A stretch of 32,796 nt of DNA, from positions 1 to 32,796 of the forward strand of contig JAAXXT010000026.1 of the NCBI GenBank assembly GCA_013334325.1. The letters run 5' to 3'. Under the pieces are notes generated by a model. The model was given only the letters and a program-made list of their open reading frames with translations. It made no database searches and was not told the origin of the DNA. Below, in pieces: positions 1 to 32,796 of the stretch. Source of the DNA: Erysipelotrichaceae bacterium (GTDB lineage Bacteria > Bacillota_I > Bacilli_A > Erysipelotrichales > Erysipelotrichaceae). Made by a program: the position numbers and the translations under genes. How positions within the stretch are numbered: position 1 is the first letter of the stretch; every line of letters begins with the position of its first letter.

Positions 1-810
1 TATTTTCTAATCACAAATGATGATGGGATACTTTCTCCTGGACTATTGGCCTTATCAGAAGCAGTAAGTGATCTGGGAGAATTACTAATCGTTGCGCCTT
101 CTTTTCAACAAACTGGTATGGGACGTTCCTTTCCTCAAGGTGAATCCATAGGTATCATTGAAGAGAAGATCCTAATGATCAACGATGATCCAACCAAATC
201 CTATGGGGTCTATGGATCACCTGCCCAAGCAGTAGCCTATGGGATCTTAGAGTTATCTCATAGAAAACCTGATCTATGTCTATGTGGGATCAACTATGGG
301 GAAAACCTAGGTCTATCCTTGACTTGTAGTGGTACCTTAGGCGCAGCGTTTGAAGCCCATAGTCAAGGAATAAAAGCATTGGCTTTTTCGATCCCGACTT
401 CCCTTTCTAAACAACACTCAGAATCTTTTGAGGAAATCGATTGGGCACCTATAAAAAAGGTCATTAGAAGAATTCTTATAAAGATCCTTAAAGAAGGTTT
501 CCCAGAAAACGCAGACATCTTAAACATCAACTTCCCTGAACTTATCGATGATTCAACTTTGATCAAGTTTACGAGACAAAGTCCTCAAAACTACTCAGAG
601 TTCTTGATTCCTCCTGAGCGTGATTTTAAAAAGGGCTATGAATTAAAGACTGAAAAGCGTATCAATCCTAATGACACACCTATAAACAGTGATATCTACG
701 CGATGAAGTATGAGAAAGCCGTATCGATTACACCACTTAAGTGGGACTTATCCTTTGACTTAAAAGATAAATCCTGGGAAAAAGATCTCAATCAAAAAGA
801 AGCTGAATAA
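1..810 (+). CDS. surE: 5'/3'-nucleotidase SurE, 5'-truncated by window
   Basis: SurE is a metal-dependent phosphatase that removes phosphate from nucleoside 5'- and 3'-monophosphates in the cytoplasm. Frame 1 is open from the first base and begins with the N-terminal signature YFLITNDDGILSPGL, whose paired Asp residues bind the metal. The first methionines are therefore upstream of the window, and the TTG at 46 is internal. Further family motifs are APSFQQTGMGRS (the APxxxxSG metal/phosphate loop, with Thr where Ser is common), YGSPAQAVAYG and CGINYGENLG followed by SGTLGAAFEA. About 269 residues are present, so only a few are missing. The TAA stop lies in the loop of a terminator hairpin shared with the convergent NUDIX gene. 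Identification is firm; the physiological substrate is not known. Confidence 0.93.
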   Translation, partial: YFLITNDDGILSPGLLALSEAVSDLGELLIVAPSFQQTGMGRSFPQGESIGIIEEKILMINDDPTKSYGVYGSPAQAVAYGILELSHRKPDLCLCGINYGENLGLSLTCSGTLGAAFEAHSQGIKALAFSIPTSLSKQHSESFEEIDWAPIKKVIRRILIKILKEGFPENADILNINFPELIDDSTLIKFTRQSPQNYSEFLIPPERDFKKGYELKTEKRINPNDTPINSDIYAMKYEKAVSITPLKWDLSFDLKDKSWEKDLNQKEAE

Positions 811-819
811 GCTTCTTTT
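795..819. terminator. Bidirectional terminator between surE and the NUDIX gene
   Basis: A perfect 10-bp stem (AAAAGAAGCT at 795-804, AGCTTCTTTT at 810-819) encloses a 5-base loop. A-rich and T-rich flanks allow it to work in both directions. It overlaps the last codons of surE and reaches the stop of the NUDIX gene. Confidence 0.75.
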
Positions 820-1357
820 ACTTAAGTGAATTTAACTGGCTCAACTTCATGATGAGGGCTATCGTTTTAGAATCTCTAAGTTCATCTTTCATGACCAAGT
901 CGATCAAATGATCTAAGGTATATGTCTTTACGTTGAGAAATTCATGATGATCTAGTTTTTGACCTACGAATTTCGTTTTTGGTGCGTAGTAGAGATGAAT
1001 GATCTCACCGAGATAACCAGGAGAAGGATAAAGCAGTCCAAGAGAAGTCATTTCTAGTGCTTCATAACCTGTCTCTTCGATGAGCTCACGATTGGCCGCA
1101 TCTAATGGATTCTCATCTTTCTCTAGTTTACCTGCGGTAAACTCTAGAAGTACCGTATCAAAGGCATAACGAAATTGTTCAACGAGAAGGAATTCTCCTT
1201 TTTCATTGAGGGCAGCGATACATACACCGCCTGGATGTTTAACGACTTCTCTTAAAGAAGTGTCTCCATTAGGTAAAAGAATATCATCATGATGGACTTC
1301 GATGATCTTCCCTTTAAATTTAAGTTCACTTTTAAGTTTTTTTTCGATGAGGTTCAT
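818..1357 (-). CDS. NUDIX hydrolase, ADP-ribose pyrophosphatase type
   Basis: This predicted cytoplasmic NUDIX hydrolase would cleave a nucleoside diphosphate linked to another moiety. Length (179 aa) and context fit the NudF/ADP-ribose pyrophosphatase group, which splits ADP-ribose into AMP and ribose 5-phosphate. The NUDIX box Gx5Ex7REUxEExGU is complete (GKLEKDE, then RELIEETGY). The conserved GGVCIAAL and EQFRYAFD stretches precede it, and a PSPGYLGE segment typical of this subgroup follows. An upstream in-frame ATG at 1501 would add 48 residues overlapping the tmk promoter, so the start at 1357 (MNLIEKKL) is preferred. No Shine-Dalgarno lies before it, and the extended -10 element ends only six bases upstream, so the mRNA may be leaderless. 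Substrate is inferred from family resemblance only. Confidence 0.85.
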   Translation of the reverse strand: MNLIEKKLKSELKFKGKIIEVHHDDILLPNGDTSLREVVKHPGGVCIAALNEKGEFLLVEQFRYAFDTVLLEFTAGKLEKDENPLDAANRELIEETGYEALEMTSLGLLYPSPGYLGEIIHLYYAPKTKFVGQKLDHHEFLNVKTYTLDHLIDLVMKDELRDSKTIALIMKLSQLNSLK

Positions 1358-1363
1358 GGGAAT

Positions 1364-1393
1364 AGTATAACATGACCCACTTGTTTGTTTGAA
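1364..1393 (-). promoter_or_regulatory. Promoter of the NUDIX gene (extended -10)
   Basis: On the minus strand there is a TATACT -10 (1369-1364) preceded by TG-T, which makes an extended -10. TTCAAA (1393-1388) sits 18 bases upstream as a weak -35. The predicted transcription start falls at or next to the ATG at 1357. The -35 overlaps that of the divergent tmk promoter. Confidence 0.6.
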
Positions 1394-1417
1394 GGACACA
1401 GGTAGTTTTGGTATAAT
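1389..1417 (+). promoter_or_regulatory. Promoter of the tmk-holB-ricT-rsmI operon
   Basis: TTGAAG (1389-1394), a 17-base spacer and TATAAT (1412-1417) preceded by TGG, which is an extended -10. The predicted start near 1424 leaves a leader of about 13 bases carrying only the GGAG ribosome site (1427-1430). Confidence 0.7.
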
Positions 1418-1436
1418 GAAACCACGGAGTATGTCG

Positions 1437-2069
1437 ATGAAAAAAGCCTGTTTTATCACCTTTGAAGGACCAGATGGAAGCGGTAAAACCACAGTAAGCA
1501 CTTATGTGGTAAAAGCCTTGATCGATCTAGGATATGATGTCATCCACACCAGAGAACCTGGTGGTGTCGACATCGCTGAACAGATACGTCATGTTATCTT
1601 GGATCCTAAAAATACCAAGATGGATGTGAAAACGGAAGTCCTTTTATATGCGGCTAGTCGACGACAACACCTCGTTGAGAAGATACTGCCTGCCTTGGCT
1701 TTAAATAAGATCGTAATATGCGATCGTTTTGTCGATAGTTCCTTAGCTTATCAAGGGGTCGCTCGTGGAGTAGGCTTCGATGAAGTCTATACAGTCAATC
1801 GTTTTGCGATCGATGATCATCTTCCGGATTTAACTGTTTATCTCGATCTAAGTGCTCAAACAGGCTTGGATCGTATCGCTCAAAGACAATACTTAGATCG
1901 TTTAGATCAAGAAAAAATATCTTTCCATGAGAAAGTCGTGGAAGGTTATCAAGAAGTCTTACGGCACTTTAAACAACGCATCGTCGTGATCGATGCGAAT
2001 CAGGAGATCCAAACCGTTCAGAAAGAAGCCTTACAGGCTGTCTTGAAGAAGGTCAAAGCTTATGTTTAA
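1437..2069 (+). CDS. tmk: Thymidylate kinase
   Basis: Thymidylate kinase phosphorylates dTMP to dTDP with ATP, an essential step of dTTP synthesis. The protein has 210 residues, the usual length. It shows the P-loop GPDGSGKTT (residues 11-19), the dTMP-binding REPGG, and CDRFVDSSLAYQG, which is the DR(Y/F) motif and following loop. Two ATGs lie close together (1431 and 1437). The GGAG site sits one base from the first but seven from the second, so 1437 (MKKACFI) is chosen. The gene opens an operon with holB, ricT and rsmI, an order shared with the Bacillus tmk-holB-yaaT-yabC region. Its stop codon overlaps the holB start by eight bases. dTTP is also the precursor used by RfbA in this window. 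Confidence 0.95.
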   Translation: MKKACFITFEGPDGSGKTTVSTYVVKALIDLGYDVIHTREPGGVDIAEQIRHVILDPKNTKMDVKTEVLLYAASRRQHLVEKILPALALNKIVICDRFVDSSLAYQGVARGVGFDEVYTVNRFAIDDHLPDLTVYLDLSAQTGLDRIAQRQYLDRLDQEKISFHEKVVEGYQEVLRHFKQRIVVIDANQEIQTVQKEALQAVLKKVKAYV

Positions 2070-3123
2070 AGATGTGCTTAAAGAGCGCCAAGCTATCGTT
2101 GAAAGGGTTCTTTATAACGCCCTTAAACATAAACAGGCTTCTCATGCGTATCTCTTTATAGGACCTAAAGGCACAAGAATGCTGGAAACAGCGATTCTTT
2201 TTGCGCAATCCTTGGTTTGTCCTCATAGAGACCCTTGGGCCTGCGAAACATGTGAGATCTGTGTTAGAATACAAGAGAATCATTTTACCGATCTTATCAT
2301 TCTAGATGGGACCTTAAGTTCCATTAAGAAGGATGATGTCTTAGAACTACAAGAACAGTTTTCTAAGACAGCGTTAGAGTCTTATGGTAAAAAGATCTAT
2401 ATCGTCAATCGGGCAGAAAACGCCACGACTGAAGCCTTGAATAGTCTCTTGAAGTTTCTAGAAGAACCTAGTGGATCAGATACTTATGCGATTTTGATTT
2501 CTGAGAAACCTGATGCCTTATTAGAGACCATCATCTCACGGTGTCAAACCTTGACCTTTAAGGCTCAAAATAGACAAGCTTTAGTGGCTCAGATCGATAT
2601 GGAAAACAATGATCCTTATGAGATCCAATTGTTGAGCCAATTGGTCAACAATGTGGAAGGTATGATGGATCTACAGATCAACGATGACTTCAAACATGCC
2701 TTGGTTATGTTTGGACACTTCATCGATGAGTATGTGATCGCACCTTATAAAGGTGAGATTTTCGTTCAGACTCAGTTGTTGAGTAAACGTAAAGAAGCTG
2801 AAAAACCCGATATGGGAGATTCTAATAAGCCTGAAGATAAGAAGAAAGCTAAAGAAGTCGTTGAGAAAGGTCCAGTCGTTGATCGAAGAAGATTATCGTT
2901 TTTCTTTAAGATCGGGATGCTTTTCTTTAAGGATCTGATGCTAAAAAGCGAGATCCATTCTCCAGTATGGAAGAATAGAATGACGCATATACGGCCTATC
3001 ATGGATCCCATGACGGCGTTTAATTTGTTTAATGATGCAGAGGACAAGATCAATTCTAATGCCAATTTGGCACTCTTGATTGATTCTGTGCTCTATAAAC
3101 TAAAGGAGGCCAATCATGACTGA
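2062..3123 (+). CDS. holB: DNA polymerase III, delta prime subunit
   Basis: HolB is a clamp-loader subunit that helps load the sliding clamp on primed DNA. The AAA+ fold is visible: SHAYLFIGPKG (the P-loop region is degenerate, GPKGTRM, as in delta-prime subunits that do not hydrolyse ATP), a zinc module with Cys53, Cys61, Cys64 and Cys67, LLKFLEEP and the SRC motif (ISRCQTL). The protein has 353 residues. An unusual charged stretch of about 35 residues rich in Lys and Glu (near residues 241-276) interrupts the C-terminal region. The gene overlaps tmk by eight bases and ricT by eight bases. An AAAGGAGG ribosome site for ricT lies within its end. Confidence 0.9.
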   Translation: MFKDVLKERQAIVERVLYNALKHKQASHAYLFIGPKGTRMLETAILFAQSLVCPHRDPWACETCEICVRIQENHFTDLIILDGTLSSIKKDDVLELQEQFSKTALESYGKKIYIVNRAENATTEALNSLLKFLEEPSGSDTYAILISEKPDALLETIISRCQTLTFKAQNRQALVAQIDMENNDPYEIQLLSQLVNNVEGMMDLQINDDFKHALVMFGHFIDEYVIAPYKGEIFVQTQLLSKRKEAEKPDMGDSNKPEDKKKAKEVVEKGPVVDRRRLSFFFKIGMLFFKDLMLKSEIHSPVWKNRMTHIRPIMDPMTAFNLFNDAEDKINSNANLALLIDSVLYKLKEANHD

Positions 3124-3976
3124 ACAAAGTCAGGTCTATACATATGTGTATTCGGTTCGTTTCGAAGGCAATAAGAAGGCATATACTTTTGGGACCAACG
3201 AAAATACCTATCATATCGAAGATAAGGTCGTCGTAGAGACCGCAAGAGGATTAGAACTAGGTGAGATCATCACCGATTTTCACTTGACTGAAAACGTCAA
3301 TATCCATTCTGAATTAAAACCTATCATCAGAAAAGCAACTCAACTTGATCAAGATCATCACATCAACAATCAATCCGCTGCGAAAGAAGCTTTAAAAGTA
3401 TGCGAGAAAGATGTTAAACATCTCGATTTGAATATGCAACTGATCTCAGCTGAATATACCTTAGATAAATCGAAGATCATCATCGTTTATGTGGCAGATG
3501 AACGCGTTGATTTTAGAGAGTTACTAAAAGAATTGGCCAGTCATCTTCATTGTCGTATCGAACTAAGACAAATAGGACCTCGTGATAAGGCGAAGATCGT
3601 AGGTGGTATTGGGACGTGTGGTATGGAGACCTGTTGTTCACGTTATCTCAGTGATTTCGATGTGGTATCCATTAATATGGCAAAGAATCAAAACCTTGCC
3701 TTAAACATTCAAAAATTATCAGGTCAATGTGGTAAACTGATGTGCTGTTTAAAGTATGAAGATGAAAACTATAAGTGTATGAAGAAGGATTGTCCTAAAC
3801 AAAACGAATTGATCGATTATAACGGTAAGAAATACCGTGTAACATCGATGAATCTTTTAACCAAACAATGTAAACTTGAAAGTCGAGAAGAATCTTTATT
3901 CTTAGGTTTCGATGAAGCTTTCAAAGACTACATCAAGCGTGATCCGAATGAAACGACAGAAAAGCTTTCAAAATGA
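3116..3976 (+). CDS. ricT: RicT/YaaT, PSP1-domain Y-complex protein
   Basis: RicT belongs to the RicA-RicF-RicT (YmcA-YlbF-YaaT) complex, which in Bacillus subtilis binds iron-sulfur clusters and stimulates RNase Y mRNA maturation. The 286-residue protein has the PSP1 domain and the diagnostic cysteine clusters GTCGMETCCS (Cys168, Cys173, Cys174) and GQCGKLMCC (Cys205, Cys210, Cys211), followed by LKYEDENY. The start at 3116 has a strong AAAGGAGG site and overlaps the holB stop by eight bases. Its place directly after holB matches Bacillota synteny. Partners ricA and ricF are not in the window. Confidence 0.92.
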   Translation: MTEQSQVYTYVYSVRFEGNKKAYTFGTNENTYHIEDKVVVETARGLELGEIITDFHLTENVNIHSELKPIIRKATQLDQDHHINNQSAAKEALKVCEKDVKHLDLNMQLISAEYTLDKSKIIIVYVADERVDFRELLKELASHLHCRIELRQIGPRDKAKIVGGIGTCGMETCCSRYLSDFDVVSINMAKNQNLALNIQKLSGQCGKLMCCLKYEDENYKCMKKDCPKQNELIDYNGKKYRVTSMNLLTKQCKLESREESLFLGFDEAFKDYIKRDPNETTEKLSK

Positions 3977-4808
3977 TTTGACCAGTTTATATCTGGTCGC
4001 TACGCCTATTGGAAATCTGAATGAAATGACACCTCGAGCCATCGAGGTTTTAAAGCAGGTCTCTGTGATCGCGTGTGAAGATACACGTACGACGATGGTT
4101 CTTTTAAAGCATTTTGGGATAGAAACCAAGGTCATCTCTCATCATACCTTCAATGAGAAAGAATCTGCTTCTGGAATTGTAAAGCTTCTTGAAAGCGGTC
4201 AAGATGTGGCCCTTGTCTCTGATGCGGGCTATCCTCTTATCTCAGATCCTGGTTATATCGTCGTTCAGGAAGTGCTTAGCGCAGGATACAATGTGATCCC
4301 TATCTCAGGTTCCAGTGCTGCACTCAATGCTTTGGTGGCCTCTGGTCTAGTCACCCAGCCTTTTATCTTCTATGGTTTTCTTCCTTTAACGGACAAAGAC
4401 TTTACTCAAACTGTCAATCAACTGAAAGCTTATCCTTATACCTTGATCTTTTATGAAGCACCTCATCGAATCCAGAAAACGATCGCACGTTTACTTCCTT
4501 TATTAGGAGATAGACAAGCAGTTATCGCTCGTGAGATCACTAAGAAATTCGAAGAATTCTTAAGAGGAAGACTCAGTGAATTAGGGGATATCGAAGATGA
4601 ATTAAAAGGCGAGATCGTCTTGGTGATCGAAGGCAAGGCTGAAGAAAAAGCTGAAGTCGTCGACTTAGCTGAAGTCAATGAACGTATCCAAGCATATGTC
4701 GATACAGGGATCAGTGCTTCTGAAGCCATCAAACAGGTCGCTAAAGAAGTAGGGATGAATAAACACGACATCTACAATAGCTATCATAATAAAGGTGAAG
4801 CCTCTTAG
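3948..4808 (+). CDS. rsmI: 16S rRNA (cytidine-2'-O)-methyltransferase RsmI
   Basis: RsmI 2'-O-methylates C1402 in the decoding centre of 16S rRNA using S-adenosylmethionine. The 286-residue protein opens with MKRQKSFQ and LYLVATPIGNL, the typical start of Bacillota members. It continues with ACEDTRTT, SDAGYPLISDPG and the GSSAALNALVASGL loop of the tetrapyrrole-methylase fold. The start at 3948 lies 29 bases inside ricT, and an alternative ATG at 3912 adds twelve residues unlike the family. No good ribosome site precedes 3948, so translational coupling to ricT is likely. It is the last gene of the operon, followed by a terminator overlapping its stop. Confidence 0.93.
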   Translation: MKRQKSFQNDLTSLYLVATPIGNLNEMTPRAIEVLKQVSVIACEDTRTTMVLLKHFGIETKVISHHTFNEKESASGIVKLLESGQDVALVSDAGYPLISDPGYIVVQEVLSAGYNVIPISGSSAALNALVASGLVTQPFIFYGFLPLTDKDFTQTVNQLKAYPYTLIFYEAPHRIQKTIARLLPLLGDRQAVIAREITKKFEEFLRGRLSELGDIEDELKGEIVLVIEGKAEEKAEVVDLAEVNERIQAYVDTGISASEAIKQVAKEVGMNKHDIYNSYHNKGEAS

Positions 4809-4822
4809 GTTCACCTTTTTTT
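4791..4822 (+). terminator. Terminator of the tmk-rsmI operon
   Basis: AAAGGTGAA (4791-4799) pairs with TTCACCTTT (4810-4818), with extra CC/GG pairing inside, and is followed by a T tract. The rsmI stop codon lies in the loop. Confidence 0.8.
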
Positions 4823-4830
4823 CATCTCTG

Positions 4831-4873
4831 ATTGATAATCAATTTAGACAAGCCCCTTTAAAATGGTTATAAT
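4831..4873 (+). promoter_or_regulatory. Rubrerythrin promoter with adjacent palindrome
   Basis: TAGACA (4845-4850), 17 bases and TATAAT (4868-4873) form a strong promoter with a predicted start near 4880. Immediately upstream is a perfect 13-base palindrome, ATTGAT-A-ATCAAT (4831-4843). Its TGATAAT half resembles Fur/PerR-type boxes, and it lies where a repressor could block the -35. Regulator identity is a guess. Confidence 0.6.
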
Positions 4874-4898
4874 AAGAGTATCAAACAAGGAGAACACC

Positions 4899-5438
4899 AT
4901 GGATTTAAAAGGATCAAAAACTGAAAAGAATTTAGAAGCTGCTTTCGCAGGAGAATCAATGGCTCGTAATAAGTATACCTATTATGCGGCTAAAGCTCGT
5001 CATGAAGGCTACAAACAATTAGAAGAACTTTTCCTTGAGACCGCTCGTAATGAACAGGAACATGCCTTCTTATGGTTCAAAGCCCTACACAATGGGGAAG
5101 TCGCAACGACAGCTGTCAATCTAACTGACGCAGCCGCAGGTGAACACTATGAATGGACAACCATGTATAGAGAATTCGCCGCTACCGCTAAAGAAGAAGG
5201 CTTCAATAAGATCGCTTTCCAGATGGAACAAGTCCTTCTTATCGAAAAACGTCATGAAGAACGCTACAACGATCTTCTAAAAAACATCAAAGAAGGTAAA
5301 GTCTTCAAGAAAGACGAAGCCGTTGTATGGGAATGCAGTGTTTGCGGTTATCAAGCCGAAGGCACAGATGCGCCTAAGATTTGCCCAGTATGTGGTGAAC
5401 CTCAGTCTCATTTCTCAATGGACGTAAAAAACTACTAA
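4899..5438 (+). CDS. rbr: Rubrerythrin
   Basis: Rubrerythrin is a non-haem di-iron peroxidase that reduces hydrogen peroxide in anaerobes, with electrons passing through its rubredoxin domain. The N-terminal ferritin-like domain (about residues 1-135) carries the di-iron ligand motifs around Glu19 (AGES), Glu52/His55 (NEQEH) and EKRHEE (117-121). The C-terminal rubredoxin domain has two CxxC knuckles: Cys146/Cys149 and Cys162/Cys165. At 179 residues it has the usual length. The start at 4899 follows an AAGGAG site; an in-frame ATG at 4863 lies across the promoter and is rejected. It is a single-gene unit between two terminators. Confidence 0.96.
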
Positions 5439-5447
5439 GAATAAACT

Positions 5448-5474
5448 AAGACAGGTTAAAACCTGTCTTTTTAA
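5448..5474 (+). terminator. Terminator after rubrerythrin
   Basis: AAGACAGGTT (5448-5457) pairs with AACCTGTCTT (5460-5469), followed by TTTTTAA. It separates rubrerythrin from the convergent glycosyltransferase gene ending at 5475. Confidence 0.8.
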
Positions 5475-6350
5475 TCAATATTTATGTGAATCAGTTCTTA
5501 GTGATTGAGTAAATTTAAAGTTCTTATAATGCCAGTTTAATTTAAGTGCTCTTTTTATTAAGAGAGATTGAATATAACGTGATGGGACGGACCACTTCTT
5601 TGAGAAAACCATAATATCTTTGGTATAGATCTTAAATCTATTTAGATCTTTTGATAGCGTACTGAAGCCATCACCAGAAAAGCTTTGGTTAATGATGGAA
5701 GCCATTGGTTTTACTATTATATTTTCATCTTTACTGTAGAGTTGGAAAAAAATATCAAAATCGATCATGTCTAAAAATAACGACTCGTCAAATTGGTGCT
5801 CTCTAAAAATATTGATGGGCCATAAAGTTCCTGAGTTTATAGGAAAACTCAAAAATTGCTTTGGTTGTTTAGTATTTAGATTAAAACATAAAGAAGGATT
5901 AAAACTTGATGGGGATAAGTGGCCTTTCTTAGACTTTACTTGTGGAGTATATATAATCGGTTCACTTGTTTCACTTAGAAAGATGATCTCCGAGAGATAA
6001 TCCTGATTCAATTGGGTATCTTGGTCTAGAATCAATACCCAAGAAATATCAGGTGATGTTTCACGTATCTTTTTAATTGAGAAATTATAAGCTTTACTTA
6101 AACCAAGATTTTTCCTATATGATAGATAGAGCATCTTTTCAGGTTTGATAAATTTTTGGTTATAATCACAAACTAAATTTTCATCAGAATTGTCAAAAAT
6201 AACCCATTGGAAATTCAATTGGCTCTTTTTCAGGTAAGTATAGACTTCAGTCTCATCAATCTTTTGATTATAGAGGACAAACAAAATCGATAAGTGAGTT
6301 AATGAGTCAATAGAATCATTCTTTAAGAAAGGAGATGAAGAATTCATCAT
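5475..6350 (-). CDS. GT2 glycosyltransferase, rhamnosyltransferase-like
   Basis: This family 2 glycosyltransferase (291 aa) would move a sugar from a nucleotide donor to a growing glycan on the cytoplasmic face of the membrane. It has the GT-A nucleotide-binding start SILFVLYNQ, NLGLSKAYNFSI and the metal-binding WVLILDQDT (DQDT at 109-112). The NxGLSKAxN...DQDT combination is common in rhamnosyltransferases of the RfbF/RfbN type, which fits the dTDP-rhamnose genes in the same island. There is no membrane segment. It is the last gene of the minus-strand unit and overlaps its upstream neighbour by ATGA; a second ATG one codon later is also possible. Donor and acceptor are inferred. Confidence 0.82.
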   Translation of the reverse strand: MMNSSSPFLKNDSIDSLTHLSILFVLYNQKIDETEVYTYLKKSQLNFQWVIFDNSDENLVCDYNQKFIKPEKMLYLSYRKNLGLSKAYNFSIKKIRETSPDISWVLILDQDTQLNQDYLSEIIFLSETSEPIIYTPQVKSKKGHLSPSSFNPSLCFNLNTKQPKQFLSFPINSGTLWPINIFREHQFDESLFLDMIDFDIFFQLYSKDENIIVKPMASIINQSFSGDGFSTLSKDLNRFKIYTKDIMVFSKKWSVPSRYIQSLLIKRALKLNWHYKNFKFTQSLRTDSHKY

Positions 6351-7063
6351 GGTCTCATGCTCCTAAAAATTAAGTGAGCTCCACAATATAAACGTCGATA
6401 TATTTTGAGCCATAAAGAATCAGATGAAGTAGTTATTCCTCCACTAGATGCATTTTGAGAATGTCTACGATAATAGATTAAAGGTTCATCAATCAGTTGT
6501 ACTTTAAAGAAAGCTTCACCGATTAAAGTAATCCAATAGTCATGTGGACAATGTTTTTTTTGTGAGGGGAAGGGTAATGCTTTCTCAAGAAGTAATCGAT
6601 TAAAAGCCATACATGCGCCTATATAGCGAGTTTTAGCGAAATTAATCATTAATCCTTTCTTGACATGTGCGTGTTCGAAATGAGAAAGGTAAAGTGGTTC
6701 TAAAGCTGCACCGGTGACTGTCGCGTCTGAAATAGCAATATCACAGATCGCCAAAGCTTGACTCATTTTTTCAACTTTATGAGCGAACCATACATCATCT
6801 TGATCACTCATAAATATAATCGATCCTTTAGTATGTGTTAACGCATTTTCAAAATTTCCTGAATATCCATGATTTTTAGGGTCATTGATGAACAAGTGAA
6901 TTCGAGGGTCTTGATAAGTATTTATGATTGATATGGTTTTATCTGTAGAGTGATCATCTGAAATAATCAACTCATCCTCTTGTGACAGTTGACTCAAGAT
7001 AGAGTCCAATTGTTGCTTAAGATAGAGTTCCCCATTAAAGGTCGCTAAGACAACAGAAATCAT
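6347..7063 (-). CDS. GT2 glycosyltransferase
   Basis: A compact GT-A glycosyltransferase of family 2 (238 aa). It starts directly with the nucleotide-binding strand MISVVLATFNGELYL. It carries ISDDHSTD (34-41), the metal-binding SDQDD (86-90) and a C-terminal YYRRHSQNAS segment, where an RxHxxN motif is frequent in rhamnosyltransferases of this type. ATGA overlaps join it to both neighbours, indicating coupled translation. Together with the preceding and following genes it would assemble the repeating unit of a surface polysaccharide. The specific linkage cannot be read from sequence. Confidence 0.85.
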   Translation of the reverse strand: MISVVLATFNGELYLKQQLDSILSQLSQEDELIISDDHSTDKTISIINTYQDPRIHLFINDPKNHGYSGNFENALTHTKGSIIFMSDQDDVWFAHKVEKMSQALAICDIAISDATVTGAALEPLYLSHFEHAHVKKGLMINFAKTRYIGACMAFNRLLLEKALPFPSQKKHCPHDYWITLIGEAFFKVQLIDEPLIYYRRHSQNASSGGITTSSDSLWLKIYRRLYCGAHLIFRSMRP

Positions 7064-7665
7064 TGCTCCACCTTAGAAACAAGTGAGGAATTAACCCAAA
7101 GCGAATGCTCAAAATCATACGTTTTGATGACTCTTGCGGGAACGCCTACCACCATTGAATGAGCTGGTATATTATTAGTGACCACACTCTGGGCACCAAT
7201 AATGACCCCATCCCCTATTGTTACTCCAGGTAAAATACTCACAGCTTCCCCTATCCACACGTTTTTCCCAATTATCACAGGTTTTGTTTGAAGCGGACGT
7301 TGATTCACAGGGATCAATGGACTAGAGTTAGGATCAGATGTATTCAAATTACCATGATTTGTATCCGAGATGAAAACCTTGGACGCTAAAAGACAATTAT
7401 CTCCAATTCGGACACTATCTAAGGCGACGATGTGGACATAATCTCCAATCAAGACGTTTGCTCCTAACACTAAACTTAGTTTCGTATCATTAGATAAATC
7501 AAAGCGACACCCATAACCGCAAGTAAAACCTTGCCCATACCCAAAAGATCGCTTTCCTCGTAGATAGAAAGGACGTCTTATCAAGCGCGCCTTAGGAAAA
7601 AAGATCATTGTATAGACTAAATTGATGACATTTGTAATTTTTTCAGAAAATTGATAATGGTTCAC
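7060..7665 (-). CDS. Hexapeptide-repeat O-acetyltransferase
   Basis: A 201-residue left-handed beta-helix acyltransferase of the WcaF/WbbJ/maltose-acetyltransferase type, likely to O-acetylate a sugar of the glycan using acetyl-CoA. Hexapeptide repeats are visible from about residue 66 (LVLGANVLIGDYVHI, VRIGDNCLL) and again in VIIGKNVWIGEAVSILPGVT and IGDGVIIGAQSVV. The active-site region ISDTNHG contains the expected catalytic His104. The C-terminal VVGVPARVIK is typical. The start is GTG at 7665 with AAGGAT upstream, in a GTGA overlap with the preceding gene. Confidence 0.87.
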   Translation of the reverse strand: MNHYQFSEKITNVINLVYTMIFFPKARLIRRPFYLRGKRSFGYGQGFTCGYGCRFDLSNDTKLSLVLGANVLIGDYVHIVALDSVRIGDNCLLASKVFISDTNHGNLNTSDPNSSPLIPVNQRPLQTKPVIIGKNVWIGEAVSILPGVTIGDGVIIGAQSVVTNNIPAHSMVVGVPARVIKTYDFEHSLWVNSSLVSKVEQ

Positions 7666-8711
7666 AGGTTATCCTTCGAGGTTTCTTTTTGGCTATAAGT
7701 CCAGGTTTCAAACAAAGTTTCAATCCATTGGGTGATAGAATACTTCTGATAAATCTCTGGATCGAGGGGTTCATATGCGATTTTTATAAAATCATCGATA
7801 CTATCCCAATTGGTTTCATTTAGGATTAAGATATTATTTGTGTTGTAGAAGTCATAGTGTTCAATATTCGTGTTATATGTTATTAATTTACGTTTTGATC
7901 CTAAAGTTTCTATGGTTCTCATCGTTAATCCAGATTGACCAAAATGAGGAATATCAAGGATGATTTTGGATTGTTTGAATGAATTAATCATCTCGATTTC
8001 ACTCAGTTCCTTGAACTGAAACTCCTTTATCCGGGCATGTCTGAATTCAGGGACAAAAAGTTTACTAAAGGCAAAACGAATGGGTTGAATATAGAGATAA
8101 GAGAATACACTCAGTTCTCGCTTTTCGAGATATGGGATCAGTTTCTTAAGCACAGTATAACGGTTTGGATGAGCTGTGCCAACACTTGAAATATCGTACT
8201 TAAACGTTATATTGGGAAGATTGTGTAAAGTTTCTCCAATGCCTTGATGTTTGTAAGTATAAAATAGGGCTAAGTGATGAAGTCCATTGATTCTTTTACA
8301 ATCAACAGGATCAAAAGAATATGCAATATCGAAATAAGAAAGAAGATTAACGGTAGAGGGATAAAGATGAACCGAGTCCCAAGTATAGAAGATAAAGTAT
8401 GCCTTGGGATGATCACTATGAAGTTTGACTAAAAAATCTTCAGTTAATACTTTATTATTGATAATCAAGACAACATCATAATCTTTACCATATGTCTTCT
8501 TGAGAATGGAATTAAAATAAGCAACTATGGAAGGATAAGTTAAAAAAGGCAACATGCGGATCAAACCTTTTTGAAACTGACCTTCACTGGGTCGATCATT
8601 GTAGTAATCAACTGTAAAATCCAATTTCTCAAGTTCAGTAATGATATGTTTATAATACCCAAAAAAGGGAGAACACATAAATAAGATCTTCTTCCCATTA
8701 GAGTTAGTCAT
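7662..8711 (-). CDS. Probable glycosyltransferase, CgeB-like
   Basis: A soluble 349-residue protein that looks like a GT-B enzyme. The N-terminal Rossmann-like segment begins GKKILFMCSPFFGYY, followed by VVLIINNKVL and a YFIFYTWDSVHLYP strand. The C-terminal part has HFGQSGLTMRTIETLGSKRK followed by LITYNTNIEHYDFY (about 256-290). This matches the C-terminal donor-binding region of CgeB-like and related polysaccharide glycosyltransferases (G-x-T-x-R-xx-E-x-L...K-x-LIT-x-N). It overlaps the upstream epimerase by eight bases and the acetyltransferase by four. Its ribosome site is weak, so coupling is likely. It could alternatively be a regulatory or modifying enzyme of the same fold. Confidence 0.68.
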   Translation of the reverse strand: MTNSNGKKILFMCSPFFGYYKHIITELEKLDFTVDYYNDRPSEGQFQKGLIRMLPFLTYPSIVAYFNSILKKTYGKDYDVVLIINNKVLTEDFLVKLHSDHPKAYFIFYTWDSVHLYPSTVNLLSYFDIAYSFDPVDCKRINGLHHLALFYTYKHQGIGETLHNLPNITFKYDISSVGTAHPNRYTVLKKLIPYLEKRELSVFSYLYIQPIRFAFSKLFVPEFRHARIKEFQFKELSEIEMINSFKQSKIILDIPHFGQSGLTMRTIETLGSKRKLITYNTNIEHYDFYNTNNILILNETNWDSIDDFIKIAYEPLDPEIYQKYSITQWIETLFETWTYSQKETSKDNL

Positions 8712-9885
8712 GAAGGATCTCTTTTTTGGCTTGAAAGATCATATTGGCTTCTTTTAGTTCATCAATGGATTGTTCGTATCCTTGTGTCAGCAAGATTTCT
8801 GGGTTTGTTTTGACTTCATCTAAGACCCAAGTTGCTAAATCATTAAGACCTTGTTCAAATGAAATATGAGGACGATGATTAAAGATTTCTTTAAGAAGAG
8901 AAATATCTGCCGTATTGTGTCTTATATCGCCCTTTCTAAAATCTCCACTGATGTTAATGAGTGAATGAGAACCATAGATAGACTTCAAAGTTTCTGCGAC
9001 CTGAAGGACAGAAATGCTTGTTCCGGAGCCCACATTTATGATTTGGGTATTCGATTTCAATTCAGTGAGGGCTTTACAAGTGATCTCTGCTACATCTTCA
9101 ACATGAACAAAGTCCCGGCTTTCTAACCCATCTTCAAAGACATTAATTGTTTTATCTTGGAGTAACAACTTTGAGAAAATTGAGACAATCCCAGTATAGG
9201 GATTATTAAGTGACTGACCAGCCCCATAAACATTGTAATAGCGAAAGATTGTATAATCAATTCCGTTAATAGGACAAAGGGTTTCAATCATCTTTTCTTG
9301 AGCCAGTTTTGTATAAGCATAATAAGAGATAGGATTTGTTTGACAGGATTCTGTAGTTAAGGCTGAACTAAGGATCGCATTACAAATAGGACAATGATTT
9401 TCAAAGTCTTTCAGGATCATATCATCTTCTTTACGTTGCTTTGGAGAAACAATCCCGTGGTGTGGACACGTTTTCAACCCTTCTCCGTAAACGGCCCGAG
9501 AAGAAGCTAAGATAATCTTCTTGATAGGTATCTTATACTTTAGGATGACCTCAAAAATAGTGGACAATCCCATAATATTAACATCAGTGTAATTGTTCAA
9601 TGAATACATAGATTGGCCAGTGCCAGTTTCAGCAGCCAGATGGATGATTTGATCAACCCCAATTAATGAATTCAAAACATCTTCTTGATTTCGAATATCT
9701 CCAATAAAGAGCTCGGCTTTATCTAAGACAGCGTTATACAAAAATGAAGCCTTATAATCATCCCCGTGTATTTGAGTAGAAAAATTATCTAAAATTCTTA
9801 TCTCAAAATTTCCTTGTTTTACCAGCAAGTTTACGATATGACTTCCAATAAAACCCGCTCCACCAGTAATCAATACTTTACTCAT
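8704..9885 (-). CDS. NAD-dependent sugar-nucleotide epimerase/dehydratase with Cys/His insertion
   Basis: An extended short-chain dehydrogenase (393 aa) acting on a nucleotide sugar. It has the NAD-binding GGAGFIG (8-14), the YxxxK catalytic pair (Tyr189, Lys193) and HLAAETGTG in the active-site region. Between the catalytic strand (VYGEG) and YxxxK there is an insertion with CPHH (140-143) and CPIC (165-168), resembling a small metal knuckle. From memory, similar insertions occur in WbiB-type dTDP-L-rhamnose 4-epimerases that give dTDP-6-deoxy-L-talose. With rhamnose genes nearby that activity is attractive but unproven; a UDP-sugar 4-epimerase is the alternative. It is the first gene of the minus-strand unit and starts after AGGGG. 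Confidence 0.8.
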   Translation of the reverse strand: MSKVLITGGAGFIGSHIVNLLVKQGNFEIRILDNFSTQIHGDDYKASFLYNAVLDKAELFIGDIRNQEDVLNSLIGVDQIIHLAAETGTGQSMYSLNNYTDVNIMGLSTIFEVILKYKIPIKKIILASSRAVYGEGLKTCPHHGIVSPKQRKEDDMILKDFENHCPICNAILSSALTTESCQTNPISYYAYTKLAQEKMIETLCPINGIDYTIFRYYNVYGAGQSLNNPYTGIVSIFSKLLLQDKTINVFEDGLESRDFVHVEDVAEITCKALTELKSNTQIINVGSGTSISVLQVAETLKSIYGSHSLINISGDFRKGDIRHNTADISLLKEIFNHRPHISFEQGLNDLATWVLDEVKTNPEILLTQGYEQSIDELKEANMIFQAKKEILHD

Positions 9886-10356
9886 TATTTTACCCCTAAG
9901 TCCCGTAGTTAATAAAAAACAGAAAATAACAGATAGTAGGTTAGATCAGACTCTATCTAAGAGTTCAAACGAACTAACAATTACATTATACAGGCATTTA
10001 GAGTGGATTTGAAAGAGTTAATTCATAACAAGATTGCCAGTAAATTATTGATATAAATAAACATGGTTATGATAATTCTTTGATTGAGAATTTGTTTTGA
10101 GTTGTACCAAGAAAGTCTTATGGGGACAAGGCTTATTTCAAGTAAAATAGTTAAGATTAGAATATAGATTACTGTCTCAGAAAAACATTTATAGCGTATA
10201 ATATTAAGGATTGAACTGGGTGCTAGTCCATAAGTTAGGTTTCTATTTACTAAAGTCATAAAACTTTAAATCGAATCTATAAAAAAGATTGACCATTACG
10301 ATTAAGAAGACAAATAGAAGTTTTAGTGTTTTGTTACTTAACTAAAGGGGGTATAT
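9886..10356. other. Gene-free gap between the divergent glycan units
   Basis: About 470 AT-rich bases without a convincing gene. It carries the minus-strand promoter (9985-10013) and a TATAAT on the plus strand at 10197-10202 that lacks a recognisable -35 and could serve the plus unit with a leader near 150 bases. A hydrophobic 78-codon open frame on the minus strand (10259-10023) has no ribosome site. It could be chance or the residue of a lost membrane protein gene. The ribosome site AAAGGGGG for the next gene is at 10343-10350. Confidence 0.5.
9985..10013 (-). promoter_or_regulatory. Putative promoter of the minus-strand glycan unit
   Basis: Minus-strand TTCAAA (10013-10008), 17 bases and TATAAT (9990-9985), with a predicted start near 9978. 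The leader to the ATG at 9885 would be about 93 bases and contains a short AGTTC/GAACT hairpin (9962-9975). Confidence 0.5.
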
Positions 10357-11700
10357 ATGAAAAGAATATTAAACAAAATTAAAAACAGTCTTAAATATGT
10401 CCGTTTTTTTATGATAAAAGCCAGACGATTTCATAAAAAATATGGAACCATCATGACGTTTAAACGCGTCATTGGGGTTGTGTTCTCAGGTGGAAAGAAC
10501 CTAAGCAAAGATCTCGATGAGAATTTTACCCAAGAAACATTTAGAAACTTGTCTTCTCATCCAATAGAACCTATATCAATTCTCGTTTCCGATACAGAAA
10601 CCAAACGTCTTAATCTAGTAACAGATAGTATCGGGAAAGAATCTTTATTTGGAGGTGTTGCAACTGCGTTGATTTTAGCGAATGAGTACGCTAAGAAAAA
10701 TAACTGTGAATTACGTATTATTACGAGAAACTCCGTTGCTCAACCCGAACAATTCTATAATTTATTGAAACTCAATGGATTAAATCCCGCAACTAAGGTA
10801 TCTTTCTATAATGATGTTTTAAGAAATTCAGAACAGTTTATTTATAAACTCGAAGTTGGAGTCAATGATGTGTTTTTGGCGACCTCTTGGTGGAGCGCAA
10901 AAGCCATCTCAGAAACAACTCTTAGAGAAAGATTCTTTTATCTTGTTCAAGAAGTAGAAACTTTCTTTTATCCTTATGGATTAGAGCATCTACTAACGAC
11001 ACAGATCTTTGAATCCAAGCATATTGACTTCATAGTTAATTCTAAGTACCTTTTTAATTATTTTGAAAAACATTATTCTAATATTTCTCAGAATGGGATT
11101 TATTTTGAACCTGCTTTTTCTGATAAGATTTTTTATCCAAGAGAACTTGTAAAAGAAACTTCTTCAAAAAAGCATAAATTATTTTTCTATGCTCGACCGA
11201 ATAATCCTAGAAATTTATACACTTATGGATTAGATATATTAAATTCAGCCATTACTTTAGGCATCATCGATACTGAACAATGGGATATCTATTTTGCAGG
11301 ACAAAGTACCCCAAAAGTTACTTTTGATAACGGCTATCAACCTATTCGATTGAATCGTTTAAGTTTCACTGAATATGCGGAGTTTATACGATCCAGTGAT
11401 TTAGCATTCTCTTTGATGTATACGCCTCATCCCAGCTATCCACCACTAGATTTCGCTGCCTCAGGTGGGGTTGTCTTAACCAACTCTTTTGAATGTAAAG
11501 AACAAATGACAGAATCAAAGAACATTATTCTATCTAGTTTAGATGAAAAGACGATGTTTAGAAAGCTTTCTCAAGCGATTGAATTAAGTCTTGATTATGA
11601 AAAGAGAAGTGCCAATATTAAAGATTCAAAAATCGAAAAAGATTGGCAAAAAACTCTACAACCAGTACTTAATTTTATGGATTCTTGGAAAAAAATATGA
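10357..11700 (+). CDS. WsaF-like rhamnosyltransferase (GT-B)
   Basis: A 447-residue GT-B glycosyltransferase that resembles WsaF, the rhamnosyltransferase of the Geobacillus S-layer glycan (recognised by eye). Features include an N-terminal basic helix, SLFGGVATALILANEYAKK, LRIITRN, TSWWSA, a VQEVETFFYPYG stretch and the donor-lobe strand LFFYARPNNPRNLY. Near the C-terminus DLAFSLMYTPHPSYPPLDFAASGG, with its LMYTPHPSYPP core, is highly characteristic of the group. It likely adds rhamnose from dTDP-L-rhamnose on the cytoplasmic side. It follows a strong AAAGGGGG site and overlaps the next glycosyltransferase by ATGA. GATC sites are strikingly rarer in this gene than in the flanking core genes. 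Confidence 0.8.
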   Translation: MKRILNKIKNSLKYVRFFMIKARRFHKKYGTIMTFKRVIGVVFSGGKNLSKDLDENFTQETFRNLSSHPIEPISILVSDTETKRLNLVTDSIGKESLFGGVATALILANEYAKKNNCELRIITRNSVAQPEQFYNLLKLNGLNPATKVSFYNDVLRNSEQFIYKLEVGVNDVFLATSWWSAKAISETTLRERFFYLVQEVETFFYPYGLEHLLTTQIFESKHIDFIVNSKYLFNYFEKHYSNISQNGIYFEPAFSDKIFYPRELVKETSSKKHKLFFYARPNNPRNLYTYGLDILNSAITLGIIDTEQWDIYFAGQSTPKVTFDNGYQPIRLNRLSFTEYAEFIRSSDLAFSLMYTPHPSYPPLDFAASGGVVLTNSFECKEQMTESKNIILSSLDEKTMFRKLSQAIELSLDYEKRSANIKDSKIEKDWQKTLQPVLNFMDSWKKI

Positions 11701-12893
11701 TCAACATTGATTATAAAAATCCTCAATCGATAACACCGTGGATTATAAGTACTTATGATCGAATCAAGATCATCGATGAGGCCATCCATAAAGGAAAAAA
11801 AATCGCTTTGTATGTGTATGATCACGCAGACACTTCTACCTTTAGATATCGATGTTACAACGTCTATCAAGCAACTTTAGAGAGTGCTCGTTGGCAAGCG
11901 GTCTATTTTTATGTCAGTGAGTTAACAATTGTAAAGAAGATTCTCTATAAAATAGATGTATTGATTTTTACGAGAAATAAGTGGATTATAGAATTTGATC
12001 CTCTATTTATAAAGGCAAGAAATTATGGATTAAAAATTATCTTTGATGTGGATGACTTAGTTTTTGATTTAGATAAACTACCCTTATTGACCAATACTTT
12101 GAGTATTGATTTGAACTCTAATCAACATTATGATTTCTGGTTTTCTTACATAGGTAGAATCTATTTTACTGCGAAAAGAGCCGATGGTTTTTTCACTACC
12201 AATCCGTTTTTAGGAGAAGTCCTAAGTAAAAAATTCAATAAACCCTATCAAATCATCATAAATTCATTAAACAAAGAACAACTTTTGGTTTCACACCAAA
12301 TCTGCGATCTTAAGAAAAAGGCTAAGAAAAATGATGAGTTTGTGATTGGTTACTTTAGTGGAACGCCTTCTCATATCAATGACTTCTTATTGATCTATAA
12401 AGAACTTTTGAACCTTCTGGACGAATACAAATCCATTAAATTGAAGATCGTAGGGTTTATGCAGCTTCCTGACGATGCTAAATCATACCTCCATAATGGA
12501 CGGATACAAATCGTGCCTTTGGTAGATTTTCTAGAACTACAAAGATTGATCGCGGAAGTAGATGTCAATATTGTACCTTTGGTAGACAATGAATTTACCA
12601 ACTGTAAATCCGAACTTAAATATTTCGAAGCGGCCGTCGTGAATACAATCACGGTTTCATCACCAATCTATACTTATACAAATGCGATTGAACACAATGT
12701 CAATGGATTTCTCTGTGAACAAGGACAATGGTTTAATACCATCAAGTCACTTTATCTAGGAAGTGTGGATGTTCAACAAATCACTGAGAAAGCGTATACT
12801 CATGCGATTTCAAACTATAGTGGTGAAAAGTTCTTAACGATGATTGAAAATTGTTTTGATTATTTCGCCAAGAAACAGGATGATCAAACATAA
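11697..12893 (+). CDS. GT4-like glycosyltransferase
   Basis: A soluble GT-B glycosyltransferase (398 aa from the chosen start). The N-terminal half contains YVYDHADTSTFRYRCYNVYQ and KIIFDVDDLVFDLDKLP, a DVDDLxFD motif frequent in group 1 enzymes of polysaccharide loci. The donor lobe includes VIGYFSGTPSHINDF, LKIVGFMQLP and NIVPLVDNEFTNCKSELKYFEAA, where the KSELKYxEAA segment contains the conserved donor-binding glutamate. ATG at 11697 overlaps the previous stop (ATGA); an in-frame TTG at 11685 is possible but less likely. After the gene comes a 60-base gap before the exporter. The donor sugar is unknown. Confidence 0.78.
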   Translation: MINIDYKNPQSITPWIISTYDRIKIIDEAIHKGKKIALYVYDHADTSTFRYRCYNVYQATLESARWQAVYFYVSELTIVKKILYKIDVLIFTRNKWIIEFDPLFIKARNYGLKIIFDVDDLVFDLDKLPLLTNTLSIDLNSNQHYDFWFSYIGRIYFTAKRADGFFTTNPFLGEVLSKKFNKPYQIIINSLNKEQLLVSHQICDLKKKAKKNDEFVIGYFSGTPSHINDFLLIYKELLNLLDEYKSIKLKIVGFMQLPDDAKSYLHNGRIQIVPLVDFLELQRLIAEVDVNIVPLVDNEFTNCKSELKYFEAAVVNTITVSSPIYTYTNAIEHNVNGFLCEQGQWFNTIKSLYLGSVDVQQITEKAYTHAISNYSGEKFLTMIENCFDYFAKKQDDQT

Positions 12894-12953
12894 TCATTAC
12901 CTATAAAAGAAGCTATAAAGATTCTATGTAAACTAAGAAAGCAGGTGTAAACG

Positions 12954-13739
12954 ATGTCCAATCAGAATAGAAATAAAGTTGGCTTTAGAAAATATGGTTT
13001 TTTACTCGAACAACTCGTAAAAAGAGATTTTAAAGTTAAATATCGTCGATCTTATTTAGGGATGATCTGGAGCTTATTGAATCCTTTATTGATGATGTCA
13101 GTTCAATATATCGTCTTCTCGTCGATATTTAAATCCAACATAGAAAACTTCATGGTGTATCTCTTAGCGGGAATCACTCTATTTAATTTCATATCTGAGG
13201 CAACAAATAATGCGTTAATCTCAATTACCGGAAATGCCCCTTTAATTACCAAGGTTTATTTACCTATGTATATCTTTCCCATCGCGAAAGTAATATCCTC
13301 TTCCATCAATCTTTTCTTATCGATGATCCCTATGTTACTTATGGTTGTGATCACAGGATCACCAATAAATTTATATACCCCATTGATCTTCATTAATTTA
13401 CTTTTGGCCTTGGTTTTCTGTATCGGTTTAGGTTTTGTCTTAGCGACTTTAATGACCTTATTCAGAGATACTCAATTCCTTTGGAGTATTGTCTTGTTGA
13501 TTTGGATGTATGCAACCCCGATCTTTTATCCAGTAAGTATCATTCCTGCGAAATATGCTTTCATTTATATGCTTAATCCCTTATATCACTTTATCTCAGC
13601 TGCTAGAACGATTTTACTGAGTGGGGTTGCACCTAGTCTTCAGTCTTATTTGATCCTAATCTGTATCTCTTTTGGTAGCTTTGCTTTAGGATGGCTCTTC
13701 TTTGTTAAGAATCAAGATAGATTCATCCATCACTTGTAA
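12954..13739 (+). CDS. wzm: Polysaccharide ABC exporter, permease (Wzm/TagG-like)
   Basis: The membrane half of an ABC-2 exporter that carries lipid-linked polysaccharide across the cytoplasmic membrane. It has 261 residues and about six hydrophobic segments. The family landmarks are LVKRDFKVKYRRSYLGMIWS near residues 19-39 (the amphipathic interface helix leading into the first membrane segment), FRDTQFLWSIVLLIWMYATP and FYPVSIIP, then YMLNPLYHFI. An AGGTG site lies eight bases before the ATG. The ATPase gene follows ten bases downstream. Presence of Wzm/Wzt rather than a Wzx flippase implies that chains are polymerised in the cytoplasm before export. Confidence 0.92.
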   Translation: MSNQNRNKVGFRKYGFLLEQLVKRDFKVKYRRSYLGMIWSLLNPLLMMSVQYIVFSSIFKSNIENFMVYLLAGITLFNFISEATNNALISITGNAPLITKVYLPMYIFPIAKVISSSINLFLSMIPMLLMVVITGSPINLYTPLIFINLLLALVFCIGLGFVLATLMTLFRDTQFLWSIVLLIWMYATPIFYPVSIIPAKYAFIYMLNPLYHFISAARTILLSGVAPSLQSYLILICISFGSFALGWLFFVKNQDRFIHHL

Positions 13740-13749
13740 GGAGTAGATC

Positions 13750-14484
13750 ATGATCAAAATTGTAAACATATCGATAAGATATCGCTTAGCTACAGATAGA
13801 ATCAACAGCTTAAAAGAATATGTAATTAAGTTTCTTAAACGAGATCTTCATTATCAAACCTTTGAGGCTCTAAATAATGTAAGTTTCGAGGTAGAACGTG
13901 GACAAGTTATTGGTATCATCGGAAGAAATGGAGCCGGAAAAAGCACCCTTTTAAAGGTAATAGCGGGGATTTTAAAGCCCTACAAAGGTAAGATCCAGGT
14001 CAACGGTAATGTTGTACCTATGTTAGAATTGGGCTCAGGATTTGACCATGATTTAACTGGGAGAGAGAATATCTATCTAAATGGAGCTATTTTAGGGTAT
14101 TCAAAAAAATTCTTGACTTCTAAGTATGAAGAAATCTTGGAATTTTCTGATTTAGGGACGTTTATAGATACACCTATTCGTAACTATTCTTCCGGGATGT
14201 TGATGCGTTTGGCTTTTTCTATCGCAACTGTAGTTCATCCTGAGATTCTTATCGTAGATGAGATCTTAAGTGTTGGTGATGAGAATTTTCAAAAGAAAAG
14301 TAAGAATAGAATGCTAGAACTGATGAGTGGAGGAACGACTGTTTTGTTTGTATCTCATGATCTTAAACAAATCGAAGAACTTTGTGATAAAGTACTTTGG
14401 CTTGAAAAAGGTAATGTGATGATGTTTGATAAGACTGAGAAAGTAGTTGTCGCTTATCATGACTTTATGAGTAGTAACGGCTAA
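13750..14484 (+). CDS. wzt: Polysaccharide ABC exporter, ATPase (Wzt/TagH-like)
   Basis: The ATP-binding subunit partnering the upstream permease. It has 244 residues. It shows Walker A GRNGAGKST (58-66), an ABC signature YSSGM (146-150), Walker B ILIVDE (to Glu171) and the switch histidine in LFVSHD. An N-terminal extension with RINSLKEYVIKF before the first nucleotide-binding strand is normal in this group. The protein ends right after the nucleotide-binding domain. It lacks the C-terminal carbohydrate-binding domain of larger Wzt proteins that recognise a capped chain end, so export is probably coupled to synthesis. It overlaps the next gene by one base (TAATG). Confidence 0.93.
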   Translation: MIKIVNISIRYRLATDRINSLKEYVIKFLKRDLHYQTFEALNNVSFEVERGQVIGIIGRNGAGKSTLLKVIAGILKPYKGKIQVNGNVVPMLELGSGFDHDLTGRENIYLNGAILGYSKKFLTSKYEEILEFSDLGTFIDTPIRNYSSGMLMRLAFSIATVVHPEILIVDEILSVGDENFQKKSKNRMLELMSGGTTVLFVSHDLKQIEELCDKVLWLEKGNVMMFDKTEKVVVAYHDFMSSNG

Positions 14485-16349
14485 TGACTATGAATCAAAA
14501 AGAAAAACAAAAGAAAAACTCTAGATCAAAGATCTTTCAAATGTTAGGTGTGTTTTCTAATGGAATACAAACTGCATGGCAACGCCATCATTTTAGAATT
14601 CCTCTCAATATGTGGAAACACTACTTTAAGAGATTGATTTTTAAACTTAGATTTTGGGGAAATAGTCCTTATTTAGATCCTAATGATCAAGCGGATTATA
14701 ATTTATGGCTTAAAAATAAAAAGTGGGATCTTGAATCAAAAATTAAACTATCTGAACCGAAAATCTCTTTTATCATTCCTGTATATAATACCCCAGCGCA
14801 CATATTAATGGAGTGCATTGAATCTGTACTAAATCAAAGCTATCGCAACATACAGGTCTGTATAACGGATGATCACTCTAGTAATGAGGAAACCATTCGC
14901 ACTTTAGAGGATCTCTGTAAAAAAGATGATCGAATAAAAATCGTAACTAGAAATTCTAATGGCCACATAAGTTGTGCCAGTAATGACGCGATTGCTTTAG
15001 CTAACGGAGACTATATCGCTTTATTGGATCATGATGATGTGCTTGATTTAGATGCTGCCTTAGTTATGGCGAACTTTATAAATCTACATCCTGAAGCTGA
15101 TTTCATTTATTCTGATGAGGATAAACTGGATCATAACGGAAACCGATGTTCACCTCATTTTAAACCGGATTACTCGCCCAACTCACTTCTTAGTTCAAAT
15201 TATATATGTCATTTATCAGTTATAAGAAGATCTTTGGTTCTAAAAGTTGGAGGATTTAGAGAAGGTTATGAAGGGGCTCAGGATCATGATCTTTTCCTTA
15301 GAATCTCATTAGAAACACAAGCGATTTATCATATTCCACTGATTCTTTATCACTGGAGAATGTCGAATACCTCTACCTCAAGTTCGTCTAGTAATAAGAC
15401 TTATGCACAACTTAATGGGATAAAGGCAGTTGAAAGTTTCTTGCATCAACAAGATATAAAGGCCAAGGTCTCACTTGAACCTAGATCAGGTTATTATCTT
15501 ATTGATTATGAACTGGATTATGAACCTCTTATATCGATCATTATTCCAACCAAAGACAATGCGATCTTATTGGATAATTGCCTAAGTTCGATTCTTCATC
15601 AAAATGACTATAATAATTATGAAATTATCATCATTGATAATCGAAGCGAACAAGCAGAAACCAAAGCGCTCTTAGAAAAATATCAAAGGAATACCAAAAA
15701 TTTCAAAGTAATCAACGCAGACATCGAATTTAATTATTCTAAACTAAATAATCTTGGCGTAAATCATGCGAAGGGAGAGTATATACTTCTTCTAAATAAT
15801 GATACTCAAGTCATCACAAAGCACTGGTTAAGACAAATGGTGGGTACTGCAAGTCAAAAGAAGGTTGGGGCAGTTGGTGCCTTATTGCTTTATAAAGACC
15901 ATACCATCCAACATGGAGGAGTTATCTTAGGGATAGGCGGTGTAGCAACACATGCCTTCCATCACTCGCATGAGATAGAACTTGGATTATACGGAAGACT
16001 TTGTGTCCCGTATAATTACAGTGCAGTTACTGCCGCTTGTTTAATGGTTTCGAAGGCTAAGTATAACGCAGTAGGTGGTTTTGAAGAAAAATTGGGGATT
16101 GTATACAATGATGTGGATTTTTGTCTAAAGCTATGTAAGTTGGGCAATTATAATGTGCTATTACCGCAGGTCAAATTATTTCATTTTGAATCAAAGTCGC
16201 GAGGAAGTGATTTTACTTCTAAGAAATTCCAACGTTATCTCAATGAGACTCAGTTTATGAATGATAAATGGCAAGCACTGATTGAGAAAGACCCATTCTA
16301 TAATCCCAATTTTACGAAAACAAACTGCTTTCTTCTAGATCGACCGTAA
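14484..16349 (+). CDS. Two-domain GT2 glycosyltransferase
   Basis: A 621-residue protein with two family 2 GT-A domains in tandem, so it may add two sugars or build a repeat. An N-terminal extension of about 90 residues contains a basic amphipathic stretch (around 43-57) that could sit on the membrane. Domain 1 (about 94-325) has ISFIIPVYNTP, ITDDHSS and ALLDHDDV (182-185), followed by the HWRMSNTSTS loop. Domain 2 (about 349-600) has ISIIIPTKDN, IIIDNRS and LLLNNDTQV (NND at 438-440). This architecture is common in rhamnan and S-layer glycan loci. The start overlaps wzt; a second ATG at 14490 is equally possible. No terminator was seen downstream. Confidence 0.85.
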   Translation: MTMNQKEKQKKNSRSKIFQMLGVFSNGIQTAWQRHHFRIPLNMWKHYFKRLIFKLRFWGNSPYLDPNDQADYNLWLKNKKWDLESKIKLSEPKISFIIPVYNTPAHILMECIESVLNQSYRNIQVCITDDHSSNEETIRTLEDLCKKDDRIKIVTRNSNGHISCASNDAIALANGDYIALLDHDDVLDLDAALVMANFINLHPEADFIYSDEDKLDHNGNRCSPHFKPDYSPNSLLSSNYICHLSVIRRSLVLKVGGFREGYEGAQDHDLFLRISLETQAIYHIPLILYHWRMSNTSTSSSSSNKTYAQLNGIKAVESFLHQQDIKAKVSLEPRSGYYLIDYELDYEPLISIIIPTKDNAILLDNCLSSILHQNDYNNYEIIIIDNRSEQAETKALLEKYQRNTKNFKVINADIEFNYSKLNNLGVNHAKGEYILLLNNDTQVITKHWLRQMVGTASQKKVGAVGALLLYKDHTIQHGGVILGIGGVATHAFHHSHEIELGLYGRLCVPYNYSAVTAACLMVSKAKYNAVGGFEEKLGIVYNDVDFCLKLCKLGNYNVLLPQVKLFHFESKSRGSDFTSKKFQRYLNETQFMNDKWQALIEKDPFYNPNFTKTNCFLLDRP

Positions 16350-16427
16350 TACCGCATCGCTTTTATTAAAGGAAATCCTAGTTGATTAAGCTAAGACATA
16401 GATGATTATAAGCCGCTAAATACCCTG

Positions 16428-16442
16428 TATAATATATTGGAG
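16428..16442 (+). promoter_or_regulatory. -10 element and ribosome site before rfbC
   Basis: TATAAT (16428-16433) lies only 14 bases before the rfbC ATG, with TTGGAG (16437-16442) as ribosome site. No clear -35 is seen. If used, the transcript would begin about eight bases before the ATG, so the rfb genes could be transcribed independently of the glycosyltransferases. Confidence 0.45.
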
Positions 16443-16447
16443 AAACA

Positions 16448-17014
16448 ATGAGAAAAATAGAAACAGAATTAAAAGATGCGTATATAATTGAGCCTCAAGT
16501 TTTTGAAGATGATCGAGGTTGGTTTTTAGAAACCTATAGTGCTAAAAAACTTTCAGATCTTGGAATAGATACAGTTTTTGTCCAAGACAATCATTCGAAG
16601 TCTAAAACCAAAGGAATACTACGAGGTCTACATTTTCAAACAGACCCACTCGCTCAAACAAAACTAGTAAGATGCACCAAGGGTAGTATCATAGATGTTA
16701 TTGTTGATCTAAGAAGAGGATCACCTACCTATAAAAAATGGCTTAAAATCGAGCTCAGTGCCGAAAACTTTAAACAGTTATATATCCCGCAAGGATTTGC
16801 CCACGGCTTTCTGACTTTGAGTGATGATGTTGAAGTACAATATAAAGTAGATCGCTTATATTCAAAACCACATGATCGATGTCTTCGATTTGATGATCCC
16901 GAACTTGGGATAGAGTGGGGAATTCTTGATCCTCAGCTATCTCAAAAAGATAGGGAAGCGCCACTTCTAAAAGATTGTGATTATAATTTTATCTATAAAG
17001 GGGAAAGACAATGA
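16448..17014 (+). CDS. rfbC: dTDP-4-dehydrorhamnose 3,5-epimerase
   Basis: RfbC (RmlC) converts dTDP-4-keto-6-deoxy-glucose to dTDP-4-keto-rhamnose, the third step of dTDP-L-rhamnose synthesis. The 188-residue cupin carries IEPQVFEDDRGWFLETY, the catalytic RGLHFQ (His62), KLVRCTKGSIIDVIVDLR, PQGFAHGFLTL and the substrate-contact region YKVDRLYS. It ends with the usual QKDREAPLL. All key residues appear intact. It opens the order rfbC-rfbB-rfbD-rfbA, and its stop overlaps rfbB as ATGA. Confidence 0.96.
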   Translation: MRKIETELKDAYIIEPQVFEDDRGWFLETYSAKKLSDLGIDTVFVQDNHSKSKTKGILRGLHFQTDPLAQTKLVRCTKGSIIDVIVDLRRGSPTYKKWLKIELSAENFKQLYIPQGFAHGFLTLSDDVEVQYKVDRLYSKPHDRCLRFDDPELGIEWGILDPQLSQKDREAPLLKDCDYNFIYKGERQ

Positions 17015-18036
17015 AAATCTGTGTTACAGGTGGAGCAGGGTTTATCGGGAGTAATTTCTTACATTATATGGTTGAAACCTATCCTCAGGATACCTTTATC
17101 AACCTTGATCTTTTAACGTATGCGGGCAATTTAGAGACCTTGAAAGACATAGAGAATAAACCGAATTACAGCTTTGTAAAAGGAGATATTGCGGATCGAG
17201 AATTCATCTATGATCTTTTTGAAAAAGAAAAGTTTGACTTAGTAGTTAATTTCGCAGCTGAAAGCCATGTTGATCGAAGTATAACCAATCCTGATATTTT
17301 TGTAAGAACCAATATCATGGGAACCCAGGTCTTATTGGATGCTTCACGTAAAACCAATGTAGGTCGTTTTCATCAAGTAAGTACCGATGAAGTCTACGGA
17401 GATTTGCCATTAGAACGAAAAGATCTATTCTTTACTGAAGATACCCCGTTACATACCTCAAGTCCTTATAGTGCGTCGAAAGCAAGTGCTGATTTATTGG
17501 TTCAATCTTATTTTAGAACCTTTAAACTACCTGTTACAATTAGTCGTTGCTCAAACAATTATGGACCTTATCATTTTCCTGAGAAGTTGATTCCTTTAAT
17601 GATCTCAAGAGCACTCGCAGATGAGAAGCTTCCTGTTTATGGTTTAGGGGAAAACGTTAGAGACTGGCTTCATGTCTATGATCATTGTACAGCCATTGAT
17701 CTTATCATTAGAAAAGGTCGAGTTGGGGAAGTCTATAATATTGGGGGTCATAATGAACGAACCAATCTAGAGGTCGTTAAAACGATACTTAGAGAACTTC
17801 ATAAACCCGAAACATTAATCAATTACGTTACTGACCGAGCTGGACATGATTTACGTTATGCGATCGATCCAAGAAAAATCGAATCTGAGTTGGGGTGGAA
17901 ACCTGTGTATAATTTTGATTCTGGGATAAGACAGACCATCCAATGGTATATCGAAAATAAAGTGTGGTGGCAACATATTTTAAGTGGAGATTATCAAAGT
18001 TATTTTGATCGACAATATATGGAGTTAAATAAATGA
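17011..18036 (+). CDS. rfbB: dTDP-glucose 4,6-dehydratase
   Basis: RfbB (RmlB) uses bound NAD to convert dTDP-glucose to dTDP-4-keto-6-deoxyglucose. The 341-residue extended SDR has TGGAGFIGSNF (NAD site, 6-16), NFAAESHVDRSI, the catalytic STDEVYG (Thr125, Asp126, Glu127) and YSASK (Tyr153, Lys157), followed by SRCSNNYGPYHFPEKLIPL. All are diagnostic of dTDP-glucose dehydratases rather than UDP-glucose epimerases. Length is normal. ATGA overlaps join it to rfbC and rfbD. Confidence 0.97.
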   Translation: MKICVTGGAGFIGSNFLHYMVETYPQDTFINLDLLTYAGNLETLKDIENKPNYSFVKGDIADREFIYDLFEKEKFDLVVNFAAESHVDRSITNPDIFVRTNIMGTQVLLDASRKTNVGRFHQVSTDEVYGDLPLERKDLFFTEDTPLHTSSPYSASKASADLLVQSYFRTFKLPVTISRCSNNYGPYHFPEKLIPLMISRALADEKLPVYGLGENVRDWLHVYDHCTAIDLIIRKGRVGEVYNIGGHNERTNLEVVKTILRELHKPETLINYVTDRAGHDLRYAIDPRKIESELGWKPVYNFDSGIRQTIQWYIENKVWWQHILSGDYQSYFDRQYMELNK

Positions 18037-18881
18037 AAGTATTAGTCACAGGGGTTAAAGGTCAATTGGGTTTTGACGTTGTCAACGAACTAGAATCTAG
18101 AGGAATAGAAGCTGTAGGTGTTGATGTTGCTGAAATGGATATTACGGATCCCCAAAAAGTAAAAAACTTCATTGAGACCTCAAAAGTTGATGCAGTCATT
18201 CATTGTGCAGCGTATACCGCAGTAGATAAAGCAGAAGAAATGCCTGATCTATGTCGAAAAGTCAATGTCGATGGTACAAGAAACATTGCTGAGGTATGTC
18301 GTGATCTTGAACTTAAAATGATCTATATTTGTACAGATTATGTTTTTGATGGAAAAGGAACTAAACCTTTTGAAGTAGATTCCCCTAAAAAGCCAAACAA
18401 TGTGTATGGATTAAGTAAAAGTGATGGTGAAGATGAAGTAATTCGTTTAGTTAAGAAACATTTTATTGTAAGAATCTCTTGGGCTTTTGGGATCAATGGG
18501 AATAATTTTATTAATACTATGCTTCGTTTAGGTAAGGAACACGGGAAAGTTAAAGTCGTAAATGATCAAATAGGATCACCTACGTATACCTTTGATTTAG
18601 CGAGGTTACTTGGCGATATGGTGCTCAGTGAACTTTATGGGACCTATCACGCCACCAACGAAGGGTATTGTTCATGGTACGATTTTGCCGTTGAAATATT
18701 TAAACAAGCCCAGATGGATGAAGTTGTTGTTATACCAGTAGATAGCTCTGAATTTCCAGTAAAAGCTCTAAGACCACTTAACAGTAGATTATCGAAAGCT
18801 TCGCTTGATCAGAATGGTTTTAAAAGATTACCTAGATGGGAAGAAGCACTAAAGGACTACTTGAATAAAAAAGGTGTTTAA
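18033..18881 (+). CDS. rfbD: dTDP-4-dehydrorhamnose reductase
   Basis: RfbD (RmlD) performs the last step, reducing dTDP-4-keto-L-rhamnose to dTDP-L-rhamnose with NAD(P)H. The 282-residue protein has the cofactor motif GVKGQLG (7-13), HCAAYTAVDKAEE, ICTDYVFDGKG and the YGLSK catalytic pair (Tyr125, Lys129). Further family marks are RISWAFG, VVNDQIGSPTYT and the C-terminal RPLNSRLSK. It overlaps rfbB by four bases. A 91-base gap without a terminator separates it from rfbA, so cotranscription is likely. Confidence 0.96.
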   Translation: MKVLVTGVKGQLGFDVVNELESRGIEAVGVDVAEMDITDPQKVKNFIETSKVDAVIHCAAYTAVDKAEEMPDLCRKVNVDGTRNIAEVCRDLELKMIYICTDYVFDGKGTKPFEVDSPKKPNNVYGLSKSDGEDEVIRLVKKHFIVRISWAFGINGNNFINTMLRLGKEHGKVKVVNDQIGSPTYTFDLARLLGDMVLSELYGTYHATNEGYCSWYDFAVEIFKQAQMDEVVVIPVDSSEFPVKALRPLNSRLSKASLDQNGFKRLPRWEEALKDYLNKKGV

Positions 18882-18972
18882 GGGATAATCAAAATCCACG
18901 ACTTAATGACTAACAATTTAAAAAATAATTAGATTTACTAAACAAAGAAACAACGTTTCAAAGGAGAGAGAC

Positions 18973-19857
18973 ATGAAAGGTATAGTTTTAGCGGGAGGAT
19001 CAGGAACCAGACTTTATCCATTAACGATGGTTACATCAAAACAGTTATTACCAATTTATGATAAACCAATGATTTACTATCCTTTATCAACCTTAATGTT
19101 GGCAGGGATAAGAGAAATCTTAATTATTTCGACCCCTGTGGATTTACCTAATTTTCAACGTTTATTGGGAGATGGATCTCAATTTGGTTTATCTTTTTCA
19201 TATAAGGAACAACCCTCCCCAGATGGACTTGCTCAAGCATTTATATTAGGAGAAGAATTCATTGGGAAAGATTCTGTTGCTATGGTACTAGGAGACAATG
19301 TCTTCTATGGGAGCGGATTTAGTAAATTGTTACTTGCAGCAAAAGAGAGTGCTGAAAAGGGATTTGCCAATATCTTTGGTTATTATGTAAATAATCCTGA
19401 ACAATTTGGGATCGTTGAATTTGATCCTAATGGAAAAGTCATATCTGTTGAAGAAAAACCTAAACTACCTAAGTCAAATTACTGTATTACCGGACTTTAT
19501 TTTTACGATAATACGGTAGTTGAGTATGCGAAAGCATTAAAACCATCAAAACGAGGAGAACTTGAGATCACGGATTTAAATCGTATCTATCTAGAAAAAG
19601 AATATCTTAATGTTACCTTATTAGGACGAGGATTTGCTTGGTTAGATACGGGTACAATGGATAATCTTGTTGAAGCCGCAGAGTTTGTTCAAATGATGGA
19701 AAAAAGACAAGGAGTCACCATTTCTGCTTTAGAAGAAATTGGTTATACTCGAGGATGGATCACCAAAGAACAACTTTTGGAGTCCGCAAAACGTTATGGA
19801 AAGTCACCTTATGGAAATCATCTAAGACATGTTGCTGAAGGGAAAATTAAATATTGA
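18973..19857 (+). CDS. rfbA: Glucose-1-phosphate thymidylyltransferase
   Basis: RfbA (RmlA) joins glucose 1-phosphate and dTTP to give dTDP-glucose, the first and feedback-controlled step. The 294-residue protein begins [18 protein letters not shown] with the nucleotidyl-transfer loop, then [27 protein letters not shown]-type metal site [18 protein letters not shown]-like VISVEEKP and [13 protein letters not shown]. Length fits the longer RmlA subgroup. The AAAGGAGAGAG ribosome site is strong. Its position last in the set is unusual relative to clusters that begin with rfbA or rfbB, but this has no known consequence. Confidence 0.97.
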
Positions 19858-20055
19858 TCTAATTCTTAAAAAGATATTTATATAACCCTGTTCTAAATTA
19901 ACAAATTATACTTATTAGACCACTATATTCTTAATCATAAGAGTCTTTATGATCCATAATTAGTTAGGAAATAGACTAAGTATCATTATGATTTGCCTGG
20001 TAGTTCAAACCTATAGGCAGTTTAATAATTCCACTATTAAAAAATGTCATCATTC

Positions 20056-20078
20056 AACAGGAAGTCCCTGTTCTTTTT
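20056..20078 (+). terminator. Probable terminator of the rfb genes
   Basis: AACAGG (20056-20061) pairs with CCTGTT (20067-20072) around a 5-base loop, followed by CTTTTT. The stem is short and lies about 200 bases past rfbA, so strength is uncertain. Confidence 0.45.
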
Positions 20079-20282
20079 AGTGACTTTAATCAAATAAAAT
20101 AGAAGGTCTACTAATTTTATTGATAGATACTCATAAATAAACTAGATTATATGTTTTAGGATAAGTTTGCGTCACAGGTTGTAAATTGTTAATCGATAAG
20201 TAGAAAAGTAAATCAATGAGACAGTGACACAATGAGTGTCCTTTTTATTGGACAGTTGAGTTGTGTTTAGAGTTAAGAAAGA

Positions 20283-20288
20283 TATACT
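20283..20288 (+). promoter_or_regulatory. -10 element before the ADP-ribosylglycohydrolase gene
   Basis: TATACT at 20283-20288 with a poor TTGTGT (20261-20266) upstream. The predicted leader of about 20 bases contains the AAGGGGG ribosome site. Confidence 0.4.
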
Positions 20289-20314
20289 TAAAGTAAGAAA
20301 AAGGGGGCACAACA

Positions 20315-21100
20315 TTGATTGGAACGCTCTTAGGAGACATCATTGGGAGTGCTTATGAACATCATCCAATAAAAAGCGTGAATTTCGATTTAACGTCTAA
20401 GTTTACCAAGTTTACCGATGATAGCGTCCTTACGGTCGCCACCATGTCGGTATATCTCTATGGGACTTCGTTTACGCAAACTTATCAAGATTATACGATA
20501 AAGTATCCTCATCGAGGATATGGATCTAGTTTTGATTTATGGGCTCATCATCGATCAGCTCAACCCTACAATAGTTTTGGGAATGGTTCAGCCATGCGTG
20601 TATCGCCTATTGGATGGCTCTTTGAAAGTGCAGAAGAAGTGCTTTCTGAAGCTAAACGCTCTGCAGAAGTCACGCATAATCATCCTGAAGGCATCAAAGG
20701 AGCGCAAGCCATCGCTTTAGCCATCTTCATGGCGAGAAAAAAGGTCTCTAAAGAAGACATAAGACAGACTCTACAGAAACTCTTCGGTTATGATCTATCT
20801 CACAGTATCAATGAAATAAGACCTCATACAAGCTTCGATGTAACCTGTCAAGGATCTGTTCCTCCCTCAATCATCGCTTTCCTAGATTCAAGCAGCGTGA
20901 TCGATGCGATCAGAAAAGCGATCTCCTTAGGAGGAGATAGCGATACACAAGCCGCCATGGCAGGTGGGATCGCAGAAGCCTTCTATGGACCGGTATCTAA
21001 ACAACTCTTCGATGACATCATCATGACCTATTTAGCTCCTGCTTTACTTAAGACTGTTACTGAATTCTATGCCCATATTAAAGTACCTCTGTATATCTAA
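20315..21100 (+). CDS. ADP-ribosylglycohydrolase family protein
   Basis: A 261-residue member of the ADP-ribosylglycohydrolase (DraG/ARH) family, di-metal enzymes that remove ADP-ribose from proteins or other acceptors. It has the N-terminal MIGTLLGDIIGSAYE, the first metal motif FTDDS (Thr34, Asp35, Asp36), SFGNGSAMRVSPIG, HNHPEGIKGAQA and the second metal motif GGDSDTQAAMAGG (Asp208, Asp210, Thr211). All ligands expected for a working enzyme are present. The start is TTG at 20315, supported by AAGGGGG eight bases upstream and by the family N-terminus. It is followed after 17 bases by the vWA protein gene, with which it is probably cotranscribed. The target is unknown; small ARH-like enzymes can act on protein-, DNA- or metabolite-linked ADP-ribose. 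Confidence 0.88.
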   Translation: MIGTLLGDIIGSAYEHHPIKSVNFDLTSKFTKFTDDSVLTVATMSVYLYGTSFTQTYQDYTIKYPHRGYGSSFDLWAHHRSAQPYNSFGNGSAMRVSPIGWLFESAEEVLSEAKRSAEVTHNHPEGIKGAQAIALAIFMARKKVSKEDIRQTLQKLFGYDLSHSINEIRPHTSFDVTCQGSVPPSIIAFLDSSSVIDAIRKAISLGGDSDTQAAMAGGIAEAFYGPVSKQLFDDIIMTYLAPALLKTVTEFYAHIKVPLYI

Positions 21101-21117
21101 AAACAAAAGGAAAAACT

Positions 21118-22443
21118 ATGACCCAAAAAAAAGAAGACACAACTGACATCGTCTTTATTCTTGATCGCTCTGGAAGTATGGGTGGTCGAGAAACCGATAC
21201 CATAGGAGGCTACAACAGCTTCCTATCCAATCAACAAGCAGAGAATGGAAAAGCCCGTGTGACCACGGTCCTCTTCGATGATCGTATCGATCTCATTCAT
21301 GAACGTATCGATATCGCCAATGTAGAACCAATAAGTAATAAAGAATATTTCGTACGTGGGTCGACCGCTCTACTGGATGCGATAGGTAAATCCGTTTATG
21401 ATCTACAGGCTGTTCATCAAAACGAAGGCAAGACAAAAGACAATTCAGGCGCCATCTTCGTTATCATCACGGACGGTTATGAAAACGCCAGTCATCATTA
21501 TAGTTATGCCCAAATTAGGGAATTGATCCAACATAAGACCACTGTCGATGAATGGCAGTTCATCTATTTAGGGGCTGATCTCTCGCAAGGAGAAGACGCT
21601 GATCGTATGGGCTTTGATCGTGATCGCCAAGCTCATTATGATAAGTCTAAGTCGATGGATGCCTTCAACAGTGTCTCTGACAGTGTTAAATCTTATCGTA
21701 ATACGAAGACCATCGCTAATAATTGGCGTGATAACTTCTCGACGATGGATGAAAGTAGGGACGTCATAAGAAAGCTACCCATCTATAATTGTCCAGAAGG
21801 TCGTTTCTTGATTGCTTCTGATGAAAAGATTTCGATTGGGGAAAGGGACTCAATCACCATATTAGGGAAGAGCCATAAATTATCCATTAGTCCAATGCTT
21901 CAACGTTATCGTAAGATCTCTGGTTTACCTATCGATGGGATCATTGGTCAAGACATCTTACTTCATTATCAAGTCATTCTTGAACCAGAATCTAGTAGAG
22001 TCAATGTCTCGTTTGCACATTGTAATCTGGATCTTCATCTAGCTTATCCTCATTTATCAAACTATGACCATCTTCATTTATGCTTCGATTTAGGTCATCT
22101 GGTTGTCATGACAGAATTTCATCATACTAAACATGCCTTCATCTTCGATACGAAAGCTCATTATACGACCTTAAGGGAATCACTTAGGGTAGAACCACCT
22201 TTAATGATGATTCGGGATTTCCATCTTGAATTGGGTCTATTTAAGACTGATCTGATTGAGATCGATCTTAAGATTAAGAAAATAAGTGGCACTTACGATA
22301 AAGTTATCGCTGCGACAGTGCTTTCTGAAAAAGCATTCGTAACTATGGATGGTATCGCAGGAAGTCTTAGTTTAGAACCCTTTAAACATAAAAAAGTTCT
22401 AGTCTTAGATCTCGCTCAAAGAATCTTCACTCTTATCGATTAA
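21118..22443 (+). CDS. vWA-domain protein with degenerate retropepsin-like C-terminal half
   Basis: A 441-residue cytoplasmic protein without signal peptide. Residues about 9-200 form a von Willebrand factor A domain with a complete metal-ion-dependent adhesion site: FILDRSGSM (Asp16, Ser18, Ser20), GSTALLDAI (Thr83) and IITDGYENAS (Asp119). Residues about 218-441 look like two aspartic-protease lobes. The first has FLIASDEKISIG followed by LPIDGIIGQDILLHYQVIL. The second has FIFDTKAHYTTL (the DTG triad altered to DTK at 344-346), then TMDGIAGSLSL and LVLDLAQRIFTL. Neither lobe keeps DTG, so protease activity is unlikely and a binding role is more plausible. It is paired with the ADP-ribosylglycohydrolase. 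The vWA call is firm; the C-terminal fold is inferred from motif spacing. Confidence 0.78.
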   Translation: MTQKKEDTTDIVFILDRSGSMGGRETDTIGGYNSFLSNQQAENGKARVTTVLFDDRIDLIHERIDIANVEPISNKEYFVRGSTALLDAIGKSVYDLQAVHQNEGKTKDNSGAIFVIITDGYENASHHYSYAQIRELIQHKTTVDEWQFIYLGADLSQGEDADRMGFDRDRQAHYDKSKSMDAFNSVSDSVKSYRNTKTIANNWRDNFSTMDESRDVIRKLPIYNCPEGRFLIASDEKISIGERDSITILGKSHKLSISPMLQRYRKISGLPIDGIIGQDILLHYQVILEPESSRVNVSFAHCNLDLHLAYPHLSNYDHLHLCFDLGHLVVMTEFHHTKHAFIFDTKAHYTTLRESLRVEPPLMMIRDFHLELGLFKTDLIEIDLKIKKISGTYDKVIAATVLSEKAFVTMDGIAGSLSLEPFKHKKVLVLDLAQRIFTLID

Positions 22444-22449
22444 TTATAA

Positions 22450-22476
22450 CTTGCACCTGATAAGTGCAGGTTTTTT
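22450..22476 (+). terminator. Terminator after the vWA gene
   Basis: CTTGCAC (22450-22456) pairs with GTGCAGG (22464-22470), including one G-U pair, followed by six T residues. Confidence 0.72.
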
Positions 22477-22491
22477 AATCGATGAGGAATC

Positions 22492-22539
22492 TTATCGAAA
22501 TAAAAAATGAAATCGTTTTCGATAATCATGTGCTAAAAT
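22492..22539 (+). promoter_or_regulatory. Inverted repeat and extended -10 promoter of the lipoprotein gene
   Basis: TTATCGAAA (22492-22500) and TTTCGATAA (22517-22525) are perfect 9-base inverted arms 16 bases apart. An extended -10, TG-C-TAAAAT, follows at 22531-22539; no good -35 is seen. The right arm lies over the usual -35 position, so the repeat may be an operator for an unknown regulator. Confidence 0.5.
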
Positions 22540-22595
22540 AAAAACAGATTATTTATCAGTCTACGCAATTTCTGTTATTAAAAAAGGAAGAAATT

Positions 22596-23579
22596 TTGAA
22601 AAAGATCACAAAAATTGGACTTATTCTCGTGATGTTTATAGGGATGAGTGCCTGTACAGACAGTGGAAAACCAACAACAGTCGTCACCCTCGAACAGATT
22701 CAAGTCGATGCCTTAGACATGTCTTTTATTCAAGCGAAATTTGAGAAGATCGTATCAATCGATGTGATCTCACAACCCGTTCAAGGTAAACAATGCCTCG
22801 TCGTAGCGAATATGGTTTACGACAATGGGGAAGCTTTGGTTAAAGGAGAAGTCGTCATCAACTATGAATGGGTGAAGAAAGCTTGGACTGCGGTCAATAC
22901 CCAATTCAGCTATCAATCAGTTTCGGTTAAGGCAGAAGCAGACCCTCAAAAGGTTTTAGATGCGGCAGGAGACATCGATGTCTTAAACTCGAAATTCCAA
23001 GCCAATGCGTTTACACAAACTCCTGTTTTGGTTTCTAAAGAACTTAATCTAGAGATCGGTGAAGCAACTTATGTGGTTACACGAGGTAATGCATCATCTG
23101 GATGGACTGCCACAACGACTTATACGATCAAAGGTAAATACTATTATCTAGATGGATGGCAATTCACGATAGAAGATTGGTCTTACAAAGAAGTCACCAA
23201 ATGGGCAGGATCTTGGCAGATCGTATGGGGAAGTAGCCCTACTGAAAGCCAGTATACAGCTGGAGAGATCATGAAGTTGACAGTTTCAGGAGATATCTCT
23301 TTATCTCTTAATAAAGCAGATATCCAAGAAGAGAAAAGAGATGTGAATGTAGCCTTTATAAGAAATCGTAGTCCTTATTCGATCCCGGTTACTTTAAGTA
23401 AAGATTACCAAGATGAAGGTCTTTATACATCAAGATTTATTCTTACCAAATACGGTAATCAATCCAATGATCAATTTAATCTAGAACTTCATTTTGAAAA
23501 CAGTGGTTCTGGATGGGTCGCCACTACCATCGCAAAAAGCTTTGATGGGACCATAGGGACCCTAACAAAAATCAAGTAA
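22596..23579 (+). CDS. Lipoprotein of unknown function
   Basis: A predicted membrane-anchored lipoprotein of 327 residues. The N-terminus has two lysine-rich turns, a hydrophobic stretch GLILVMFIGM and a lipobox ending in Cys20 (MSAC), so signal peptidase II should cleave before Cys20. The remainder is soluble and beta-rich, with no recognised enzyme motif. Similar segments recur: AWTAVNTQFSY, SGWTATTTYTI and SGWVATTIAKSF, which suggests two or three repeats of a small domain of about 100 residues. The start is TTG at 22596 after AAAGGAAG. It stands alone between terminators. I do not recognise the family. Binding or sensing at the outer membrane face is possible but not shown. Confidence 0.75.
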   Translation: MKKITKIGLILVMFIGMSACTDSGKPTTVVTLEQIQVDALDMSFIQAKFEKIVSIDVISQPVQGKQCLVVANMVYDNGEALVKGEVVINYEWVKKAWTAVNTQFSYQSVSVKAEADPQKVLDAAGDIDVLNSKFQANAFTQTPVLVSKELNLEIGEATYVVTRGNASSGWTATTTYTIKGKYYYLDGWQFTIEDWSYKEVTKWAGSWQIVWGSSPTESQYTAGEIMKLTVSGDISLSLNKADIQEEKRDVNVAFIRNRSPYSIPVTLSKDYQDEGLYTSRFILTKYGNQSNDQFNLELHFENSGSGWVATTIAKSFDGTIGTLTKIK

Positions 23580-23587
23580 TTTCCCAA

Positions 23588-23616
23588 GCCCATCTTAACC
23601 AAAGATGGGTTTATTG
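23588..23616 (+). terminator. Terminator after the lipoprotein gene
   Basis: CCCATCTT (23589-23596) pairs with AAGATGGG (23602-23609) around a 5-base loop, followed by TTTATT. Confidence 0.75.
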
Positions 23617-23732
23617 TATTTAAACGATAAACACTTAAAATATCTTTATTTGAACTTAAAAATCGATATAACGAGAAAGTAGAAAGTAGAATTCGGGAGA
23701 ATTGATCAAGCTTGACTAAAGCTTTTCTTGTC

Positions 23733-23761
23733 TTTACAAATCTCACTTTAACTCCTATAAT
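23733..23761 (+). promoter_or_regulatory. Promoter of the metG operon
   Basis: TTTACA (23733-23738), 17 bases and TATAAT (23756-23761), close to consensus. The predicted transcript starts near 23768, just before stem I of the T-box. Confidence 0.75.
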
Positions 23762-23767
23762 ATTGCT

Positions 23768-23957
23768 ATCTTGATGAGAGCATGAATGTTATTCATCTGC
23801 TTAGAGAGTCAGTGCTGTGGTGAAAGCTGATCAGAAGAGTTTCAGGTATGGGCTTAGTCACCATCAACGCGACCCGGCGATATGGGATCGAGTGCACCTT
23901 GTTTAAGGTGAACTAAGGTGGAACCACGTGAAAGCGTCCTTAGCGGGCGCTTTTTAT
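23768..23957 (+). ncRNA. T-box riboswitch before metG
   Basis: A T-box leader lets the operon be expressed when a specific uncharged tRNA pairs with the RNA. The stem I base TTGATG (23771-23776) pairs with CATCAA (23862-23867). AGAGAG and GGTGAAAG distal motifs are present (23803-23826). The likely specifier ATG (23848-23850), followed by G, lies on the 3' side of the internal loop. The conserved T-box AAGGTGGAACCACG is at 23915-23928 and a terminator follows at 23931-23955. The downstream gene and the ATG fit tRNA-Met. However, the variable base of the UGGN bulge is A, where tRNA-Met with A73 would call for U. An overlapping GGT (23845-23847) is a less well placed alternative specifier. Confidence 0.88.
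23931..23955 (+). terminator. T-box regulatory terminator
   Basis: AAAGCGTCC (23931-23939) pairs with GGGCGCTTT (23945-23953), with one G-U pair and a five-base loop, followed by a T tract. It lies directly 3' of the T-box sequence and would be prevented by tRNA-stabilised antiterminator formation. Confidence 0.85.
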
Positions 23958-23970
23958 TTAGGAGGAAACA

Positions 23971-25878
23971 ATGAAAACAGCTAAGAATTACTACATGACT
24001 ACGGCTATTGCCTACACATCAGGTAAGCCCCACATCGGAAACATCTATGAGATCGTTTTAGCGGATGCGATAGCACGCTATAAACGCATGGATGGCTTTA
24101 ATGTGTTCTTTATGACAGGTACGGATGAACATGGCCAGAAGATAGAAGACAAGGCTAAGGCTGCCGGAAAGACACCTCAGGTCTTTGTTGATGAAGTCGC
24201 AGGAACCATAAGAGGTCTTTTTGATCTGATGAATACCTCCTATGATAAGTTTATAAGGACCACAGACAAGGATCATGAACTTCAAGTTCAAAAGATCTTC
24301 AAGAAACTTTATGATCAAGGAGACATCTATAAATCAGAGTACGAAGGCTGGTATTGTAAAGCCTGCGAGTCTTTTTATACGGAGACCCAATTAAAGGACG
24401 CTAAGTGTCCTGATTGTGGAGGTCCTGTAGAGAAAGCTAAAGAAGAGTCCTATTTCTTTAAGCTCAGTAAATATACAGATCGTTTGATCAAACACATCGA
24501 AGATCATCCTGAATTCATTCAACCGGAAAGCCGAAAGAATGAGATGATCAATAACTTCCTAAAGCCAGGTCTACAAGATCTAGCGGTATCACGTACTTCG
24601 TTTAAATGGGGAATTCCTGTCACCTTTGATCCTAAACATGTCGTTTATGTCTGGATCGATGCCTTAAGTAACTACATCACAGGCATAGGTTATGACGTCG
24701 ATGGGCATTCAACTCAAAACTATCAAGATTTCTGGCCAGCAGATCTTCATCTGATTGGGAAAGATATCTTACGTTTTCATACGATCTATTGGCCTATTAT
24801 GTTGATGGCTTTAGAAGTTCCTTTACCAAAACAAGTCTTTGGACATCCTTGGTTATTGATGGGGGATGGGAAGATGAGCAAGTCTAAAGGGAATGTCATC
24901 TATGCGGATGATCTCGTACAATTGTTTGGGGTCGATGCGGTAAGATATCTCATGCTTCATGAGATGCCTTTCGCTCAAGATGGGACATTAACCTATGACA
25001 TCATGATCGACAGAATCAACTCAGATCTAGCCAATATCTTAGGTAATCTCGTCAATAGAACAGTAACCATGGCCAATAAGTATTTTAATGGAGTATTAGA
25101 AAATCCTAAAGTAGTTGGACCTTTTGATGATGAACTCATTGCCTTAGCTTTAGAAACTCCAAACAAAGTCAAAGAACATATGGCTCATCTAAGAGTCCAA
25201 GATGCGATCGACGATGTCTTTGAGCTTTTAAGAAGATCCAATAAATACATCGATGAGACCTTACCTTGGAACTTAGCGAAAGATCCACAGGATCTTCCTC
25301 GTCTAAAGACCGTTATTTATAATCTGTGTGAAGCCATTCGTTTTAGTGCGGTTCTTTTAACACCGTTTATCACGAAGAGCTCAGAATCCATCCTTGATCA
25401 ACTCAATACCCAAGCGAGAGATCTAGACTCTCTCAAGTCATTTGGGGGAATACTGAATCAAACCAAGGTCACAGAGACACCTACCATTCTTTTCCAAAGA
25501 CTAGACGCGAAAGTCCTTCTAGAACAGTTGTCTCCTGCCCCTGAAAAACTAACTCTCAAAGCAGAGATCACGATCGATGATTTCGCGAAACTGGATCTTC
25601 GTGTTGGAAACATCCTTAGCTGTGAGAATCATCCTGATTCAGATAAGCTCTTGGTGTCTCAAGTTCAGATCGGTCCAGAAGTCAGACAGATCGTCAGTGG
25701 TCTTCGTCCACACTTTGAAGCCAAAGACCTTATCGGTAAACAAGTCGTCGTTGTCGCTAACTTAAAACCTGTCAAATTAAGAGGGGTCATCTCTCAAGGG
25801 ATGCTTCTTGTAGGGGAAGATGAACAAGTCTTAGAACTGCTTCATTTTCATACTCTTAAAAAAGGTATTGTAAGATGA
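23971..25878 (+). CDS. metG: Methionyl-tRNA synthetase
   Basis: MetG charges tRNA-Met for initiation and elongation. The 635-residue protein has the class I HIGH motif as HIGN (21-24), a zinc knuckle with Cys129, Cys132, Cys146 and Cys149, the WIDALSNYITGIGY region and KMSKS (301-305). The C-terminal 100 residues are an OB-fold tRNA-binding domain (LDLRVGNILSCENHPDSDKL, SGLRPHF, NLKPVKLRGVISQGM). This is the normal layout for the long bacterial type. AGGAGG precedes the ATG. The T-box leader controls it, and its last bases overlap the DNA glycosylase start by ATGA. Confidence 0.97.
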   Translation: MKTAKNYYMTTAIAYTSGKPHIGNIYEIVLADAIARYKRMDGFNVFFMTGTDEHGQKIEDKAKAAGKTPQVFVDEVAGTIRGLFDLMNTSYDKFIRTTDKDHELQVQKIFKKLYDQGDIYKSEYEGWYCKACESFYTETQLKDAKCPDCGGPVEKAKEESYFFKLSKYTDRLIKHIEDHPEFIQPESRKNEMINNFLKPGLQDLAVSRTSFKWGIPVTFDPKHVVYVWIDALSNYITGIGYDVDGHSTQNYQDFWPADLHLIGKDILRFHTIYWPIMLMALEVPLPKQVFGHPWLLMGDGKMSKSKGNVIYADDLVQLFGVDAVRYLMLHEMPFAQDGTLTYDIMIDRINSDLANILGNLVNRTVTMANKYFNGVLENPKVVGPFDDELIALALETPNKVKEHMAHLRVQDAIDDVFELLRRSNKYIDETLPWNLAKDPQDLPRLKTVIYNLCEAIRFSAVLLTPFITKSSESILDQLNTQARDLDSLKSFGGILNQTKVTETPTILFQRLDAKVLLEQLSPAPEKLTLKAEITIDDFAKLDLRVGNILSCENHPDSDKLLVSQVQIGPEVRQIVSGLRPHFEAKDLIGKQVVVVANLKPVKLRGVISQGMLLVGEDEQVLELLHFHTLKKGIVR

Positions 25879-26504
25879 GTGAAGATTTCATTAAGGTCAC
25901 TCAAGAAGCCATCGATCATCTTACCTTAAAAGATCCTATCCTAGGAGCGTTTATTGCGAAGAAGGGTCCATTAAGTCGAGGTACTCTAGAAGATCCTTAT
26001 TTATCCACCATCGACTGTATCATCGCTCAACAGGTCTCAGGTAAAGCAGCTCAATCGATTGGAAAAAAAGTCTTTGATCGATTTCCTGAAGGAGATCCTA
26101 CAGAGATCTTAAATGCTTCCGTTGAAGAGATGCGTGCTTTAGGTCTATCAGGGTCTAAAGTCTCCTACATCAAAAACATCGCCCAAACTAAGATCGATGG
26201 GTCTGTACAATGGGACATCCTCAATAGCTTAAGTACCCAGGAAATCATTTCTCAATTGATCGCCATCAAAGGCGTTGGATTATGGACCGTACAGATGGTT
26301 TTGATCTTTAGTTTAAAACGAATGGACGTGATGAGCTATGATGATCTTGCGATTAGACGAGGCATCATGAGGCTCTATCATTGTGAGAAAGTAGAGAAAG
26401 CTTTCTTCGAAGAGCTTTATCAAAGATACGCTCCTTATCAAACCTATGCTTCCTTCTTTCTATGGGAAGCCTCCATGTCTAAAGAAGCTATACCTTATCC
26501 ATAA
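25875..26504 (+). CDS. DNA-3-methyladenine glycosylase, HhH-GPD family
   Basis: A base-excision repair enzyme (209 aa) that removes alkylated bases such as 3-methyladenine from DNA. It has the AlkA-like core: STIDCIIAQQVSGKAAQSI, LGLSGSKVSYI, the helix-hairpin-helix LIAIKGVGLWTVQMVLIFSL (129-146) and YDDLAIRRG, in which Asp157 is the expected catalytic aspartate. It lacks the N-terminal domain of E. coli AlkA, as many Bacillota members do. The start overlaps metG by four bases and no other promoter was seen, so expression should follow the T-box. It ends at a strong bidirectional terminator. Confidence 0.9.
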   Translation: MSEDFIKVTQEAIDHLTLKDPILGAFIAKKGPLSRGTLEDPYLSTIDCIIAQQVSGKAAQSIGKKVFDRFPEGDPTEILNASVEEMRALGLSGSKVSYIKNIAQTKIDGSVQWDILNSLSTQEIISQLIAIKGVGLWTVQMVLIFSLKRMDVMSYDDLAIRRGIMRLYHCEKVEKAFFEELYQRYAPYQTYASFFLWEASMSKEAIPYP

Positions 26505-26506
26505 AA

Positions 26507-26530
26507 AAAGATGCCCCGAAGGGCATCTTT
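26507..26530. terminator. Bidirectional terminator with CGAA loop
   Basis: AAAGATGCCC (26507-26516) pairs perfectly with GGGCATCTTT (26521-26530) around CGAA (UUCG on the other strand). A run of A before and T at the end of the stem make it suitable for both the metG operon and the convergent ABC operon. Confidence 0.88.
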
Positions 26531-26531
26531 A

Positions 26532-28757
26532 CTATTTACCATCTGTTGCGAAGAGATTATAGAGATTAACAACGCTCTTGCGTTGATTTTCACTAATGAT
26601 CGCTAAGACTTCATCGGTATACTGAGCTTGTATTAAGAGATTACCTGACCCATTATTGAATACCAAGGAGATAAGCGGTGTTTCAGAGATACCTCTTTGA
26701 GTAATATAAGGTAAGATCTGAATCAACTGATCATCACTGAGGTTTACATAAGTATAGGTGTTAGGTTGAGATTCTTCATAGCTCGATTCTAAATCAAAGG
26801 TATATCGTTGAGAGGATTGAGGCATCGCAACTCTAAACATTGGGATGTCCACAATCGTTGCGGGAGAACTTTCCTCAGGAAGAATCAACACTGCAGATCT
26901 GAGGGCAGTTTCTGGGGCAGGATTCAAATTGACGCCTGTCGCAGTCAACACAGCGATCACATGGGTGAAACGTGTATCGACATCTATCACAGAGGTCATA
27001 CAATTTGAAGTCTTGAACTTACAGGTCGTTAGATTGAGATAACCCATTGCGGTGTAGTCGGTAGAGATCGCTTGCGCATCACTAAGCGCTGCGATATCCA
27101 TGAGATAAGCTGTCTTGAGCTCGGATAAATTAATTTTTAGTGGGGATATAGAAGCTTTTCCCACTGGGGTGACCCAATCAGCCATATTCACATTAGGATA
27201 CTCATCCATGTTGGCTAGATTAGGCGCATTGACTTCGATGATATCGGGTGTGTTGTTTAGGGTCAATAAGCTATTAGTCCATTGAAGAGGAACTGTATAG
27301 CTTCTTACCAGATCACCACCTGATTTTAGATGATAAGTAATCTTCACTTGAGCCGAGTTGATCGAATTGTTGATGAAGAAAGGTAAGGTCTCATAGGACT
27401 TCGTGTAACCTTTTTGCTCTTCGATCATAGTGACTAAGTTGTTGTTAAATGCGTAATTGTAATTATAGTCGATCCATTTGTATTCCGCGATGATGATGCG
27501 ATGCAACTCATAAACAGCTGAGATATCATCGGCTGTGGTCAAATGCAAGGAAGATGCTGGAACAGCCATCATGTCACGATAATAGCTAGGTGATGACATG
27601 ATGAAGTTAGAGTTATCATAATAGTCGAAATCGATTGATTCGATGTTAGATAAGCTTGGGATCCTAGAGGCATATCCAAAGCCCTTGCTCCATAAACCAC
27701 CGATCAATAGACTAAAGGCAACTGCTGCGATCACTAGATAATGAATGAAAGCTTTGGCGAGATGCTTGAAGCCTCTTTCTGCGATCGCATCCATGACCAG
27801 ATAGAGCACCATACTGAAGAAGATCGGGAAGATAAAATTGATAGGCGCATAGTACGAGGTATAGTAGAAAGAAGAATTCATACTGTAAATGACACAATAT
27901 AAGAAGATGATAAACAAGATGATTAGTAGACCACTTACGGTAGGGAAGAAGGTCTTATTGGTGAAAGGTTTCTCAGCTTTTTCAGATTTACGTCTGAGAT
28001 AGAACTGATTACTGATGGCGATGATGACACCAGATAGAACCAACCAATAGAGCCCATTCACATAACCACTGGCCCACATACGACCACTGATCTCAAAACC
28101 ACTCTCAAATAAGGCAAAGATAGGGAAGATGATCCCAACCCATTTGGTAAGATCTCCTATCGAGAAACCTAAGAGGATGGTTTGAACGAATAGGATATAG
28201 GCACCATAGGCTAAGATAGGTATAAAGTTAAGTGTCAATGAATACAAGAAAGCATCTAAAGAAGTCCCTGTATTCATCATCGTAAACAAGACCACACTTA
28301 AGATCGCAGTTGCGATCGAAATCAAGGCAAAGTATCTTTCGAAGATGACCAAGAAATTAAAGGATCCTGTCATCATCATCAATCCACCACTGAACCAACC
28401 GATCGTAAACGGAACAACCACGATCGCAATCGCTGCGATAAGCGAGGTAATAAACAGATCTGAACGTTTGATTGGTAAAGCGTGGTATACATCTAAGTTC
28501 TTCTTAGAATTCATATAGCTCATGATCTGTAAAGGAATCATGAAGGCAGTAAACATCAATAGACTTATGTTGAAGAATAGCCCTACTTCTCGTATCCCAT
28601 CATAACTGTCTGATCTAGATAAGATCTTAACGGTCAATCCTAAGACAGGATAAAGGGTCATCATCGCAATACTCATGATAAACATATAACGGGCATTGCG
28701 TTTTAATAAGAATCTTAGGTATTCTGTTTGAAGTCTCAGTTTAAACAAGTTGACCAT
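26532..28757 (-). CDS. ABC transporter permease with large C-terminal extracytoplasmic domain
   Basis: The membrane partner of the upstream ATPase, 741 residues from the chosen start. About ten hydrophobic segments fill residues 20-356. The VYHALPIKRSDLF loop is typical of YtrC/ABC-2 type permeases. The last roughly 380 residues contain no membrane segment, are beta-rich and should face outward; they include ATGVNLNPAPETALRSAVLILP. I do not recognise that domain. An in-frame ATG at 28784 exists, but GGAGG nine bases before 28757, inside the ATPase gene, favours the later start. The ATPase overlap is 17 bases. Substrate is unknown; cell-envelope stress or peptide antibiotic response is suggested only by the YtrA-type regulator. 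Confidence 0.8.
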   Translation of the reverse strand: MVNLFKLRLQTEYLRFLLKRNARYMFIMSIAMMTLYPVLGLTVKILSRSDSYDGIREVGLFFNISLLMFTAFMIPLQIMSYMNSKKNLDVYHALPIKRSDLFITSLIAAIAIVVVPFTIGWFSGGLMMMTGSFNFLVIFERYFALISIATAILSVVLFTMMNTGTSLDAFLYSLTLNFIPILAYGAYILFVQTILLGFSIGDLTKWVGIIFPIFALFESGFEISGRMWASGYVNGLYWLVLSGVIIAISNQFYLRRKSEKAEKPFTNKTFFPTVSGLLIILFIIFLYCVIYSMNSSFYYTSYYAPINFIFPIFFSMVLYLVMDAIAERGFKHLAKAFIHYLVIAAVAFSLLIGGLWSKGFGYASRIPSLSNIESIDFDYYDNSNFIMSSPSYYRDMMAVPASSLHLTTADDISAVYELHRIIIAEYKWIDYNYNYAFNNNLVTMIEEQKGYTKSYETLPFFINNSINSAQVKITYHLKSGGDLVRSYTVPLQWTNSLLTLNNTPDIIEVNAPNLANMDEYPNVNMADWVTPVGKASISPLKINLSELKTAYLMDIAALSDAQAISTDYTAMGYLNLTTCKFKTSNCMTSVIDVDTRFTHVIAVLTATGVNLNPAPETALRSAVLILPEESSPATIVDIPMFRVAMPQSSQRYTFDLESSYEESQPNTYTYVNLSDDQLIQILPYITQRGISETPLISLVFNNGSGNLLIQAQYTDEVLAIISENQRKSVVNLYNLFATDGK

Positions 28758-29631
28758 AACCTTTAGCCTCCATTTCATAGACAAAGACTTCTTCCATCGT
28801 TATTGGGATTTCTTCCAATAGGATCGGTTGAGTGCTTTCAATCAAGGTTCTGATTGCGCTGATGTCGCCTTTGGCGACCATCAGATAGACATGACCACGC
28901 TGTTCTAGATGAAGCGGTTTGAGTTCATTGAAGACGTCTCCTGCTTGTTCTTTAGAATAGCCGATCTGAAGTTTATGATAGTTACTACGAATGTTTTCTA
29001 CTTCGTCTTGAATAGAGATCGTATTGTGATCTAATAAAGCGATACTGTCACAAATGTCTTCTAGTTCTCTTAAGTTATGAGAAGAGATGACCACAGTGAT
29101 TTGACGATTCATCAACTCATCGGTGATCAAACGTTTAAACATCAATCTCATGACAGGATCTAAGCCATCAAAGGCTTCATCCAAGAGAAGGACTTCAGGA
29201 TCACAAGATAAGGCTAAGATAACACTGGCTTGACGCTTCATTCCCTTAGAGAAATCAGTGATCTTATCATTCTCATTGAGTTTAAAATGATTCAAGAGTT
29301 TCTGATACATTGCTTCATTGAAGGTCGAATAGAAGATCTGATAGAATTTCTTCATTTCTTTTAAACTGGACTGAGTCAAGAAGAAAGGATCATCAGGCAC
29401 AAACATGATCTTCTTTTTAGCTGAAGGATTGTCATAAATGATTGCGCCTTCTAAAGTGATCTGTCCTGCATCTGGGCTTAATACTCCACTCATTAAACGT
29501 AAAAGGGTGCTTTTACCGGCACCATTGGGTCCTACTAGGCCATAGATGGAGCCTTTAGGAATATCCCAATTGATGTTTTCAAGGACCAGTTTATTGTCAA
29601 AGGATTTTTTAATGTTCTTTAAGGCAATCAT
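28741..29631 (-). CDS. ABC transporter ATP-binding protein (YtrB-like)
   Basis: The ATPase of the GntR-controlled ABC transporter, 296 residues. It shows Walker A GPNGAGKST, the Q-loop replaced by a VPDDP segment common in this subgroup, signature FSKGMKRQ, Walker B VLLLDEAFDGLDP and the switch SSHNLRELE. A C-terminal extension of about 80 residues (LQIGYSKEQ to GYGQLV) is typical of drug- and antibiotic-exporting ATPases. ATGA overlaps couple it to the GntR gene upstream, and its 3' end contains the ribosome site and start of the permease. Confidence 0.92.
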   Translation of the reverse strand: MIALKNIKKSFDNKLVLENINWDIPKGSIYGLVGPNGAGKSTLLRLMSGVLSPDAGQITLEGAIIYDNPSAKKKIMFVPDDPFFLTQSSLKEMKKFYQIFYSTFNEAMYQKLLNHFKLNENDKITDFSKGMKRQASVILALSCDPEVLLLDEAFDGLDPVMRLMFKRLITDELMNRQITVVISSHNLRELEDICDSIALLDHNTISIQDEVENIRSNYHKLQIGYSKEQAGDVFNELKPLHLEQRGHVYLMVAKGDISAIRTLIESTQPILLEEIPITMEEVFVYEMEAKGYGQLV

Positions 29632-29999
29632 TGTCTTTTCTCCTTGTAGATGCTGCTGACCAACTCGATCATGGTTTTTTCCGTGACCCCGAAATGTTTC
29701 ACATATTCGATGGTCTTACGGATCTCGCTGAGCTTTGAAGCTGTCAGTTCACTATGGTCTTTAGGTGTTGTAGATACATAATACCCTTTTCCAGTCAGAG
29801 AATAAACAAAACCATCTCTTTCTAGTTCGGTATACGCTTTTACGACGGTGTTGGGATTGATTCCCAAGTCTTTGGCCATCGTACGTATTCCGGGTAATGG
29901 ATCATCATGAACCATAATCCCACTGGCGATCTGAGCGAGGACCTGTTCGATGATCTGCTGATAGATGGGTGTACTACTTTGTCCGTTTACAACAATCAT
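29628..29999 (-). CDS. GntR family regulator, YtrA subfamily
   Basis: A short (123 aa) repressor with an N-terminal winged helix and a small C-terminal dimerisation segment, the hallmark of the YtrA subfamily, whose members control adjacent ABC transporter genes. The winged helix shows PIYQQIIEQVLAQIASG, PGIRTMAKDLGINPNTVVKA and YTELERDGFVYSLTGKGYYV. It starts after AAGGAGG and is first in the operon with the ATPase and permease. It likely binds the palindrome in its own promoter. The inducer is unknown; in Bacillus YtrA responds to cell-wall-active antibiotics. Confidence 0.92.
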   Translation of the reverse strand: MIVVNGQSSTPIYQQIIEQVLAQIASGIMVHDDPLPGIRTMAKDLGINPNTVVKAYTELERDGFVYSLTGKGYYVSTTPKDHSELTASKLSEIRKTIEYVKHFGVTEKTMIELVSSIYKEKRQ

Positions 30000-30020
30000 A
30001 ACTTGCCTCCTTGCTGTATC

Positions 30021-30060
30021 ACTGTATTATTATAGTAATACAGTTGAGTCAAAATGTCAA
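30021..30060 (-). promoter_or_regulatory. Promoter and operator of the GntR-ABC operon
   Basis: ACTGTATTA (30021-30029) and TAATACAGT (30036-30044) are perfect inverted arms around six bases. Minus-strand TTGACA (30060-30055) and TACTAT (30037-30032) with a 17-base spacer give a promoter whose -10 lies inside the palindrome. Autorepression by the GntR protein is the obvious reading. Confidence 0.72.
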
Positions 30061-30073
30061 ATAGAGCGCTTAT

Positions 30074-30116
30074 TCAACCTTGAGTTGAGTGACAAGTGCT
30101 TAAACTATGGGATAAT
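30074..30116 (+). promoter_or_regulatory. Operator-like inverted repeat and promoter of first XRE gene
   Basis: TCAACC-TTG-AGTTGA (30074-30088, one mismatch in the arms) directly precedes a -35-like GTGACA (30089-30094), 16 bases and GATAAT (30111-30116). The predicted start near 30123 leaves a leader of about 16 bases. The same layout with the same spacings recurs at 31752-31794 before the paralogue. Confidence 0.65.
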
Positions 30117-30138
30117 AGAGACGTTAAGGGAAGAAGAT

Positions 30139-31551
30139 ATGAAACAAAACAAGGTGGGGCTCTTTATCCTAGAGCGACGTAAACATCATTCAATGACACA
30201 AAGCGATCTGGCCAGAGCACTGCATGTCAGCGATCAAGCCGTTTCTAAATGGGAACGTGGTTTAAACTACCCTGACATCAATTTGATTGCGCCTTTAGCG
30301 GATCTTTTAAAAGTAAGTATCAATGAATTACTTCAAGGAGAACTCAGTGTGAGTGACATCAAAACAGAAGACGCTGTAAAAGAAGTTTTAGACTTTTCTT
30401 CAACGGTCATAAAAAAGAAAAGTAAACGTTTCTCAAAAGAGATCATGTTGCTTAGATTGGTGATCGCTTTATTGGTGGCAGGAGCTGGATCGCTTTATTT
30501 CGATAATCAACATCCTGCCTATACCTTAATTCCAATGACAGACACTAATCTAGAACTCTTTGAGAATGAGTATAAGGATATGGAATTCTTATCCTCTTGG
30601 CAAGGTTGTGGAGAAACAGGCGGACAAGTTTATACGATCTATAGACAAAGTATCTTTGGGATAGGGACAGACATTGAAGGAATTGCTTATAAATATGAGC
30701 CTGAAACAAATAACTCCAGTATCTTTTGTCCAATGACCTTAGAGATCAATACCCAAAACAAAAATCTATTGAATGGGATGAGTGCTTATTCAACAGGAAC
30801 CAATCTATTAAGTGGGACATTAGAAGTTGCGGTGATGATGGATAATGTGCCTAAGGTTACGTATACGATCTATGATCACAGTAAAGGATCAGATGATCAA
30901 AATGTACAATTGATGACTCGTTTTACGATAGAGATCTGGGGCTTTACGATCAATGGGAGCACCCAAGCGATAAATGTAGCGTCTCCTAAAGAGGGTAGTT
31001 CAAAAAGACTCGTTCCTGAATCTTATCTCAACGAAATCAAAACCCAATTGACTTCCTTAGTTCAAGCCATTAGTTTCTCTCAAGTCATATCGCGCGATCT
31101 CGATAACTTAACGACTCGTTTCTATCGTGGTTATCGTGAATTCTCGGGCGGTGAATATGGGTTCATTGAAAGAAGAGGCACTGTATTAGTCGATGGGGAG
31201 TGGATGATCACCCAGACTTTCTCTTCACCCAATACGATCGCGACCTTTACTTATGATCAATATGGGAGAAGGTTCTCAGTCGATATCGAAAGAGAACCAA
31301 GCTCATCAGAAATACATGGGATCTTTCAAGTCATAGAAGTAGTGGTTTTCAATCGAGTTCAATGGTATTCCAGTAGTGGGGCAGATCAATGGGTCTTCCC
31401 ATCAGGGTATTGGGATGACATAAGTTATCGTTATACTGAAGTATCTACACCATGGTTGATCGATCTCATAGGCAGTGATATGACCATCATGTGTATTGAA
31501 CAATACACTCATTATCGTATCCAATGGCCTAAGCTAGGCATCATCTCTTAA
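30139..31551 (+). CDS. Membrane-anchored XRE-family regulator, copy 1
   Basis: A 470-residue protein joining a cytoplasmic DNA-binding domain to an outer sensor-like domain. Residues 4-66 form an XRE/Cro helix-turn-helix (MTQSDLARALHVSDQAVSKW, then ERGLNYPDI). A charged linker (70-101) contains TEDAVKEVLDFSS. One membrane helix follows at about 102-121 (IMLLRLVIALLVAGAGSLYF). Residues 122-470 should lie outside and are beta-rich with no recognised motif. Cys157 and Cys197 align with two cysteines of the paralogue and could form a disulfide. An upstream in-frame ATG at 29965 lies across promoters and is rejected; 30139 follows AAGGGAAG. It resembles one-component membrane regulators in layout. 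Ligand and targets are unknown. Confidence 0.82.
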   Translation: MKQNKVGLFILERRKHHSMTQSDLARALHVSDQAVSKWERGLNYPDINLIAPLADLLKVSINELLQGELSVSDIKTEDAVKEVLDFSSTVIKKKSKRFSKEIMLLRLVIALLVAGAGSLYFDNQHPAYTLIPMTDTNLELFENEYKDMEFLSSWQGCGETGGQVYTIYRQSIFGIGTDIEGIAYKYEPETNNSSIFCPMTLEINTQNKNLLNGMSAYSTGTNLLSGTLEVAVMMDNVPKVTYTIYDHSKGSDDQNVQLMTRFTIEIWGFTINGSTQAINVASPKEGSSKRLVPESYLNEIKTQLTSLVQAISFSQVISRDLDNLTTRFYRGYREFSGGEYGFIERRGTVLVDGEWMITQTFSSPNTIATFTYDQYGRRFSVDIEREPSSSEIHGIFQVIEVVVFNRVQWYSSSGADQWVFPSGYWDDISYRYTEVSTPWLIDLIGSDMTIMCIEQYTHYRIQWPKLGIIS

Positions 31552-31583
31552 GAAAACTTCGACCCTTTCGAAGTTTTCTTTTG
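31551..31583 (+). terminator. Terminator after first XRE gene
   Basis: AGAAAACTTCGA (31551-31562) pairs perfectly with TCGAAGTTTTCT (31568-31579) around a five-base loop, followed by TTT. It separates the two paralogues into independent units. Confidence 0.85.
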
Positions 31584-31751
31584 TTTAAACGACTCCCTTC
31601 ATAGAAAGGTTTACAATAGGACTTAAGGAAAATAAAATTACCTATAGACTTCAAAAAGAAGTTTGTCAGATCTGTAGTGAAAAAATCCTTAAGACTAGAA
31701 ATGAGACTGGAAACTAAGTATTAGTAATAAAACAATCCTTTGTTTAGTGAT

Positions 31752-31794
31752 ACAACCTTGGGTTGTGTGACATTAAATAACGCTATGACATAAT
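31752..31794 (+). promoter_or_regulatory. Operator-like inverted repeat and promoter of second XRE gene
   Basis: ACAACC-TTG-GGTTGT (31752-31766) is a perfect inverted repeat directly before GTGACA (31767-31772), 16 bases and CATAAT (31789-31794). The predicted leader is about 15 bases. Arrangement and sequence match the first XRE promoter. Confidence 0.65.
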
Positions 31795-31815
31795 GGGGAA
31801 GCCAGAGGACAGAAA

Positions 31816-32796
31816 ATGGATCAAATCAAGGTTGGGGTGTTTATCTCACAACAGAGAAAAAAACAACAGATAACACAAAGCGAATTGGCCAATGCTTTGT
31901 TTGTCAGTGAACAAGCTGTTTCTAAATGGGAACGTGGCTTAAACTATCCAGATATTGCACTACTGTTTCGTTTGGCAGACCTTTTGAAGGTTTCAGTCAG
32001 TGAAATACTTCAAGGAGAACTCAGTGTGTCAGAGATCAAAACAGAAGAAGCAGTTAAAGAAGTTCTAGAGTATTCGTCAACCCTTATCAATAGAGAGAAG
32101 AAAAGCTTCTCAAAAAGAATTATGATTCTTAGATTGGTGATTGTTTTGATTATTGCAGGATTTATCAATTTTTATTTTCAAGTTCGGTCTCCTCAAATTT
32201 CTATGTCTCCATTTACCTCATCAGATACATTATGGCTCAACTATCAATTCAGAGATGTCCAACTCTTATCGACATGGGACTATTGTGGAAACATCAACGA
32301 TATACAGTTGTTTGCGATTTCGCAAAAATCGTTTTTTGAAGATAAGTCAAAAGTGGGCTATGCGATCAAGTTTCCTACTAGACTCGATGCTTCTATAGAA
32401 AAATCGATGGTTTGTCCTGCTTTAGTAGAAGTCAATCTTTCAAACAGCAACACTCTTGATTCCCTTTCCGTTAATAAAGGAGGGAAAGCGCTGTGGACCA
32501 GTCAGCGACAAGTGAAGCAGACTGAGACCACCCCTATCTTAAGCAGTACGATCGATGGATCATCTTTAGTGATCGATTATACGATTTACAATAAGAGCAC
32601 AAATGATACCCAGCTAGAATTGTATACACGATTCTCTATGACGGTTTCAGGTTATACCATCAACGGGAGCACAGCTTTAACTACGATTGAACTCAACAAA
32701 GACTTAGTTATAGTTAATCAGATCCCTAAAACATATCTGGATGCCTTGGAGAAAGGTTTATTAAGTTTTATATTGAAAGTAGAAGACAGTCAGAAG
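31816..32796 (+). CDS. Membrane-anchored XRE-family regulator, copy 2, 3'-truncated by window
   Basis: The reading frame from ATG 31816 (after AGAGGACAG) stays open for 327 codons to the window end, so the gene is incomplete here rather than broken. It is a paralogue of the preceding gene over its whole visible length: XRE helix-turn-helix (SELANALFVSEQAVSKWERG, 22-41), the TEEAVKEVLEYSS linker, a membrane helix (about 102-121, IMILRLVIVLIIAGFINFYF) and an outer domain with the shared STWDYCGN and VCPALVEV segments. Cys157 and Cys200 match the cysteines of copy 1. DNA-binding helices are nearly identical while the outer domains have diverged, which suggests the same operator but a different signal. 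Confidence 0.82.
   Translation, partial: MDQIKVGVFISQQRKKQQITQSELANALFVSEQAVSKWERGLNYPDIALLFRLADLLKVSVSEILQGELSVSEIKTEEAVKEVLEYSSTLINREKKSFSKRIMILRLVIVLIIAGFINFYFQVRSPQISMSPFTSSDTLWLNYQFRDVQLLSTWDYCGNINDIQLFAISQKSFFEDKSKVGYAIKFPTRLDASIEKSMVCPALVEVNLSNSNTLDSLSVNKGGKALWTSQRQVKQTETTPILSSTIDGSSLVIDYTIYNKSTNDTQLELYTRFSMTVSGYTINGSTALTTIELNKDLVIVNQIPKTYLDALEKGLLSFILKVEDSQK

Follow-up and report, generated by a model that had tools for sequence, protein, structure and literature searches.

Twin inverted repeats as probable shared self-operators of two membrane-anchored XRE paralogues

Two adjacent genes in the window (the whole stretch of DNA that was analysed, 32,796 nucleotides) encode paralogous XRE regulators, XRE1 and XRE2, and at each of their promoters an inverted repeat touches the -35 hexamer (Table 1). 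Sequence comparison makes it probable (roughly 0.75) that these repeats are the self-operators of the two proteins, which would be membrane-anchored regulators joined in one cross-coupled autoregulatory loop, repression being the likelier sign. Three observations lead to this reading: (i) the exact motif is found only at these two promoters and has been kept there even though the upstream flanks match at just 17 of 60 positions and the proteins are only 43% identical; (ii) the layout recurs in homologues, in which the operator co-varies with the recognition helix; and (iii) a third XRE gene of the genome, also with Gln33, has ACAACC-ATA-GGTTGT upstream.

Table 1. Features of the twin XRE region, in window coordinates
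Feature	Position	Strand	Remarks
GntR-family regulator	29628..29999	-	Pfam GntR 44.8 bits (cut-off 27); heads divergent ABC-transporter operon
Palindrome CTGTATTATTATAGTAATACAG = CTGTATTA-N6-TAATACAG	30022..30043	.	perfect 8-base arms; over -10 region of GntR gene
Operator 1 TCAACCTTGAGTTGA = TCAACC TTG AGTTGA	30074-30088	+	abuts -35 of XRE1; same in 96%-identical G001 orthologue
-35 GTGACA of XRE1	30089-30094	+	promoter scan
-10 GATAAT of XRE1	30111-30116	+	preceded by extended -10 (TGG)
XRE1	30139..31551	+	start codon ATG 30139; 470 aa; HTH_3 11-64, predicted membrane helix 102-120, long C-terminal domain
Terminator-like hairpin + T's, after XRE1	31550..31580	+	weak: 1 found vs 1.2 +/- 1.3 in shuffles
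Operator 2 ACAACCTTGGGTTGT = ACAACC TTG GGTTGT	31752-31766	+	abuts -35 of XRE2
-35 GTGACA of XRE2	31767-31772	+	promoter scan
-10 CATAAT of XRE2	31789-31794	+	preceded by extended -10 (TGA)
XRE2	31816..32796	+	start codon ATG 31816; cut by contig end; HTH_3 11-64, predicted membrane helix 102-120

The first-pass annotation had described a repeat abutting GTGACA, then 16 bases, then NATAAT, at both 30074-30116 and 31752-31794; letter for letter, this is what both places hold. The arms of operator 2 comprise six bases around TTG, while those of operator 1 are perfect over five, the sixth pair (C with A) being mismatched. When one copy is laid against the other, with a chance identity of 0.27 expected from composition, 12 of 15 operator bases, all 6 of the -35 and 5 of 6 of the -10 agree, as against 17/60 in the upstream flank, 7/16 in the spacer and 10/21 in the leader. 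The earlier description of the spacers as dissimilar needs one correction: both spacers end in CTATGn, the TG of an extended -10, which the promoter scan picks up as well. Promoter consensus alone is non-significant in this region (8 found vs 6.7 +/- 2.4 in shuffles); each XRE promoter matches 10 of 12 consensus bases and has the extended -10 besides. The genes are tandem paralogues, and the repeats might be a functionless relic of the duplication, alike by recent descent; this is highly unlikely, given that flanks and proteins have diverged while operator and hexamers were kept, and that distant homologues have the same layout. The paralogues could nevertheless owe part of the shared site to descent.

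What, then, is common to the two proteins? Both score well above the HTH_3 (PF01381) cut-off of 23 in Pfam (46.3 and 46.0 bits), both have the membrane helix in the same chain as the HTH (a prediction from hydropathy only), and neither C-terminal domain has a Pfam match. Overall identity is 43-44%, rising to 71% over the 80 residues of the HTH regions. The recognition helices had been called nearly identical, and so they are: segment 31-47 reads SDQAVSKWERGLNYPDI in one and SEQAVSKWERGLNYPDI in the other, 16 of 17 residues agreeing and D32/E32 being the single difference, and the key residues Gln33, Arg40 and Asn43 are common to both. The terminator-like hairpin after XRE1 points to XRE2 being transcribed probably from its own promoter; XRE2 continues on contig C40, whose start overlaps the contig end (32670-32796) by 127 bases. 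In G001, of the same genus, an XRE1 orthologue 96% identical has an identical operator and no adjoining XRE2. In a congener, G002 (L067, 3654-4715), the counterpart of the XRE1 C-terminal domain is a separate 353-aa membrane protein without an HTH (32% identity), adjoined by an IS110-like transposase (by eye). Two outer-domain cysteines are kept in both twins (C157 and C197 in XRE1, C157 and C200 in XRE2) and are absent from the G002 protein; this pattern is as expected of a disulfide pair. The AlphaFold model of XRE1 (pLDDT 51) is too poor for use.

A palindrome of this kind could be common in the genome, and the first-pass annotation had held that occurrence at background frequency would speak against an operator. 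The 13-mer CAACCTTGRGTTG occurs exactly only at the two XRE promoters in 1,947,046 bases (1.95 Mb), so that the strict motif withstands this objection. One mismatch adds five sites, all inside ORFs, one of them at 31822, the start of XRE2, and the others at L003, L004, L005 and L007; the reversed pattern, as a control, gives 3 matches genome-wide with up to one mismatch. The looser motif CAACCNNNRGTTG is near background (11 strand matches, or 8 sites counted one per place, vs 8 for the control), and three of its eight sites are intergenic (XRE1, XRE2 and contig C38), each upstream of an XRE gene with Gln33, the rest lying inside ORFs. The enrichment that had been anticipated at related genes thus exists for XRE genes only, and the idea of a wider regulon was rejected, the strict motif having two sites and the loose one being close to background. 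At the C38 site (L069, 4539-4574) the palindrome ATATACAACC-TAT-GGTTGTATAT lies between the third XRE gene, whose recognition segment reads SFSQQTIHKWETG, and an ORF of 124 aa that diverges from it, and is shared by the two; on the side of this ORF it fills the 17-base spacer of TTGATA..TATAAT, and the ATG lies at about the inferred start.

The layout extends beyond this genome. The training set consisted of 106 homologous XRE genes (XRE1 and XRE2 excluded), 27 from the same family or order and 79 from named genomes, which by their titles are mostly Lachnospiraceae, Oscillospiraceae and other Bacillota. Within 120 bases upstream, CWACCN3RGTNG is found in 27 of the 106, where 0.18 would be expected from its frequency elsewhere in these loci, an enrichment that is descriptive since the motif was picked after part of the data was known. 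Distance to the -10 gives a second measure: in the 114 training and test genes that match a wider 13-mer pattern (XRE1 and XRE2 included, each at 23), a good -10 starts 23-25 bases past the 13-mer in 53, against about 4 in all, or about 1.4 per position, in shuffles; the later, third set gives 7/17 against 0.6. Operators that touch the -35 are thus common in the group and no peculiarity of the window. In the -35 elements of the homologues, conservation is concentrated in the first three bases. Of the 101 training homologues whose ORF is closed, 86 have a predicted membrane helix after residue 75. A scan of viral contigs gave 10 relatives.

The sets were assembled as follows. For the test set, 100 places were taken from the longer list of homologue places without a locus; for the third, 60 places were taken from the longer list, skipping those taken for training loci. 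Rows were dropped for L037 and L038 (an orthologue and a protein without HTH), L146 and L233 (upstream DNA absent) and 25 third-set duplicates, and the helix could not be read by pattern in 2, 7 and 1 proteins of the three sets. The helix is readable in 260 homologues, of which 127 match the 13-mer in the upstream stretch searched and 133 do not, many of the latter showing, by eye, other upstream motifs. Some helix classes appear, again by eye, with motifs of their own: ..RWENGNYMP with ATTCGCTATTTGTGGGGTGT, ..RWENGKTMP with CTCAGTTTCTGTCC and ..RWENGYNMP with TTCTCGCTTTATGTCAT; the loci of such non-13-mer classes include L198, L202, L203, L209, L215, L220, L228, L237, L238, L243 and L274.

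If each regulator reads its own operator, which residue does the reading? The HTH aligns without gaps to the P22 c2 repressor (E 2.4e-5) and is thus of the cI/c2 type. Residue numbers follow XRE1 and, by this alignment, also P22 c2; residue-base rules were fixed in writing ahead of each new set. We lean, with some reserve, towards the view that XRE1 and XRE2 are part of a large, mostly membrane-anchored set of Bacillota XREs whose self-operators keep a constant spacing to the core promoter, and that residue 43, immediately beyond the recognition helix, would switch the inner operator pair between two states: ACG-N3-CGT with Gly43, ACY-N3-RGT with Ser43 (or Ala43). The rule, worded for Gly43 and Ser43, fits 13/17 Gly43 and 43/45 Ser43 rows of the training set, no Ser43 row there having GC; 10/13 and 14/16 in the test set (99 loci, 34 with readable helix and operator match); and 5/7 and 7/9 in the third (65 loci, 17 with both), where one Ser43 row has GC. 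An earlier wording for Ser43, with inner C..G only, failed in the test set, where it fitted just 2/16; Y..R took its place ahead of the third set. In the pooled non-redundant rows, Gly43 comes with GC in 26, YR in 3 and other pairs in 6, and Ser43 or Ala43 with YR in 67, GC in 1 and others in 5.

Could this merely mirror kinship? When each Gly43 protein was matched with the nearest Ser/Ala43 protein by the rest of the HTH region, 27 of the 31 pairs differed in the expected direction, none against it and 4 not at all. Residue 43 is the best of 67 positions scanned for the inner pair, at 0.59 bits, with 0.14 for the next. A class-free partial Mantel test finds that upstream regions track helix identity at fixed flank identity (r 0.146, 0/500 permutations); the tree of these short domains gives just two supported independent pairs. 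The same comparison bears on whether some other regulator, rather than the XREs, binds the operators and controls both XRE genes. Palindromes upstream of XRE genes can belong to another regulator, a caveat raised in the discussion of PMC12565409; such an arrangement is quite unlikely for the twins, since the operator co-varies with the helix of the adjacent downstream gene when relatedness elsewhere in the domain is matched. The comparison thus gives strong though indirect support to the self- and cross-regulation that had been proposed for the twins: in homologous XRE genes an inverted repeat recurs at the same distance from the gene's own -10, and its sequence follows the recognition helix.

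The twins themselves have Asn43, which is rare in the homologue set. At base z of the right half-site, Arg33 goes with T (13/15), Lys33 with Arg40 goes with C (51/72) and Lys33 with Thr40 goes with A or G (23/23); the top predictor of z is position 54, so the 33/40 rule may reflect relatedness. CAACN5GTTG is found with 4 of 27 Gln33 proteins and 6 of 233 others (p 0.013), an association too weak for GTTG to be predicted from Gln33 in general; in the four Gln33 cases the site is at -94 to -115 relative to the start codon, further upstream than the neighbourhood of -65, and in two Gln33 proteins GTCG takes the place of GTTG. That Gln33 might specify GTTG is weakly suggested by the twins, the G001 orthologue, the C38 gene and this general enrichment. 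Among 395 genomes at class level and 392 at phylum level, none beyond G000 and G454 matched [DE]QA[VI]SKWE, and the G454 gene has, by eye, no CAAC/GTTG pair in the 120 bases before its likely start (1404).

How might the loop work? An HTH dimer would bind CAACC-N3-RGTTG and so touch the -35 hexamer, the operator centre lying in both copies at about -42 of the inferred transcription start, which was assumed to be 7-8 bases after the -10. Since recognition helix and operator are shared between the paralogues, either protein should be able to bind at both promoters, making a single loop; the twin sites most likely serve each regulator's control of itself and of its twin. A dimer placed there would hinder sigma at the -35, giving autorepression, and the C-terminal domain beyond the membrane would presumably set occupancy in response to an outside signal. 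A centre near -42 allows both autorepression and activation of the lambda cI type. Lambda cI activates its own promoter PRM from OR2, and controller proteins of restriction-modification systems combine activation and repression at different levels. The twins might likewise contact sigma region 4 from near -42 and autoregulate positively, or activate and repress at different levels; the shared position of the centre and the homologues' -35 elements, conserved mainly at their first three bases, would both suit this. Such a possibility deserves to be kept in mind but is the less likely one: with 10/12 consensus bases and an extended -10, both promoters look active unaided, and the positions that would align with the acidic patch of lambda are S22 and R26 in XRE1, neither of them acidic. 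Repression is preferred here because of the apparent strength of the two promoters.

Relatives of this arrangement are known. Controller (C) proteins of restriction-modification systems are small XRE proteins that act on operators at their own promoters, and the twins would resemble them in having XRE domains and operators at their own promoters; unlike in those systems, no restriction or methylase gene was seen by eye among the ORFs of the window. Scores for RstR (39.2 and 47.0 bits, cut-off 80) and DicA (35.5 and 39.4 bits, cut-off 101) in NCBIfam are below threshold. Unlike P22 c2 or the 933W repressor, the XREs have one operator per promoter and a membrane helix, with no phage context noticed, and the LexA-like C-terminal peptidase/dimerisation domain of the lambdoid type has no Pfam match in XRE1 or XRE2. 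In the 933W repressor, base preferences are set by K42, a lysine of the recognition helix, and by E51, which lies a little beyond that helix (PMC3317979); by our own counting their counterparts in the XREs are at about 33 and 42, close to the positions 33 and 43 that matter in this set. Transmembrane transcription regulators, described as widespread (PMC10269533), likewise combine a DNA-binding domain and a membrane segment in one chain, the membrane location being a prediction in our case; XRE goes unmentioned in that text.

The nearest precedent is a 2025 study (PMC12565409) in which palindromic motifs upstream of XRE genes fell into 223 clusters, and binding was seen for 9 of the 10 pairs tested. 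These clusters make XRE self-operators an already known kind, and the twin operator may itself be among them. The likeness lies in an XRE HTH protein with a palindrome in the promoter of its own gene and presumed dimer binding; the differences are the residue-to-base rule, the fixed -35 geometry and the twin genes found here, none of which was noticed in the text consulted, where the words 'residue', 'specificity', 'sigma' and 'membrane' are absent. A residue-to-base rule (residue 43) with fixed geometry for this XRE group was not found in the open-licence literature searched. Palindromes at XRE genes being known, what would be new is this twin pair as XREs with autoregulatory palindromes, the residue-43 rule and the fixed promoter geometry.

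Why does this matter? Regulators of this sort abound in Bacillota and, to judge from the literature searched, have been little studied. If one or two residues, together with a constant position in the promoter, suffice to predict an operator, then autoregulation and the cross-talk of paralogues within a genome can be predicted as well, and tested at low cost; should the residue-43 switch be true, the operators of many unstudied regulators, and their obligate paralogue cross-talk, could be read from protein sequence. For the twins, this would explain why two sensors can remain coupled in a single loop although their outer domains have diverged. The residue-43 rule with its fixed promoter geometry is the part most worth following up on.

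Operator 1 also has a neighbour on its other side, the divergent GntR gene with its promoter TTGACA-17-TACTAT (30032-30060, minus strand). Lying upstream of this promoter, some 56 bases before its inferred start, the operator might mainly serve the GntR-ABC operon and so link regulator to transporter; this is unlikely, as no divergent gene lies beside the XRE2 copy and the GntR gene has a palindrome of its own (30022-30043), which is probably the GntR operator and separate from that of the XREs. Downstream of the ABC ATPase, a 750-aa ORF (26532-28784, minus strand) with no Pfam or NCBIfam match is probably the permease.

Follow-up and report, generated by a model that had tools for sequence, protein, structure and literature searches.

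The stretch of DNA analysed here (the window) is a whole contig of 32,796 nucleotides (G000:C46) from the genome of an Erysipelotrichaceae bacterium, G000, which comprises 1.95 Mb in 51 contigs. At the end of the window two genes follow one another on the forward strand, and each of them encodes a DNA-binding head, a single membrane helix and an outside domain in one chain, with the topology predicted from hydropathy and charge. Gene 1 (30139..31551) encodes a protein of 470 residues, and an orthologue that is 96% identical is present in another genome of the genus, G007. The mechanical open reading frame of gene 1 is longer (528 codons); nevertheless, the start at 30139 is preferred because it fits the alignment with gene 2, a candidate -10 element located at 30111-30116 and the near-identical copy in G007. 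An intrinsic terminator (31550..31580, forward strand) with a 13-bp stem and a T run comes after gene 1, and this stem is also present in G007. Gene 2 (31816..32796) is cut by the end of the window, which contains the first 327 of its 459 codons. Positions 32670-32796 are an exact overlap of 127 nt with the first 127 nt of another contig of the same genome (C40), and the frame closes in that contig at base 526 (L027 1-526), giving a full product of 459 residues.

In both proteins an HTH_3/XRE domain is followed by a basic linker, a single membrane helix and an outer domain of approximately 340 residues. The HTH_3 domain (Pfam PF01381) occupies residues 11-64 in each of them (30169..30330 in gene 1, E 4.4e-12; 31846..32007 in gene 2, E 5.5e-12; forward strand), with scores of 46.3 and 46.0 bits versus a Pfam cut-off of 23. 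Exactly one hydrophobic segment per protein exceeds the threshold, at residues 102-120 in both; its mean Kyte-Doolittle value is 2.11 in gene 1 (30442..30498, forward strand) and 2.44 in gene 2 (32119..32175, forward strand). This helix is preceded by basic residues (IKKKSKRFSK and INREKKSFSK, respectively), and the combination of hydropathy and charge fits an N-in/C-out orientation. The outer domain of gene 1 (30502..31548, forward strand, residues 122-470) contains cysteines at positions 157, 197 and 452; that of gene 2, of which the window holds a part (32179..32796, forward strand), has cysteines at 157 and 200, and its cysteine 447 is encoded in C40. The original prediction, made from the letters of the window, described a tandem pair with this same order of domains and placed the cysteine pairs correctly (157/197 and 157/200); it missed the third cysteine near the C-terminus, which is retained in a relative from the genome G003 that has neither the HTH nor the cysteine pair.

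The two proteins are 69% identical in the HTH, 68% in the linker, 60% in the membrane helix and 29% in the outer domain, in agreement with the strong outer divergence that had been noticed at first reading. The conserved recognition helix says little by itself, because QAVSKWERG-like sequences are usual among family relatives. A count of paralogues found no further protein with an HTH_3 domain and a membrane helix among the HTH_3 matches checked in G000, i.e., the pair are the only such proteins found in the genome. Matches to anti-phage defence models (PADLOC) were confined to about residues 2-109, mainly the HTH, with nothing beyond, and plasmid records matched the HTH and the linker/helix part only, none of them covering 80%.

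The outer domain and the history of the pair

Searches of the outer domain against Pfam, NCBIfam and PHROGs yielded only weak matches at the level of chance (for gene 2, e.g., phrog_28811 with E 0.011 and DUF6613 with E 0.1), the other model matches being located in the HTH; no PDB sequence matched at E<=10, and no described cytoplasmic domain was matched. A profile of the outer domain detected relatives in 3 of the 8 genomes of the genus (G000, G003 and G007), and nothing credible in 316 genomes of the order or in 395 sampled from the class. No relative was detected in viral contigs, where a viral origin was sought. One profile match in G165 (E 3.5e-4) sits in an HD-domain enzyme and was discarded as chance. 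Structure prediction with six sequences gave no convincing fold, with a mean pLDDT of 46.9 for the full-length protein and 47.1 for the outer domain alone; the partly confident part of the model is restricted to the C-terminal half, about residues 320-410 of gene 1. With a model of this low confidence, Foldseek detected no match in the PDB at E<=0.001, and for the C-terminal half (model pLDDT 47) the best VIA-align Z was 7.0, with several unrelated folds tied; YpeB scored Z 5.8 and 4exr Z 5.2. Several of the structural matches are PepSY-like or lipoprotein folds, which may serve as a lead only.

The relative in G003 is a protein of 353 residues with a membrane helix and the outer domain, without the HTH. 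In addition, a membrane protein of 260 residues encoded approximately 12 kb into C40 matches the C-terminal half of the outer domain (hhalign E 5.8e-8); its gene adjoins a PadR gene and a HAAS-like membrane gene, the HAAS match of the latter being below the Pfam cut-off. Since the outer domain is found in G003 without an HTH and, as its C-terminal half, in the C40 protein, it is a module with several carriers. Between gene 1 and its G007 copy this domain shows 16 nonsynonymous and 40 synonymous codon changes; these counts, which are not a dN/dS estimate, suggest that it is under purifying selection. As regards the neighbours of these carriers, the HTH-less gene of G003 adjoins a gene for a secreted protein of 151 residues without any Pfam match (L029 3654-5223, G003:C38), and the two products could possibly form a co-component pair. 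The row of genes in C40 (L036 64-3328, about 11-14 kb of the contig) encodes PadR, the HAAS-like membrane protein, the outer-domain relative and two lipoproteins.

The original prediction held that the pair arose by duplication with divergence of the sensing half only. A plain tandem duplication, in which the outer domains diverged through freedom or positive selection, is a possible though somewhat disfavoured history, and it would be compatible with the function proposed below; the two genes have the same orientation, a common upstream module and full-length homology. However, their synonymous divergence is unequal between the halves: at fourfold-degenerate sites genes 1 and 2 differ at 11/31 positions in the inner half and at 22/32 in the outer half (Fisher p = 0.012), a comparison limited by small counts and by alignment error in the outer half. 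The contrast is weaker among the codons of identical residues (31/81 inner versus 50/94 outer, p = 0.07), and the control, i.e., gene 1 against its G007 orthologue, is flat (7/47 versus 22/131, p = 1). Likewise, the C-terminal half of the gene 1 outer domain shares more identity with the HTH-less protein of G003 (39%) than with gene 2 (28%). The outer halves seem to be the older ones as judged from the synonymous sites, and given that this contrast is absent in the orthologue control, conversion or module swapping fits the pair better than the slow divergence of one half that had been supposed. Conversion or domain swapping is also plausible because an apparently younger inner half coincides with an outer domain that occurs without an HTH. 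The contrast at synonymous sites supports conversion of the inner half, or an exchanged outer half, to a moderate degree. The more elaborate proposal that a genus-specific outer sensor is swapped among DNA-binding carriers, with conversion keeping the DNA-binding half and the operator uniform, is doubtful at present; if true, the swapping of outer domains onto uniform heads would be a way in which new inputs are gained for one fixed switch.

Upstream regions and genomic surroundings

Upstream of gene 1, the palindrome TCAACCTTGAGTTGA (30074..30088, no strand assigned; core CAACCTTGRGTTG), which is identical in G007, abuts a putative promoter (30089..30116, forward strand) formed by the -35 element GTGACA (30089-30094), 16 nt and an extended -10 element TGGGATAAT that ends at 30116. 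A similar module precedes gene 2, where the palindrome ACAACCTTGGGTTGT (31752..31766, no strand assigned; core at 31753-31765) abuts a putative promoter (31767..31794, forward strand) with the same -35 (31767-31772), 16 nt and an extended -10 element TGACATAAT ending at 31794. Both promoters agree with the consensus at 10/12 positions, and the modules can be written as TCAACCTTGAGTTGA-GTGACA-N16-GATAAT and ACAACCTTGGGTTGT-GTGACA-N16-CATAAT. The outermost pair of the palindrome is T-A in gene 1 and A-T in gene 2, so that both stay palindromic, and the spacers between the hexamers are largely unlike. When the two upstream regions are compared in 20-mers, the best match reaches 18/20, versus 16 or less in 60 shuffles. 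In a consensus scan promoter-like matches were no commoner in this region than in shuffles, and support for the promoters therefore rests on their being shared by the two genes.

The core CAACCTTGRGTTG occurs exactly at two places only in the 1.95 Mb genome, before gene 1 and before gene 2, and in G007 once, before the gene 1 copy. For this reason, the palindrome is likely a shared operator of both genes. For the idea that the two proteins act on the same DNA sites, an identical promoter-plus-palindrome module that is unique in the genome thus provides a definite candidate; the shared module could in part be a relic of the duplication, as the inner halves agree at 20/31 fourfold sites. With two exact sites only, no regulon is visible beyond the pair. 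One-mismatch sites are present at four other places, which lack a convincing promoter context, and one-mismatch versions of ACAACC-N3-GGTTGT were not above a reversed control.

The palindromes could instead be operators of another regulator, e.g., the soluble XRE protein encoded in contig C38, which would control the pair while the pair acts elsewhere. In G000, ACAACC-N3-GGTTGT has two exact occurrences only, one preceding gene 2 and the other no more than about 120 nt upstream of the C38 gene; it is kept upstream of the G007 copy of the latter and, with one mismatch, of an XRE gene of G004. Because these relatives carry such half-sites, this type of palindrome goes with XRE genes here, and it is probably the kind of operator that these XRE proteins use. 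In contrast, the palindrome of gene 1 and its G007 copy is the variant TCAACCTTGAGTTGA, which is less like the C38 type, and the common -35 and spacing are specific to genes 1 and 2; besides, autoregulation is common among XRE genes. That the C38 protein binds the gene 2 site has to be taken seriously as an alternative; as an explanation of both palindromes, control by another regulator seems unlikely. The soluble XRE genes of G000 (L001 around 1767, G000:C38) and G004 (L013, G004:C106) have as their conserved upstream palindrome TATACAACCATAGGTTGTATA or a close version of it.

An operon encoding a GntR protein, an ABC ATPase and a membrane protein (26532-29999) diverges from gene 1, the start codons being about 140 bp apart, and this arrangement is kept in G007. 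The operon is present in most genomes of the genus, and its membrane protein in 7/8. It is preceded by the palindrome ACTGTATTATTATAGTAATACAGT (30021-30044), nearly identical in G007 and G003, which is probably the GntR operator. Beyond gene 2, C40 continues with what we take, from their sequences, to be a VIT1/ferritin-like gene, mnmG, rsmG, parB and parA, neighbours that would place the pair near the replication origin. The slot between the GntR/ABC operon and the VIT1-like gene/mnmG varies: it holds genes 1 and 2 in G000, a gene for a membrane protein of 144 residues in G003 and an acetyltransferase-like gene in G005. In G007 gene 2 is absent from the locus and other genes come after gene 1 (L028 4722-11756, G007:C43), presumably, as judged from their sequences, a RelE/HigA-like pair and then a gene for a very large YD-repeat-like secreted protein.

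From this layout it might be proposed that the pair regulates the GntR/ABC operon as a membrane-stress sensing unit, even more so because a promoter-like site on the GntR side has the gene 1 palindrome about 14 bp behind its -35. Nevertheless, G003, G005 and G006 have the operon without the XRE pair, which weakens this link; in G003 the operon has its own conserved GntR-type palindrome and no XRE gene beside it, and in G000 gene 2 has the same site as gene 1 though it does not adjoin the operon. Such a role is therefore improbable, and since the content of the slot varies among the genomes of the genus, the pair is accessory and a fixed tie to the ABC operon is unlikely.

A proposed sensor pair and its known counterparts

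The reading that we favour, with a probability of about 0.55, is that genes 1 and 2 encode self-regulating, membrane-integrated one-component sensors with a shared candidate operator. The XRE head would dimerise on the 15-bp palindrome (half-site ACAACC / TCAACC) directly upstream of each -35, and the basic linker and the single helix would signal to this head which state the extracytoplasmic domain is in. An outside signal could then cause the head to bind or leave the palindrome, shifting the expression of its own gene and of the twin gene. Given that both genes carry the same site, each protein probably regulates itself and its neighbour. The outer domain would be a module that is specific to the genus and can be exchanged, and the signals that the two proteins relay to the shared sites are probably different or modified ones. 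Of the transmembrane one-component sensor proposed in the original prediction, the architecture is present in both sequences; sensing and the control of transcription would follow from the mechanism outlined here. Regarding the sign of regulation, lambda CI at PRM contacts sigma from a site next to the -35. The centre of the palindrome is about 42 bp before the inferred start, beside the -35, and because this position would suit a similar contact, activation by the occupied sensor is slightly favoured over repression.

A system of two XRE regulators with a membrane helix, each with one 15-bp candidate site and with outer domains that are also found without an HTH in the genus, offers a way to study how signals from outside are conveyed to an XRE head and how an old switch acquires new inputs. 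If the pair were no more than an orphan regulator duplicated in the ordinary way, its chief interest would be that it provides a candidate operator and a new family of outer domains.

RodZ, which together with MreB belongs to the Rod complex and is a membrane protein, shows the order HTH, one membrane helix and outer beta domain. Despite this likeness, it is very unlikely that genes 1 and 2 encode RodZ-like structural anchors, with an HTH that binds a cytoplasmic partner instead of regulating and an outer domain that works at the cell wall, given that the Pfam models of the RodZ HTH and C-terminal domain matched neither protein (E<=1) nor the gene 1 outer domain (E<=5), that HTH_3 is well above its cut-off, that both gene fronts have the palindrome, and that an outer domain confined to 3/8 genomes of the genus and a variable, non-core slot are not what a core gene of cell shape would show.

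Membrane-integrated one-component regulators have been described before, chiefly those of the ToxR/CadC type (PMC5936718). These have winged HTH heads, whereas genes 1 and 2 have an XRE/HTH_3 head with no match to the winged-helix domain (Trans_reg_C), and an outer domain unrelated by sequence. VtrA/VtrC represents fast-evolving co-component systems (PMC9214523), and the pair resembles it in having a membrane-tethered DNA-binding protein with a fast-evolving outer domain; unlike that system, no VtrC-like partner was seen beside genes 1 and 2, which are homologous to each other, each with its own HTH. A likeness to HAAS-PadR (PMC11237479) is found in C40, where the relative of the C-terminal half of the outer domain lies beside PadR and HAAS-like genes, so that an outside module of this kind is found with another regulator linked to the membrane; the difference is that in HAAS-PadR the DNA is bound by PadR, a protein of its own.

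The closest counterparts in architecture are regulators from the same family of bacteria (e.g., L043, L044, L045, L050, L056 and L040, and L023 in the genus), which have an HTH_3 domain, a linker, one helix near residues 85-125 and a large C-terminal domain. XRE-headed proteins with a membrane helix are common in the family, where a profile of the HTH, linker and helix matches 71/96 genomes, some of the matches being to the HTH alone. These regulators differ from the pair in the outer domain, which the outer-domain profile detected in none of them. In L023 (1465-2676, G004:C3) the XRE domain, the membrane helix and an outer domain of RCC1 repeats are found in a single protein, and the outer domains of the rest have no Pfam match above the cut-off. 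In a limited search of the open literature no paper devoted to XRE-type membrane-tied proteins was found. This kind of protein is already known; it is the outer domain and its swapping between proteins that look new.
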